Of a DNA stretch of 64,000 nucleotides, positions 1 through 64,000 are shown piece by piece. This DNA is from Gemmatimonadaceae bacterium (GTDB taxonomy: Bacteria; Gemmatimonadota; Gemmatimonadetes; Gemmatimonadales; Gemmatimonadaceae). Each line of letters opens with the position of its first letter. Within the stretch, counting starts at the first letter, position 1. Both the position numbers and the translations under genes were made by a program. The DNA lies in assembly GCA_025934775.1 (NCBI GenBank), contig JAICWO010000002.1, positions 1 to 64,000 of the forward strand, given 5' to 3'. The notes under the pieces are model-generated. The model was not told where the DNA came from. It made no database searches and saw only the letters and a program-made list of their open reading frames with translations.

Positions 1-62
1 GCCCCGGTCAGCAGGGCGAGCGTGGCGCACAGGACGCTCGCGGCGCGGCGGACCGCGGTCAC
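1..62 (-). CDS. 5' fragment of a secreted or lipoprotein-like gene (GTG start, signal-peptide-like [21 protein letters not shown]...), runs off window
   Basis: Reverse strand GTG at 62 overlaps the TGA of the upstream partial CDS; hydrophobic N-terminus. Confidence 0.4.
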
Positions 63-240
63 GGCTGCCGCTTCCGGCGGCCGCTGAGCAGGAACCCGAC
101 GCCGATGCCCGCGACGAGGCAGACGCCGACGAACCACCACAGGCCGAACGCCGAGCCGCCGTCGGACTTCTCGGTCTCGTGCCCGGCGGAGTCCATGTGC
201 GGGGCCGGGCCCAGCGCGTCGAGGGACCGGACCAGGCTGG
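59..240 (-). CDS. C-terminal fragment of a membrane-anchored protein (…[35 protein letters not shown]), actinobacterial style
   Basis: Reverse-strand reading frame with a single C-terminal TM helix and basic tail; 5' end lost at junction with rpsJ. Confidence 0.45.
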
Positions 241-243
241 CGG

Positions 244-474
<231 letters not shown>

Positions 475-499
475 GCATCACGTCATCACGAAGCAGGTT

Positions 500-590
500 G
501 TCATTCCGAGCACGGCCAGGAATCTCCTGTCCTCGCCGAGCTGCCCGACCGGGACGGTAGATCCCTCGTCGCTCCGCTCCTCGGGATGAC
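500..590. repeat. Intergenic inverted repeat GTCATTCCGAG…CTCGGGATGAC
   Basis: Terminal arms match 10/11; same family as 41552..41735. Confidence 0.75.
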
Positions 591-645
591 GATCACAGTC
601 CAACTGCGAATCCCCGCAGCGACTCCGCAGAGGTATTCAAGAACC

Positions 646-1329
646 ATGATTGGTATCATTGGCAAGAAGCTGGGCATGACCCAGATCTTCAACGCAGACG
701 GCCAGCAGATCCCGGTGACGGTGATCGAGGCCGAGCCGAACCCGGTCCTCGCCGTGACGGACAAAGCGAAGGCCGGCCACGCCTCGGTGCAGCTCGGCTA
801 TGGCAAGGCGCGGCTGCGCCGCGCATCGGCCAAGGGTGAAGGCACTCCCAAGGGCCGCCGCGCCTCGCTCGCCGCCGTCGGTCACGCCAAGAAGGCGGGC
901 CTCGACGTGCCGCCCGCTCTGCTCCGCTCGGTCCGCCTCGACGAGCCGGGGAATGCGAAGGCCGAAGTGCCGACGTATGCGGTCGGCGACGTGGTGAAGG
1001 TGGACATCTTCAACGTCGGCGACGCCGTCAAGGTCACCGGCACGACCAAGGGCCGCGGCTTCCAGGGCGTCGTCAAGCGCCACGGATTCGGCGGCGGGCC
1101 GAACACGCACGGCAACACGAAGCATCGCCGCCCCGGCTCGATCGGACCCGGCACGGATCCGTCGCGCGTCATCAAGGGCAAGAAGATGCCGGGCCAGTAC
1201 GGCAACACGCGCCACACGCAGACCCATCTCCGCGTCGAGAAGATCGATGCGGATCGCAATCTGATCTATATCCGCGGGTCGGTCGCCGGTCCTACGAACG
1301 GCATCGTCGTCGTGCGGAAGCAGGGTTAA
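646..1329 (+). CDS. rplC: 50S ribosomal protein L3
   Basis: MIGIIGKKLGMTQIF…, KGRGFQGVVKRHGFGGGPNTHG; ORF-track start at 586 is too long. Confidence 0.98.
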   Translation: MIGIIGKKLGMTQIFNADGQQIPVTVIEAEPNPVLAVTDKAKAGHASVQLGYGKARLRRASAKGEGTPKGRRASLAAVGHAKKAGLDVPPALLRSVRLDEPGNAKAEVPTYAVGDVVKVDIFNVGDAVKVTGTTKGRGFQGVVKRHGFGGGPNTHGNTKHRRPGSIGPGTDPSRVIKGKKMPGQYGNTRHTQTHLRVEKIDADRNLIYIRGSVAGPTNGIVVVRKQG

Positions 1330-1332
1330 CCC

Positions 1333-2181
1333 ATGGCTGACACGACCACATTCCAGGCGGCGGCGTACACGGCGCAGGGGACGGCGCGCGATAGCGTCGC
1401 GCTTCCCGAGCAGCTGTTCGACGGCACCGTCAACATGCCCGTGATGCACCAGGCGGTGAAGGCGTTCCTCGCCAACCAGCGCCAGGGCAACGCGTCGACG
1501 AAGATCCGGAAGTACGTCACCGGCGGCAATCAGAAGCCGTGGAAGCAGAAGGGCACGGGCCGCGCCCGCGCCGGCTCCGCGCGCGCGCCACACTGGGTGG
1601 GCGGCGGCACGGTCTTCGGACCGATCCCCCGCAGCTACGCGCAGTACGTGCCGCGCCAGGTCCGCGCGCTCGCGCGGAAGAGCGCGCTCAATGCGCGCGC
1701 GCGCGAGAACGCGATCTTCGTGATCGACCGGTTCGAGTTCGACGCGCCGAAGACGACGCGCATCAAGGCGCTCGTCGAGCGGGTCGGCGTGGCCGATAAG
1801 AAAGTGCTCATTCTCACGGACGGCGTGAAGCCGAACGTGTTCCTGAGCGGCCGCAACCTGCCGACCGTGCACGTGATGCCCTACACCGACGTCTCGACGT
1901 ACCACATCCTGTGGTCCGACGTCGTGTTGATCGAGGCCGGCGCGCTCGGCCACGCGCTCGAGCCGATCGCCGAGCGCGAGGAAGCGCCGCGTGCCGCGGT
2001 GAAGAAGACGACGGCGGCCAAGCAGGCCCCGAGCACGGTCGAGGGGAAGGCGCCGAAAGCGGACGCGGCGCGCGCCAAGAAGAGCGCGGGCAAGAAGGCC
2101 GCGGCGAAGAAGGCGCCTGCGGCCAAGAAGGCCGCGGCGAAGAAGCCGGCCGCGAAGTCGGCCAAGAAGAAGGGGAAGTAA
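1333..2181 (+). CDS. rplD: 50S ribosomal protein L4 with Lys/Ala-rich C-terminal extension
   Basis: L4 signature ([24 protein letters not shown]) and operon position. Confidence 0.97.
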
Positions 2182-2184
2182 GCC

Positions 2185-2472
2185 ATGCCGACACTGCATC
2201 GCACCATCATCCGGCCGCTGATCACCGAGAAGTCGTCGGCGGCGTACCAGGCGCGCGGGGAGTACACCTTCGAGGTGCATCCCGACGCCACCAAGCCGCA
2301 GATCCGCGCGGCGATCGAACAGTTGTTCGGTGTGCACGTGACGGGCGTCTGGACGGCGAACCAGCGCGGGAAGGAGAAGCGCATGGGGAAGACCGTCGGC
2401 CGCCGGCCGAACTGGAAAAAGGCGATCGTGACGCTCCGCGAGGGCGACACGATCGAGATCTTCGAAGGCTGA
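2185..2472 (+). CDS. rplW: 50S ribosomal protein L23
   Basis: IIRPLITEKSSAAY…VWTANQRGKEKRMGKTVGRRPNWKKAIVTL. Confidence 0.97.
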   Translation: MPTLHRTIIRPLITEKSSAAYQARGEYTFEVHPDATKPQIRAAIEQLFGVHVTGVWTANQRGKEKRMGKTVGRRPNWKKAIVTLREGDTIEIFEG

Positions 2473-2489
2473 GGCGGAGCGCATAGACC

Positions 2490-3320
2490 ATGGGAATTCG
2501 TCAATTCAAGCCGGTGACCAAGGGCACGCGCTTTCGTTCGGTGTCGGATTTTGCCGACATCACGACGACGACGCCCGAGAAGTCGCTGCTCGAGCCGATC
2601 AAGAAGAGCGGGGGCCGCGACAATCACGGCCACATCTCGATGCGGCGCCGGGGCGGCGGCCACAAGCGGCAGTACCGCATCATCGACTTCAAGCGGAACA
2701 AGCACGGCGTGGCGGCCACGGTGGGGTCGGTCGAGTACGATCCGAACCGGTCGGCGCGCATCGCGCTCGTCACGTACGCGGACGGCGAGAAGCGCTACAT
2801 CCTGCACCCGAAGGGGCTGGCGGTCGGCGACACGATCATGGCCGGTCCGGGGTCGGACATCCGGACGGGGAACGCGCTGCCGCTGGCCGAGATGCCGCTG
2901 GGCACGGCCGTTCACAACATTGAATTAAAGATCGGGAAAGGCGGGCAGCTCTGCCGTTCGGCGGGCATGTCGGCGCAGGTCGTGGCGAAGGAAGGCGAGT
3001 ACGTGACGCTCCGCATGCCGTCGTCGGAGATGCGGCTGGTGCACGCGCGCTGCTACGCGACGATCGGCGTCGTCGGCAACGAGGAGCACGAGCTCGTCTC
3101 GTGGGGCAAGGCGGGCAAGACGCGCTGGAAGGGCCGCCGGCCCAAGGTGCGCGGCGAGGTGATGAACCCCGTCGACCACCCGCATGGCGGCCGCACGCGC
3201 GGCGGACGGAACGTCGTCAGCCCGTGGGGCAAGAAGGAAGGCGTGAAGACGCGCAACACCAAGAAGCCGTCGCAGCGCCTGATTGTCCGGGGCCGGAAGC
3301 GCGGGAAAGCAACCCAATAA
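2490..3320 (+). CDS. rplB: 50S ribosomal protein L2
   Basis: Full-length L2: [44 protein letters not shown]. Confidence 0.98.
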
Positions 3321-3394
3321 GAGATTGGATGTTCGAGGTTGGAGCGTGGCAACGGCCACCCTTCAGCCTCCGACCTCCAGCCTCCACTCTCCGA
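3321..3394. repeat. Imperfect inverted repeat (GAGATTGGATGTTCGAGGTTGGAGCG / …CCTCCGACCTCCAGCCTCCACTCTC)
   Basis: Arms pair imperfectly; related to the GAGAGTGGA-type repeats at 7398..7482 and 36109..36188. Confidence 0.65.
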
Positions 3395-3401
3395 GACTGA
3401 T

Positions 3402-3725
3402 ATGGGACGTAGCGTAAAGAAGGGTCCATTCGTTCAGGAAGCGCTGTCGAAGAAAGTCGACGCGCTGAACGCCAAGAACGAGAAGCGCGTGATCAAGACC
3501 TGGTCGCGCGCCAGCACCGTGCTGCCCGAGTTCGTGGGCCACACGTTCGCCGTGCACAACGGGAACAAGTTCATCCCGGTCTACGTGACGGAGAACATGG
3601 TCGGCCACAAGCTCGGCGAGTTCGCGCCGACGCGGCTCTTCCGCGGACACACCGGCGCGAAGGCGGCCGACAAGAAGGCGCCCGCTCCGGCGGCGGCGGC
3701 CGCGCCCGCGCGGGGAGGCAAATAA
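3402..3725 (+). CDS. rpsS: 30S ribosomal protein S19 with Ala/Lys-rich C-terminal tail
   Basis: [19 protein letters not shown]…[24 protein letters not shown]. Confidence 0.97.
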
Positions 3726-3728
3726 GCC

Positions 3729-4103
3729 ATGGCCGACACGCAGGCTCGCGAAGCCCGGGCGACGCAGCGCTCCGCGCGGCAGTCGCCCTACAAGATGCGG
3801 CTCGTCATCGACGAGATCCGCGGGAAGAGCGTGAACGAGGCGCTCGCCTATTTACAGTTCTCGAAAAAGCACGCGGCGAAGCAGATCGAGAAGGTGCTCC
3901 GCTCCGCGGTCGCGAACGCCGAGAACGCCGCGCGCACCGGCAGCGGGTCGATCGACGTCGATGAGCTCTACGTCAAGCACGCGGTGGTGAACGAGGGCCC
4001 GAAGCTCAAGCGGTTCACGCCCGCGGCGATGGGGCGCGCCACGCCAATTCAGAAGCGGACGAGCCACGTGGAAATCGTGGTCGCCGAGAGGGAAGGTCGC
4101 TAA
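3729..4103 (+). CDS. rplV: 50S ribosomal protein L22
   Basis: [21 protein letters not shown]; operon position. Confidence 0.96.
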
Positions 4104-4762
4104 TGGGACAGAAAACGCATCCGATCGGCTTCCGGCTCGGAATCTCGAAGGACTGGAAGTCGCGCTACTACGCGGGCCGCGATCTGCCGGCGCTCCTCCG
4201 CGAGGACGAGCTGCTGCGCAAGTATCTCAAGGCGCGCTTGGGCCACGCGGCGATCGCCGACATCGTGATCGACCGCAAGCCGGGCAAGGTGGTGGTGACG
4301 CTGCACACCGGCCGGCCGGGCGTCGTGATCGGCAAGAAGGGCGCGGAAGTCGACAAGCTCCGCGACGAGCTCGCCCATCTCACGGGCAAGGAAGTCGGGA
4401 TCAACGTCGAGGAGATCAAGCGGCCGGAGCTCGACGCGCAGCTCGTGGCCGACAACATCGCGAGCCAGCTGGCGCAGCGCATCTCGTTCCGCCGCGCGAT
4501 GAAGCGCGCGGTGCAGAGCGCCATGCGCATGGGCGCGCAGGGCATCAAAGTGAAGGCGGGCGGCCGGCTGGGCGGCGCGGAGATCGCGCGCGTCGAAGGC
4601 TATCACGAAGGTCGTGTGCCTCTGCACACGCTGCGCGCGGACATCGACTACGCCACGAGCACGGCGAAGACCACCTTCGGCGCCATCGGCGTGAAGGTCT
4701 GGATCTTCAAGGGCGAGAAGGTCGAGGATCGCCGCGGGACCACGTATTCCTCCGGCATGTAA
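4103..4762 (+). CDS. rpsC: 30S ribosomal protein S3
   Basis: [14 protein letters not shown]…[11 protein letters not shown] (KH domain). Confidence 0.98.
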
Positions 4763-4776
4763 GGAGGCTCATACCA

Positions 4777-5190
4777 ATGCTCTCACCGAAGCGCGTCAAA
4801 TTCCGCAAGCGATTCAAGGGCCGGACGACGGGACTCGCCCATCGCGGCAGTGAAATCTCGTTCGGCACGTATGGCCTGCAGACGTTGGAGCCGGGGTGGA
4901 TCACGGCTCGCCAGATCGAAGCCGCGCGTGTGGCGCTCACGCGCCACATCAAGCGCGGCGGCAAGGTGTGGATCCGGATTTTCCCCGACAAGCCGATCAC
5001 GAAGAAGCCGGCCGAGACCCGCATGGGCAAAGGCAAGGGTTCTCCGGAGATGTGGGTGGCGGTCGTGAAGCCGGGCCGCGTGATGTTCGAGCTCGAGGGC
5101 GTGACGCGCGACATCGCCGAGAAGGCGATGGCGCTGGCCGCGGCCAAGATGCCAGTGAAGACGAAGTTCGTCGCGCGTGAGGAGGCGTAG
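4777..5190 (+). CDS. rplP: 50S ribosomal protein L16
   Basis: [16 protein letters not shown]… [18 protein letters not shown]. Confidence 0.98.
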
Positions 5191-5195
5191 CCGAC

Positions 5196-5387
5196 ATGAA
5201 GGCCACCGAAATTCGCGACCTGACCAAGGACGACATCGCGGCGCGGATCCGCGAGCTCGAGGAGGAGCGTTTCCGGCTCAATTTCCGGAGCGCGACGGAA
5301 CCCCTCGAGGAGCCGCTCCGCCTCCGCGCGATTCGCAGGGATATCGCGCGCCTCAAGACCGTGCTGCGGGAAAAGACCAATGGCTGA
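5196..5387 (+). CDS. rpmC: 50S ribosomal protein L29
   Basis: [14 protein letters not shown]…[18 protein letters not shown]. Confidence 0.95.
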
Positions 5388-5688
5388 GACGACCAAGACG
5401 ACCGGAGCCCAGAATACCCCGGGCACCCAGGGCGCTGAACGGGGGACGCGCAAGACGCGCGTGGGCCTCGTGGTGAGCGACAAGATGGCGAAGACCGTGG
5501 TGGTCGCGATCGAGCGTCGCGTGCCGCATCCGGTGTACGGCAAGATGGTGACGCGCACGAAGCGCGTGAAAGCGCACGACGAGGACAACTCGGCGAAGAC
5601 GGGCGATACGGTCCGGATCGCCGAGACGCGGCCGCTGTCGAAGGACAAGCGGTGGCGCGTGGTCGAGATCGTCGAGCGGGCGCGGTAA
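5380..5688 (+). CDS. rpsQ: 30S ribosomal protein S17
   Basis: [31 protein letters not shown]. Confidence 0.97.
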
Positions 5689-5700
5689 GGGAGACGACCG

Positions 5701-6069
5701 ATGATTCAGCAAGAGTCGATGGTCAAGGTCGCCGACAACTCGGGCGCGAAGACCGCACAGGTCATTCGCGTGCTGGGCGGTACCCGCCGGCGCTACGCCG
5801 GGCTGGGAGACGTGGTGATCGTGGCCGTGAAGAACGCCCTGCCCAACGGCACGGTGAAGAAGTCGGATGTCGCGCGCGCGGTGGTGGTGCGCACGGCCAA
5901 GGAGACGCGGCGCAAGGATGGCTCGTACATCCGGTTCGACGAGAACGCCGTCGTCATCATCAACGAGCAGGGGGAGCCGCGGGCGACCCGCATCTTCGGT
6001 CCCGTGGCGCGCGAGCTCCGCGAGAAGCGGTACATGAAGATCGTGTCCTTGGCGCCCGAGGTGATCTGA
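5701..6069 (+). CDS. rplN: 50S ribosomal protein L14
   Basis: [27 protein letters not shown]. Confidence 0.98.
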
Positions 6070-6070
6070 T

Positions 6071-6475
6071 ATGAGAATTCTCAAGCACCGGAAGATGGAC
6101 CGGCCGCGCGCGGTCAACCGCAAGCGGCACGCCGACAACGCCGAGCGCGTGAAGATCCACGTCGCGAAGGGCGACACCGTGCGCGTGGTCCGGGGCGACG
6201 ACAAGGGCAAGGAAGGCAAGATCCTGCGCGTCTACACGAAGACGGGCCGGGTGACGGTCGAAGGGGTGAACATCGCCAAGCGGCACCGCCGCGCGCGGTC
6301 GGCCGAGGAGCAGAGCCAGATCATGGAGTTCCCGGCGCCGATCCACGCGTCGAACGTGATGCTGCTCGATCCGAAGAATGGTGTCCCGACGCGGACGCGC
6401 CGGCGCATCGACGAAGACGGAACCAAGGAGCGCATCAGCGCGAAGAGCGGGGACGCGATTCCCCGGGTGCGCTGA
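6071..6475 (+). CDS. rplX: 50S ribosomal protein L24
   Basis: KOW motif KGDTVRVVRGDDKGKEGKILRVYTKTGRVTVEGVNIAKRH. Confidence 0.95.
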   Translation: MRILKHRKMDRPRAVNRKRHADNAERVKIHVAKGDTVRVVRGDDKGKEGKILRVYTKTGRVTVEGVNIAKRHRRARSAEEQSQIMEFPAPIHASNVMLLDPKNGVPTRTRRRIDEDGTKERISAKSGDAIPRVR

Positions 6476-6493
6476 GGCGCGAGGACATAGACC

Positions 6494-7159
6494 ATGGCGA
6501 CGAAGGAAAAGAAGGGCGGCGCGAAGGGCGCCGGGAAAAAGGGCGAGTCGAAGCAGCGCGGGCCCCACGCGGGCGCGAGCCTGCCGGTGCCCGCCCCGCG
6601 GATGCGCGAGCATTACGTGGGCACGGTGCGGCCGCGCCTGATGCAGCAGTTCGGGTTCAAGAACCCGCACCAGGTGCCGCAGCTCGAGAAGATCGTGATC
6701 AACGTCGGCGTCGGCGAGGCGATCAAGCAGCCCAAGGCGCTCGACACCGTCGTCGAGGAGCTGGCGACGATCACCGGTCAGCAGCCGGTTCGGAAGAAGG
6801 CGAAGAAGTCGATCGCCAATTTCGGGCTGCGCCAGGGGCAGGAGATCGGCGCCGCGGTCACGCTGCGCGGCGCGCGGATGTGGGAGTTCCTCGACCGCTT
6901 CATCACGGTCGCGATTCCGCGCATTCGCGACTTCCGCGGGCTCGGCACGCGGTCGTTCGACGGGAGAGGGAATTACTCGCTCGGCATCAAGGAGCAGATG
7001 ATCTTTCCCGAGATCAACTACGACGAAATCGAGTCGATCCACGGGATGGACGTCACGTTCGTGACGAGCACGAACAAGGACGACCAGGCGTACGCGCTCC
7101 TCAAGGAGCTCGGCATGCCGTTCCGCTCCGACGACAAGAAGGGCGGCCGCGCGCTGTAA
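6494..7159 (+). CDS. rplE: 50S ribosomal protein L5 with basic N-terminal extension
   Basis: L5 core RMREHYVGTVRPRLMQQFGFKNPHQVPQLEKIVINVGVGEA…; about 35 aa Lys/Gly-rich extension. Confidence 0.97.
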   Translation: MATKEKKGGAKGAGKKGESKQRGPHAGASLPVPAPRMREHYVGTVRPRLMQQFGFKNPHQVPQLEKIVINVGVGEAIKQPKALDTVVEELATITGQQPVRKKAKKSIANFGLRQGQEIGAAVTLRGARMWEFLDRFITVAIPRIRDFRGLGTRSFDGRGNYSLGIKEQMIFPEINYDEIESIHGMDVTFVTSTNKDDQAYALLKELGMPFRSDDKKGGRAL

Positions 7160-7211
7160 CTGCTGGTTCGTGGACGGCGTCAGTAAGCAACCTTTATAGA
7201 GAGTTCTAGAA

Positions 7212-7397
7212 ATGGCCCGTAAAGCCATGATCGAGAAGAGCAAGCGGAAGCCGAAGTTCCAGGTGCGGGTGCACAACCGGTGCGGCCGGTGCGGCCGGTC
7301 GCGCGCGTTCCTGCGCCGCTTCGGGCTCTGCCGCATCTGCTTCCGCGAGCTGTCGCTCCAGGGCATGATCCCGGGCGTCCGCAAGGCGAGTTGGTAA
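7212..7397 (+). CDS. rpsN: 30S ribosomal protein S14, zinc-binding type
   Basis: 61 aa, [25 protein letters not shown] (C-x2-C…C-x2-C). Confidence 0.97.
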
Positions 7398-7482
7398 GAG
7401 AGAACGGAGCGTAGAGGGTGGAGAGTGGAGTGTAGAGACACACGTTTCTTCTCGACGCTCGACTCTCGATTCTCCACTCTCC
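7398..7482. repeat. Imperfect inverted repeat (GAGAG…GGTGGAGAGTGGAG / CTCGACTCTCGATTCTCCACTCTCC)
   Basis: Arms visible directly; begins immediately after rpsN stop. Confidence 0.75.
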
Positions 7483-7543
7483 GGCACGATCACTTCACCG
7501 CCTCCACGTCCGACGAGGATACGAGAGGCACAGAGGCAACCAC

Positions 7544-7942
7544 ATGAGCATGACTGACCCGATCGCCGACATGCTGACGCGGATCCGCAATGCCTGCGGA
7601 TCGAAGCACCGCCGCGTCGACATTCCGGTGTCGAGAATGAAGACCGAGATCGCGCGCATCCTGAAGGAGAACAACTTCATTCAGGATTATCAGACGCTGG
7701 CCACCGATGAGGGCAAGCAGGTGCTGCGCGTGCGGCTCAAGTACGCGGGCGGCCAGCCGGTCATCCGCCAGTTGCAGCGCGTGTCCACGCCGGGACTTCG
7801 CAAGTACGTGGGCGTGGGCGATATCCCGCGCGTGCGGAACGGGCTGGGCCTCGCGATTCTGAGCACCAACAAGGGCTTGATGTCCGACCGTGAGGCGCGG
7901 CAGTCGCGCACCGGCGGCGAGCTCGTCGCCGTCGTCTGGTAG
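7544..7942 (+). CDS. rpsH: 30S ribosomal protein S8
   Basis: MSMTDPIADMLTRIRNA… STNKGLMSDREARQSRTGGELVAVVW. Confidence 0.97.
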   Translation: MSMTDPIADMLTRIRNACGSKHRRVDIPVSRMKTEIARILKENNFIQDYQTLATDEGKQVLRVRLKYAGGQPVIRQLQRVSTPGLRKYVGVGDIPRVRNGLGLAILSTNKGLMSDREARQSRTGGELVAVVW

Positions 7943-7954
7943 GAGAGCGCATCC

Positions 7955-8494
7955 ATGTCGCGAATCGGCAAGCTGCCCGTCGCCATTCCCAAGGGGGTCA
8001 CGGTGACGCTGGACGGCAACACGGTGAAGGTGAAAGGTCCCAAGGGCGAGCTCACGCACAAGCTTCCGGCCGGCATCTCGGTCGCACAGGCGAACGAATC
8101 GCTCGACGTGAAGCGCGCGTCGGACGAGACGAACCACAAGGCGCTGCACGGGCTCACGCGCTCGCTCATCAACAACATGGTCGACGGCGTGACGAAGGGA
8201 TATCAGAAGCAGCTCGAGATCACGGGCGTCGGCTACAAGGCCGAGGTGCGGCCGTACGGGCTGCAGCTCGCGCTCGGCTTCTCGCATCCGGTGGAATACA
8301 AGGCGCCGTCGGGCATCAAGCTCACGGCCCCGCAGCCGACGACAATCGTGATCGACGGCGCGGACAAGATGATGGTCGGACAGGTCGCGGCAGAGCTGCG
8401 CAGCCTTCGTCCCCCCGAGCCGTACAAGGGGAAGGGCATTCGCTACGCCGGCGAAGTCATTCGGCGCAAGGCCGGTAAGGCGGGAGGCAAGTAA
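7955..8494 (+). CDS. rplF: 50S ribosomal protein L6
   Basis: MSRIGKLPVAIPKGVTV…PPEPYKGKGIRYAGEVIRRKAGKA. Confidence 0.98.
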   Translation: MSRIGKLPVAIPKGVTVTLDGNTVKVKGPKGELTHKLPAGISVAQANESLDVKRASDETNHKALHGLTRSLINNMVDGVTKGYQKQLEITGVGYKAEVRPYGLQLALGFSHPVEYKAPSGIKLTAPQPTTIVIDGADKMMVGQVAAELRSLRPPEPYKGKGIRYAGEVIRRKAGKAGGK

Positions 8495-8497
8495 ACG

Positions 8498-8851
8498 ATG
8501 CCAGCGATTCCGAAGACGCGGGTCGAACAGCGCTATCGGCGCCATCTCCGCGTACGCAAGAAGGTCACGGGCACGGCGGAGCGTCCGCGGCTCGTGGTGT
8601 TCCGCTCACTCAAGCACATCACGGCGCAGCTCGTGGACGACGTCGCGAACCGCACGCTGATGACGGTGTCGAGCACGACGATGGACAGCGGCAAGAAGAC
8701 GGAGAAGTCGACCGAGGTCGGCAAGCGCATCGCGGCCCGGGCCAAGGAAGCCGGGATCACGAAAGTCGTGTTCGACCGTGCCGGGTACAAGTATCACGGC
8801 CGCGTGAAGGCGGTGGCCGATGGCGCCCGCGAGGGCGGGTTGGAGTTCTAA
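8498..8851 (+). CDS. rplR: 50S ribosomal protein L18
   Basis: [20 protein letters not shown]… [28 protein letters not shown]. Confidence 0.97.
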
Positions 8852-8855
8852 TATT

Positions 8856-9704
8856 ATGGAAGACTCACAGAATCCGAGCACGGGCGGCGCCGCGGCGACC
8901 GGCCCACAGGGTGGTGGTCCGGGCGGCGCGCGGAGCGGCGGCCCGGGGGGCCAGGGAGGCGGCGCGCGCGGTGGACGCGGCGGCGGCGGTGGTCGCGGTG
9001 GTCGCGGCGGCGGCGGTGGTCGTGGCCGCGGCGGCCCGGGCGGCGGCCGTGGTGGCCGCGGCGGTGGTCCTGGCGGCGGCGGTGGTGGTGATCGCGGCGG
9101 CCGTGAAGGGCGCGGCCGCGGCGAAGGCGGTGGACGTGGCGGCGACGATCGCGGCCGGGGTGAAGGCAGCGAGCTCGTCGAGAACGTGATCGCGATCAAT
9201 CGCGTCGCCAAGGTCGTGAAGGGCGGCCGGCGCTTCTCGTTCAACGCGCTCGTCGCCGTCGGCGACGGTCAGGGGAAGGTCGGCTTCGCGTCGGGCAAGG
9301 CGAACGAGGTCTCGGAGGCGGTTCGCAAGGCCGTCGACGCGGCGCGCCGCAGCATGGTCTCGATCCCGCTCACCGGGAGCACGATCCCACACGAGATCGT
9401 CGGCTCGCACGGCGCGGGCAAAGTTCTCATGAAGCCCGCGGCGCCGGGCGCCGGCGTGATCGCCGGCGGTGCCGTCCGCGCGATCATGGAATGCGCCGGC
9501 ATCTCCGACATTCTCACGAAGAGCCTCGGCTCGACGAATCCGCACAACATGGTGCGCGCGGCCATGGACGGCCTGCAGCAGCTCACGACGGTCGAGCAGG
9601 TCGCGCGCGAGCGCGGCATCGACCCGTCGAGCCTCGGCTACCGGTCGCGCGCGAAAAGCCGTGAAACCGCTCGCCATGCGGCGAGCGAGAAGGAGACGGT
9701 CTAA
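8856..9704 (+). CDS. rpsE: 30S ribosomal protein S5 with long RGG/Gly-rich N-terminal extension
   Basis: S5 core [33 protein letters not shown]…; first ~105 aa are Gly/Arg-rich. Confidence 0.97.
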
Positions 9705-9964
9705 TGGCGCGCACATTCGTGTGGCACCCGTCCAAGGGGCCGAGAAAAACGAGTAAGCAGAACCTTCCGGAGTCCGGAAGCGTACGAATTCAGCAAGTTC
9801 GCAGCGGCATCGGCCACTCGTGGCGCATGCGCGCCACGTTGGAGGCGATCGGTCTCAAGCACCACCAGGACGTGGTGGTCAAGGAGATCACGCCTGGCCT
9901 GCGCGGTCAACTCAAGCAGGTTCGTCACCTCGTCGAGGTGACGCCGGTCGAAGGGGGTAAGTAA
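9704..9964 (+). CDS. rpmD: 50S ribosomal protein L30
   Basis: VRIQQVRSGIGHSWRMRATLEAIGLKHHQDVVVKE… RGQLKQVRHLVEV; N-terminal extension. Confidence 0.93.
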   Translation: MARTFVWHPSKGPRKTSKQNLPESGSVRIQQVRSGIGHSWRMRATLEAIGLKHHQDVVVKEITPGLRGQLKQVRHLVEVTPVEGGK

Positions 9965-10458
9965 TGGCACGCCAAGCAGCCGGCGCCGATCACGAAGGCG
10001 CCGTCGAGAAAATCGGACTTCACAACCTGTCCGCGGCGCCGGGCTCGACCAAGAATCGGAAGCGGCTCGGCCGCGGACCGGGTTCGGGCACGGGCAAGAC
10101 CTCGGGGAAGGGCCACAAAGGCATCAAGGCGCGCGCGGGCCATCACGGCCCGGGCGGCGGCAAGCCGCACTTCGAAGGCGGTCAGATGCCGATCACGCGC
10201 CGTCTGCCCAAGCGCGGCTTCACCAATCCGTTCCGCGAGGAAGCGCAGATAGTGCGTCTCGATGATCTGGCCAAGATTGCCGGCCCCGAGATCACGCGCG
10301 ATACGCTCGTCGAGGCGGGATTGGTTCACGCCAAGAAGGGGCAGGTCAAAGTGCTTGCGAACGGCCAGATCGCACAGGCCGTCACGGTGCGGGGGCTGAA
10401 GGTCAGCGCCGGCGCTCGCGAGAAGATTGTCGCGGCCGGAGGCCGCGTCGAGGAGTAA
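9964..10458 (+). CDS. rplO: 50S ribosomal protein L15
   Basis: NRKRLGRGPGSGTGKTSGKGHKGIKARAGH…FEGGQMPITRRLPKRGF. Confidence 0.97.
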   Translation: MARQAAGADHEGAVEKIGLHNLSAAPGSTKNRKRLGRGPGSGTGKTSGKGHKGIKARAGHHGPGGGKPHFEGGQMPITRRLPKRGFTNPFREEAQIVRLDDLAKIAGPEITRDTLVEAGLVHAKKGQVKVLANGQIAQAVTVRGLKVSAGAREKIVAAGGRVEE

Positions 10459-10468
10459 AAGGAGCTCC

Positions 10469-11812
<1,344 letters not shown>

Positions 11813-11844
11813 TTCGGCCCCGGCAGCATGCGTAGGACACTTCG

Positions 11845-11877
11845 AGGGCCCGGCGATGAACCGGGCCCTTTAGTTTT
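11845..11877 (+). terminator. Intrinsic terminator (AGGGCCCGG-CGATGAA-CCGGGCCCT-TTAGTTTT)
   Basis: 9-bp perfect GC stem followed by T-rich tract between secY and adk. Confidence 0.85.
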
Positions 11878-11907
11878 CCCGCATCCTCCCGCTCTCACCC
11901 ACACGCA

Positions 11908-12543
11908 ATGATCATCGTCCTGTTCGGAAAACCCGGAGCCGGCAAGGGCACGCAAGCGCCCCTGCTCGCGAACGATCTCGACGTGCCGACGCTCGCCACG
12001 GGCGACGTGCTGCGCTCCGCTGTGCGCGGCGGCACGACGCTTGGGCTCGAGGCCAAGGGCTACATGGACCGCGGCGAGCTGGTGCCCGACAAGGTCATTC
12101 TCGGGATCGTGGCCGAAGAGCTCGGACAGCCGCAATACGCGAAGGGCGTGATCCTCGACGGCGTGGTCCGCACCGTGCCGCAGGCCGAAGGACTCGAGAG
12201 AATGCTCAAGGTTCTTGGCCGGAAGGTGGACGCCGTGCTCGCGTTCGACATCGACAACGACGAGATCGTGCGACGGCTGAGCGGCCGCACCGTCTGCGAG
12301 AACTGCCAGACGCCGTACACCGGCCGCGAGGTGGGAAGCGTGTGCGACAAATGCGGCGGCGCGCTCATGCGGCGGAAGGACGACGAGCCGGAGGCGATTC
12401 GCACGCGGCTCCGCGTGTACGACGAGCAGACCGCGCCCGTGCTCGATTGGTACCGGCGCAACGGCGGCTGGGTGGTCGTCGTCGATGCGGTCGGCCCGGT
12501 CGAGGAGATCACGAAGCGCACGCTCGAGGCGCTGCAGCGGTGA
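11908..12543 (+). CDS. adk: Adenylate kinase (zinc-lid type)
   Basis: LFGKPGAGKGTQAPLLA, CENCQTPY…CDKCGG lid. Confidence 0.97.
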   Translation: MIIVLFGKPGAGKGTQAPLLANDLDVPTLATGDVLRSAVRGGTTLGLEAKGYMDRGELVPDKVILGIVAEELGQPQYAKGVILDGVVRTVPQAEGLERMLKVLGRKVDAVLAFDIDNDEIVRRLSGRTVCENCQTPYTGREVGSVCDKCGGALMRRKDDEPEAIRTRLRVYDEQTAPVLDWYRRNGGWVVVVDAVGPVEEITKRTLEALQR

Positions 12544-13292
12544 TTCAGCTCAAGTCGGCGCGCGAGATCGAACTGATGGCGCAGGGAGGCAAGATCCTCG
12601 GCGCCACCGTCGAACATCTGCGCGCCGCGGTGCGCCCCGGTATCAGCACCGGCGAGCTGGATGCGATCGCGGAAGACTTCATTCGCAGCCACGAGGGTGC
12701 GACGCCGGCGTTCAAGGGGCTGTACGGCTTTCCCGGCAGCATCTGCGCGTCGGTGAACAACGAGATCGTGCACGGCATTCCGAGCAGGAAGCGCCTGCTC
12801 GTGGAAGGCGATCTCGTCTCGCTCGACGTCGGCGTCGGGTACAAGGGCTATTTCACCGACAGCGCGACGACGGCGCCCGTCGGCGAGATCAACGCCGAAG
12901 CGAAGCGCCTGCTCGCGGTGACGCAGGAATCCCTCGAGGCGGGCATCGCCGCGGCGGTGGTCGGCAACCACGTCGGCGATATCGGACATGCCGTCGAGAC
13001 CGTGGTGCGGGCGGCTGGCTTCACCGTGGTGCGCGATCTCGTGGGACACGGGATCGGCGTGGAGTTTCACGAGGAGCCGCAGGTGCCGAACTACGGCAAG
13101 CCTAAGCGGCGCGAGAAGCTCGTCCCCGGACTCACGATCGCGATCGAGCCGATGGTGAACGTCGGCGGACCGGCGACGCGCACGCTGCCCGATCGCTGGA
13201 CGATCGTCACGCTCGACGGCTCGCTCTCGGCGCACTTCGAGCACACGGTGGCGATCACGGAGGACGGCCCGCGGGTGCTGACGCGGGCGTAG
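12540..13292 (+). CDS. map: Methionine aminopeptidase type I
   Basis: GTG start overlapping adk TGA; IQLKSAREIELM…YGFPGSICASVNNEIVHGIP…HGIGVEFHEEP. Confidence 0.97.
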   Translation: MIQLKSAREIELMAQGGKILGATVEHLRAAVRPGISTGELDAIAEDFIRSHEGATPAFKGLYGFPGSICASVNNEIVHGIPSRKRLLVEGDLVSLDVGVGYKGYFTDSATTAPVGEINAEAKRLLAVTQESLEAGIAAAVVGNHVGDIGHAVETVVRAAGFTVVRDLVGHGIGVEFHEEPQVPNYGKPKRREKLVPGLTIAIEPMVNVGGPATRTLPDRWTIVTLDGSLSAHFEHTVAITEDGPRVLTRA

Positions 13293-13316
13293 ATCGTTCA
13301 GAGGGTGCGTGCCGAG

Positions 13317-13375
13317 TGGGTTGGATTGAATTGCGGACGCGGACTTCGGCGGATGTGGCGAACGAGGCGCGGAAT
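13317..13375. repeat. 59-bp inverted repeat, left arm of GxxExxY element
   Basis: Aligns without gaps to reverse complement of 13799..13857, 49/59 identical. Confidence 0.9.
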
Positions 13376-13821
13376 CAGCGGCGAAAGTGCTGAGGGAGTT
13401 GCGGCTTCTGACGGTTTGTGTGCACGACGCGGTGAAATTTCGGCTCGTGGCCGAAATGAAATAGCAGTCCCACCTCGAGGTTCGTGCAGCGTAGATAGTT
13501 GTAGAGCTGTCGTTCGGCGATCGGATGCAGCCGCTCCGACGCCTTGAGCTCGACGACGATTCGATCGTCGACCAGCATGTCGAGACGTTGATACGCCGCG
13601 ATCGCTCCGAAGTAGTAGATCGGCACGAGCACCTCGCGGGCGACCGTATGGCCTCGGTTTGACAACTCCTTCTCGAGTACGGCCGAATAGACGTGCTCCA
13701 GAAAGCCAAACCCGAGTACCCGATACACGGCATAGAACCCACCAATGATTGATTTGGTGATCGCTTCATCGAGGAGCGGCTCGCCGTTTCGCGTCGACAT
13801 TCCGCGCCACGTTTGCCTCAT
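13375..13821 (-). CDS. GxxExxY / PD-(D/E)XK_3 family nuclease-like protein (probable start 13800)
   Basis: GGFYAVYRVLGFGFLEHVYSAVLEKEL (GxxExxY), RLDMLVDDRIVVELKA (D…ExK). Confidence 0.9.
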   Translation of the reverse strand: MRQTWRGMSTRNGEPLLDEAITKSIIGGFYAVYRVLGFGFLEHVYSAVLEKELSNRGHTVAREVLVPIYYFGAIAAYQRLDMLVDDRIVVELKASERLHPIAERQLYNYLRCTNLEVGLLFHFGHEPKFHRVVHTNRQKPQLPQHFRR

Positions 13822-13857
13822 CCGCTCGAGTCCGCGTCACCATTCCAATCCAACCCA
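13799..13857. repeat. 59-bp inverted repeat, right arm of GxxExxY element
   Basis: See 13317..13375. Confidence 0.9.
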
Positions 13858-14043
13858 AACCGGCGCAATCCCACCCTCCCGGCATCGATCTCCGGGGCAG
13901 TCCTCGATCACGGCGCCGGGACAGCATTTACCTCTTTTGGCGCGTAGGTCCTTGGGCTAACCTATCCCAGCCGCAAGCCGGGTCATCGCGTCTGCCGCCG
14001 CCTGGCACGCGCGAGCGCACTCCCACCTCACCGGAGGTTTTGG

Positions 14044-16932
14044 ATGTCCACGCGGGCTCTCCGCACCTGGCGCCTCGCCGTACTGCCGATCGCGTTCGCC
14101 GCGACGGCCGCCACGGCTAGCGCCCAGACTCATATCACGACCCCGAAGGAGTTCTTCGGGCACAACATCGGCGACGATTACTGGCTCCCGAACTACGACC
14201 AGTTCGTGCAGTACTGGCACAAGATCGACGCCGAGTCGGATCGCATGCAGGTGCTGGAGATCGGCAAGTCGAGCGAGGGACGTCCGCAGCTCGCGGCGAT
14301 CATCACGGCGCCGGAAAACTTCAAGCTCCTGCAGCACTACAAGGACATCTCGATGCGCCTCGCGAAGGGCGAGGGGCTCACCGACGCCCAGGCGCACGCG
14401 CTGGCGAAGGAAGGGAAGGCGGTCGTCTGGTTCGACGGCGGCCTGCACGCGACCGAGGTGCTGGGCGCGAGCCAGTTGATCGAGACGAGCTACCAGCTCA
14501 TCTCGCGCAACGACGACGAGACCAAGCGCATCCTGCACGACGACATCATTCTCGCGGTGCACGCGAATCCCGACGGCATGCAGCTCGTCGCGAACTGGTA
14601 CATGCAGGAGCCGGACACGCTCAAGCGGAACGAGAACATTCCGTTCCTCTACAACAAGTACGCGGGCCACGACGACAACCGCGACTCGTTCATGTCGAAC
14701 CTGAGCGAGACCAAGAACATCAATCATTTCATGTTCTGGGACTGGCACCCGGTGATCATGTACAACCATCACCAGACCGGCCCCGCCGGCACGGTGATGT
14801 TCTCGCCGCCGTTCCGCGATCCGTTCAACTACAACATCGACCCGATGATCATCATCGGGCTGGACCAGGTCGGCGCGGCGATTCATCAGCGGCTGCTCGA
14901 GGAGAACAAGCCGGGCTTCACCATGCGCTCGGGCTCGAGCTACTCCACGTGGTGGAACGGCGGCCTGCGCACGATCGGCTACTTCCAGGGGATCATCGGC
15001 ATCCTCACCGAGACGATCGGCAACCCGACGCCGGAGCGGATTCCATTCATCCCCGAGCAGCAGCTCCCGCACGGCGACCTGCCGGCGCCGGTGACGCCGG
15101 GGATCTGGCACTTCCGCCAGTCGATCGACTACTCGGTCTCGGCGAACTACGCGATCTTCGATCTGGCGAGCCGCTATCGTGAGACTTTGCTCTACAATAA
15201 ATACTTAATGGCGAAGCACGCGATCGAGGCCGGCAGCGAGGATCACTGGACGGTGACCGGCAAGCGGATCGCGGCGGCGGAAGCGGCGCTCGACGCGAGC
15301 GCGATGCAGGCGGGTGCGCCGGCGGGGCGCGGCGGCCGCGGTGGACGCGGCGGCGCGGCGGCGGCGAACGGGGCGGCGGGCGGCGTGGCCGCGGCGGTGA
15401 CGCCGTTCGGCGCGGCGCGGGGCAGCGTCGAGGCGCAGGAGCACGCGTACAACGACGTGCTGCACGCCAAGGACATGCGCGATCCGCGCGAGTACGTCAT
15501 CCCGATCGAGCAGCCGGATTTCCCGACGGCGACCAAGTTCGTGAATGCGCTGCGGAACGTGGGCGTGTACGTCGATCAGGCGACGCAGCCGTTCACGGCC
15601 AACGGCAAGCACTACGGCGCCGGCTCGTACGTGATCAAGATGGCGCAGGCCGCGCGCGCGCAGGTGCTGGACATGATGGAGCCGCAGGATCACCCGAACG
15701 ACTTCGCGTATCCGGGCGGCCCACCGAAGCGCCCGTACGACAATGCGGGCTGGACGCTGGCGTACGAGATGGGCGTGCACTTCGATCGGTTCCTCGAGCC
15801 GTTCGACGCGCCGACGAAGCGCATCGAAGGGCTGGCGAAGCCGGTCGCGGGCACGATCGCGAATGCGTCGGGCGCGGCGGGGTATCTCCTCTCGCACGAC
15901 TACAACGACGCGTTCACCGTGATCAACCGCGTGCTCGAGGCGGGCGGTGAGGCGTACTGGCTCAAGTCGCCGATCACGGCCAACGGAACGACGTATCCCG
16001 CTGGCACCTTCTACATCGGCGGCTCGTCATCGGCCGTCGTGCAGAAGGCGGCGCAGGAGCTTGGCGTGAGCTTCAACGGTACGAGCGAGAAGCCGGGCGC
16101 GGACGCGCAGAAGCTCACCGAGAAGCGCATCGCGCTCGTCGACCGGTTCGGCGGCTCGATGCCGTCGGGGTGGACGCGGTACGAGTTCGAGCAATTCGAG
16201 ATTCCTTATCACGTCGTGTACCCCAAGGAACTCGATGCCGGGAATCTCCGCAGCAAGTACGACGTGATCATCTTCCCGTCCGATCTGCCGATCGGAAACG
16301 CGGGCGGCTTCGGCGGCCGCGGCGGCGCGGGCGGCGGTCGCGGCGGCCGCTCTACGGCGGACGTTCCCGCGCAGTATCAGAACATGCTCGGCAGCCTCAC
16401 CGAGGAGCACACGCTCCCCCAGATCAAGAAATTCCTCGAGGACGGCGGCACGGTGATCACCGTCGGCCGCGCGACGTCGCTCGGGTACGAGCTCGGCCTC
16501 CCGATCGAGAATCATCTCGTCGTGCGCGCGCCCGGCCAGCCCGATCGCCCGCTCACCGGCGAGGAGTACTACGTGCCGGGCTCAATCCTCCAGGTCGCGG
16601 TCGACAGCGCCGATCCGGTCGCGAACGGCTTCAACTCCAAGCTCGACGTGTTCTTCGACAACAGCCCCGTGTTCCGCCTCGAGCCCGATGCGGCGCTCAA
16701 GGGCACGAAGGCGGTGGCGTGGTTCGACAGCGCGACGCCGCTCCGCAGCGGTTGGGCGTGGGGCGAGAACTATCTCGAGGGCGGCGCGGCCGTGGTCGAG
16801 GCCAATTATGGCAAGGGGAAGGTGTATCTCTTTGGTCCGGAGATCACGTTCCGCGGCCAGCCGCACGGCACGTTCAAGTTCCTGTTCAATGGGATTTACG
16901 CGCCGAGTCAGCCGGTGCCGGTGGTGCCGTAA
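14044..16932 (+). CDS. Secreted M14-family zinc carboxypeptidase with Gly/Arg-rich inserts
   Basis: Signal peptide; IGKSSEGRPQLAAIITAPEN, DGGLHATEVLG, HANPDGMQL. Confidence 0.88.
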   Translation: MSTRALRTWRLAVLPIAFAATAATASAQTHITTPKEFFGHNIGDDYWLPNYDQFVQYWHKIDAESDRMQVLEIGKSSEGRPQLAAIITAPENFKLLQHYKDISMRLAKGEGLTDAQAHALAKEGKAVVWFDGGLHATEVLGASQLIETSYQLISRNDDETKRILHDDIILAVHANPDGMQLVANWYMQEPDTLKRNENIPFLYNKYAGHDDNRDSFMSNLSETKNINHFMFWDWHPVIMYNHHQTGPAGTVMFSPPFRDPFNYNIDPMIIIGLDQVGAAIHQRLLEENKPGFTMRSGSSYSTWWNGGLRTIGYFQGIIGILTETIGNPTPERIPFIPEQQLPHGDLPAPVTPGIWHFRQSIDYSVSANYAIFDLASRYRETLLYNKYLMAKHAIEAGSEDHWTVTGKRIAAAEAALDASAMQAGAPAGRGGRGGRGGAAAANGAAGGVAAAVTPFGAARGSVEAQEHAYNDVLHAKDMRDPREYVIPIEQPDFPTATKFVNALRNVGVYVDQATQPFTANGKHYGAGSYVIKMAQAARAQVLDMMEPQDHPNDFAYPGGPPKRPYDNAGWTLAYEMGVHFDRFLEPFDAPTKRIEGLAKPVAGTIANASGAAGYLLSHDYNDAFTVINRVLEAGGEAYWLKSPITANGTTYPAGTFYIGGSSSAVVQKAAQELGVSFNGTSEKPGADAQKLTEKRIALVDRFGGSMPSGWTRYEFEQFEIPYHVVYPKELDAGNLRSKYDVIIFPSDLPIGNAGGFGGRGGAGGGRGGRSTADVPAQYQNMLGSLTEEHTLPQIKKFLEDGGTVITVGRATSLGYELGLPIENHLVVRAPGQPDRPLTGEEYYVPGSILQVAVDSADPVANGFNSKLDVFFDNSPVFRLEPDAALKGTKAVAWFDSATPLRSGWAWGENYLEGGAAVVEANYGKGKVYLFGPEITFRGQPHGTFKFLFNGIYAPSQPVPVVP

Positions 16933-16964
16933 GGACGACCGTGCATTTAGCGTTCGCTCATGAG

Positions 16965-16992
16965 CACGGCCCGCGCGAATGCGCGGGCCGTG
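16965..16992. terminator. Strong GC hairpin CACGGCCCGCGC-GAAT-GCGCGGGCCGTG after M14 gene
   Basis: 12-bp perfect stem, 4-nt loop; no clear U-tract. Confidence 0.6.
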
Positions 16993-17029
16993 TGTGCATG
17001 GACGACGCGTCTGCCCGCGGGGCACCGGC

Positions 17030-17629
17030 GTGCGGATACTGACGCTCGTATTCGCCGGCTCGCTCGCGGCATGCGGAGTCGCCGGGCGCGCGAAGAACGC
17101 CGCCGTCGCCGGCAACGCTCGCCCCGATGCGATCCTCTGTTGGGCGACTCGCACGTTCGGCGCACGAGATTCGCTCGTGGTCGACTTGCGACTGCGGTCC
17201 GGTAATGGGAATCGCACGCCGACGGCCGATGACGAGCGCGCGGTGACCGAGCTAGGAGGCCGCGTGCTCTATCGATTTCACGTCGCGGTGCTCCGTGCGT
17301 TGGTCGACACCACCGCGCTTCGCGCGCTCCTCGGCGCGCGCAATGGACTCGCCGACGTAGCCTATCCGGTTGCGGATACGTCGCAACACGATGTCCGACT
17401 GCAGATATTCTATCGCCGAGCGACAACGCTCGCGGATGATTCCATACTCGCGGGGCATGGTGCGCGAGGCCTGTTCGGCCCGCCGCGCTCTCGCGTCGTG
17501 TCTGCCACGATCGCCGACTCGCTGGTTCCAGCGATTGCTCAATTTCCCGGAGTCGCGTTCGTCCGGGCGCAAGCAATGGTGTGTGCGACCGCGAATGGCG
17601 TGCAGCGGTCGAGCTCGAGGTCGGGATGA
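17030..17629 (+). CDS. Hypothetical lipoprotein
   Basis: GTG start, lipobox-like VRILTLVFAGSLAACG; no recognised domain. Confidence 0.55.
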   Translation: MRILTLVFAGSLAACGVAGRAKNAAVAGNARPDAILCWATRTFGARDSLVVDLRLRSGNGNRTPTADDERAVTELGGRVLYRFHVAVLRALVDTTALRALLGARNGLADVAYPVADTSQHDVRLQIFYRRATTLADDSILAGHGARGLFGPPRSRVVSATIADSLVPAIAQFPGVAFVRAQAMVCATANGVQRSSSRSG

Positions 17630-17781
17630 ACGGCGGCTCGGAAACTCGCGAGCCGGGAGGCGACGAGTGGCGCGGGATGCTGGCTGTTCAGGACGGTCCC
17701 CCGCGCCTGATCGTCGCGCACGGCGCTTGCACCCTCGTCCTCCGGACCCATCATCTCCAGACTGGAGCGCAGGAGGACGCC

Positions 17782-17931
17782 ATGATTCGCAAGCTGAAAG
17801 ACGGCCAGTATCGCCTCTACTCCCGCAAGAAGAATCCCAAGACCGGCAAGCGGCGCAACCTGGGCACGTTCTCGTCGCGCTCGGCGGCGGAGAAGCACGA
17901 GCGCGAGGTGCAGTACTTCAAACGGCACTGA
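17782..17931 (+). CDS. Small basic protein (49 aa: MIRKLKDGQYRLYSRKKNPKTGKRRNLGTFSSRSAAEKHEREVQYFKRH)
   Basis: RBS-like AGGAGG upstream; resembles a widespread small protein family of unknown function. Confidence 0.75.
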   Translation: MIRKLKDGQYRLYSRKKNPKTGKRRNLGTFSSRSAAEKHEREVQYFKRH

Positions 17932-17964
17932 TATTCGCGAACTGGAATGATAATTCGCTCGCGG

Positions 17965-19536
17965 TCACCAGCTCCAATCCACCCCTGGGACGCGAGCGAA
18001 GTTGACGCCGAGGGCGGCGAGTCGCGTCCCCTGCGCGCCGATGCGCCGGCGAAAATTCTCCCAATCGTGATGCCGCGCTGACGACCACCCGAGCTCGGCG
18101 ATCGCGGTGAGGCGCGGGAAGGCGAGATACTCGTAGTCCTGCCGCGTCATCACCGTCTCCGCCCAGAGCGGCCCCTCGACGCCAAGGACGGACTGCTCGC
18201 CAATCCCCGGGATGAGCGTGGCGGGATCCCAGTCGTACGCGGTTTTCAGATTGATGAATCCCGCCCACTTGAGGCCGAGCGCGGTCGTGCTGTCGTACTT
18301 CATGTCCATGTACGCGTGCGGCCCGGGCGAGAGAATGACCTTTCCGCCGCGCTCGGCCTGCAGCACGGTCGAATCCTTGTTCCAATGCTGAACGATGGTG
18401 CTGGGGTGAATGTTCGCCGGCGCGATCTCGCCCCAGCCGATCATCCGCGGGCCGGCGGCGGTCACGATCGACTCCACGCGTTCGATGAACCCGCGATACT
18501 GCTCCTTCGTGAGCGACCGAACCTCGTCGCCGCCAATGTGGAAGTACGGCGTGGGCGCGGCCGCGGCGATCTCGCGCACGACGTCACCGACGAACTGATA
18601 GATGCTGTCGTTCGTGACGCAGAGCGTGTTCGACGCACCACCGATGCGTGTGAACGGCTCCGGCGCGGTGTGATTGCAGCGCAGATCGGGATACGCGACG
18701 AGCGCCGCGTTGATGTGCCCGGGCATGTCGATCTCGGGCACGACGGTGATGTAGCGCGAGCGCGCGTAGGCGACGATGTCAGCGTATTGCGCCTGGGTAT
18801 AGAAGCCGCCCGCTCCGCCGCCGATCTCGGTCTGTCCCCCGACCTCGGTGAGCTTCGGCCATGACTTGATCTCGATCCGCCAGCCTTGATCGTCGGAGAG
18901 ATGCAGGTGCAGCCGATTGAGCTTGTACAGCGCCATCACGTCGATGAAATGCTTGACGTCGTCGGGGCCGAGGAAGTGGCGCGCGACGTCGAGCATGGCG
19001 CCGCGCCAGGCGAAGCGCGGCGAGTCGGCGACGTGCACCGCCGGCGCGATGAGGCGCCGCTGGTACGCCGATGGATGCTCCACCGCGACCGGTAAGAGTT
19101 GTCTAAAGGTCTGCACGCCGTGAAACAATCCGGCGGGCGCGGCCGACGCGATGCGCACGCGCGTGCGGGTGATCGTGAGGTCGTAGCCTTCGTCGCCGAG
19201 AGTGGCGAGCGACGGATCGAGGGTGAGCGTGATGCTCGAGTCAGGCGCCGCGCCGCCCGCGAGTCGCTGCGATTTCGCGCCGGAGCGCGAGGCGATCATG
19301 TTCGCCGCGTAGTCGCCGATCGCCTCGACCTCGGCCGAGGCGGCCGAGTCGACGTACACCGCCGTGCGCGGCGTGACGAGAAAGCTGTCCGCCGGCGAAA
19401 CATCGATCGTCGATGGCATGGGCACGACGTCCTGCGCGAGGTGTGCGCGCGATGGAGTCGGTGCGGTGCCGGGCCGGCCGGAACAAGCGGCGAGCGACGC
19501 GAACGCGAGCAGCGCGAGAACGGAACGAAACGGCAT
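17965..19536 (-). CDS. Beta-N-acetylhexosaminidase, GH20, lipoprotein
   Basis: YFHIGGDEV, HLSDDQGWRIEIKSWP; signal LAFASLAACSG. Confidence 0.95.
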   Translation of the reverse strand: MPFRSVLALLAFASLAACSGRPGTAPTPSRAHLAQDVVPMPSTIDVSPADSFLVTPRTAVYVDSAASAEVEAIGDYAANMIASRSGAKSQRLAGGAAPDSSITLTLDPSLATLGDEGYDLTITRTRVRIASAAPAGLFHGVQTFRQLLPVAVEHPSAYQRRLIAPAVHVADSPRFAWRGAMLDVARHFLGPDDVKHFIDVMALYKLNRLHLHLSDDQGWRIEIKSWPKLTEVGGQTEIGGGAGGFYTQAQYADIVAYARSRYITVVPEIDMPGHINAALVAYPDLRCNHTAPEPFTRIGGASNTLCVTNDSIYQFVGDVVREIAAAAPTPYFHIGGDEVRSLTKEQYRGFIERVESIVTAAGPRMIGWGEIAPANIHPSTIVQHWNKDSTVLQAERGGKVILSPGPHAYMDMKYDSTTALGLKWAGFINLKTAYDWDPATLIPGIGEQSVLGVEGPLWAETVMTRQDYEYLAFPRLTAIAELGWSSARHHDWENFRRRIGAQGTRLAALGVNFARVPGVDWSW

Positions 19537-19783
19537 GAGCGTCGAAGGCGAGGGTGAGACGGGTTCTGAGCGCACGAGCCTCGAAGGGGCGGGCACAGCG
19601 GCGAATATCCAAACTATACTCGTCATTCCGGCACCGGAGTGCCAGGCGACGTGCTCGGCGCTGGCGACGGTCCGGCAGCGCGCGCATTTTGGCTGTCCAC
19701 CGCATGTCGAGAAACCGCCCACGGCTCCGACTTCTCCATGCAGGCGCCAATTCCGGCGCCGCCAACACCGAGGAGAGGGAACC

Positions 19784-20182
19784 ATGAAGTTCATGCTCAT
19801 GATGCACGCCCCGCGCGGCACGGGCGAGTACAAGATCACCCAGTGGTCGCCGGAGGACTTCAAAGCGCACATCGCGTTCATGCAGCGCCTGAACCGCGAT
19901 CTCACCGCCTCGGGCGAGCTCGCCGGGGGCGAAGGGCTTGCTCAACCCGGCGACGCGCGGATTGTCCGGGCGGGAAAGAGCGCGCCGGTGGTCACCGACG
20001 GTCCGTTCGCCGAATCGAAGGAGTTCCTCGTCGGCTTCTGGATCGTGGACGTCGACAGCGCGGAGCGCGCGTACGAGATCGCGGCGACGGCCTCGGCGGC
20101 GCCCGGCCCGGGCGGCACGCCGCTCAACATGCCGCTCGAGGTGCGCCAGGTGATGCAGGCACCGCCGCCGGTCGAGGGGTGA
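19784..20182 (+). CDS. YciI/DGPF-domain protein
   Basis: MKFMLMMHAP…VTDGPFAESKEFLVGFWIVDV. Confidence 0.92.
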   Translation: MKFMLMMHAPRGTGEYKITQWSPEDFKAHIAFMQRLNRDLTASGELAGGEGLAQPGDARIVRAGKSAPVVTDGPFAESKEFLVGFWIVDVDSAERAYEIAATASAAPGPGGTPLNMPLEVRQVMQAPPPVEG

Positions 20183-21432
20183 GCGCGTCGAGGGACACCG
20201 AGCACCTGCTGCGCGAGCTGGCGCCGCAGGTGCTCGGCGCGGTCGCGCGAAAGCACCGCGATTTTGCCGCCGCCGAGGACGCGGTGCAGGAAGCGCTGAT
20301 CGCGGCGGCCGCGCAGTGGCCGTCGCAGGGTGTCCCGGCGAATCCGCGTGGCTGGCTCTATCACGTCGCGTTGCGTCGCATCACCGATCAGCTCCGGAGT
20401 GAGGTCGCACGCCGCGATCGGGAGACGCGCGCCTCGAGCGAGCTTTGGGCCGAATGGGCGTTCGTGCCGCCGCCCGACGAGGAGCTCGTGGTCGACGGCG
20501 ACGACACGCTCGCGCTGCTCTTCATGTGCTGCCACCCGTCGCTCACGCACGCGTCGGCGATCGCGCTCACGTTGCGCGCCGTCGGCGGTTTGACGACGGC
20601 CGAGACCGCGTCGGCGTTCCTGGTCCCCGAAGCAACGATGGCGCAGCGGATCAGCCGGGCGAAGCAGGCGATCAAAGCGTCGGATGAGCCGTTCCGCCTG
20701 CCGTCGGAGCGCGAGCGTGCCGAGCGGCTGGCGAGCGTGCTGCACGTGCTATACCTGATCTTTAATGAGGGTTATAGTGCGAGTTCCGGCGCGGCGGCGT
20801 ACCGCGCCGATCTCTCCCGCGAGGCGATCCGTCTGACACGGATGCTGCGGCGCCTGCTGCCGGACGACGCCGAAACGACCGGCCTCCTCGCGCTGATGCT
20901 GCTGACCGACGCGCGGCGGCCGGCGCGCACGGGCGCCGGCGGCGAGTTGATCCCGCTCGACGAGCAGGACCGATCCGCCTGGGACACCGCGCTCATCGCC
21001 GAGGGTGTCGCGCTCGTGAGCGACCTTTTTCATGGTGGCGCGCTCGGCGCGTATCAGCTGCAGGCGGCGATCGCCGCGGTGCACGACACGGCCGCGCGCG
21101 CGGAGGACACCGACTGGCCGGAGATTCTGGCGCTGTACGACGCGTTGCTGCAATTCGCCGATAATCCCGCCGTGTCGCTCAATCGCGCCGTGGCCATCGC
21201 GATGGTGCACGGTCCCGCGGCGGGTCTCGACGAGCTGACTCGCCTCGACGGCGACGCGCGCATCGCGGGCCAGTATCGCCTCGACGGCGTACGGGGCCAT
21301 TTGTACGAACGCCTCGGCGATCGTGAGCGCGCGATCGCACACCTGCGCGCCGCCGCCGAACGTACGATGAGCGTGCCGGAGCGGGATTACCTGCTGCTGA
21401 AGGTGGCGCGGCTTGAGCACGCGCCGCGGTGA
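20179..21432 (+). CDS. ECF42-type RNA polymerase sigma factor with C-terminal TPR-like extension
   Basis: GTG overlapping yciI TGA; sigma2/sigma4 followed by LYLIFNEGYSASSG and a helical C-terminal domain. Confidence 0.92.
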   Translation: MSASRDTEHLLRELAPQVLGAVARKHRDFAAAEDAVQEALIAAAAQWPSQGVPANPRGWLYHVALRRITDQLRSEVARRDRETRASSELWAEWAFVPPPDEELVVDGDDTLALLFMCCHPSLTHASAIALTLRAVGGLTTAETASAFLVPEATMAQRISRAKQAIKASDEPFRLPSERERAERLASVLHVLYLIFNEGYSASSGAAAYRADLSREAIRLTRMLRRLLPDDAETTGLLALMLLTDARRPARTGAGGELIPLDEQDRSAWDTALIAEGVALVSDLFHGGALGAYQLQAAIAAVHDTAARAEDTDWPEILALYDALLQFADNPAVSLNRAVAIAMVHGPAAGLDELTRLDGDARIAGQYRLDGVRGHLYERLGDRERAIAHLRAAAERTMSVPERDYLLLKVARLEHAPR

Positions 21433-21615
21433 AACGGATGGCGACTCCATGGCGAACGAGATCATTCGCCGCCGAGGATGTCCGAAAGTCTGGACGGGGG
21501 CTGTCCGTTTTCGAGGACGGACGAACCGCGAGCAGGCGTTTCTCGCGGGGCACCGGTTGGCGCGAGACGTGCTAGTGGGCCCGCTTTAGCGTATACGCAT
21601 TCTGGTTTGATCAAT

Positions 21616-21633
21616 CCCCCTCCCCCCCTCCCC
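21616..21633. other. C-tract (C5-T-C7-T-C4); potential G-quadruplex on minus strand
   Basis: CCCCCTCCCCCCCTCCCC directly 5' of the start at 21637. Confidence 0.6.
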
Positions 21634-21636
21634 TCA

Positions 21637-22101
21637 ATGAGGATTCCTTCCATGATGCTGACGGTAATGCAGGCGAGCCGCACGACGATCGTCGGGCTGA
21701 CGTTCGCGATCGCCGCGGCGACGCTGGTCGCGTGTGGCGGCAATGATGCCAACGCGGGTGCGACGTCGCCCACGCCGACCATTGGCGCGATCCGCATCCA
21801 GCCGGCCACGATGACGATCGTCGCCGGCAGCGATTCGCAGGCGGTCGCGATCGTGACCGACGCCGCGGGTCGCCCGATCACGAACGCGGATGTACGGTGG
21901 AGCATGACCGATGGGGCAATCATTTCGGTGTCGGGCGCCGGGGTCATCCACGCGATCTCACCAGGTGTCGCGTTGGTCACCGCGGTCGACGGCCCACGCA
22001 TCGCGCTCGACACCGTCACGGTCATCGCGAGATCGTCTTCGCCGAACCGACGCGCGCGCGGCTCGCGGCTCCAACTCGCCAGCGTTCGATCGGGTCGGTG
22101 A
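21637..22101 (+). CDS. Ig-like (BIG2-type) lipoprotein
   Basis: AATLVACGG lipobox; IRIQPATMTIVAGSDSQAVAIVTDAAGRPITNADVRWS. Confidence 0.7.
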   Translation: MRIPSMMLTVMQASRTTIVGLTFAIAAATLVACGGNDANAGATSPTPTIGAIRIQPATMTIVAGSDSQAVAIVTDAAGRPITNADVRWSMTDGAIISVSGAGVIHAISPGVALVTAVDGPRIALDTVTVIARSSSPNRRARGSRLQLASVRSGR

Positions 22102-22182
22102 CGGCGCGCCCGCCGGCGCTTGCGGCACCTGGCGGCGGAGACTCAATTCGACGGCGACACTTGCTCGCTGGAGCCTTCAGCC

Positions 22183-23619
22183 GTGTTTCGTCCTGTCCTT
22201 CTTCGTCTCTCTCTCCTCCTCGTCGCGTGGATGGCGGCGCCGGCCATCGCGCGCGGGCAGAGCCAGGCGCACGATCTCGTCCTGCTGGGCGGCTGGCTCT
22301 TTTCCTCGACTGGCAGGGCGCGCGTTCACAATCCCGGCATTCTGATCCGCGCAGGCAAATTCCTGCGCGTCGGCGGCGATCTCTCCCTCGCTGAACCGGG
22401 CGCAGACACGATCCGCGTCGCCGACACCGAGACGATCATCCCGGGTCTGTTCGATCTGCATGCGCACTACGCGATGGATCTGTTCAACAAAGGGCGCGTC
22501 GACGAGACCAGAGCGTATCCGTCGCTCTTTCTCGCGAACGGCGTCACGAGCACGTTCCCCGCGGGGGAGATGGAAGCCGACTCGATGCGCGCGCTGCGCA
22601 TTCGCATCGACCGCGGGCTCGAGCCGGGCCCCCGGCTGCTCAATTCGGGTCCGTACTTCGGGACGGCGCGCCCCGGGTGGAAGCGGGACATGTCCGCCGA
22701 CTCCATCGACGCCGAAGTGGACCACTGGGCGGAGCTCGGCGTGCGCGGATTCAAGGCGAAGGGGATCCGGCCCGACCAGCTCCGGGCGCTGATCCGCCGC
22801 GCGCACCTGCACGGCCTGACGGTGACGGGCCATTTGGATTCTGGCATTCGAGAATCGGTAAATCCGCGCGACGCGATCCTGATGGGGATCGACCGCATCG
22901 AGCACTTCATGGGCGGCGACGCGTTTCCGGCGGACAAGACGGCGTACGCGTCGCTGGAGAAGATGACGCGCTTCGACACGCCCGAGTACAAGCGCATCGT
23001 CAACCTCTACATCACGCAGCACGTCTACTACGACGCCACGCTCAGCGCGTACGGCTACTACGGGAAGCGCGATCCGGCGGTGTTCACGTATTTCACGGAC
23101 GAGAAGCGTTTTCTGACGCCGTACATGCGGCAGATCGTCGACGCGCGGCCGCCGCGCCCCGTGCTCCAGCAGTTCGAGAACATTTATTGGGTGAAGCGGA
23201 AGGAGGTCAAGGCATTCTATGACGCCGGCGGCGCGGATCTGATCACGCTCGGCACCGATCATCCGAGCTGGGGCGAGTACTTCACGCCGTTCTCCGTGCA
23301 TCGCGAGCTGCTGTCCTTCGTGCTCTCGGGCATTCCGCCGTACGCGGTGCTCCGCTTCGCAACGATCAACGCCGCGCGAGCCATGGGCCTCGGCGACCGC
23401 CTCGGCTCGATCGAGGCAGGGAAGTGGGCCGACGCGGTGATCGTGCGCGGCGATCCGACGAAGGACATCACGACCGTGCGGAACGCGCGGGTCGTGATCA
23501 AGGCCGGGAACGTGTACGATCCGGCGGCACTGATGAAGTCCGTCGAAGGAGCGATCGGTCCGGTCAGCGCCGCCGATACCGTGAATTGGCTCGGCGGGAA
23601 GTACGGCGTGTATCGCTGA
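22183..23619 (+). CDS. Secreted amidohydrolase-family protein
   Basis: IIPGLFDLHAHYAMDL, GLTVTGHLDSG, TDHPSWGEYF, AARAMGLGDRLGSIEAGKWADAVIV. Confidence 0.88.
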   Translation: MFRPVLLRLSLLLVAWMAAPAIARGQSQAHDLVLLGGWLFSSTGRARVHNPGILIRAGKFLRVGGDLSLAEPGADTIRVADTETIIPGLFDLHAHYAMDLFNKGRVDETRAYPSLFLANGVTSTFPAGEMEADSMRALRIRIDRGLEPGPRLLNSGPYFGTARPGWKRDMSADSIDAEVDHWAELGVRGFKAKGIRPDQLRALIRRAHLHGLTVTGHLDSGIRESVNPRDAILMGIDRIEHFMGGDAFPADKTAYASLEKMTRFDTPEYKRIVNLYITQHVYYDATLSAYGYYGKRDPAVFTYFTDEKRFLTPYMRQIVDARPPRPVLQQFENIYWVKRKEVKAFYDAGGADLITLGTDHPSWGEYFTPFSVHRELLSFVLSGIPPYAVLRFATINAARAMGLGDRLGSIEAGKWADAVIVRGDPTKDITTVRNARVVIKAGNVYDPAALMKSVEGAIGPVSAADTVNWLGGKYGVYR

Positions 23620-23632
23620 TGCGACGCGGCGA

Positions 23633-24478
23633 TCAGACGGTGCAGATCGAGTACGCCTGGCGAAGGCCCGCGGCCGGATCGTGCCGCGGCACGAACTCCT
23701 GGCCGACGAAGCCCGTGTAGCCGAGGTCCGCGATCGCCTGCATGATCGCGTGGTAGTTGAGCTCCTGCGTGTCGTCGATCTCGGCGCGCCCGGGAACGCC
23801 GCCGGTGTGGAAGTGCGCGATGTGCTGGAAATTCTGCCGGATCGTGCGGATCACGTCGCCTTCCATGATCTGCATATGATAAATATCATATAACAGCTTC
23901 ATTCTCGGCGACGCGACGCCCTGCACGACCTGCACGCCCCAAGCGGTGTGATCGGCGTGATAGTCCTTGTGGTCGACTTTGCTGTTCAGCATCTCGAGGC
24001 AGAGCGTCACGCCGTGCTGCTCGGCGATCGGCGTGACCCGGCGGAGACCCGTGATGCAGTTGGCGATTCCCTCGGCGTCGGACATCCCCGCGCGGTTGCC
24101 GCTGAACACGACGATGTTCGGCGCACCGGCCGCGGCGACGAGGGGGATCATGCGTGCCGCGTCGGCGACGAGCTTGTCGTGGTTGTCGAGCCGATTGAAG
24201 CCGACGGGGATCGCGCCGAAGCCGTTCGCCATCGCGCACTGCAAGCCGTGGCGCTTCGGGACGTCCCACTCGTTCTCGCTCAGCAGCTCGACCGAGCTGT
24301 ACCCGATCGACTTCGCCGTCTCGCAAAGCGTATCGAGCGGCATGCTGCCGTAGCACCAGCGCGAGACGGATTGTTTGAGGCGTCCCGCGGCCGGCCGGAG
24401 CGGGACGTACTCGCGCCCGGGCAGCTTTGCGGCGACGGCGAGCGCGCCGAGGGATTGGAGCGCGGTGCGCCGGTTCAT
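23633..24478 (-). CDS. Hydroxypyruvate isomerase-like TIM-barrel (Tat-type leader)
   Basis: MNRRTALQSLGALAVAA leader; SVELLSENEWDVPKRHGL, LCLEMLNSKVDHKDYHADHTAWG, VGQEFVPRHDP. Confidence 0.85.
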   Translation of the reverse strand: MNRRTALQSLGALAVAAKLPGREYVPLRPAAGRLKQSVSRWCYGSMPLDTLCETAKSIGYSSVELLSENEWDVPKRHGLQCAMANGFGAIPVGFNRLDNHDKLVADAARMIPLVAAAGAPNIVVFSGNRAGMSDAEGIANCITGLRRVTPIAEQHGVTLCLEMLNSKVDHKDYHADHTAWGVQVVQGVASPRMKLLYDIYHMQIMEGDVIRTIRQNFQHIAHFHTGGVPGRAEIDDTQELNYHAIMQAIADLGYTGFVGQEFVPRHDPAAGLRQAYSICTV

Positions 24479-26166
24479 AGCGCGCGAGCCCCCATCAGCT
24501 TCACCGCGTGCGCCACCGCGCGCGCGGTGAGCGCCATGTACGTGATGCTCGGATTCTGGCAGCCGTTGCTCGCCATGCACGCGCCGTCGGTCATGAACAG
24601 ATTCTTCACGTCCCACGACTGGTTCCACCGATTGAGCACGCCGTCGCGCGGCGTCCTGCTCATGCGCGCGCCGCCCATCTCGTGAATGCAGTGCCCGGGC
24701 GGGTTGTTCGACGCGTGCGTGCGGATGTTGGTGCATCCCGCCGCGTCGAGCATCTCGGCCATCGCGGTCTGCATGTCCTTGTCCATCGCGTGCTCGTTGT
24801 CGCGCCACCGCACCTCGATGCGGGCCGCGGGAATACCCCACTTGTCCTTGACGTCGGGATCGAGCGTGATGCGATTCCGCTCGTCGGGGAGCGTCTCGCC
24901 CCATCCCGACGCGGACAGCGACCAGGGTCCGAGATCGTCGATGAGCGATTGCTTGAAGTCGGCGCCATAGCCCGGCATGCCGCCGCCGCGTCCCCACCCG
25001 TCGCGCCCCGATCCGCCCTGCATCCCGTAGCCGCGCAGGAAGTCCGGATGCGCGGTCTTCACATTGCGGAATCGGGCGATGTAGATGCCGTTCGGCCGGT
25101 GTCCCGTCGTGCGCTTGTCGAGAAAGCCCGGCATCGTGCCCGACGCGCCGGAGCCGTAATGATGATCCATCACGTACTTGCCGAGGATGCCGCTCGAATT
25201 CGCGAGCCCGTCGGGCCAGCGCTCGCTCTTCGAATTGAGGAGGAGGCGCACGGATTCGATCGCCGACGCGCAGAGGAACACGACGCGCGCCGTGTACTCG
25301 ACGTTCTGCATCGTCCGCGCGTCGATCACGCGCACGCCGCGCGCGCGGCCGGTCTTCGCATCGTACAACACCTCGGCGACGACGCTGTGCGGCCGCAGCG
25401 TGAGACGGCCCGTCTTGCGCGCGGCGGGGAGCGTCGAGCCGAGGCTGCTGAAGTACGACGCCGTGATGCAGCCGCGCTCGCACGGGCCGCAGTAGTGGCA
25501 GGGGAGGCGGCCGTTGTGCGGCTGCGTGAGGATCGCCGCGCGGCCGATGGTCAACACGCGATCGCCGTTGAACGCCTTCATGATCTTGGGACGCGCCGCC
25601 TCTTCGACGACCGTCATCGGCATCGGCGGGAGGAACTCGCCGTCCGGGAGCTGCGACAGGCCTTCGCGCGCGCCGGTGATGCCGATGAACTTCTCGACGT
25701 AGCTGTACCACGGCGCGATGTCCGCGTAGCGGATCGGCCAATCGCTGCCATGGCCGTCGCGCGCGTTCGCGCCGAAATCGAGGTCGCTCCAGCGGTACAC
25801 CTGGCGCCCCCACGTGATCGAGCGCCCGCCGACCTGCCGGCCGCGGAACCACTTGAACGGCGCGCCGTCAGGATTGGTATATGGATTCTCTAAATCCTTG
25901 ACGAAGAACTTCGAGCCCATCTCGTCGCAGGCGTAGCAGCCGCGCTGCACGGGATAGTCGCGCTCGAGCGCCTTGCGATCGCCGAGGCCGCGGAAGGGCA
26001 TCTGCCACGCCTGCACGTGCTCCACGTAGTCGTGCGCCGGGTCGATCGGGCCGCCCGCCTCGAGCACGAGCGTCCGCAGGCCGTGCTCGGTGAGCTCCTT
26101 CGCCGCCCAGCCGCCGCTGATCCCCGAGCCGACGACGATCGCGTCGTAGTGGTTGGCGGCGATCAT
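24475..26166 (-). CDS. GMC family oxidoreductase
   Basis: VVGSGISGGWAAKEL, GRQVGGRSITWGRQVYRW, PPGHCIHEMGGARM, C-terminal GACMASNGCQNPSITYMALTARA. Confidence 0.95.
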   Translation of the reverse strand: MIAANHYDAIVVGSGISGGWAAKELTEHGLRTLVLEAGGPIDPAHDYVEHVQAWQMPFRGLGDRKALERDYPVQRGCYACDEMGSKFFVKDLENPYTNPDGAPFKWFRGRQVGGRSITWGRQVYRWSDLDFGANARDGHGSDWPIRYADIAPWYSYVEKFIGITGAREGLSQLPDGEFLPPMPMTVVEEAARPKIMKAFNGDRVLTIGRAAILTQPHNGRLPCHYCGPCERGCITASYFSSLGSTLPAARKTGRLTLRPHSVVAEVLYDAKTGRARGVRVIDARTMQNVEYTARVVFLCASAIESVRLLLNSKSERWPDGLANSSGILGKYVMDHHYGSGASGTMPGFLDKRTTGHRPNGIYIARFRNVKTAHPDFLRGYGMQGGSGRDGWGRGGGMPGYGADFKQSLIDDLGPWSLSASGWGETLPDERNRITLDPDVKDKWGIPAARIEVRWRDNEHAMDKDMQTAMAEMLDAAGCTNIRTHASNNPPGHCIHEMGGARMSRTPRDGVLNRWNQSWDVKNLFMTDGACMASNGCQNPSITYMALTARAVAHAVKLMGARAL

Positions 26167-26660
26167 CGCGGGCTCCCCGCCTGGACGGCGCGCCTGAGCG
26201 GAGCCGCGCCGTCGAACTTGCCCGGCTCGATCTCGAGCTTGAGCACGTCCTTCATCACGCGCTCGCTCGTGAAGTAGCCGTGCACGATCAGCCCCTTGAG
26301 CCGCCAGTACGTGCGCTGCGGTTCGGCGCGATGGTCCGCGGCCGACTCGATCTGCGCGATCGCCGCCGGGTCGAGCTGGTCGAGCCCGGACGAGAACGCG
26401 TCGCGCTCGGCATCGGTGTAGTTCTCGCTCACGATGACGTTCACGAAATCCTGAACGCGCACGTCCGATGCGCTCGGGCTGTCGGTGCGCGGCAGGATCG
26501 CGTCGCCGATCGCGGCGACTTTCGCGAGCTGCGCGTCGGTGAGTCCGTTCGCGGGGCGCAGCCCGGCCGCGACCCGTTTCCAGGCGGTGATTGCCTCGTG
26601 CGGAAAGAGCGCGAGCGCCGTGCTGGCGCCGATCGCGCGAAGTGCTTCGCGACGTTGCAT
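26163..26660 (-). CDS. Gluconate 2-dehydrogenase subunit 3-like protein
   Basis: Twin-Arg-like leader MQRREALRAIGAS; AAIGDAILPRTDSPSASDVRVQDFVNVIVSENYTDAER; overlaps GMC gene. Confidence 0.85.
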   Translation of the reverse strand: MQRREALRAIGASTALALFPHEAITAWKRVAAGLRPANGLTDAQLAKVAAIGDAILPRTDSPSASDVRVQDFVNVIVSENYTDAERDAFSSGLDQLDPAAIAQIESAADHRAEPQRTYWRLKGLIVHGYFTSERVMKDVLKLEIEPGKFDGAAPLRRAVQAGSPR

Positions 26661-28089
26661 GGTCGGCCGTTCTCCAGGCGGGATTCGTCTCTCATATGTT
26701 GGCGTCCGGCCGCCGGTTCCGCTATGCTGCGAGGCAACTTCAGGCTCGGGCTCGCCTACGTTCACCGGCATCTCCACCAACCTCGCGCTGATCGTCCTCG
26801 TCGTCTACACGGCGGCGTTCATCGCCGTCGGGTTGGTGATGGCGCGCCGCGTGAAGCGCGCCGACGACTTTCTCGTCGCGGGGCGGCGGCTCGGGCCGGG
26901 CCTCATCGCATCGACGTTTCTCGCGGCGAACATCGGCGCGGGCTCCACGTTGGGCGCGACCGGCCTCGGGTACGAACACGGCTGGAGCGCGTGGTGGTGG
27001 GTCGGGTGCGCGGGCATCGGCTCGCTCATTCTCGCGAACACCGTCGGCCCGAAGATCTGGACGCTCGCCGCGAACAAGGGCTGGCGCACGGTCGGCGACT
27101 TCCTCGACGATCGGTTCGGCCGGCCGGTGCGCGGGCTGGTCGCGGCGCTCCTATGGATCGCGACGTTGATGATTCTCGCCGGGCAGTTGTTCGCGATCTC
27201 GCAAATCCTCGCCGTCGTTGCGGGAACGCCGGTCTGGGCCGGCTGCTCGATCGGCGCGCTGATCGTCTCGGCGTATTTCGTTGCCGGCGGACTCTACTCG
27301 TCGGCCTGGGTCAACATGATCCAGATGACGGTGAAGCTCGTGGGCTTCGCGATCGCGATTCCCGTCGCGATCGCGGCGATCGGCGGCTGGTCGTCGCTCG
27401 ACGTCGCGGCGCACGCGACGACTCCGCTGACCGCGAAGCAGGTCATCGAGTACATCGCCGTGATTGTGCCGTCGTTCATCATTTCGCCGGGGCTCATTCA
27501 AAAACTCTACGGAGCCAAGGACGCGCGTACCGTGCGCGTGGGGGTGAGCTGGAACGCCGCGGTGCTGCTCCTCTACGCGTTCGCGCCGGCGATTCTCGGC
27601 ATCATTGGACACGCACGCTTCCCGAATATTCCGAGCGAGCAGGCGCTGCCCAAGGTCATGGTGGCGCTGATGCCGCCGTGGCTCGGCGTGCTAACGATCG
27701 CCGCGATTTTCTCCGCCGAGCTGAGCGCGAGCGACGCGGTCCTGTTCATGCTCGCGAGCTCGCTGAGCGTCGATCTGTTCAAGACGTTTCTCAAGCCGCA
27801 GGCCACGGACCGGCAGGTGCTGCTCGTCGGACGCCTCGCGGCGTTCGGCGGTGCGATCGTCGCCGTACTGATCGCGATCCAGCTCGGCTCGATCATCACC
27901 GCGCTCACCATATTCTATACGGTGATGGCGGCCGCGCTCACCGCGCCGCTGATCGTCGGCCTGTACTCGTGTCGCGCGACGATGCGCCGGGCGATATTCT
28001 CCATCATCGTCTCGGTAGCGGTGACGGCACTGACCAGGTCGGGGCTGTGGGGCACGCTTACCGGTTTCGTCATTATGCTTCTTCCATGA
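26659..28089 (+). CDS. Sodium:solute symporter (SSS) family transporter; start uncertain
   Basis: Multi-TM; VMARRVKRADDFLVAGRRLGPGLIASTFLAANIGAGSTLG. Confidence 0.88.
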   Translation: MVGRSPGGIRLSYVGVRPPVPLCCEATSGSGSPTFTGISTNLALIVLVVYTAAFIAVGLVMARRVKRADDFLVAGRRLGPGLIASTFLAANIGAGSTLGATGLGYEHGWSAWWWVGCAGIGSLILANTVGPKIWTLAANKGWRTVGDFLDDRFGRPVRGLVAALLWIATLMILAGQLFAISQILAVVAGTPVWAGCSIGALIVSAYFVAGGLYSSAWVNMIQMTVKLVGFAIAIPVAIAAIGGWSSLDVAAHATTPLTAKQVIEYIAVIVPSFIISPGLIQKLYGAKDARTVRVGVSWNAAVLLLYAFAPAILGIIGHARFPNIPSEQALPKVMVALMPPWLGVLTIAAIFSAELSASDAVLFMLASSLSVDLFKTFLKPQATDRQVLLVGRLAAFGGAIVAVLIAIQLGSIITALTIFYTVMAAALTAPLIVGLYSCRATMRRAIFSIIVSVAVTALTRSGLWGTLTGFVIMLLP

Positions 28090-29138
28090 AACGACGCGAC
28101 TTTGTCGGAGCGATGGCGCTGGCCTCGGTGGCGCGGCCGCGCTGGCTCGAGGGCGAGATGCCGATTCCAGGCGGTGGTTCGATCACCGACGTCGAAGGGA
28201 TTCGCGTCGGGCATTTCACTGACGCGCGGCGCCCGACCGGGTGCACGGTCGTGCTGTACGAGCGCGGCGCCGTCGGCGGCGTCGACGTCCGCGGCTCGGC
28301 GCCCGGCACGCGCGAGACCGATCTCCTCCGGCCGATCAATCTCGTCGATCGGGTGAACGCGGTCGTGCTCGCCGGCGGCAGCGCCTTCGGCCTCGACGCG
28401 GCGTCGGGCGTGATGCGCTACCTCGACGAGCACGGCGCCGGCTTCGCGACGGCGGGCGGCAAGGTGCCGATCGTACCCGCGGCGGTGCTCTACGATCTCA
28501 CGGTCGGCGACGGCAAGATCCGCCCGACCGCGGAATCGGGCTACCAGGCGTGCCAGCACGCGGCGACCGGCCCGGTGGCCGAGGGCAACGTCGGCGCCGG
28601 CGCGGGCGCGACGGTAGGCAAGCTGCTCGGCAGCCATCCGATGAAGGGCGGCATCGGCACGTCGAGCATCACGCTGGCGAACGGGCTCGTCGTCGCGGCG
28701 ATCGTGGCGGTGAATTGCGTCGGCGACGTCATCGATCACGAAACTGGAAAGATCGTGGCGGGCGCGCGCACGCCGGACGGTAAGAGTTTCCTCAATCAAG
28801 TGAAGGCGATCCGCACGGGCGCCGGCGTCGCGCCCGGCGGGACGGGCCAGAACACGACGATCGGCGTGATCGCGACCAACGCGAAGTTCGACAAGACGCA
28901 GATGACGAAGATCGCGCAGATGGGCCACGACGGCATGGCGCGCGCCATCAATCCGTCGCACACGTCGTACGACGGCGACACGCTGTTCGCGCTGAGCACG
29001 GGCACGTCATCGGTGAACGCCACCCTCGTCGGCGTCGGGGCGCTCGCGGCGGAGGTGGTCTCCGACGCGATCGTACGCGCCGTCATGACGGCGACGTCGA
29101 TCCCGGGCTATCCGAGCTACCGCGACGTCCAGCACTGA
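28086..29138 (+). CDS. P1 family peptidase (DmpA/BapA-type)
   Basis: ITDVEGIRVGHFTD, NAVVLAGGSAFGLDAASGVMRYL, GNVGAGAGATVGK, ALSTGTSSVNA. Confidence 0.92.
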   Translation: MKRRDFVGAMALASVARPRWLEGEMPIPGGGSITDVEGIRVGHFTDARRPTGCTVVLYERGAVGGVDVRGSAPGTRETDLLRPINLVDRVNAVVLAGGSAFGLDAASGVMRYLDEHGAGFATAGGKVPIVPAAVLYDLTVGDGKIRPTAESGYQACQHAATGPVAEGNVGAGAGATVGKLLGSHPMKGGIGTSSITLANGLVVAAIVAVNCVGDVIDHETGKIVAGARTPDGKSFLNQVKAIRTGAGVAPGGTGQNTTIGVIATNAKFDKTQMTKIAQMGHDGMARAINPSHTSYDGDTLFALSTGTSSVNATLVGVGALAAEVVSDAIVRAVMTATSIPGYPSYRDVQH

Positions 29139-29150
29139 GGCGGCCGGCTC

Positions 29151-29495
29151 GTGGCGATCACTCCGTCCTATCGAACGTTCGTCCTCGAGCAGCTCGGCCG
29201 CGTGATTCCCGGGATCCGGTCGCGCAGCATGTTTGGCGGCGTCGGCATCTACGCGGACGACGTGTTCTTTGCGCTGATCGCGAGCGACATGCTGTACTTC
29301 AAGGTGAGCGACCGCAATCGCGCGGACTACGAGGCGCGCGGCATGAATCCGTTCCGGCCGTTCGGCGAGCACGGCGAGGTGATGAGCTACTTCCAGGTTC
29401 CCGAGGACGTGCTGGAGGATCTCGAGGAGCTGCGCGCGTGGGCCGACAAAGCGATCGCGGTGGCCGGCGCGAAAAGGCGCAAGCGCACGAGCTGA
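29151..29495 (+). CDS. TfoX/Sxy N-terminal domain protein
   Basis: RSRSMFGGVGIYADDVFFALI… LYFKVSDRNRADYEARGMNPF. Confidence 0.88.
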   Translation: MAITPSYRTFVLEQLGRVIPGIRSRSMFGGVGIYADDVFFALIASDMLYFKVSDRNRADYEARGMNPFRPFGEHGEVMSYFQVPEDVLEDLEELRAWADKAIAVAGAKRRKRTS

Positions 29496-29564
29496 CGGCG
29501 CGCTCGCGCGTCAGGCTTGGTTCGCGCGGCTCTGTGCGCGCGCCCACGCCCGCCTGAGCGGCGG

Positions 29565-31091
29565 CTACGCGCCGATCGCGGCGTCGACGGCGGCCGTGGC
29601 GCGGTCGGTCGAGCGGCGGCACTGCGCGAGGAGCTGGTTGCCTTCCTCGACGAGCCCCGCGCCGCGCGACCGGTCGCTCAATGATGATACGTTAATCCTA
29701 ACATTGTAAACCGCGCCCCGGCACGCCGCCTCGGCGAGCAGCGCCGCGACCGCGGCGTCGGAGACCGCGTTCGTGTTCCCCTTGGTCGCGCAGACCGCCG
29801 CCAGCGCCGCCACCTGCGCGCACGCGCGCGCCGTCTCGAGCGGAACCTCGGCGGCGCCGAGCAGCGCGTCGGTGATCGCGGCCTGCCGCGCGTTCGCGGC
29901 GTCCTCCGGCTCGTTCGGCATCTTGTACGCGGCCGTCACCGCGCCGTACGACTCCGCGTCCCGCTTCACGAGCTCGGACAGCGTGCTCACCAGCGCCGCC
30001 GCCTCGAGGCCGAGCGCGCGCATCTCGGCGTCGACCGCGGCGTATTTCTTCCGGCCCGCCGTGAGGCCGCCGACCATCTGCGCGAGGGCCGCGGCAAGCG
30101 CGCCGACGTGCGCCGCGACGCTGCCGCCGCCCGGCGTCGGCGCCGATGACGCGACCGACGCGACGAACCCGCTCAGGGATTCGCCGCCCTGCATCGCGGC
30201 GCGCACCTTGTGCTCGAGCACCATTGCCGGCTTGAAGTCGCGAAGCTGGATGTGCCGCGCGGCCGTGTCGAACAGCACCCTCTCGGGCACCAGGCCGACG
30301 ATCTCGCTCCAGGTGGGCGACACGCCAAGCGCTTCCGCTTCCATCTTGACCGTGTCGAACGCGCGGTAGAGCGGCGTCTTCTCCGTGTCGACGAGATTCA
30401 TCGACACCTGCGCCTGCGCGTCGACCTCGAGGCCAAGGCCTTTCACGTAGCGGAGTCCGCCCGACGACCCGCGCACCGCTTTGGCGACCGCTTTCGCCAC
30501 GGGGAGGTTCGCGGCAGGTCCGAGATACACGTTGTACGCGACGAGGAATGGCCGCGCGCCGATCGCGGTCGCACCGGCGCTGGAATGAATCGTCTTGGGC
30601 CCGAAGTCCGGCACGCGATTGGCCGCGCCGGCGCTCATCTCGTCGCGAATGCCCTCGAACTCGCCGCGGCGAATGTCGGCGAGGTTCTCGCGATCGGGGC
30701 GCGTGGCGGCGCGCTCGTATAAGAAAACTGGTATCTCGAGCTCGCGCCCCACCCGCTCGCCGAGCGTGCGCGCGAGCACGATGCAGTCCTCCATCGTGGC
30801 GCCCTCGAGCGGAATGAACGGCACGACGTCCGTCGCGCCCATGCGCGGATGCTCGCCGGTGTGCTGGTTGAGATCGATCCGCTCGCGCGCGGCGCGAATC
30901 CCGGCGAACGCCGCGTCGACCGCGCGCTCGACGGGAACGACGAACGTGACGACGGTTCGGTTATGCGACGCGTCGGAGGACACATCGAGCACGGCCACGC
31001 CCTCGACGGCGGCGATGGCGTCTCGGATCTGAGCGACGATCTCCGGGCGGCGCCCCTCGGAGAAATTCGGCACGCATTCGACGAGCTTCAT
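29565..31091 (-). CDS. Bifunctional glutamate formimidoyltransferase / formimidoyltetrahydrofolate cyclodeaminase
   Basis: MKLVECVPNFSEGRRPEI…NQHTGEHPRMGATDVVPFIP; C-terminal GGGSVAAHVGALAAALAQMV. Confidence 0.93.
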   Translation of the reverse strand: MKLVECVPNFSEGRRPEIVAQIRDAIAAVEGVAVLDVSSDASHNRTVVTFVVPVERAVDAAFAGIRAARERIDLNQHTGEHPRMGATDVVPFIPLEGATMEDCIVLARTLGERVGRELEIPVFLYERAATRPDRENLADIRRGEFEGIRDEMSAGAANRVPDFGPKTIHSSAGATAIGARPFLVAYNVYLGPAANLPVAKAVAKAVRGSSGGLRYVKGLGLEVDAQAQVSMNLVDTEKTPLYRAFDTVKMEAEALGVSPTWSEIVGLVPERVLFDTAARHIQLRDFKPAMVLEHKVRAAMQGGESLSGFVASVASSAPTPGGGSVAAHVGALAAALAQMVGGLTAGRKKYAAVDAEMRALGLEAAALVSTLSELVKRDAESYGAVTAAYKMPNEPEDAANARQAAITDALLGAAEVPLETARACAQVAALAAVCATKGNTNAVSDAAVAALLAEAACRGAVYNVRINVSSLSDRSRGAGLVEEGNQLLAQCRRSTDRATAAVDAAIGA

Positions 31092-31134
31092 GCGACGAGC
31101 TTCATGGTGATCGGTTCGAAGAGACGAGCGGAAT

Positions 31135-31947
31135 CTACTGCTGGTCTTGCCGCACGCGCTCGAGCAGCCACGCGTGCATGCGCGGATTGCCCATCACGAT
31201 GCCGGTGTGCGTCACGCGCACGGGTTCGCCGGCGACGCCCGTGACGATCCCGCCCGCTTCGCGCACGAGCAGCACGCCCGCGGCGATGTCCCAAGGCGCG
31301 AGCGACAGCTCCCAGAACCCCTCGAAGCGTCCGCAGGCGACGTCCGCGAAATCGAGCGCGGCGGCGCCCGGCCGCCGAATGCCGGCGGTCTGCTCCATGA
31401 TCGGCCGCAGCATTCGCAAATACTCATCGACGTCCGGCCCGCCCTTGAACGGCATCCCCGTGCCGATCAGCGCGCGGAGGGGATCGTCGATCGTGGACAC
31501 GGCGATCCGCTGTCCGGCGAGCCGGGCGCCGCCGCCCTTGGTCGCGGTGAACAGCTCGCCGTTCGCCGGATTGAGAATTGCGCCGGCGACGATCTCGTCG
31601 TCGACGAGCGCGGCGATCGAGACCGCGTACCAGGGAAAGCCATGCAGAAAGTTCGTCGTGCCGTCGAGCGGATCGGCGACGAACACGAGCCCCGATCGAT
31701 CCTCCATCACCGGCGAGCCTTCTTCGGCGAGCAGCTTGGCGTCGGGATGTCGCGCGCGCACGACGTCGGCGATGGCGGCTTCGGAGGCGCGGTCGACATC
31801 CGACACGAAGTCCGCACGCGACTTGTTTTCCCACGTGAGCGACGCGCGATTCGCCGCGCCCGCGCGAATGATCTCCGCCGCGCGCGCCGCGGCCGCCACG
31901 CAGGTCGCCAGCAGCGCGCGATGGCTATTATGTTGATCGGATGTCAC
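31135..31947 (-). CDS. Inositol monophosphatase family protein
   Basis: LLAEEGSPV, VADPLDGTTNFLHGFPWYAVSIA. Confidence 0.93.
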   Translation of the reverse strand: MTSDQHNSHRALLATCVAAAARAAEIIRAGAANRASLTWENKSRADFVSDVDRASEAAIADVVRARHPDAKLLAEEGSPVMEDRSGLVFVADPLDGTTNFLHGFPWYAVSIAALVDDEIVAGAILNPANGELFTATKGGGARLAGQRIAVSTIDDPLRALIGTGMPFKGGPDVDEYLRMLRPIMEQTAGIRRPGAAALDFADVACGRFEGFWELSLAPWDIAAGVLLVREAGGIVTGVAGEPVRVTHTGIVMGNPRMHAWLLERVRQDQQ

Positions 31948-32954
31948 GGATCTTCAGTGGAATACAGCCGTCCGGGGAGCTGCACATCGGCAACTACCTC
32001 GGCGCGGTGAGGAATTGGGTGCGGCTCCAGCACGAGTTCGAGTCGATCTTCTGCGTCGTCGACTACCACGCGATCACGCTGCCGTACGAGCCCGACATGC
32101 TGCGCGAGCGCCGGCATGCGATGGCCGTGTCGCTGCTCGCGGCCGGAATCGACCCGAATGTCTGCACGCTCTTCGTTCAGTCGCAGGTTCCGGAACATAC
32201 CGAGCTCGCGTGGTTCTTCAACACCATCACGCCGCTCGGTGAGCTCGAGCGCCAGACGCAATTCAAGGAAAAATCGCAGCGGCAGGAGAGCGTCGCCGCG
32301 GGCATCCTGAATTATCCCGTCCTGCAGGCCGCGGACATTCTGCTCTACCGCGCCGACACCGTCCCTGTCGGCGAAGATCAGGTGCAGCATCTCGAGCTCT
32401 CGCGCGTCGTCGCGCGCAAATGGAACTCGATGTTCGGCCGGCGCACCGGGCGCACGCTCGATGACGGCACCGAGGAGCGGGAAGCCTTCTTCCCCGAGCC
32501 GCAGGCGCTGCTCACGCCGACGCGCCGCATCATGGGCCTCGACGGGCACGCGAAGATGTCCAAGTCGATGGGCAATACGATCGCGCTGCTCGAGACGCCG
32601 GAACAGATCTGGGCCAAGCTGCGCCCGGCCGTGACCGATCCCAAGCGCATCAAGAGGACCGATCCCGGGACGCCGGAGGTTTGCAACATTTATCATTTGC
32701 ACAAGGCGTTCAGTCCGCCCGAGACGGTCGAGCATGTCGCGCACATGTGCCGGACCGCCGGCTGGGGGTGCATCGACTGCAAGAAGGTGCTGGCCGAGTC
32801 GATGGAGACGGAGCTCGTGCCGATCCGTCGCCGGGCCGCTGAGCTTGCGGCCGATCCGAGCAGAGTGGACGATGCGCTCGCTTCCGGGGCGGCCCATTGC
32901 CGCGCGATCGCGCGCGAGACGATCGACGCCGCGCGCGAGCGGATGGGCTTCTGA
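31941..32954 (+). CDS. trpS: Tryptophanyl-tRNA synthetase
   Basis: FSGIQPSGELHIGNYLGAVRNW, KMSKSMGNTI. Confidence 0.98.
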   Translation: MSRIFSGIQPSGELHIGNYLGAVRNWVRLQHEFESIFCVVDYHAITLPYEPDMLRERRHAMAVSLLAAGIDPNVCTLFVQSQVPEHTELAWFFNTITPLGELERQTQFKEKSQRQESVAAGILNYPVLQAADILLYRADTVPVGEDQVQHLELSRVVARKWNSMFGRRTGRTLDDGTEEREAFFPEPQALLTPTRRIMGLDGHAKMSKSMGNTIALLETPEQIWAKLRPAVTDPKRIKRTDPGTPEVCNIYHLHKAFSPPETVEHVAHMCRTAGWGCIDCKKVLAESMETELVPIRRRAAELAADPSRVDDALASGAAHCRAIARETIDAARERMGF

Positions 32955-32984
32955 TCGCACGCGAGCGAAGCGCCGGCACGCGGC

Positions 32985-33278
32985 ATGGGCCGTGCATTTT
33001 TGGGGGTATCACTTTCCCAGATGGCTATGCGGTACTTCGGTCGGGATTTGATCCAGCGTCTCATGGGGCGGGTTCGGGCCTGGGTGGCGGATTGGCGGGC
33101 GCGCCGAAGCATCATTCCGCATTTCCAGTTGAGTCTTGCGCCGGCGCTGCATCGCGATGTCACGCCGAACGGCGTCAGGTTTTACTGTCTCTGTGCGTGC
33201 TGCGGCGCGCGACTCGACGCGAGCGCCACGCTCTGCGAGGAGTGCGCGCAGAAGACCCGCTCGGTGCGGCCGCAATGA
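32985..33278 (+). CDS. Small protein with C-terminal zinc ribbon (CACCGARLDASATLCEEC)
   Basis: ORF with CxxC pairs; start may be 33021. Confidence 0.45.
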   Translation: MGRAFLGVSLSQMAMRYFGRDLIQRLMGRVRAWVADWRARRSIIPHFQLSLAPALHRDVTPNGVRFYCLCACCGARLDASATLCEECAQKTRSVRPQ

Positions 33279-33297
33279 GAACGGGGCGAGGCGAGGC

Positions 33298-33423
33298 ATG
33301 ATGCTCGCCTCGCCTCCGCCGCTCGGCCGACCCTGGCTCGAGCCGTTCGTCATTCTTGTCGCGCTTCTCCTGCCCTGGGCCTGGGTGGCCGTGCTCGACC
33401 GGCTCCTCCGCCGGATCCGCTGA
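33298..33423 (+). CDS. 41-aa membrane microprotein
   Basis: MMLASPPPLGRPWLEPFVILVALLLPWAWVAVLDRLLRRIR; ends directly before the next gene. Confidence 0.35.
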   Translation: MMLASPPPLGRPWLEPFVILVALLLPWAWVAVLDRLLRRIR

Positions 33424-33933
33424 GTGTTCGCCGGACACGCCGCGATCGCCATGGGCGCCAAGGGTGCCCGGCCTCGAATCCCCATCGCCTTGCTCGTGCC
33501 GATCGCGTTCGCGCCCGATTGGATCGAGCTCGTGCTGAACCTCGCCGGACGCGAGAGCCGCGTCGCTTCGCACTCGCTGGTCAGTGTCTGCATCGGTTCG
33601 TTGGCCGTCGCGATCGTCTACGCGCTCTCGACACGATCCGTGATCGATGCGGGAGTCGTCGGCGCGACCTACCTGTCGCACTGGGGAGCGGATTTCATCA
33701 CCGGACTCAAACCGACCTGGCCGGGGGGGCCCAACGTCGGGCTCATGCTCTACTCGCACCCGCTCCGCGACGCGATGCTCGAATGCGCGCTCATCGCGGC
33801 GTGCTGGCTGCTCTACCGCCGCTCGCTGCCGGCGGCCTCACGCAATCGCATCCTCGCGTGGCTCATTCCGATCGGTCTGATCGCGATGCAGGTCACGTTC
33901 GAGGTGGTGCAGAATCCGAGTCTCGTGCTCTAG
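33424..33933 (+). CDS. Multi-TM hypothetical membrane protein
   Basis: GTG start, MFAGHAAIAMGAK…, several hydrophobic segments. Confidence 0.7.
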   Translation: MFAGHAAIAMGAKGARPRIPIALLVPIAFAPDWIELVLNLAGRESRVASHSLVSVCIGSLAVAIVYALSTRSVIDAGVVGATYLSHWGADFITGLKPTWPGGPNVGLMLYSHPLRDAMLECALIAACWLLYRRSLPAASRNRILAWLIPIGLIAMQVTFEVVQNPSLVL

Positions 33934-34060
33934 TGTTCGCCGGTTGGCGGCTGACCGCCGTCACTGGCGTCGCGAAGCCGCGCGCGGCATTTTCCGACGA
34001 GCCCGCCACGAGCCGCATGCGTCTTGCAACATTGCACCGCGAACTCAACGCGAGCGAATC

Positions 34061-34321
34061 ATGGCTGACGACAGGGGCCCACGCGGTCTCGTCACGCTGG
34101 TCTGCCTGACCTGCGGCAACGAAAAGTTTTACGATCGCTCGGTGCCGAGCGCCGTCACGTGCGAGAAGTGCGGCGGCACCGTTTTCCGGAACTTTGCCAC
34201 ACCCACCGAGCCCGACGACGCCTCCATCGCTCAGCTCGAAGAACAGGCGCGCAGCATCAGCTACGGCGACTCGTCGCCGGACACGGCGCCTGGCGACGTG
34301 CGCGACCTCGATTCGCGCTGA
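34061..34321 (+). CDS. Small zinc-ribbon protein
   Basis: LVCLTCGNEKFYDRSVPSAVTCEKCGGTVFRNF. Confidence 0.7.
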   Translation: MADDRGPRGLVTLVCLTCGNEKFYDRSVPSAVTCEKCGGTVFRNFATPTEPDDASIAQLEEQARSISYGDSSPDTAPGDVRDLDSR

Positions 34322-35073
34322 GCTCCGCGGCGGCGCCGGGCGGGAGTGATCGCATCGCTATCGATCTCCTCGCCGGCGCCGCGCAATCATCGGCGTTGAC
34401 CGGCCTCGCCGCGACGCTGCGCCTCACCGTCCTCGGCAAGCTCCTGCTCGCGACGCTGCTTGGCGGCGTGATCGGGCTCGAGCGCGAGCTGGCGGGGAAG
34501 CCCGCCGGGCTTCGTACGAATATGCTCATCTGCGTCGGGGCCGCGCTGTTCATGCAGCTCTCGATCGACGTCGCCGAGATCGGCTTCTCCCCCGACGGGC
34601 ATCCGTTCGGCGACACCACGCGCATCGCGGCGCAGATCGTCTCCGGCATCGGCTTCCTGGGCGCGGGGGCGATTCTGCACAGCGAGGGGGCCGTCATCGG
34701 CCTCACGACCGCCGCCACCGTGTGGCTCGTCGCGGCGATCGGCGCCGCGGTGGGGGCCGGCGCGTACGTCGACGCGATCGGTGGGACCGTGCTCATCATG
34801 CTCGTGCTGATCGGACTCCGGCCGGTCGAGCGCAAGCTGCTCGCGAAGCGGCGGCGCATCCACGCGATCGTGCGCATCAAGACCGGCGTCTCGTTTTCGA
34901 CGATCGAGAAGATTCTCAACGACCACGCGCTCCACATCGCCGGCCGGCGCGTGTTCGAGCACGACACCGACCGCACGTTCGAGCTCGATCTGATCGGACC
35001 GAACGCCCAGCTCGAGCGCGCCATCGGCGCCCTGCGCGCGGATAATGACGTGATCAGCGCCGTCAGCGAATGA
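34318..35073 (+). CDS. MgtC/SapB family protein (start uncertain)
   Basis: LLGGVIGLERELAGKPAGLRTNMLICVGAALFM, GIGFLGAGAILHSE. Confidence 0.9.
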   Translation: MSSAAAPGGSDRIAIDLLAGAAQSSALTGLAATLRLTVLGKLLLATLLGGVIGLERELAGKPAGLRTNMLICVGAALFMQLSIDVAEIGFSPDGHPFGDTTRIAAQIVSGIGFLGAGAILHSEGAVIGLTTAATVWLVAAIGAAVGAGAYVDAIGGTVLIMLVLIGLRPVERKLLAKRRRIHAIVRIKTGVSFSTIEKILNDHALHIAGRRVFEHDTDRTFELDLIGPNAQLERAIGALRADNDVISAVSE

Positions 35074-36107
35074 CCGGACGCCTGCTGTTAGCAGACTTAA
35101 ATGCCAAATCTCGTAACTGGGCGCTGACGCCGGAGGGCGAGCGCCGGCTGCGCGACGAGGCGCCGCCGGGCTGGCGCATCCACTTCGTCCGCGAGACGAC
35201 GAGCTCCGACGGCGACGGGCCGCCGCGCCCCGGCGATGAAGTGACGAACGCCATCCGCGACGCCGAGGTGTACGCGGGATTCGGGATTCCGCGGCCGCTC
35301 TTTCTCGAGGGCGCGCGGCTCCGATGGATCCACTCCGCCGCGGCCGGCGTCGGCAGCGCGCTCTATCCCGAGATGGTCGCCAGCGACGTGCTGTTCACGA
35401 ACTCCGCCGGCATCCACGCCATTCCGATCGCGGAATACGTCGTCGCGGGCGTGCTGCACTTTCTCCGCGGACTCGATTTCGCCATCGACCAGCAGCGCCG
35501 CGCCGAGTGGAGCAAGACGCCGTTCGTCCGCGAGGACGCGGTGCTGCGCGAGATGGACAGCGTGCACGCGCTCGTGGTTGGCGTTGGCGGATTGGGCGGC
35601 GAAACGGCGAAGCGGCTCACGGCGCTGGGCGCGCGGTGCACCGGTGTGCGCCGGCGCGTGAGCGCCGGGGTGCCGGAAGGTTTCGCGCGCGTGGTCGGGC
35701 TCGACGCGCTCGACGCCGAGCTGCCGCACCACGACGTCATCGTCCTCGCCGCGCCGCTCACGGAAGAAACGAATGGCCTGCTCACCGCCGCGCGGCTCGA
35801 TCTGCTTCCGAGATCGGCGATCGTCGTGAACGTCGCGCGCGGCGCGATGCTCGACGAGGACGCCCTCGCCGAACGGATCGCGTCCGGCCGCCTGCGCGGC
35901 GCCGTGCTCGACGTCTTCCGCGAGGAGCCACTGGCGTCGACCAGTCCCCTGTGGCAGCTTCGACAGGTTCTGGTCACGCCGCACGTCTCCCCGGTATCGC
36001 CCGGCCGCTTCTGGCCCCGCCAGCTCGATCTCCTGATCGACAACTGGCACCGGTACGTGAAGGGAGAGCCGTTGAAGAATTTGGTGGACAAGAGCGCTGG
36101 ATACTGA
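35070..36107 (+). CDS. D-2-hydroxyacid dehydrogenase
   Basis: VVGVGGLGGETAKRL, IVVNVARGAMLDEDAL, LDVFREEPL. Confidence 0.93.
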   Translation: MTGRLLLADLNAKSRNWALTPEGERRLRDEAPPGWRIHFVRETTSSDGDGPPRPGDEVTNAIRDAEVYAGFGIPRPLFLEGARLRWIHSAAAGVGSALYPEMVASDVLFTNSAGIHAIPIAEYVVAGVLHFLRGLDFAIDQQRRAEWSKTPFVREDAVLREMDSVHALVVGVGGLGGETAKRLTALGARCTGVRRRVSAGVPEGFARVVGLDALDAELPHHDVIVLAAPLTEETNGLLTAARLDLLPRSAIVVNVARGAMLDEDALAERIASGRLRGAVLDVFREEPLASTSPLWQLRQVLVTPHVSPVSPGRFWPRQLDLLIDNWHRYVKGEPLKNLVDKSAGY

Positions 36108-36108
36108 A

Positions 36109-36188
36109 TCCGAGAGTGGATAGTGGAGAATGGAGAGTCGATACTGCGCTCTGTCTCCACTCTCTCCTCTCCACTCTCTACTCTCCGC
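36109..36188. repeat. Imperfect inverted repeat (GAGAGTGGATAGTGGAGAATGGAGAG / CTCCACTCTCTCCTCTCCACTCTCTACTCTC)
   Basis: Arms visible directly; fills the intergenic gap. Confidence 0.8.
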
Positions 36189-36192
36189 AGTC

Positions 36193-37386
36193 ATGGAAAA
36201 AATCATCAAGGCAGCCGTCGACCGGGGTGCGTCCGACTTGCACATCAAGGCGGGCGACGTGTTCCGGGCGCGCATTCATGGCGACCTCGTGCCGCTCACG
36301 AAGCAAGCGCTCACGCCGGAGCAGACGCGCGCGATCGCGCTGCACCTGATGCACAACGAGGATGACAAAGCGCGGATCGACAAGATCCTCGACTACGACT
36401 GCTCGTGGGCCGCGGCCGGCATCGGGCGGTTCCGCGTGAACATCATGCGGCAGCGCGGCTCGTTCTCGATCATCATGCGCGTGATTCCGTGGGAGATCCC
36501 GAGCTTCCAGAAGCTCGGCCTGCCGCAGGTGCTCGCGAAAGTCTCCGAAGCCGAGCGCGGCATGGTCCTCGTCACGGGCGTGACGGGCTCGGGGAAGTCG
36601 AGCACCATGGCGGCGATGATCGATCAGATCAACAGCACGGTGAGCGGCCACATTCTCACGCTCGAGAATCCGATCGAGTTCCTGCACAAGGACAAGCAGT
36701 GCTCGGTCACCCAGCGGGAGATCGGCTCGGACACCGAAGATTTCAAGATGGGTCTGCGCGCCGCGCTCCGTCAGGATCCGGACGTGATCATGATCGGCGA
36801 GCTCCGCGACGCCGAGACGATCGATACCGCGCTCAAGGCGGCGGAGACGGGCCACCTCCTCATGTCCACGCTGCACACGCCCGACGCGCAGAGCACGATC
36901 ATGCGCATGATGGCCATGTTCCCGCCCGAAGAGCAGGACGTCGTTCGCATCCGTCTGGCCGAGTCGCTCACCGCCGTGATCTCGCAGCGTCTGCTTCCCA
37001 AAGCCAACGGCAAGGGACGTGCGGTGGCCGCCGAGATCATGATCAACACGCCGTCGATCAAGGACATTATCCTCGAAGGCACGCGCATCGGCGAGATCAA
37101 GGACTTCATCTCCGACGGGCGCGAGCAGTACGGCATGCAGACGTTCGATCAGTGCCTCACCGATCTCGTCACGAGCGGCGAGGTCACCTTCGAGATCGCG
37201 AAGGCGGCGGCGAGCAATCCGTCGGATTTCGAGCTCAAGATGAGAATGTTCTCGCGCTTGTCGCAGACGGTGAAAGCATCGGACATCCCCTCGGACGCGG
37301 AGCTGGCGGCCCAGGCGCAGCCTCAGGAAACGCCGGCGAACGATCTGGGCATCCAGATGGGCGGCCTCGACTTCCTCGGACAATGA
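36193..37386 (+). CDS. pilT: PilT/PilU-type twitching motility ATPase
   Basis: GASDLHIKAGD, VTGVTGSGKSSTMAAMID, ALRQDPDVIMIGELRDAETI. Confidence 0.94.
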   Translation: MEKIIKAAVDRGASDLHIKAGDVFRARIHGDLVPLTKQALTPEQTRAIALHLMHNEDDKARIDKILDYDCSWAAAGIGRFRVNIMRQRGSFSIIMRVIPWEIPSFQKLGLPQVLAKVSEAERGMVLVTGVTGSGKSSTMAAMIDQINSTVSGHILTLENPIEFLHKDKQCSVTQREIGSDTEDFKMGLRAALRQDPDVIMIGELRDAETIDTALKAAETGHLLMSTLHTPDAQSTIMRMMAMFPPEEQDVVRIRLAESLTAVISQRLLPKANGKGRAVAAEIMINTPSIKDIILEGTRIGEIKDFISDGREQYGMQTFDQCLTDLVTSGEVTFEIAKAAASNPSDFELKMRMFSRLSQTVKASDIPSDAELAAQAQPQETPANDLGIQMGGLDFLGQ

Positions 37387-38285
37387 CCAAGCAACTCGGC
37401 GGCGTGCTCGGACCGCTCGTCACGACCTTTTATCGACAGACCGGCGAATTGGACGTCGCATCGTTCGCCGCGAACGTGCGCGCGCATCTCGCGGCGGGGC
37501 TGCACGGCGTCGTCGTCACCGGATCGACCGGCGAAGCGGCGTTGCTCGACGCGGACGAGCGCTCGTCGCTCGTCGACGCGGCGCGCGAGATGGTGTCGCA
37601 CGAGCAGTGGCTGATCGTCGGCACGGGCGCGGAGTCGACACGCACCTGCCTGCAGCTCACGCGCCAGGCGGCGCATCGCGGCGCTGACGCGGTGCTCGTG
37701 GTCGCGCCGCACTACTACGGCGCGGCGATGACCGCCGAGGCGCTGATGCAGCACTACTGGCGCATCGCGGAAGAGAGCCCCGTGCCCGTAGTGCTGTACA
37801 ACATTCCGAAATACATGCACTACGCGCTCGCGCCGCAGCTCGTCGCCGAGCTGGCGACGCACCCGAACGTGATCGGGATCAAGGACAGCTCGGGGAATCG
37901 CGAGCTGCTCGCGTCGTACCTGAACGTGCAGTCGAACAGCTTCGCGGTGCTCGACGGCAACGCGCAGCTCTTCCAGGCCGCGATGCAGATGGGCGCGCGC
38001 GGCGGGATCATTGCCGCCGGATTGTTCGCGCCGCAGGTGACGCTCGACGTGTACGAGGGCACGCGGAACGGCGATACCGCGCTCGCGGACGCGGCGCAGG
38101 CGCGGCTCACGCCGCTCGGCAAGACGATCGTCGGCGAGCTGGGAGTGGCCGGGGTGAAGGCGGCGTTGGACCGCGTGGGCCTCGTCGGCGGGCCGGTGCG
38201 CTCGCCGCTCACGCCGCTCGGCGCGGAGCAGCTCGCGTCGGTCGACGCGCTGCTGCGCGACGCGGAGCTCGCGACGGCGGCCTGA
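37383..38285 (+). CDS. Dihydrodipicolinate synthase / HOGA-like aldolase family
   Basis: GVVVTGSTGEAALLDADER, VVLYNIPKYM, VIGIKDSSGN. Confidence 0.9.
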   Translation: MTKQLGGVLGPLVTTFYRQTGELDVASFAANVRAHLAAGLHGVVVTGSTGEAALLDADERSSLVDAAREMVSHEQWLIVGTGAESTRTCLQLTRQAAHRGADAVLVVAPHYYGAAMTAEALMQHYWRIAEESPVPVVLYNIPKYMHYALAPQLVAELATHPNVIGIKDSSGNRELLASYLNVQSNSFAVLDGNAQLFQAAMQMGARGGIIAAGLFAPQVTLDVYEGTRNGDTALADAAQARLTPLGKTIVGELGVAGVKAALDRVGLVGGPVRSPLTPLGAEQLASVDALLRDAELATAA

Positions 38286-39352
38286 TGTTCGCGGCGGCGC
38301 ATCTCGCCCGCATCGGCGCGGCGGGGCGCCCCGCCGGGAGCGCGACGGCCGACGAGGCACGGCGCTACTGCGCCGCGATCCTGAACGAGAGCGGCTTTCT
38401 CGTACTAGAACAGGTATTCGAGTACTCGAAAGTCACCGGCGCGTGGGCGCCGCCCGCCGCCGGGCTCGCGGCCGGCATCATCGCCACCGCGCTCGCCGCC
38501 TCGGGCGTGCCGCGCTCCGAGCCGCACTGGATCGCGCTCGCCCTCGGCGCGCTGCTCGTCGTGGGGATCGGCTTCGCGCAGCTCGGCCGCCGCGGCGTCC
38601 TCGGCTTCCCGCTCATGCGCCGCCGCGGCGTCAACCTCCAGGCCACCCGCGACGGCGACGATCCCAAGGTCTGGCTCGTGGCGCACCTCGACTCCAAGTG
38701 GCAGCCCGTGTCGATGATCGCGCGCGTCGCGGGCGTGGTGCTCGCCGCGCTCGGCCTCGTGACGCTCCTGGTGGTCGGCGCGTTGAGTCCCACGGCCCCA
38801 CTCTGGATTCCGCTCGTCGTCACATGGCTCGGCGCGATGCCGCTCGTGCTCTCCGTGGTCGGGGACCGGAACGCCGGCGCCCTCGACAACGCCAGCGGGG
38901 TCGCCGCGGTGCTCGGCGCCGCGGAGCGCATGTCGCGCGACGCCAATGTCGGGATCGTGATCACCGACGCCGAGGAGCTCGCGCTTGCCGGCGCTCGCGC
39001 ATGGGCGCTCTGCCGGAAACCGGCGATCGCCATCAACTGCGACAGCATCGACGACGACGGCCAGCTCGTCGTGATGTTCACGCGCTCGCGTCCACGACTG
39101 CTCGTGTCGCACCTGTCGGACGCGGCGTCGGCCGCCGGCACACGTGTCCGCGTGAGCCGCCTCATCCCCGGCATTCTCACCGACAGCGTGGCGCTGGCCG
39201 ACGCGGGTTGGGAGACGGTGACACTCAGCCGGGGCAATCTCCGTACGCTTCAGAGGATACACACGTCGAGAGATACGCTCAGCGAGCTCCGCGGCACGGG
39301 GATCGCGATGGCGGCGCAGATCCTCGCACGGGTCGCCACGGAGCTCGCCTGA
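38285..39352 (+). CDS. M28-like membrane peptidase
   Basis: VWLVAHLDSKWQ, GALDNASGVAAVLGAAE, ITDAEELALAGARAW. Confidence 0.85.
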   Translation: MFAAAHLARIGAAGRPAGSATADEARRYCAAILNESGFLVLEQVFEYSKVTGAWAPPAAGLAAGIIATALAASGVPRSEPHWIALALGALLVVGIGFAQLGRRGVLGFPLMRRRGVNLQATRDGDDPKVWLVAHLDSKWQPVSMIARVAGVVLAALGLVTLLVVGALSPTAPLWIPLVVTWLGAMPLVLSVVGDRNAGALDNASGVAAVLGAAERMSRDANVGIVITDAEELALAGARAWALCRKPAIAINCDSIDDDGQLVVMFTRSRPRLLVSHLSDAASAAGTRVRVSRLIPGILTDSVALADAGWETVTLSRGNLRTLQRIHTSRDTLSELRGTGIAMAAQILARVATELA

Positions 39353-39841
39353 ATGCAAGCCATTCTGCTCATCGCCGCGGTCGCGCTCGGACTGATCATG
39401 ATCCCCTTCGGCATGCCGGGGACCTTGGTCATCTTCGCCGGCGCGTTGTGCTATCACCTGCTCGTGCCAGGCGGCGGGATCGGGCTCCTCACCGTGATCG
39501 CGATGGGGATCATGATGGCGATCGCGGAAGGGCTCGAGTGGGTGCTCACCGCGCGCTTTACCAGGCGCTACGGCGGCTCGCGGCGAGCGGGGTGGGGGGC
39601 CGTGATCGGCGGCATGATCGGCGCATTCCTCGGCGTGCCGGTACCCGTCGTCGGCTCGATCGTCGGCGCATTCGTTGGAGCGTTCGTCGGCGCGTTCGTG
39701 TTCGAGTGGAGCCGAGCCGGCGAGCATCGGACGGCCACGCGCGTTGCGTGGGGAGCATTCCTGGGACGGGTCGCCGCGGCGGCGATCAAAGTCGCAATCG
39801 GCCTCGCGATGGCCGTGTGGATAATCGTCGCGCTACTCTAG
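39353..39841 (+). CDS. DUF456 membrane protein
   Basis: LPGTLVIF-like GMPGTLVIFAGALCYHL; GGMIGAFLGVPVPVVGSIVGAFVGAF. Confidence 0.85.
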   Translation: MQAILLIAAVALGLIMIPFGMPGTLVIFAGALCYHLLVPGGGIGLLTVIAMGIMMAIAEGLEWVLTARFTRRYGGSRRAGWGAVIGGMIGAFLGVPVPVVGSIVGAFVGAFVGAFVFEWSRAGEHRTATRVAWGAFLGRVAAAAIKVAIGLAMAVWIIVALL

Positions 39842-39852
39842 CGGGAGACTGT

Positions 39853-40119
39853 ATGAAGAAAGACGATGTCGTTCGTGAAATCGACGAAGCCGGGCTCAAG
39901 ATTAACGACCTCTACGCCCGCGCGTGGAACACCGCGTTCAACCCGACGGAGCACGGCTGGGGACCGAGCGTCGCGAGCGCGGTCGCGATTCCGGTGCTGA
40001 GCTTCGCATCGATCGGACAGTTCGTGAGCTCCGCGGTCGTGAAGCAGGTTTCGCCGAGCGTGTTCGACGCGATCTCGAATCTCGGCGGGAAGAAGCCGGA
40101 CAGCGGGGACGGAGCCTGA
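39853..40119 (+). CDS. Hypothetical 88-aa protein
   Basis: ATG after GGGAG RBS-like; no recognised domain. Confidence 0.6.
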   Translation: MKKDDVVREIDEAGLKINDLYARAWNTAFNPTEHGWGPSVASAVAIPVLSFASIGQFVSSAVVKQVSPSVFDAISNLGGKKPDSGDGA

Positions 40120-40175
40120 GCACGCTCCGCGCTCCGTTCTGTTGACTCGCCTCCCCGAGCGGGTAGATTCAAACA

Positions 40176-40210
40176 ACGCCCCGGGCAAACCCGCGGGGCG
40201 TATTTTTTTT
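40176..40210 (+). terminator. Intrinsic terminator ACGCCCC…GGGGCGT-ATTTTTTTT
   Basis: 7-bp outer stem plus T8. Confidence 0.9.
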
Positions 40211-40266
40211 GCCCCTGAACTGCTGCCGTTCGTCCGCGCGATTCTCCACTTCCACTCTCGACTCTC

Positions 40267-41547
40267 GTGTTCAGCCAAACCAATCGAACGGTCGTCGTCG
40301 TTGGCGCGCAGTGGGGTGACGAGGGCAAAGGCAAGCTCGTGGACGTGCTGGCCGAGAGCGCCGATTGGGTGGTGCGCTATCAGGGCGGCGCGAACGCCGG
40401 ACACACGGTGGTGCTGGGCGATCATTCGTTCATCCTGCACCAGATTCCGAGCGGCATTCTGCACGAGGGCGTGCGCTGCGCGATCGGCAACGGCGTCGTG
40501 CTCGATCCTGACACGCTGTTCACCGAGATCGACGGGCTGGTGAAGGACGGCTTCGACGTCGAGGGCCGGCTTTACGTGAGCGATCGCGCGCACTTGGTGC
40601 TACCGTACCACAAGGCCATCGACGGCGAGAGCTCGCATTCACTCTCGCTCGGTACGACGGGCCGCGGGATCGGGCCGGCGTACGAAGACAAGATCGCGCG
40701 GCGCGGCGTGCGTGTGCTCGACCTGCGCCATGCGGACCGGCTGCGTGAGCTGGTAACGAGCGGCGTCGAGCGCGCGAACGCGCAGCTTGCCGCGTTCGGG
40801 AGCGAGACGCGGTGCGATGCGGACGATGTGCTCGCGACGCTGCACCGGCTGAAAGACCGATTGCTGCCGCTCGCCGAAGATGTCGGACTGATGGTCTATC
40901 GTGCGCAGAAGAGCGGCGCGGCGGTGCTCCTCGAGGGCGCGCAAGGCTCGCTGCTCGACGTGGACCACGGGACGTATCCGTTCGTGACGTCGAGCAGCAC
41001 GACCTCCGGCGGCGCGGCGACGGGCGTGGGCATTCCGCCCACATCGATCAATGCCGTGCTGGGCGTCGTCAAAGCGTACACGACGCGTGTCGGCACTGGC
41101 CCGCTCCCGACGGAGATGGACGACGCGATGGGCGAGCGGGTGCGCTCGTTAGGCAACGAGTTCGGCGCAACCACGGGCCGCGCGCGTCGCTGCGGCTGGT
41201 TCGACGCGGTCGTGGTCCGCTACGCGTCTCGCATCAACGGCCTCACCGACGTCGCCGTGACCAAGCTCGACGTCCTCGATACGCTCGACCGCCTCGCGAT
41301 CTGCACCGGCTACGAATACGAGGGGGAGATCCACACCGAGTTCCCGGCCGACATCACCGCGGTCGATCGCGTCGTGCCGCAGTACGAGTGGCTCGACGGC
41401 TGGCAGACGAGCACCGCCGGCGCGCGCCGCCTCGAGGATCTCCCCTCGCAAGCGCGGCGCTATCTCGATCGCATGCAGGAGTTGATCGGCACCCGCATCA
41501 CGTACGTGAGCGTGGGTACGCGGCGGGACCAGATCATTGGCCTCTAA
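40267..41547 (+). CDS. purA: Adenylosuccinate synthetase
   Basis: VVGAQWGDEGKGKLVDVLAE, GGANAGHTVV, VKAYTTRVGTGPLPTE. Confidence 0.98.
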   Translation: MFSQTNRTVVVVGAQWGDEGKGKLVDVLAESADWVVRYQGGANAGHTVVLGDHSFILHQIPSGILHEGVRCAIGNGVVLDPDTLFTEIDGLVKDGFDVEGRLYVSDRAHLVLPYHKAIDGESSHSLSLGTTGRGIGPAYEDKIARRGVRVLDLRHADRLRELVTSGVERANAQLAAFGSETRCDADDVLATLHRLKDRLLPLAEDVGLMVYRAQKSGAAVLLEGAQGSLLDVDHGTYPFVTSSSTTSGGAATGVGIPPTSINAVLGVVKAYTTRVGTGPLPTEMDDAMGERVRSLGNEFGATTGRARRCGWFDAVVVRYASRINGLTDVAVTKLDVLDTLDRLAICTGYEYEGEIHTEFPADITAVDRVVPQYEWLDGWQTSTAGARRLEDLPSQARRYLDRMQELIGTRITYVSVGTRRDQIIGL

Positions 41548-41551
41548 TGGT

Positions 41552-41735
41552 GTCATCCCGAGCGGAGCCGCGAAGCGGATCGAGCTCTGTGTCATCCCGA
41601 GCGGAGCCGCGAAGCGGCGGAGTCGAGGGATCTGGGCTCGTTGCGCCACGCGCCCAGATCCCTCGACTCGTTCGCTCCGCTCACTCGCTCGGGATGACAT
41701 TGTGGGGGAGTCACACCGCTCACTCGCTCGGGATG
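41552..41735. repeat. Compound inverted repeat: two tandem left arms (GTCATCCCGAGCGGAGCCGCGAAGCGG) and two right arms (CCGCTCACTCGCTCGGGATG)
   Basis: Read directly; inner arms continue with AGTCGAGGGATCTGGGC / GCCCAGATCCCTCGACT. Confidence 0.9.
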
Positions 41736-41746
41736 CCGGCTAGCAC

Positions 41747-42757
41747 ATGCTCGACCTCCTGATCATCGGCGCCGGGCCGTGCGGGCTCGCGGCCGCGATC
41801 TCGGCGCAGAAGGCCGGTCTTTCCGCGCTCGTGATCGACGGCGGAGTCGTGTGCAGCACGATCACGCACTATCCCACCTACATGCGCTTCTTCTCGACCG
41901 CCGAGAAGCTCGCCCTGGGCGGGCTGCCGTTCGTGGTCGCGGCGGAGAAGCCGGCGCGCCGCGATGCGCTCGCGTACTACCGGGCCGTCGTCATGCATTT
42001 TGATATACCAGTTCGTCAATATGAGCACGTGAACGTCATCGAGCACGTCGCGGACGGCTTCCGCGTCCGCTCGTCGAGCCGCAACCATGGCGAACGCGTC
42101 ACCGAAGCGAAGCACGTGGTCGTCGCGACCGGCTACTTCGGCTCGCCGAACTACCTGCGCGTTCCGGGCGAAGATCTGCCGCACGTCACGCACGTCTACC
42201 GGGAAGGCCATGAAGGCTTCGATCAGACCGTGATCGTAGTCGGCGGCGGAAACTCGGCCGCCGAGGCGGCGCTCGATCTCTGGCGCTCCGGTGCGCGCGT
42301 GACGCTCGTGCACTTCGGGCCCACGTTCGACAAGAAGATCAAGCCGTGGGTGCTTCCCGATTTTCTGAACCGTGAGAAGGAAGGCAGCATCGCGGCGAAG
42401 TGGGACAGCCGCGTGACGCGCATCGAGCGCGACGCGGTGTACATCGCATCGCCGAACGGCGAGGAGCGCCTCGACGCCGATCAGGTCTACGTCATGACGG
42501 GCTTCGCGCCGAACACCGATTTGCTCGCGTCAGCCGGCGTCCCGATCGACGGGGTGACGGGCATCCCGCGGCACGACCCCGACACGCTGGAGACGAGCGT
42601 GCCCGGATTGTTCATCGCGGGCGTGGTCGTGGCGGGCTTCGATGCGAACAAGGTGTTCATCGAGAACGGGCGCTATCACGGCGATAAGATCGTCGCGTGC
42701 ATCCTCGGTGCGTCCGTGCCGCCGGAGCCGAAGCTCAGCGCGGAGCTGGATACCTAG
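41747..42757 (+). CDS. ypdA: YpdA-family (bacillithiol disulfide reductase-like) flavoprotein
   Basis: LLIIGAGPCGLAAAI, THYPTYMRFFSTAEKLALGGLPF, VVGGGNSAAEAALDL, FIAGVVVAGFDANKVFIENGRYHG. Confidence 0.88.
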   Translation: MLDLLIIGAGPCGLAAAISAQKAGLSALVIDGGVVCSTITHYPTYMRFFSTAEKLALGGLPFVVAAEKPARRDALAYYRAVVMHFDIPVRQYEHVNVIEHVADGFRVRSSSRNHGERVTEAKHVVVATGYFGSPNYLRVPGEDLPHVTHVYREGHEGFDQTVIVVGGGNSAAEAALDLWRSGARVTLVHFGPTFDKKIKPWVLPDFLNREKEGSIAAKWDSRVTRIERDAVYIASPNGEERLDADQVYVMTGFAPNTDLLASAGVPIDGVTGIPRHDPDTLETSVPGLFIAGVVVAGFDANKVFIENGRYHGDKIVACILGASVPPEPKLSAELDT

Positions 42758-42764
42758 CCCGCGC

Positions 42765-43172
42765 TCAATCGAGCAGCGTGAACCCTGCTGTCTCGAAGTG
42801 CTGGTCGAATGCGAATGCGGTGGTGATGCGCTCGCGCCGCATCACCTCGAAGCTCACCGCGTCGGCGAGCGAGAAGCGCTGATCGGCGAAGCGCACCATC
42901 CACCGCGCGACCGCGTCCCGCGCGAATTCCGCGCTCACCTCGCGCCACTCATGGACCGGGTCGTCGAGGAGCACCGACACGGCGCGCCGCGCTTCATGCG
43001 GGCCGCGCACATACAGCACGCGGGCGTGAAACTCGGCGAGCACCAGGGTCGTGCTCGTGTATCGAACCCCGGACGCGGCGCCCGCGCGCGCGATGCGGAC
43101 GGCGCGCGGGTGCCACTGGTCGCGTCCGTTCGCGAGCGCGAGGAGCGCGCTCGTGTCAGCGAGGACGCGCAC
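42765..43172 (-). CDS. PIN-domain toxin (VapC-like)
   Basis: VRVLADTSALLALANGRDQWH…SLADAVSFEVMRRERITTAFAFDQHF. Confidence 0.88.
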   Translation of the reverse strand: MRVLADTSALLALANGRDQWHPRAVRIARAGAASGVRYTSTTLVLAEFHARVLYVRGPHEARRAVSVLLDDPVHEWREVSAEFARDAVARWMVRFADQRFSLADAVSFEVMRRERITTAFAFDQHFETAGFTLLD

Positions 43173-43518
43173 GCGTTCCGCGCTTTTTCGATGTTGCAGA
43201 CGCACTCTCGGCCGCGGTAGGCGTTCCCGTCTCCTCGGCGACCCGGCGGCGCAGCGCCTTGCCGCCATACAGATAGTCGTCGGAGTGCTCGGAGTAATCC
43301 GACGGACCGTCGAACTCCCCCGCGGTGGCGATGAGCGCGTCGAACGCCGAGCGGCTCTTGGTTCCGCTCGTCTGCGCGGCGAGCGCCCATAATCCGCGCC
43401 GAAATAATTCGGTGCGGGAGAGTCCCGTGCTCGAGGCCAGATTCTCGAGGAGCTCGCGATCGCGAGCCTCGAGATACACGACGACCTGCTCGCGGACGCG
43501 CTTTGAGGGAGCGGGCAT
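43156..43518 (-). CDS. Ribbon-helix-helix-type antitoxin
   Basis: SKRVREQVVVYLEARDRELLENLASSTGLSRTELFRRGL; overlaps toxin start by 17 nt. Confidence 0.85.
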   Translation of the reverse strand: MPAPSKRVREQVVVYLEARDRELLENLASSTGLSRTELFRRGLWALAAQTSGTKSRSAFDALIATAGEFDGPSDYSEHSDDYLYGGKALRRRVAEETGTPTAAESASATSKKRGTRARPR

Positions 43519-43535
43519 GTGATCCACCAGTTCAG

Positions 43536-43574
43536 ATGCATGTATATCATGCATGCTCTGGAGACTATTGTCAA
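43536..43574 (-). promoter_or_regulatory. Predicted TA promoter (TTGACA-N17-CATGAT) overlapping palindromic operator ATGCATG-TATAT-CATGCAT
   Basis: -35 at 43569..43574, -10 at 43546..43551, perfect 7-bp inverted repeat at 43536..43554, 18 nt 5' of antitoxin ATG. Confidence 0.7.
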
Positions 43575-43580
43575 GTACTA

Positions 43581-44327
43581 TTATCCGGCCCTCGTCCAGA
43601 GGAGCACGACGCCGCAGAAGCCCGCGCTCCGCGAGGCGGCGAGCCCCACGTCCGTGCCGAACGACTTGTATTGGAGCGGGATGTCGGCGGAGTTGATGTA
43701 GACCTCGATCCCGGCGATGTCCTTGGGCGACGGCAGGTCGCGCTCGACGTCCGGCGACGGGATGCGCACGCCGTCTACGAAAAACGTCATTGGACATCGG
43801 GCACGCAGCGACTCCACGTGCTCGCCACTGATCGAGAGGTATCGAAACGAGCGGAACACGTCGACCATCCCAACCGGGTTGAGCGCTTCGATCTCGTTCT
43901 GCGTCATGAACTGCCCGTGCGTGTGTCGCCGGCGCTCCTCGAATTCGGCGAGCCGGGCCGGCATCGAGCGTTCGCTCACGACCACGGTGTCCAGCGTCGT
44001 CGCGGCCGGCGCGAGCATGTACGACATGCGGAGCGTGTCGCCCGAGGGGATGCGCACGACGGCGGAGACGGGCGCGTACCCGATCCGCCGCACGATGATG
44101 ATGTAGTCGCGCGGTGGAAGATCGACGATTCGAAAGCGGCCGCCGGAGCCCGTGGTCACGGTGACGGTGGTGCCGAGCAGCGTCGCGGTCGCGTTCGCGA
44201 GAGGCATGAGCGCGCTGTCGGTCACCGCGGCGTCGATCGCGCCGCGCGGCCTGCCGGTCTGCGCGCGCGCCGATGCGGTCGCGAGCAGCGCGGCGGCGCT
44301 CATCAACATGCTTCGTGAGCCGCGCAT
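43581..44327 (-). CDS. Secreted carboxypeptidase-regulatory-like domain protein with TonB plug-like C-terminus
   Basis: GAIDAAVTDSALMPLANATATLLGTTVTVTTGSGGRFRIVDLPPRDYIIIVRRIGY; TFFVDGVRIPSP…DIAGIEVY. Confidence 0.75.
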   Translation of the reverse strand: MRGSRSMLMSAAALLATASARAQTGRPRGAIDAAVTDSALMPLANATATLLGTTVTVTTGSGGRFRIVDLPPRDYIIIVRRIGYAPVSAVVRIPSGDTLRMSYMLAPAATTLDTVVVSERSMPARLAEFEERRRHTHGQFMTQNEIEALNPVGMVDVFRSFRYLSISGEHVESLRARCPMTFFVDGVRIPSPDVERDLPSPKDIAGIEVYINSADIPLQYKSFGTDVGLAASRSAGFCGVVLLWTRAG

Positions 44328-44478
44328 GCGAATCCCTCGGAGCGTCGTGGGTGAGCCGTGCGGCTCCAACCTGTGCGCCGCCGCTCGGCTCGGCAACACC
44401 ACGTCGGGTCCGATTATCTTCCTCGGAGCATAACGCCCGCTCGACGGCACGGATTGCTCGATCGCTCCCAACACTCGC

Positions 44479-45828
44479 ATGCCCAACCAGCCCGACATTC
44501 TCGAGAAGCTCGTTTCGCTCTGCAAGCGCCGCGGATTCATCTTCCAATCGTCGGAGATCTACGGCGGCGCGGGATCCGTGTGGGACTACGGTCCGCTGGG
44601 CGTCGAGCTCAAGAAGAATCTCAAGGATCGCTGGTGGCACGCCATGGTGCGCGCGCGCGACGACATCGAGGGGCTCGACGCCGCGATCCTGATGCATCCG
44701 CGCGTCTGGGAGGCGAGCGGGCACGTCGCCGGGTTCACCGATCCGCTCGTCGACTGCCGGAATTGCAAGAAGCGTTTTCGCGCCGACGATCCCAAGATCA
44801 AGGGCGTACCGGGGACGCCGGAAGCGCAGTGTCCGGCGTGCGGCATGAAGGGGACGCTCTCCGAGCCCCGCATGTTCAATTTGATGTTCAAGACGTTCAT
44901 CGGCCCGGTCGAGGACTCGGCGTCGGTGGCGTACCTGCGCCCGGAGACGGCGCAGGGCATCTATGTGAATTTTCTCAACGTGCAGCAGTCGACGCGGCAG
45001 AAGGTGCCGTTCGGCATCGCGCAGATCGGGAAGGCGTTTCGGAACGAGATCACGCCGGGCAACTTCATCTTCCGCACGCGCGAGTTCGAGCAGATGGAGA
45101 TGCAGTTCTTCGTCGAGCCGGGCACGGACATGCACTGGTTCGAGTACTGGAAAGAGCAGCGCATGAACTGGCACAAGGCGCTGGGGCTCGATCCGGCGCG
45201 GCTGCTCTTCCATCAGCACACGCCCGAGGAACTGGCGCACTACGCGCGCGCGGCGTTCGACATCCAATTCGATTTCGGCGGAACGCTCGATTTCCAGGAG
45301 ATCGAGGGCGTCCACAACCGAGGCGACTTCGACCTCTCGCGCCACCAGGAGTATTCGGGCAAGAAGCTCGAGTACTTCGACCAGCCCAACAATCGGCGGT
45401 ACGTACCGTTCGTCGTCGAGACGTCGGTGGGCGCGGATCGCACGACGCTTGCCGTGCTCGTGAACGCGTATCGCGAGGAGACGGTCGAGGGGGAATCCGA
45501 AGGTCGCACGGTGCTCGGGTTGCATCCGGCGCTCGCGCCGATCAAGGCCGGCATCTTTCCGCTCGTGAAGAAGGACGGGATGCCGGAGTTCGCCGAGAAG
45601 CTGGCGAACGAGCTTCGGCCGCAGTTCCCGGTGTTCTATGACGAATCCGCCGCGATCGGCCGGCGCTACCGCCGGCAGGATGAAGTCGGGACGCCGTACT
45701 GCATCACGATCGACGGGCAGACGATCGCGGACGGCACGGTGACGCTGCGCGACCGCGACACCCTCCAGCAGGAGCGGATCGCCGCCGGCCGCGTGGGCGA
45801 GGTCATCCGCGCGCGATTGGCCACGTGA
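44479..45828 (+). CDS. glyS: Glycyl-tRNA synthetase (single-subunit type)
   Basis: [47 protein letters not shown]. Confidence 0.97.
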
Positions 45829-47342
45829 GCGATCTCACGCTCGACCAGCTTCGCCGCGAGGGCGAAGCCTTCATGGTGGAGATCTCGCGCGAATACTATC
45901 GCGCGCACTCCGGCCGCAAGCCCACGGCCGAGCTCCAGCCGATCTATGCGCGGCATGAGAAGATACTAAACGAAGGTTCGCTGGCCGTCGCGCTCGACGC
46001 GTTTCGCGGCGCCCCGGACGCGAGCGAAGCGCTCCGGTCGGCGCGGCTGCTCCTCGATTGGCAGAGCGACTCGCAGGCGGCGCGACAGCTCGCGCCGCTC
46101 GACGAGCGCGAGATCGCGTGGGAGGCGAGCGCGGTCGTGCGCATGGCCGACGGGCGCGAGATCCAGTACGAGGCATCGTCGATCGCCCTCGCGAACACGA
46201 CCGACCGGGACGAGCGCCACGCGATCGAGTCCGCGCGTGCGCGCCTGATCGAGCAGGAGCTCGCTCCGCTGCGCCAGGAGAAGTTCCAGCGCGAGCGCGA
46301 GATCACGGAGCAGCTCGAGCTCGCGCCCACGTACAACGCGACGTGGGAGCTGCTGAGCGGCATCCCGCTCGCGACGCTCGCCGCGCAGTGCGAGCAGTTC
46401 CTGCGCGACACGCAGGCGCTCTGGGCGGAAGCGCTGCCGTATTACACCAAGCGCGTCTTGGGAATGGAGGTCGCGGACGTGACGCGCGCCGACGCGCTCG
46501 CGCTGTTTCGCGCGCGCGAGTTCGACGCGTATTTCCCCGCCGCGCGAATGGAGGAGCAGATCCGGCGTCAGGTGCGCGAGATGGCCGTCGATCCGTCGGC
46601 GTCCGGGCGCGTGATTCTCGACACCGAGGAGCGCGAAGGCAAGCGCTCGCGCGCCTTCTGCTCGCCGGTGCGGATTCCCGAGGAGGTCTATCTCGTCCTT
46701 CGCCCGCACGGCGGCCAGTCGGATTGGACCACCTTCCTGCACGAGCTGGGACACGCGTTGCACTTCGCGTACATGCGTCCCGAGCTCTCGTTCGAGTACC
46801 GCTGGCTCGGCGACAACTCGATCACCGAAGGCTACGCGATGTTGTTCGACCACCGGATGAAAGACGCCGGTTGGCTCGCGCGATATACGGAGCTGAGCGC
46901 GTCCAAGATTCCGGAATTCCTGCGGTGGACCGGGCTCGAGGAGCTGCACTTCCTCCGGCGCTACTGCGCGAAGCTGCTGTACGAGATTCAGTTGTACGGC
47001 GGCGCGACGCGGTGGGACTCGCTGCCCGATCTGTACGTCGACATGCTGACATCGGCGACGAACTTTCGCTACAGCCGCGCGGACGCGTTCGTGGACGTGG
47101 ACGCGCGCTTCTATGCGGCGCGGTACCTGCGCGCCTGGCAGCTCCAAGCGCTCATCGACGAAACGCTCGTCGAGCGATACGACGTGGATTGGTGGCGGAA
47201 TCCGCGCGCCGGCCCGTGGATCTGCTCCGCGCTCTTTGGCGAGGGCCAGCGCGAGCTGGCGCAGGAACAGGCCATGCGCGTGTCGGGCAAGGAGCTGACG
47301 TTCGCGCCGCTAGTGCGCGCGGTGGAGCGGCTGCTCGGCTAG
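45825..47342 (+). CDS. M3-like gluzincin metallopeptidase
   Basis: GTG overlapping gly[20 protein letters not shown] (HExGH). Confidence 0.87.
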
Positions 47343-47345
47343 CCG

Positions 47346-49307
47346 TCACCGCGCCAGCGCGAACGTGACGATCGCATCATCCTTGCCCCACTGATCCCCG
47401 CCCCCGACGGCGATCGCCACGTACTGGCGGCCGCCGACCTCGTACGTCATCGGCGTCGCGCGGCCGCCGGCCGGCAGCGCGCCGCGCCACAGCTCCGCGC
47501 CCGTCGCCGCGTCGAACGCGCGGAGCGAGTTGTCCATCGTCGCGGCGATGAACACGACGCCGCCCGCCGTGACGATCGGGCCGCCGAGGTTCGGCGCGCC
47601 GAGCGGGGTTTTAGAGAGTGCTGATAGCTTCGGATCGACGAGCGAGAGGTCGCCGAGCGGAACCTCCCACGCCTTGGCGCCGGTCCGGAGATCGATCGCC
47701 ACGAGCGCGCCGAATGGCGGTTTGGTGCACGGCAGGCCGCTCGGGCCGAACAGAAAGCGGCGGCGCATCACGTACGGCGTGCCGTGCATGCGCGTATACT
47801 GATCGCCAAGGCGCGACGCATTCGTGCGCGCGTCGGCGGTATCGAACTTCTCGAGCGGGATGAGCTGCACCATCGCCGCGATCCGGTTCACCGGCACGAT
47901 CGCGAGCTGGCGGGTTGGCTCGAACGCGAGGCCGCCCCAGTGCGCGCCGCCAACGTTGGACGGAACCGCGAGTGTGCCTTCCAGGCTCGGCGGCGTGAAC
48001 ACGCCGTCATTGCGCAACGGGCGGATCTGCGCGAGGCATGCGTCGCGATCGGCCGGCGCCGGGCCCCAGACGTCGTCGAGCGTCATGCCCTGAGGGCTGA
48101 GTGGTGGAATGACCCTGTTGAACGGCTGCGTCGGCGACGCGTGCTCGCCGGCGACCGTGCTCGCGGGGACCGGGCGCTCCTCCACCGGGAAGACCGGCTT
48201 TCCGGTATCGCGATCGAGCACGAAGAGCTGGCCGGTCTTGAGCGTTTGTAGAACGACGTCGGCGCGTTTGCCGTCGTGCGTGATCGTCGCGAGGACGGGC
48301 GGCGCGGCGACGTCGTAGTCCCACAAATCGTGATGCACCGCCTGGAACGACCACACCACTTTCCCGGTCGAGGCGCGGAGCGCGACGATGGAGTTGCCGT
48401 AGCGATTGTCGCCAACGCGCTCGCCGCCGTAGTAGTCGGGACTCGGGCTGCCGGTGGGAACGAACACGAGATCGCGCGCGGAGTCGGCGGCGATGATCGA
48501 CCAGGCGTTTGCGGCGCCGGTGACGTGTCCCATGCCGCTGCGCCACGTCGCGTATGCCGGATCGGTCGAATCGCGCGGCACGGGATCCCACGTCCAGCGC
48601 AGCGCACCGGTGCGGGCGTCGTACGCGCGAACTTCGCCGCTCGCCGCGTTCACGCGACCGTTGTCCGCGACGGCGGAGCCGGTGACGACCAGACCATTGA
48701 CGATTGCCGGAGGCGAGGTGAGCTCGTACTCCTCCTCGTAGAGCGGGGCAATGTGGAGACCTCGTCGGAGCGACACCGTTCCGTTCTGGCCGAAATCGCC
48801 GCACGGTGTGCCGGTGCGAGCGTCGAGCGCGACGATCCGCGCGTCGATCGTCCCGACATACACGCGGCGCCTGCACGGCGCACCCGCCGGTGCCTTCGCG
48901 TCGAACCACGTCGAGACGCCGCGATTGGCGGGATCGCCCCAGTCGCCGCGCACCGCGTGCGCATCGTACCGCCAACGCTCCGCTCCCGTCGCTGGATCGA
49001 GCGCGATCACGCGGCCGAGTGGCGTGGACACGTACATCGTGCCATCGACGACGAGCGGCGTCGCCTCGAACCGCGTTCGGTCATCGCTCTGCGCCGCGTC
49101 GCCGGTGTGATACGTCCACGCGACGGCGAGCCGCCGGACGTTCTCGCGCGTGATCTGCGTGAGTGGCGAGTACCGGGTGCCGAACGCGTCGTGGCCGTTC
49201 GCGGCCCACTCGCCGGCGGCCGGTTGCTGCGCGGCGGCCGGAGCGGCACGGACGAGTCCAAGTGTGAGCGCGAGCGCGAACGCGGCGCCGGTTTCGAGAA
49301 TTCTCAT
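47346..49307 (-). CDS. PQQ-dependent dehydrogenase-like beta-propeller protein, secreted
   Basis: GEWAANGHDAFGTRYSPLTQITRENVRRLAVAWTYHTGD; VWSFQAVHHDLWDYDVAAPP. Confidence 0.92.
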   Translation of the reverse strand: MRILETGAAFALALTLGLVRAAPAAAQQPAAGEWAANGHDAFGTRYSPLTQITRENVRRLAVAWTYHTGDAAQSDDRTRFEATPLVVDGTMYVSTPLGRVIALDPATGAERWRYDAHAVRGDWGDPANRGVSTWFDAKAPAGAPCRRRVYVGTIDARIVALDARTGTPCGDFGQNGTVSLRRGLHIAPLYEEEYELTSPPAIVNGLVVTGSAVADNGRVNAASGEVRAYDARTGALRWTWDPVPRDSTDPAYATWRSGMGHVTGAANAWSIIAADSARDLVFVPTGSPSPDYYGGERVGDNRYGNSIVALRASTGKVVWSFQAVHHDLWDYDVAAPPVLATITHDGKRADVVLQTLKTGQLFVLDRDTGKPVFPVEERPVPASTVAGEHASPTQPFNRVIPPLSPQGMTLDDVWGPAPADRDACLAQIRPLRNDGVFTPPSLEGTLAVPSNVGGAHWGGLAFEPTRQLAIVPVNRIAAMVQLIPLEKFDTADARTNASRLGDQYTRMHGTPYVMRRRFLFGPSGLPCTKPPFGALVAIDLRTGAKAWEVPLGDLSLVDPKLSALSKTPLGAPNLGGPIVTAGGVVFIAATMDNSLRAFDAATGAELWRGALPAGGRATPMTYEVGGRQYVAIAVGGGDQWGKDDAIVTFALAR

Positions 49308-49422
49308 GCGGGTCTCGGAAGGATCGACGTGCGAAATATTCCCGGGTGAGCCGCGAGCGCCTATGAGAGCGGGTCCGGCGGGACCGGCGCGGGACGGGCG
49401 GGTGTGCGGCGGGACGAGCGGG

Positions 49423-50157
49423 TCAGCCGCGCACGCCGAAGTCGCGTTCGACGGCGCCGCGGAACCGCCGGCTCCATGTGAGCTCCGTGCCGTCGTGCAT
49501 CGTCACTCGGTAATCGCCGTGCGACCACTCCGTCATCTCGCGGACGGCGTCCAGCCGCACGATCGTCGATCGATTGATCTGGATGAACTTCGCGGGATCG
49601 AGCCGTGTGGCGATCGTCGCAAGCGTGGCGCGAATGCGATGTTCCGTTCCCTGCGCATGTAGCGTGACATAGTTCCGATCGGCCTCGATGCGATCGATTC
49701 GGTCGACCGGCACGAACAGGGCGCGTCCGTTCTCGATGACGAGGATGCGCACGAGCGGATCGCGCGCCGCGGTCTTGATCCCCGGGGCCGCCGCCACGAG
49801 CGTGAGACGCGCCCTCGCCCGATCGAGCACCTGCTCGAAGCGCGACGGCGAAAAGGGCTTGAGCAGATAGTCGACGGCGCCGACCTCGAACGCCCGGATC
49901 GCGTGCTGATCGTCGGCGGTGATGAACACGACGTAGGGAGATTCGTGATCCGAGATCGCGTCGAGCACGCCGAATCCGTCGAGGCCCGGCATCTGGATGT
50001 CGAGAAAGACGATGTCGGGCATCGACCGCCGGATCGCGGCGACCGCATCGCGGCCGGTTCTGGCTTCGCCTACGATCTCGATGTCGGGCGCGGCCTCGAG
50101 GAGTCGGCGGACCTTCACGCGCGCCGGCTCCTCGTCGTCAACGATCAGCGCCCGCAT
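49423..50157 (-). CDS. LytTR-family response regulator
   Basis: RALIVDDEEPARVKVRRLL…DIVFLDIQMPGLDGFGVL; LytTR C-terminus FIQINRSTIVRLDAVREM. Confidence 0.95.
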   Translation of the reverse strand: MRALIVDDEEPARVKVRRLLEAAPDIEIVGEARTGRDAVAAIRRSMPDIVFLDIQMPGLDGFGVLDAISDHESPYVVFITADDQHAIRAFEVGAVDYLLKPFSPSRFEQVLDRARARLTLVAAAPGIKTAARDPLVRILVIENGRALFVPVDRIDRIEADRNYVTLHAQGTEHRIRATLATIATRLDPAKFIQINRSTIVRLDAVREMTEWSHGDYRVTMHDGTELTWSRRFRGAVERDFGVRG

Positions 50158-51328
50158 ACGGCGCGTGCGCGCGGTGTGTCTCGGTGAGCGCCAGCGACGG
50201 AATGGCGGGAGCGGCGGCGCGGGCCGGCACACGGACCGACACGCGAAACCGATTGCCGTCGCGGCGCGCGTCGAACCGATGCGCGTCACCGTACAGCAGT
50301 TGGAGTCTGTCGCGTGTGGCGCGAAGCCCGGTCCCGGTGCCCGGCGCGCTCGTCGGCTGCGCGGCGACGTCGTTTTCCACCGTCACGTCGAGCCACTCCA
50401 ACTCCCGCGCGATCGCGACGGTGACCTCGGCCGCTCCGCCGTCGATCGCCGATCCGTGCCGAACGGCGTTCTCGACGAGGGGCTGGAGGAGGAACGCCGG
50501 CAGCGCGAGCGAAGCCGAGGCCGAATCCGCGGCGATGATGATCGAGAGGCGCTCGCCAAAACGCATCTCCACGAACGCGACGTACGATCGCAACAGAGCC
50601 AGCTCCTCGGCTACGGAGATCTGTTGGCGATCGCCGGTTCGCAGCGATTGGCGCAGAAGGTCGCCGAGGCGGCTGATCATCTCGTCCGCCGTCGCGGGGT
50701 CGTCGTACACGGTGGACGAGATCGTGTTGAGCGCGTTGAACAGAAAGTGCGGTTGCAGCCGATCGCCGAGTGACGCCAATCGTGCTTCAGCGGCGTCGCG
50801 CGCCAGCTCGAGCGCGTGGACCTCGCGGTCGCGCAGCCGGAGCTGCACGCGCAGAAACGTGAGCAGGCAGAGAAAGAGCGCGTACGCGAGCACGTCTTCG
50901 CCGGCTTCCATGAAATACCGCCATGGCATACGGCCGTAGTCGTATGCGCCGAGGCCAAGCAACGGCGAGAGCGCGGCGCGGCTCGCCCACATGAGCGTCG
51001 TGTGAGCGAGCGTGTAGGGCACGAAGGCGGCGGCGTGCCACGGGAGGCTCCGCCGCCAGCGATCCTGCGCGACGGGGAATTTTCGCTCGGCGAACGCGAT
51101 GATCGGAAAGACGAGCATCGCCGCGTAGGCGCCCGTACTCTCCTCGAGCAGCCGCGTCGCCCACGTGCCGACCTGACCGCGCGTGACGTCGTCGAGGTAG
51201 AAGTACGTGAAACGCAGCAGCGCGATCGCGGTGAATATCGCGAGCAGTGCTGGCCACGAGATGCGCGGGGAACGTTCCGGCAGCTCTGGCAATACGTCAC
51301 CCGCTAGGCCTGCGCTGTCACTCTGCAT
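50138..51328 (-). CDS. LytS-type sensor histidine kinase
   Basis: LQPHFLFNALNTISS, LPAFLLQPLVENAVRHG. Confidence 0.95.
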   Translation of the reverse strand: MQSDSAGLAGDVLPELPERSPRISWPALLAIFTAIALLRFTYFYLDDVTRGQVGTWATRLLEESTGAYAAMLVFPIIAFAERKFPVAQDRWRRSLPWHAAAFVPYTLAHTTLMWASRAALSPLLGLGAYDYGRMPWRYFMEAGEDVLAYALFLCLLTFLRVQLRLRDREVHALELARDAAEARLASLGDRLQPHFLFNALNTISSTVYDDPATADEMISRLGDLLRQSLRTGDRQQISVAEELALLRSYVAFVEMRFGERLSIIIAADSASASLALPAFLLQPLVENAVRHGSAIDGGAAEVTVAIARELEWLDVTVENDVAAQPTSAPGTGTGLRATRDRLQLLYGDAHRFDARRDGNRFRVSVRVPARAAAPAIPSLALTETHRAHAPYAGADR

Positions 51329-51431
51329 ACACCGAGATTACAGCGGGCCTTGCCCGCGCGCCACGGAAGTTGCCCCAGCGGCTCGCGTTCCGTCTATGTT
51401 CTGCGATGTCGCACCCACCTTTCGGGCCCCG

Positions 51432-53579
51432 ATGACTCACGCACGGGCCGCCCTCCTCGTCCGTACCCTCATCATCACGGCCGCCGCGCTCGCCTGCGCG
51501 ATGCGGCCCGTGGTCGCGCAGAATCCGACCGCGGACCTCGAGGCGAAGCTGCCGGCGCTCAAGGGATTGGAGCGTGCGCGCGCGCTCGCCAAGCTTGTCG
51601 ATGCGCACAAGCTCGACGAGCCGGAGCGTGCTCTGCGCTACGGGTCGGAAGCCAACAAATTGTTCTCGATCACGCCCGACCCGGTCGCGAACATCTCGGC
51701 ACTGAACGAGATGGGATGGGCGAGCATGACGCTCGGGCGCTACGACTCGGCGAGCTTCTACGCCGACAGCGCGCGCCGGTTCGCCGAACGCGCGGGCGAC
51801 AAGGCCGGCCAGGCGCGCGCGCTGAGCAACCTCGGCTCGCTCGCCCAGCGCATGGGCGATCCGACCAACGCAGTGCAGCTCTTCAACCAGGCATTGGTGC
51901 TGCAGCGGGCCGCGGGCAACGATCGCGAGCTGGCGAACTCGTTGAACAACCTCGGCTTCGTCTACTCCACGGACCTGGCCGACTACGCGCGCAGCCTGTC
52001 GCTGCACCTGGAGTCGCTCTCGATCCGGCAGCGACTCGGTGACAAGGCGGCGATCGCGCTGTCGCTCAACAACATCGGGATCGTGTACGATCGCCTCCAT
52101 CAGTACGACCAGGCGCTGTCGTACTTCAATCGTGCTTTCGCGCTCCGACGAGAGCTCGGCGCCAAAGCGCGCATGGCCGCGACGCTGAACAACATCGGCG
52201 ACACCTACTTCGACGCGAAGGACTACGCGAACGCGCTCGTCTACCAGCGCCGAGCGCTGGAGATTCGCGCCGCGCTGGACGATCGCTCGGCGATCGCGCT
52301 CTCGCATCGGAACATCGGGCTGATCTACATCGCCATGAACCAGCTCGACGCCGCGCGGCGCGAGCTGCAGACCGCCCTGGCGATCAGCGATCAGTTGCCG
52401 GACAAGGGACTCGCCGCGCAGATCCATCTCGGCATGTCGCAGGTGGAACGGGCGAGCGGCGTGCCGGCCAAGGCGGAGGAGCAGGCGCGCGCCGCCCTCG
52501 CGCTCGCCACCGCCATGCCGTCGCGCGAGTTGATTCGCCAGTCGACGGAAGAGTTGGCGTCGGACCAGGAAGCCCAGGGGCGCCTCGCAAGCGCCCTCGA
52601 GGAGTTCAAGCGCGCCAAGGTCGTGAGCGACTCGATTTTCACGGCCAACACCGCGCGGCGGATCGCGGCGCTCGAGCAGATGTACTCCGACGCCCAGCGC
52701 GGCCGCGAGCTCGATTCGCTGCGGCGCGAGCAGGCGGAGCTCGAGCTGCGCGCGAGTCGCCGGGCCATCCAGCGCGACGGGGCGGCGGCGATCGCGCTCC
52801 TGGTCGCGATCGTGGCGTTCGGGATGTATCGGCGACGGGTGGAGCGCGGCCGCCTCGCCGAGGCGCTGAGCGTCACCGACGCGCTGACGGGCGTCTGGAA
52901 TCGGCGGTACGTGCAGCAGATGATGCACATGGATCTGGCGGCGACGCTGCGCCGCCATCGCGTGAGCGCGTCGCGCGGCGACTCGCCCGACGACGCCGAT
53001 CTGATTTTCCTCATGCTCGACGTCGACCACTTCAAGGCCGTGAACGACCAGTTCGGGCACGCGGCCGGCGACCTGGTGTTGACGCAGCTCGCCGCGGCGC
53101 TGCGCAAGGCGTGCCGCGACTCCGATGCCGTCGTGCGGTGGGGCGGTGAAGAGTTCCTGATCATCGGCCGATTCGCCAACCGGCAGCAGGGCGCGCGCAC
53201 GGCCGAGCGGCTTCGTCAAGCGGTCGAGCGGCACACGTCGGTGCTGCCCGACGGACGCGCGGTGCGCGTCACGTGCTCGATCGGCTTCGCGGCATACCCG
53301 TTCGATCTCGCCGCGCTCGATGCGCTCGGCTGGGAGGCCGTGGTGCAGATCGCCGACGAGGCCGCCTACACCGCGAAGCGTGAAGGCCGCAACGGCTGGG
53401 TTGGATTCCTCCGCAACTCCGGTGTCGGGCCCAAGCTCACCGAGGCGCCCGCGAGTCACGACGAGATGACGCTGCTGGTAGACCAGGGGCGGATCCGCCA
53501 GGAGTCGTCGTGGACGGTGCGCGCCGCCGACGCCCAACTGTCCTTCCCGACGCCAGAGCGCGCGCAGCCCGCCGTGTAG
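51432..53579 (+). CDS. TPR-containing membrane diguanylate cyclase (GGDEF)
   Basis: Multiple TPRs (NNIGIVYDRLHQYDQAL…), TM, DALTGVWNRRY, RWGGEEFLII. Confidence 0.95.
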   Translation: MTHARAALLVRTLIITAAALACAMRPVVAQNPTADLEAKLPALKGLERARALAKLVDAHKLDEPERALRYGSEANKLFSITPDPVANISALNEMGWASMTLGRYDSASFYADSARRFAERAGDKAGQARALSNLGSLAQRMGDPTNAVQLFNQALVLQRAAGNDRELANSLNNLGFVYSTDLADYARSLSLHLESLSIRQRLGDKAAIALSLNNIGIVYDRLHQYDQALSYFNRAFALRRELGAKARMAATLNNIGDTYFDAKDYANALVYQRRALEIRAALDDRSAIALSHRNIGLIYIAMNQLDAARRELQTALAISDQLPDKGLAAQIHLGMSQVERASGVPAKAEEQARAALALATAMPSRELIRQSTEELASDQEAQGRLASALEEFKRAKVVSDSIFTANTARRIAALEQMYSDAQRGRELDSLRREQAELELRASRRAIQRDGAAAIALLVAIVAFGMYRRRVERGRLAEALSVTDALTGVWNRRYVQQMMHMDLAATLRRHRVSASRGDSPDDADLIFLMLDVDHFKAVNDQFGHAAGDLVLTQLAAALRKACRDSDAVVRWGGEEFLIIGRFANRQQGARTAERLRQAVERHTSVLPDGRAVRVTCSIGFAAYPFDLAALDALGWEAVVQIADEAAYTAKREGRNGWVGFLRNSGVGPKLTEAPASHDEMTLLVDQGRIRQESSWTVRAADAQLSFPTPERAQPAV

Positions 53580-53588
53580 ATTTGCGGC

Positions 53589-54275
53589 ATGGCAAAGCCC
53601 ATCGCCGTCGTCACCGGTGCGTCGAGAGGGATTGGACGCGCCACCGCGCTCCGCCTCGCCGGCGACTTCGACATTGTCGCGGTCGCTCGATCCGAGGACG
53701 AACTGGCGGCGCTCGCCGCGGAGATCCACCGCGCGGGCGGCACCTGTCATCCGGTACGGCTCGACATCACAGATCCCGATGCCGTCACGGCTGAACTGAC
53801 CGGCGTCGACGCGCAGGTGCTGGTGAACAACGCCGGCGTCGGCACACTCAAGCCGTTCATGGAGCTCACGCGCGCCGAATGGACGCGCATGGTCGACGTG
53901 AACTTCAACGCGCTCTACGACGTGACGCGCGCCATCCTGCCGGCGATGCTCGCGCGCAAGTCGGGACACATCGTCGTGACCGGCTCGATCAGTGGCCGCA
54001 GCGCGTTTCCCGGCGGTACCTGCTACGCCGCGACCAAGCACGCCGCGATCGCGTTCACGGAATGTCTGATGCTCGAGGTCCGCGACGCGGGGGTGAAGGT
54101 CTCCGTGGTGAACCCGGGCTCCGTCGCGACGCATTTCTCCGAGCGATCCGACGCGAGTTGGATGCTGTCGGCCGAGGATGTGGCGGAGGCGATCGCCAGG
54201 GTGATCGACACGCCGCCGACCGTGCTGATTCACAGCGTCGAGGTACGAACGCTCACCGTCCCAAAGAAGAAATAG
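53589..54275 (+). CDS. SDR family oxidoreductase
   Basis: VTGASRGIGRATALRLA, NNAGVG, YAATKHA. Confidence 0.95.
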   Translation: MAKPIAVVTGASRGIGRATALRLAGDFDIVAVARSEDELAALAAEIHRAGGTCHPVRLDITDPDAVTAELTGVDAQVLVNNAGVGTLKPFMELTRAEWTRMVDVNFNALYDVTRAILPAMLARKSGHIVVTGSISGRSAFPGGTCYAATKHAAIAFTECLMLEVRDAGVKVSVVNPGSVATHFSERSDASWMLSAEDVAEAIARVIDTPPTVLIHSVEVRTLTVPKKK

Positions 54276-54335
54276 CGGCAATCCGGTTCGGCGGACCGCT
54301 GGCTCGATCTCGCTGGAATTCTTAACTTCCCACTC

Positions 54336-55679
54336 GTGACGAAACCGGTAACGTCGATCCAGGATCGGCTGCGGGCGGCACCTGGCCAGCCCGATTCGGC
54401 GGTGCGCGAGCTGCTCGCCGTGCGCGAGATCGTCCACGCGTTTCTGACCGCGGACCGTCCGGAAGAGGTCTATCAGTTCGCGCTCGATCGCGTGAGCCCG
54501 CTGGTCGGCGCGACGCTCGCCTGCGTGTATCTCATCGACGACGGCTCGGAGCTCATGCGCCTGGCCGCGGTGCACAATTGGCCCCAGCGCTGGGCGCACG
54601 TCCTCGGCGAGATGCGCGTGCGCCTCGGCCACGGCCCGAGCGGCGAAGCCGCGGCCGAGCGGCGCGCGATCGAGGTGCTCGACGTGTTCGCCGAGCCGGC
54701 GTACGAAGACTGGCAAGAGGTCGCACGCGAGCTGGGCTTCCGTTCCTTTGTCGCGCTGCCGCTGCAGACCAGCCAGGCCGTCGTCGGCACGGTCACGTTC
54801 TACTTCGGGCTCGCGAATGCGGTGACGGCTGAAAATCGGCAGCTCATGCGGATGGTTGCCGATCAGATGGCCGCGACGGCCGAGAAAGCTCGGCTCATTC
54901 AGGATTTGCAGCGGGCGAACGGCGCGTTGCGCGAATCGCATGCGACGCTGGAGCGGCAATACGCCGATCTGCTCGAGGCGCGCCGGATCAAAGATGAATT
55001 TCTGGCGAACATTTCCCACGAGCTGCGCACGCCGCTCACCGCCGTGATCGGCTACATTTCGCTGATGCAGGAAGGGCTCGCCGGCCCCATGAATGGCGAG
55101 CAGCGGCACACGTTGGAGCAGGTGAAGGATTCGAGCGAGCAGTTGCTCGGTCTGATCGCCGACCTCCTCGAGCTCACGGCCTTGAAGCGCGGCTCGGTCG
55201 CCGCGTCGATCGCGGATGTCGATCCACGGGATCCGCTCCGCGACGCGATCGCGAAGGCCAGCGGGCGCAAGGCTGGCGTCGCGCTCGAGGTGCAGGAGCC
55301 GGAGGATGTACCGGTGATGCGCAGCGACCGCGCGACGCTCACGAAGGCGTTGCGCGCGTTGATCGACAATGCATTCAAGTTCACGCATGAAGGCGCGGTG
55401 CGTGCATCCGTGCGGGTCGCGGCCGACCGCGTGCTCTACACGATCGCGGACACGGGAATCGGGATTCCGGCCGAAGCGCAACGCCTGGTTTTCGAGGAGT
55501 TCCGGCAGGTGGACGGCGGGCTCACGCGCGAGTACGGCGGTCCGGGCCTGGGCCTTTCTTTGGCGCGGCGGCTCGCGCGTCTGCTGCAGGGCGATGTGTC
55601 GGTGACGTCGACGCCCGGCGCCGGCTCGACGTTCACGCTGGATGTGCCGTTGCGGTTCGAAGCACCTCAACCGAGTTGA
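54336..55679 (+). CDS. GAF-domain sensor histidine kinase
   Basis: GAF-like N-terminus, NISHELRTPLTAVIGYISLM, DNAFKFT, YGGPGLGLSLARRLARLLQGD. Confidence 0.95.
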   Translation: MTKPVTSIQDRLRAAPGQPDSAVRELLAVREIVHAFLTADRPEEVYQFALDRVSPLVGATLACVYLIDDGSELMRLAAVHNWPQRWAHVLGEMRVRLGHGPSGEAAAERRAIEVLDVFAEPAYEDWQEVARELGFRSFVALPLQTSQAVVGTVTFYFGLANAVTAENRQLMRMVADQMAATAEKARLIQDLQRANGALRESHATLERQYADLLEARRIKDEFLANISHELRTPLTAVIGYISLMQEGLAGPMNGEQRHTLEQVKDSSEQLLGLIADLLELTALKRGSVAASIADVDPRDPLRDAIAKASGRKAGVALEVQEPEDVPVMRSDRATLTKALRALIDNAFKFTHEGAVRASVRVAADRVLYTIADTGIGIPAEAQRLVFEEFRQVDGGLTREYGGPGLGLSLARRLARLLQGDVSVTSTPGAGSTFTLDVPLRFEAPQPS

Positions 55680-55681
55680 TC

Positions 55682-55972
55682 ATGAGCAAGTCTGAATTGA
55701 CCGTGCAGGAGCTCACGACGGACCTGAGCCCCGACGACGTGCTTACGCGGGCGAAGACGTTCTTCTCGACGCGCCCGTCGCTGTACGCGACGTTCCTCGA
55801 CAAGGAAGGTCCCAATTTCTGCTCGTTCCGCGGGCAGGGGACGGAAGAGATCGTGATCGGCGTCGCGCCGGCGGCCGACGGCAAGGGCACGCGCGTGACG
55901 GGATCGAGCTACCTGTTCGACATGCAGGTCGCGCGCTTTCTCTCGACGATCGCGCCGGCGGGTGTGCTGTGA
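55682..55972 (+). CDS. Hypothetical ~96-aa protein
   Basis: MSKSELTVQELTTDLSPDDVLTRAKTFFSTRPSLYATFLDKEG…; overlaps next gene. Confidence 0.7.
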   Translation: MSKSELTVQELTTDLSPDDVLTRAKTFFSTRPSLYATFLDKEGPNFCSFRGQGTEEIVIGVAPAADGKGTRVTGSSYLFDMQVARFLSTIAPAGVL

Positions 55973-56295
55973 GCGTGCCGTTCGTGGACAAGCTCCGCGC
56001 ACGGAGCTCGACGATCCGCCTCGCGCCGGAAGGCGTGGACACGATCATGATTCGCGTCGAGATGCCCGAAGTCTGGGATGTGGTCCGCATCGCCGTCTCG
56101 CCGACGGAGCCGGTGCTCGCCGTGAAGGCGTGCGCGCTCGAGGCGCTCTTTCCCGAAGCGCAGTTGCATGAGGATTTCGTGCTCAAGCTGCGCGGGTGGG
56201 AGATTCTCGATGAGAGCGCGTCGGTGGGCGACGCCGGGCTCACCGACGGCTCGATCCTGCTGCTCACGCATCGGCGCCGCCGCCCCGTCCGCTAG
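55969..56295 (+). CDS. Ubiquitin-like beta-grasp domain protein
   Basis: GTG overlapping upstream TGA; VRIAVSPTEPVLAVKACALEALFPEAQLHEDFVLKLRGWEILDESASVGDAGLTDGSILLLTHRRRRPVR follows the ubiquitin pattern. Confidence 0.7.
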   Translation: MSVPFVDKLRARSSTIRLAPEGVDTIMIRVEMPEVWDVVRIAVSPTEPVLAVKACALEALFPEAQLHEDFVLKLRGWEILDESASVGDAGLTDGSILLLTHRRRRPVR

Positions 56296-56310
56296 CGTCG
56301 CGCGGCCGGC

Positions 56311-57324
<1,014 letters not shown>

Positions 57325-57325
57325 G

Positions 57326-58183
57326 ATGAACGGCACGGCGTACGGCGCGCTGCTCGATGCCGTGCGGGGCGTGCACTGGCCGGCGCGGCGGCACGTCGGC
57401 GGCGGCCTGCCTGGCGCGCATCCGTCGACGCTGCGCGGGAGCTCGTCGGAGTTCAGCGAGTACCGCGTCTATCGGCAGGGCGACGATCCGCGGCGCGTCG
57501 ACTGGCGCCTGCTCGCGCGCAGCGACCGCGCCTACATCCGCGTTGCCACCGATCGCGCCGTCCTGCCGACGACGATCGTGCTCGATACATCGGCGTCGAT
57601 GGCCTTTCCGGTGGTCACGCGAACGAAATGGACGCTGGCGCAGGAGATCGCGGTCGGCCTCGCGGCGGTCGCGCACGCCGGCGGCGACGCGGTCGGCTGC
57701 GTGCTTCGCGACGAGCGCGGTGGGGTGTGCGTGCTTCCACCGCGCTCGCGCCGCGACGCCGTGAATGAGATCGCGCGCGTCGTTGCGGCGGCCGATCCCG
57801 ACGGTGACGCGGCGCTTACGCCGATGCTCGCGCTCGCGCGCACCCCCCGGTTGGCGATCGTCACCGATCTCCTGGGCGATGCGGACGCGCTGCTTCGCGC
57901 GGCGCGGGCACGCATCGCCGCGGGCGGGGACGTGCATCTCGTGCACGCGATCGCGCGCGAGGAGATCGATCCGCCGGCACGCACCATCCTCGCGGAAGAT
58001 CCCGAAGCGCCAATCGTTCAGCGTATGCTCAACGAGCGGACCCGCCGCGAGTATGACGAGGCGTTCGGCGCCTGGAGAGCGGAAATGGCACGGCAATGGC
58101 GCGCGGCGGGTGCGGCCTACGTCGAGATCATGACCGACGAGCCGGCGGCGCACGCGGTGCGCCGAATCGCGGAGCCGCGGTGA
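57326..58183 (+). CDS. DUF58 (vWA-like) protein
   Basis: GSSSEFSEYRVYRQGDDPRRVDWRLLARSDRAYIR, IVLDTSASMAF. Confidence 0.95.
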   Translation: MNGTAYGALLDAVRGVHWPARRHVGGGLPGAHPSTLRGSSSEFSEYRVYRQGDDPRRVDWRLLARSDRAYIRVATDRAVLPTTIVLDTSASMAFPVVTRTKWTLAQEIAVGLAAVAHAGGDAVGCVLRDERGGVCVLPPRSRRDAVNEIARVVAAADPDGDAALTPMLALARTPRLAIVTDLLGDADALLRAARARIAAGGDVHLVHAIAREEIDPPARTILAEDPEAPIVQRMLNERTRREYDEAFGAWRAEMARQWRAAGAAYVEIMTDEPAAHAVRRIAEPR

Positions 58184-59442
58184 CCTGGCTGCTGCCATCG
58201 GCGCTCATCATCGGCGGCATTGCGGCGCTCGCGGCCGTCGCGGTGCACTTCGTGGCGCGGCGCCGGCCGATGGCCGAACCGTTTCCGACGGCGCGATTCA
58301 TCCCGCGCCGGGCCAGCCAGGCGCGCGTCACCACGCTCGCGTTCAGCGATCTCGCGCTGCTGCTGCTGCGCATGTTCGCGATCGCGGCGATCGCGCTTGG
58401 TGTCGCCGCACCGGAGTTCGCCGGGGCGCGAGGCCGCGTGACGCGGATCATCGTCGTGGATCGTTCGCGCGCGGTGGGCGATCCGCGCGCCGCGCGCGAC
58501 AGCGTGCGCCCGCTCGCTCGATCCGGCGACATCATCATCGCGTTCGACAGCACCGCGCGCATGGTGTCGGCGGTCGATACGGCGCCCGACGGCGCACGCG
58601 GCTCGATCTCCGCCGGACTCGCGGCGGCGGAACGCGCGGCCGCCGCCGTGAGCGCTAGTGCCGACTCCGTCGAGCTGATCCTGGTATCAGCATTTACGAA
58701 TGAGGAAACTGATTCTGCGACAACGCATATTCGCGCCGCGTGGCCGGGCCGGGCGCGGCTGATTGCCTTGCCGCCGGCGCGGGCCGCATCGTGGCGCCCG
58801 GGCGTCGTGGTGCATGCGAGCACCGGCGATGCGCTGCGCGCCGGACTCGCGCTCGCGGGTCTCGTGCGCGATACGGGCGCGGTGCACATCGAGCGGAGTG
58901 AGGTTGCGCCGGCGGACTCGGCGTGGGCTCGCCAGCCCGGGAACGTGCTCGTGCACTGGCCCGCGGGTGCCGGCGATGCGCGGTGGCCGGCGCGTCCGAC
59001 CGTCGACGCCATCGGCGGCGTCGCGACGTCGGACGGGACGACGCTCGTCGGACGCTTTCCACGCGTCTGGCGGCCGCTCGGCACGCCGGTGGCGCGATGG
59101 GCCGACGGCGAGGTCGCGGCCGGTGAGACGCGGAGCGGCGGGGGCTGTCTCCGCGATGTGGGAATTCTCATCGATCCGGCGAGCGACCTGACGTTGCGGC
59201 CGTCGTTCCGTTCGTTCGCGACGGCGTTGCTCGGACCGTGCGGTGGCACGCGCGATTCCGCTCCGATCGATTCGACGTCGATGGCCATCCTCGCGGGCGC
59301 GGGTCCGCTCGCATCGGCATCGTCGCTCGCGGAGAATGCCGGCGTGAGCTCGCCGTCGTCGGCGTGGTTCATTCTGGTGGGCGCTGGCTTGTTGATCCTC
59401 GAGCTCGCGCTGCGTCGGCCGGCGCGGCGGGCAGTGGCATGA
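58180..59442 (+). CDS. BatA N-terminal-domain membrane protein
   Basis: LLPSALIIGGIAALAAVAVHFVARRRPMAEPFPTARFIP…; GTG overlapping DUF58 TGA. Confidence 0.85.
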   Translation: MTWLLPSALIIGGIAALAAVAVHFVARRRPMAEPFPTARFIPRRASQARVTTLAFSDLALLLLRMFAIAAIALGVAAPEFAGARGRVTRIIVVDRSRAVGDPRAARDSVRPLARSGDIIIAFDSTARMVSAVDTAPDGARGSISAGLAAAERAAAAVSASADSVELILVSAFTNEETDSATTHIRAAWPGRARLIALPPARAASWRPGVVVHASTGDALRAGLALAGLVRDTGAVHIERSEVAPADSAWARQPGNVLVHWPAGAGDARWPARPTVDAIGGVATSDGTTLVGRFPRVWRPLGTPVARWADGEVAAGETRSGGGCLRDVGILIDPASDLTLRPSFRSFATALLGPCGGTRDSAPIDSTSMAILAGAGPLASASSLAENAGVSSPSSAWFILVGAGLLILELALRRPARRAVA

Positions 59443-61487
59443 GCGCGCTCGCGGCACTCCGGCGAGTTCGCCTGATCCTGGCGTCTGGCGTGATCGTGCG
59501 CGCGATCGCGTGGGGGCTCGCCGCCGCGGGAACGCTCCTCATCGGCGCCGTGCTCGCCGACATTGCGGCGCCGCTCGCGCTCGGGGTTCGCGAGGCGCTC
59601 CTCTGGATAGCCGGCGCGAGCGGGCTGTGTGTGGCATTCGCGCTCGCGGTGCGCGATCGCGCCGTACTCTCGGCGCGCGACGTCGCACTCTGGATCGAGG
59701 AGCGCGAGCCGGCGCTTCGCTTCCGCCTGATCTCGGCCGTCGAGCTCGGAGACCCGCGGCTCGCTCGCGACGTGGCGCCGCGGAGATGGCCCGTGCTCGC
59801 GATGCGCCGTACCGGCCGAGCGCTCGCGACGCCGGCGCTGATCGTGGCGGTGATCGGCGCGCTGCTCGTGCTCTTGCCGGCCGGCGCGGTGGCGCGAGTG
59901 CGAGGCCCGCGTGCCGGCGATTCTCTCGAGCGCGCGGGGGTACGCTCGTCCGGCGCGAGCCGGCTCGAGCCGCTCGTCGCACTGGTGATCGCGCCGGCGT
60001 ATGCGCACGCCGCACCGCGATCGATCGACAATCCGGCCACGATTCGTGCCCTCGTCGGAAGCGAGATCGTATTGCGCGGCCGCGGCGCGGCGGCCGGCAT
60101 CTTCGCCCGGATCGGGAACGATTCCGTGTCCGCCGCATCCGATTCGGCGGATCGCTGGTCGATCGCGGCGCGCGCGCCGGTCACGCCCGCCGCCATCGAG
60201 TTGGTCGATCGCGGCTATGAGAAAATCATCACGAGCGAACCAATCCACGACGCGCCTCCGGTCGTGACGCTCGCCTCGCCCGCGCGCGACACCGTGCTGC
60301 GCGTGGCGCGCGGTCGGCTCTCGCTCGCTGCCACGGCCAGCGACGACATCGCTCTGGAGAGCGTCTGGTTCGAGTTGATCGTCAGCTCGGGCGAGGGCGA
60401 GACGTTCACGTTTCGCTCCGCCGAGCTGCACAAGACGCCGGTGCATGGGAAGGCGTTCGATCTGAGTGGCGCGCTCTCGCTCGATTCGCTGCATCTGAAG
60501 GCGGGCGACATCCTGCACGTTCGCGCCGCCGCACGCGATGCGAACGACGTCAGCGGCCCCGGAGTCGGCTACTCGGAGACCCGGGCGATCCGCGTCGCGC
60601 GGCCGGGCGAGTACGATTCCGTCGCCCTCGATGCGGCGCCTCCCACCGACGAAGACAAGAGCATCGTGAGTGAGCGAATGCTCATCATGCTCGCGGAAGC
60701 GCTCGACCGTCAGCGGCCGACGCTCGTGCACGACTCGCTCGTTCGCGAGTCGCAATCCATCGCGGCCGATCAGAAACGGTTGCGGCGCACGGTGGGCGAC
60801 GTCGTCTTCTCCCGCCTCGGCGGATCGCCGAGTGGAGAGGAGACGGTCGGCGCCGACTCGCCGGCCCGCGCTCGCACGATGCAGGAGCTGCTCGCGCGAG
60901 CCGATTCCGCGACGTCGCGCGCGATCGACCCGACCGATTTCGGCGGCGGTGAAGCACCGGTGATTGCGGTGAACACGCCGCTGCTCGAGGCATACAACGC
61001 GATGTGGGATGCCGGCGGCGCGCTCGAGATCGGCGAGCCTGGACGCGCGCTGCCGTTCATGCGGCGTGCGCTGGCCGCGATCGAGCGTGCGCGGCAGGCC
61101 GAACGTGTGTACCTGCACGGGCGAGCGCCGCAGATCGTCGTCGACGTCGGGCGCGCGCGACTGCAGGGGAAGGACAAGGGTAGCTCGAGCACGCGGCGCC
61201 CGCTCACCGCGTCCGACAGCGCCGCACAGACGCGGGAGCTTCGGTTCGCGCGCGCCATGGAGATGCTCGACCGCGCGCGCCCGGCCGCGATCGACTCGCT
61301 GCTGCTCCTCCGCATCGACGCGCTCTCGTCGGCGCCGGAGCTCGCGGCGGCCTTGCGCGACGCGACTACGGCACTGCGGGGCGACGAGGCACGCGCGGCG
61401 GCGACGGCGCTCGCACGAGCACGTCGGGCGCTCGGCGGCATCCCGGTCGCGCGCGATTCGCTCAGCCGGTGGGGTGTGGTGCCGTGA
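59439..61487 (+). CDS. DUF4175-like membrane protein
   Basis: N-terminal TMs, WIEEREPALRFRLISAVEL, long periplasmic-type region; ATGA overlap. Confidence 0.75.
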   Translation: MSALAALRRVRLILASGVIVRAIAWGLAAAGTLLIGAVLADIAAPLALGVREALLWIAGASGLCVAFALAVRDRAVLSARDVALWIEEREPALRFRLISAVELGDPRLARDVAPRRWPVLAMRRTGRALATPALIVAVIGALLVLLPAGAVARVRGPRAGDSLERAGVRSSGASRLEPLVALVIAPAYAHAAPRSIDNPATIRALVGSEIVLRGRGAAAGIFARIGNDSVSAASDSADRWSIAARAPVTPAAIELVDRGYEKIITSEPIHDAPPVVTLASPARDTVLRVARGRLSLAATASDDIALESVWFELIVSSGEGETFTFRSAELHKTPVHGKAFDLSGALSLDSLHLKAGDILHVRAAARDANDVSGPGVGYSETRAIRVARPGEYDSVALDAAPPTDEDKSIVSERMLIMLAEALDRQRPTLVHDSLVRESQSIAADQKRLRRTVGDVVFSRLGGSPSGEETVGADSPARARTMQELLARADSATSRAIDPTDFGGGEAPVIAVNTPLLEAYNAMWDAGGALEIGEPGRALPFMRRALAAIERARQAERVYLHGRAPQIVVDVGRARLQGKDKGSSSTRRPLTASDSAAQTRELRFARAMEMLDRARPAAIDSLLLLRIDALSSAPELAAALRDATTALRGDEARAAATALARARRALGGIPVARDSLSRWGVVP

Positions 61488-62095
61488 TCGAGGAATTCGT
61501 GTTCGCCACGGCCCAGTACGAGTCCGGTGATTGGGACAGCGCGCCGTTCGTGCCCGCGAACATCATCGATACCATCGCACGCTACACGGAAATCCCCGTG
61601 GCGCCGATCGGGGTCGTGGCGCCGCTCTCGGAGGAGCGCATGCTGCGCTACCCGCTGCTCTATCTCACCGGGCATCTCCCGGTGCGATTCAACGCCGCCG
61701 AGCAGCGCAACGTGCGGCGGTTCGTGGAGCGGGGCGGCCTGCTGTTCGTGGATGACCACGACCACGACGTCGACGGCGTCTTTCACAAGTCGGCCACCGA
61801 AGAGATCGCGCGGGCGGCGGGGCCGCTCGCCGAGCTGCCGAACGACCACCCGCTCTATTCATCATTCTTTAAATTCGATGGGCCGCCGGCGACGAGCCAG
61901 GAGCTCAACGGCTGGGGCGACAATCTCGTCCACACGCACCTGCTCGCGGTGCAGCGCGAGGGCCGGATCGCGGTGCTCTACAGCAGCAAGGATTACAGCT
62001 CGGAGTGGAATTATCATCCCGAGAATAAGCGTTTTCTCGCGGTCGATAACACGCGATTCGCCGTGAACCTGGCGGTCTATGCGCTCACGGCGTAG
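61484..62095 (+). CDS. DUF4159 protein
   Basis: FVFATAQYESGDWDS…YPLLYLTGHLPVRFNAAEQRNVRRFVERGGLLFVDDHDHD. Confidence 0.85.
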   Translation: MIEEFVFATAQYESGDWDSAPFVPANIIDTIARYTEIPVAPIGVVAPLSEERMLRYPLLYLTGHLPVRFNAAEQRNVRRFVERGGLLFVDDHDHDVDGVFHKSATEEIARAAGPLAELPNDHPLYSSFFKFDGPPATSQELNGWGDNLVHTHLLAVQREGRIAVLYSSKDYSSEWNYHPENKRFLAVDNTRFAVNLAVYALTA

Positions 62096-63350
62096 TCGCC
62101 TCGAGCTCGGCTGCCGGATCGCCGCGTTCGCGCTGATCGGGTGGTTGATCGGCACGAGCCTCTTTCCGCCGCGGCCGATTCGCACCGAGCGTGCGGCCGC
62201 GGCGACGATCGCGCCGCGGCTCGCCGCGTGGACGCGCATGCCCCCCGCGAGCGAGCTCCACGTCGATCTCGACACCGTGCCCGATCCCTGGATCGTGGAC
62301 TGGCTCGCCGCGCTCCGCGCGAGCGGCCACATCGTGCGATGGAGCGGCTCGCCGTCCCCGGCGGCGATCGTCGCCGAGCCGGTCGGCGATCCGCGGGCGC
62401 ACGTTCGCGTGGGCGTCGCGTCCCCGAATGGCGCCTCGGTCGTGCTGTCGGATGACGCGGCGCTCATCGATACCATGCACGTCGCGTCGCTTGGCGCACT
62501 GGAGAGCGTACCGCTCGTCGTCGGCGCGCTGCACGCGAGCGTTGGCGGACAGTCGCTCGAGATCGCACGGCCCGCCGCCGTGCGATCGCGCGCGGTGTTC
62601 GTCGTCGGGCGCGCCAGCTGGGAAGGGAAGTACGTCGCGACGGCGCTCGAAGAGGACGGCTGGTCCGTCATCGCGCGATTCGCCGTCGCGCCTGGCGTCG
62701 AGGTGACAGAGGGCGCGCCGATGCTCGACACGAGCCGCGTCGCGGCCGTGATCGCGCTCGATAGCACCGTGAGTCGGCTTGGCGGTGCGCTCGCCGGCTA
62801 CGTGCGCGATGGCGGCGGGTTGATACTCGCCGGAACGGCGGCGAGCGCCGCGAACGTGCGCGCCGTTGCCCCGGGCGTGGTCGGCGGCCGCATCCGTCAT
62901 ATCGTGCAGCCGGCGCAGTCGATCGCGCTCGGCGCGACCGGCTTCTATCCGGTGACGTCGCTCGCGGAGAATGCGGTACCGCTCGAGCGCCGCGATGGTG
63001 TCGTCGCGGTCGCCGTGCGCCGCATCGACGCGGGACGCGTGATGCAGGTGGGCTACGACGATACGTGGCGGTGGCGCATGGCCGGCGCCGAGGGCTCGGT
63101 GGACGCGCACCGCACGTGGTGGTCGCGCGTGGTGGACGCGGTCGCGTACGTTCCGGCGAGCCCCGATCGCGCGCAACGGGCGAGCGCCCGCGCCGCGCCC
63201 GTCGCGCGACTCGTCGAGCGGCTCGGCCCACCGGCGTCGGCGAGCCGCTCGAACACGTCGGGCGGCCCGGATCGCCGTATTCTACTAACGCTCATTATGA
63301 TTTGCTTGCTGCAGGAGTGGAGCTCGCGCCGCTTGCGGGGCCTGCGATGA
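62079..63350 (+). CDS. Membrane protein of the MoxR operon (glutamine-amidotransferase-like fold suspected)
   Basis: N-terminal TM, VRDGGGLILAGTAAS, C-terminal TM; overlaps both neighbours. Confidence 0.7.
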   Translation: MRSRRSRLELGCRIAAFALIGWLIGTSLFPPRPIRTERAAAATIAPRLAAWTRMPPASELHVDLDTVPDPWIVDWLAALRASGHIVRWSGSPSPAAIVAEPVGDPRAHVRVGVASPNGASVVLSDDAALIDTMHVASLGALESVPLVVGALHASVGGQSLEIARPAAVRSRAVFVVGRASWEGKYVATALEEDGWSVIARFAVAPGVEVTEGAPMLDTSRVAAVIALDSTVSRLGGALAGYVRDGGGLILAGTAASAANVRAVAPGVVGGRIRHIVQPAQSIALGATGFYPVTSLAENAVPLERRDGVVAVAVRRIDAGRVMQVGYDDTWRWRMAGAEGSVDAHRTWWSRVVDAVAYVPASPDRAQRASARAAPVARLVERLGPPASASRSNTSGGPDRRILLTLIMICLLQEWSSRRLRGLR

Positions 63351-64000
63351 CGGTCGCGCTCATCTCGAGCGCGGAGTGCGGCCGCCACGACACCGGCTGG
63401 GGGCACCCGGAGCACGTCGGCCGGCTGCGCGCCATTCCGTCCGCGCTGCGCCAGGACCCGGAGCTTCTCGCGCGTCTCGTCCACGTCGAGGCACGCCACG
63501 CCGAGGTCGACGAGCTCGCGCTGGCGCACGATCGCGGATATGTCGAGCGCGTGCGGTCGATGGCTGCCGCGGGCGGCGGCCGCCTCGATGCGGACACCGT
63601 GACGAGCGAGGGCTCGTGGGATGCGGCGACCGCCTCGGCGGGCGCAGTGCTCGACGCGATCGACTTCGCGCTCGGCGCCGGCCCGCGTCGGAGCTTTAGC
63701 GCGGTGCGGCCGCCGGGCCACCACGCGCTCCGCGATCGCGCCATGGGGTTCTGCCTCTTCGGCAACGTCGCGATTGGAGCGCATTACGCGCGTGCGCGAT
63801 ACGGCATCCAGCGTGTGCTCATCGTCGATTGGGACGTCCACCATGGGAACGGTACGCAGGCGCTCGTCGAAGAGGAGCCGGACATGCACTTCGTCTCGAT
63901 GCACCAGTGGCCGTGGTATCCGGGCACCGGCGCCGCGGAGGATCGTGGTGCGCATCACAACGTGTGGAACGTCCCGATGCGCGCCGCGCTCCCACCGGAG
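63347..64000 (+). CDS. Histone deacetylase-family (class II-like) protein, truncated by window end
   Basis: RPPGHHALRDRAMGFCLFGNVAIGAHYA, VLIVDWDVHHGNGTQ. Confidence 0.95.
   Translation, partial: MTVALISSAECGRHDTGWGHPEHVGRLRAIPSALRQDPELLARLVHVEARHAEVDELALAHDRGYVERVRSMAAAGGGRLDADTVTSEGSWDAATASAGAVLDAIDFALGAGPRRSFSAVRPPGHHALRDRAMGFCLFGNVAIGAHYARARYGIQRVLIVDWDVHHGNGTQALVEEEPDMHFVSMHQWPWYPGTGAAEDRGAHHNVWNVPMRAALPPE

Follow-up and report, generated by a model that had tools for sequence, protein, structure and literature searches.

A GxxExxY nuclease-family gene between inverted heptamer arrays looks like a widespread, overlooked minimal selfish element

In the 64-kb window (the whole stretch of DNA that was analysed), the gap that separates map from an M14 peptidase gene carries a short unit in which a single small gene is bracketed by inverted repeats (Table 1). 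The two arms align without gaps, are 83% complementary, and lie 423 nt apart. When inverted repeats with arms no more than 1.5 kb apart were ranked across the window, this pair came out on top with 62.6 bits vs 33.7 bits for the runner-up, and a chance origin of the arms was ruled out, since they stand far above every other inverted repeat in the window. The open reading frame starts with an ATG at 13800 and ends with a stop codon at 13377-13375, and a second in-frame ATG lies upstream at 13821, within the right arm. A sequence-only reading of the window had described the arms, with their length and identity, and a lone GxxExxY/PD-(D/E)XK gene following map; the repeat search returned exactly the same arm coordinates, and the reading frame together with profile matches confirmed the gene, its start and its stop. 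That reading had also taken the coding region plus arms to be the whole unit, 541 bp in length, and in this respect the arms stood, but the extent had to be revised.

Table 1. Features of the unit in the window, with the evidence on which each is based.
Feature	Coordinates	Strand	Basis and remarks
Whole unit bounded by inverted repeats	13306..13867	.	~562 bp; terminus homology of dispersed copies
Left outer terminus, with homology to the GCGCCGAAT ends found on dispersed copies	13306..13316	+	copy alignment
Left inverted arm, degenerate array ACGCGGACTT CGGCGGATGT GGCGAACGAG GCGCGGAAT	13317..13375	+	repeat search, 59 nt, 83%
GxxExxY / PD-(D/E)XK_3 gene, 141 aa	13375..13800	-	ORF, profile match and residues
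Right inverted arm, same unit class as left, opposite orientation	13799..13857	-	repeat search
Right outer terminus, homologous to ends of dispersed copies	13858..13867	-	copy alignment

Alignment of the dispersed copies of the unit, which have a common GCGCCGAATCGGGTTGGATTG end, moved its termini outward to ~13306 and ~13867, with the coverage and identity of the copies climbing to at least 21 of 24 termini at ~13308 and ~13866. The resulting span agrees with that of the filled site in the sister genome G003 (Gemmatimonadaceae GZL_HY_2_bin.24), which measures 566 bp. No target-site duplication, in the form of a direct repeat of 4-12 bp, was detected at any plausible unit boundary, bearing out what had been judged by eye. 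In another genus of the family (G006), the M14 peptidase gene comes straight after map, a short plain spacer separating the two and the unit being absent, and several sister species also lack the unit at the post-map spot, which rules out that the unit is ordinary conserved intergenic sequence. Insertion boundaries at empty sites are blurred, the intergenic spacers having diverged completely. In G002, another dispersed repeat, TGTCATCCTGAGCGCAGCGAAGGATC, takes up the post-map spot (L172), its copies alternating in orientation.

The window protein belongs to the GxxExxY family, with profile matches to PF13366 (E 5e-32; 111 bits, cut-off 22) and TIGR04256 GxxExxY (E 2e-31; 108.5 bits, cut-off 35). 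Residues G32, E35, and Y38 form the GxxExxY motif and are invariant across 25 aligned members, while D74, E84, and K86 supply the D...E-x-K catalytic signature of the PD-(D/E)XK superfamily, D74 being invariant among the 25 members and E84 and K86 present in at least 90% of them. By these conserved residues, the protein is a predicted PD-(D/E)XK nuclease. Comparison of the window gene with its same-spot orthologue in G003 gave a dN/dS of 0.13, and by this estimate both genes are under purifying selection. The predicted model of the protein, built from 5 sequences, is of low confidence (pLDDT 53.8); its best structural matches were 4ic1 SSO0001 (E 1.9e-3) and 2wiw Hjc (E 8.4e-3), no Foldseek match to this model reached E 1e-3, and the resolvase-like appearance of the model is only suggestive. 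A search of PDB chains by sequence found no meaningful relative (best E 0.56). Six GxxExxY paralogues are present in the same genome, one of which (L030, G000:C39:25331-25645) has two in-frame TAG codons and looks like a pseudogene. Carriage by viruses or phages is not supported, since single-protein scans of viral_contigs found no relatives and phage records contained none. In the open-access literature, the family has left hardly a trace, with the GxxExxY name appearing in two of 5.4 million papers and PF13366 in one, and the arm sequences do not appear.

The sequence-only reading had named flanking repeats at other GxxExxY loci as a test, and these were sought around 172 GxxExxY genes, taken from plasmids and, for the most part, from Gemmatimonadota and Bacteroidota. 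In a local alignment, each upstream flank was compared with its reverse-complemented downstream counterpart, a score of at least 30 was counted as a pair of arms, and windows shifted along the same loci served as controls. Inverted arms were found tight around 99 of the 172 genes (58%) vs 11 of 513 shifted controls (2%), and at a score of at least 40, around 65 genes vs 1 control. The size of this effect is not in doubt, and the Fisher p value of 1e-58 is nominal, because loci were treated as independent and those of the same phylum are not. The arrangement, whose generality had been missed earlier, is general to the family in both phyla, with 46/88 and 51/79 genes bracketed when each phylum is counted by itself, and the bracketed span has a median of 543 bp (10th-90th percentile, 455-654). 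PIN genes, likewise small multi-copy nuclease genes, were never bracketed (0/29, Bacteroidota). The alignment test detected no arms at ~42% of the GxxExxY genes, which may be decayed, resident, or different. Among single examples from beyond the two phyla, one from Sphingomonas was arm-positive, and those from Treponema and Fusobacteria were negative. On plasmid NZ_CP155749.1 of Sphingomonas parapaucimobilis, an arm-bounded GxxExxY unit (L167) lies between fabD and fabG in the fatty-acid operon. Two neighbouring GxxExxY genes were seen at L225 (G203:C4), 740 bp apart from start to start, and at L269 (G141:C1), with 126 bp between matches, and their sequence arrangement suggests tandem or repeated insertion.

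Short degenerate units (such as CACAGAG, CGCAAAG, CGCGGAT, and CACGGAC; approximately CRCRRAN) line up in arrays to form the arms and converge on the gene, with a consensus that holds across the family, a feature that had also escaped the earlier reading. The first loci, inspected by eye, gave this consensus as C[AG]C[AG][AG]A[GTC], and 82 held-out genes served to test it; in these, heptamers occurred at ~8-11 per kb beside the gene vs ~1-2 per kb farther out, in sense orientation upstream of the gene and antisense downstream. At least two convergent heptamers on each side were present at 46/171 genes vs 1/166 and 1/171 shifted positions, and heptamer spacing peaked at 8-11 nt. In the window, the strict consensus is matched by one heptamer per arm, the rest being further degenerated. 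Inspection of the sequence also brings up the possibility that the arrays are operators or terminators of the gene, providing autoregulation, and not element ends, since a window arm overlaps the start codon and heptamers such as CACAGAG and CACGGAG look like ribosome-binding sites. However, inverted arms lie downstream of the gene as well, and arm pairs lacking a gene are scattered over many unrelated sites, and we regard regulatory arms as highly improbable.

Arm similarity and protein similarity were compared in Mantel tests using pairs of genes with non-homologous outer flanks, and were correlated in Bacteroidota (rho 0.365, p 0.002) and in Gemmatimonadota (rho 0.151, p 0.004), showing, at the level of sequence, that arm and protein co-vary at non-syntenic loci. 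GxxExxY paralogues of the same genome have differing arms, and some Bacteroidota genes (L258, L262, L267, L270, L271) have another arm unit, CTGAAC..TGATT with ATGATTAA, which suggests clade-specific recognition. In 118 Bacteroidota genomes, a triple-heptamer pattern gave 54 matches vs 1 for a reversed control, with matches in 13/59 genomes having GxxExxY vs 2/59 lacking it (p 0.004, no ancestry correction). The matches in both of the GxxExxY-free genomes sit in open frames of more than 500 aa, and at least two matches in the gene-bearing group, in G111, are likewise in open frames; non-coding CRCRRAK heptamer arrays were found only in GxxExxY-bearing genomes. Gene-less palindromes are visible among the triple-heptamer matches (L374, L379). 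The co-occurrence of gene and arrays could in part reflect shared repeat tolerance or shared ancestry.

When the unit was used as a query, its arm was found to recur at several other places in the same genome, with a gene-less copy on C3 matching the left arm at 87% identity and one on C42 at 85%. At least five gene-less palindromes of ~180-310 bp are present (C3, C42, C14, C6, and C20:301 kb), two of which have a common interior (215/305 identical). G003 contains about three dozen arm copies and 12 gene-less units of ~460-800 bp, whose interiors are shared, mostly at ~80-87% identity over long stretches, and no flank homology was detected among these 12 units in 66 pairwise comparisons. The search of this genome and its relatives that the sequence-only reading had proposed thus recovered copies at unrelated sites, and the outcome that would have counted against that reading, arms without the gene as ordinary conserved sequence, was not what was seen, the gene-less arms being dispersed palindromes with a shared interior. 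No GxxExxY remnant, and so no decayed copy of the gene, was detected in any of the gene-less copies. The window arm type is abundant in just two of 20 genomes, a small number, both having this gene type with arms. Some of the G003 gene-less units (L066, L068, L071, L074, L079) are nested, with outer GCGGAT-type arms around an inner inverted GCGGAGAAC array, and some of the nested units are flanked by GTCCGTGGTCCATGG repeats.

Empty sites were also found in Prevotella. At L025, the space between the methylmalonyl-CoA epimerase gene and mmdA is taken up by a GxxExxY unit whose 29-nt arms are near-perfect, whereas more than 20 further species of the genus have 11-177 bp there and no GxxExxY gene. 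Homology on the left stops at or just before the epimerase stop codon and on the right resumes near the mmdA start, and since it is confined to the epimerase and mmdA sides, the unit fills the whole spacer. Together with the map-M14 spacer of G006, this locus provides the empty sites in relatives that had been suggested as a check. The empty spacers of many Prevotella species (L303-L331) have their own, differing degenerate 7-9-bp tandem arrays, as would fit a hot spot where turnover is fast.

Inverted arrays also surround a second family in Bacteroidota, the PF05635 23S-IVP genes, which encode four-helix-bundle proteins (L272-L301; 12/28 vs 2/112 controls). The units in the IVP arms belong to another class (GTAATCAGTAATCAGT and TATAAAGTATAAAG are examples), and CRCRRAN heptamers are almost absent from these arms. 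Two unrelated orphan families, GxxExxY and IVP, thus have one architecture with family-specific repeats. The bracketing of an unrelated family, and the Prevotella spacer with its species-specific tandem arrays and no gene, are what one might expect if GxxExxY were a passenger, i.e., if the arrays formed or spread by some other mechanism and small open reading frames just sat inside them. This explanation is unlikely in our judgment, as it runs against the use of a separate repeat class by each protein family, the co-variation of arm and protein at non-syntenic loci, the confinement of non-coding CRCRRAK arrays to genomes with GxxExxY, and the complete lack of bracketed PIN genes.

The IVP family also invites comparison with the intervening sequences (IVSs) of 23S rRNA. 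The IVS of Coxiella has an open reading frame for an IVP-kind protein and complementary ends, and its authors describe the origin of IVSs as unclear (PMC4990558). Like the units studied here, such an IVS (S23p/IVP ORF, PF05635) is a short single-ORF insertion with complementary ends and without a transposase (PMC4990558). However, the window ORF matches PF13366 and not PF05635, the repeat class is another, and the window unit lies between the protein genes map and M14 peptidase instead of in rRNA. If the units were nevertheless RNA-level elements of this kind, the arms would pair in the transcript and an RNase III-type enzyme would trim the stem, insertion would be harmless within operons, and the protein would act on RNA or be accessory. 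Consistent with such a role, IVSs combine an ORF with complementary ends (PMC4990558), units are found between operon genes, as with fabD-fabG, and the window unit folds far better than shuffled sequences (z -8.3). Any long inverted repeat will yield an RNA fold, however, so that the fold does not separate DNA-level from RNA-level models, and the palindromes are also present without a gene at many sites, and the ORF, whose D-ExK residues are conserved, falls in a nuclease superfamily and not in the IVP family. We consider an RNA-level element improbable.

A closer parallel is offered by REPtrons, in which a gene lies inside its own inverted repeats and these repeats are also dispersed without the gene (PMC2817692, PMC8266576, PMC3116915). 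As in the RAYT/TnpA-REP systems with their REPs, BIMEs, and REPINs, the GxxExxY arms flank one gene and have dispersed gene-less copies, and the repeat class goes with the protein clade. The two differ in that REPtrons encode an HUH Y1 tyrosine transposase and have stem-loops of 20-40 nt, whereas PDDEXK_3/GxxExxY is the sole family match of the ORF studied here and the repeats are degenerate heptamer arrays of ~25-100 nt; no consistent tag resembling the GTAG/CGTC foot of REPs was found at the termini of 18 unit copies. MITEs and insertion sequences share with the units terminal inverted repeats and short gene-less derivatives with a common interior, but the units have no DDE or HUH transposase and no target-site duplication, and their ends are degenerate arrays. 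Cas4 and the archaeal Holliday-junction resolvase Hjc have the PD-(D/E)XK fold and were the top matches of the low-confidence model, but these structural matches stayed above E 1e-3, and the PDB chains contained no meaningful sequence match.

We give about an even chance to the idea that the unit is a minimal selfish element, REPtron-like in organization, that consists of a lone GxxExxY nuclease gene together with the ends that its product would recognise. The sequence-only reading had similarly proposed a self-contained, mobile-looking nuclease cassette; its architecture and dispersal are observed here, and we infer the following scheme for how the protein would bind and cleave the arms, how host repair would act, and how the unit would move. 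The nuclease would recognise the convergent heptamer arrays, perhaps as an extruded hairpin or cruciform, and would cut at its own arms, after which host repair, by annealing or recombination, may copy the arm-bounded unit to new places. Gene-less palindromes would spread in trans in gene-holding genomes, in the way that REPs rely on the RAYT transposase, because in this proposal the ends suffice as substrate. To our knowledge, a lone nuclease of the PD-(D/E)XK fold is not known to join strands, and the absence of a target-site duplication fits a nuclease that does not do so. No pair of near-identical gene-bearing copies was demonstrated at unrelated sites of one genome.

More tentatively, and with somewhat less than an even chance of being right, GxxExxY and 23S-IVP genes may lie at the centre of a large, so far undescribed class of prokaryotic elements with convergent, family-specific heptamer-like arrays, in which each lone small protein, belonging to no known transposase family, would recognise its own array and drive the spread of arrays and palindromes. 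If such a class exists, it would also account for many of the short degenerate tandem repeats that lie unexplained between genes in bacteria. The placement of a gene within arms of this kind looks like a widespread and overlooked minimal selfish element, and it allows two long-standing puzzles to be seen in one framework, namely where the IVS/S23p insertions of rRNA come from and how short degenerate tandem arrays arose between bacterial genes. GxxExxY proteins are widely annotated and scarcely present in the literature, and the conserved DNA partner identified here makes their function directly testable.
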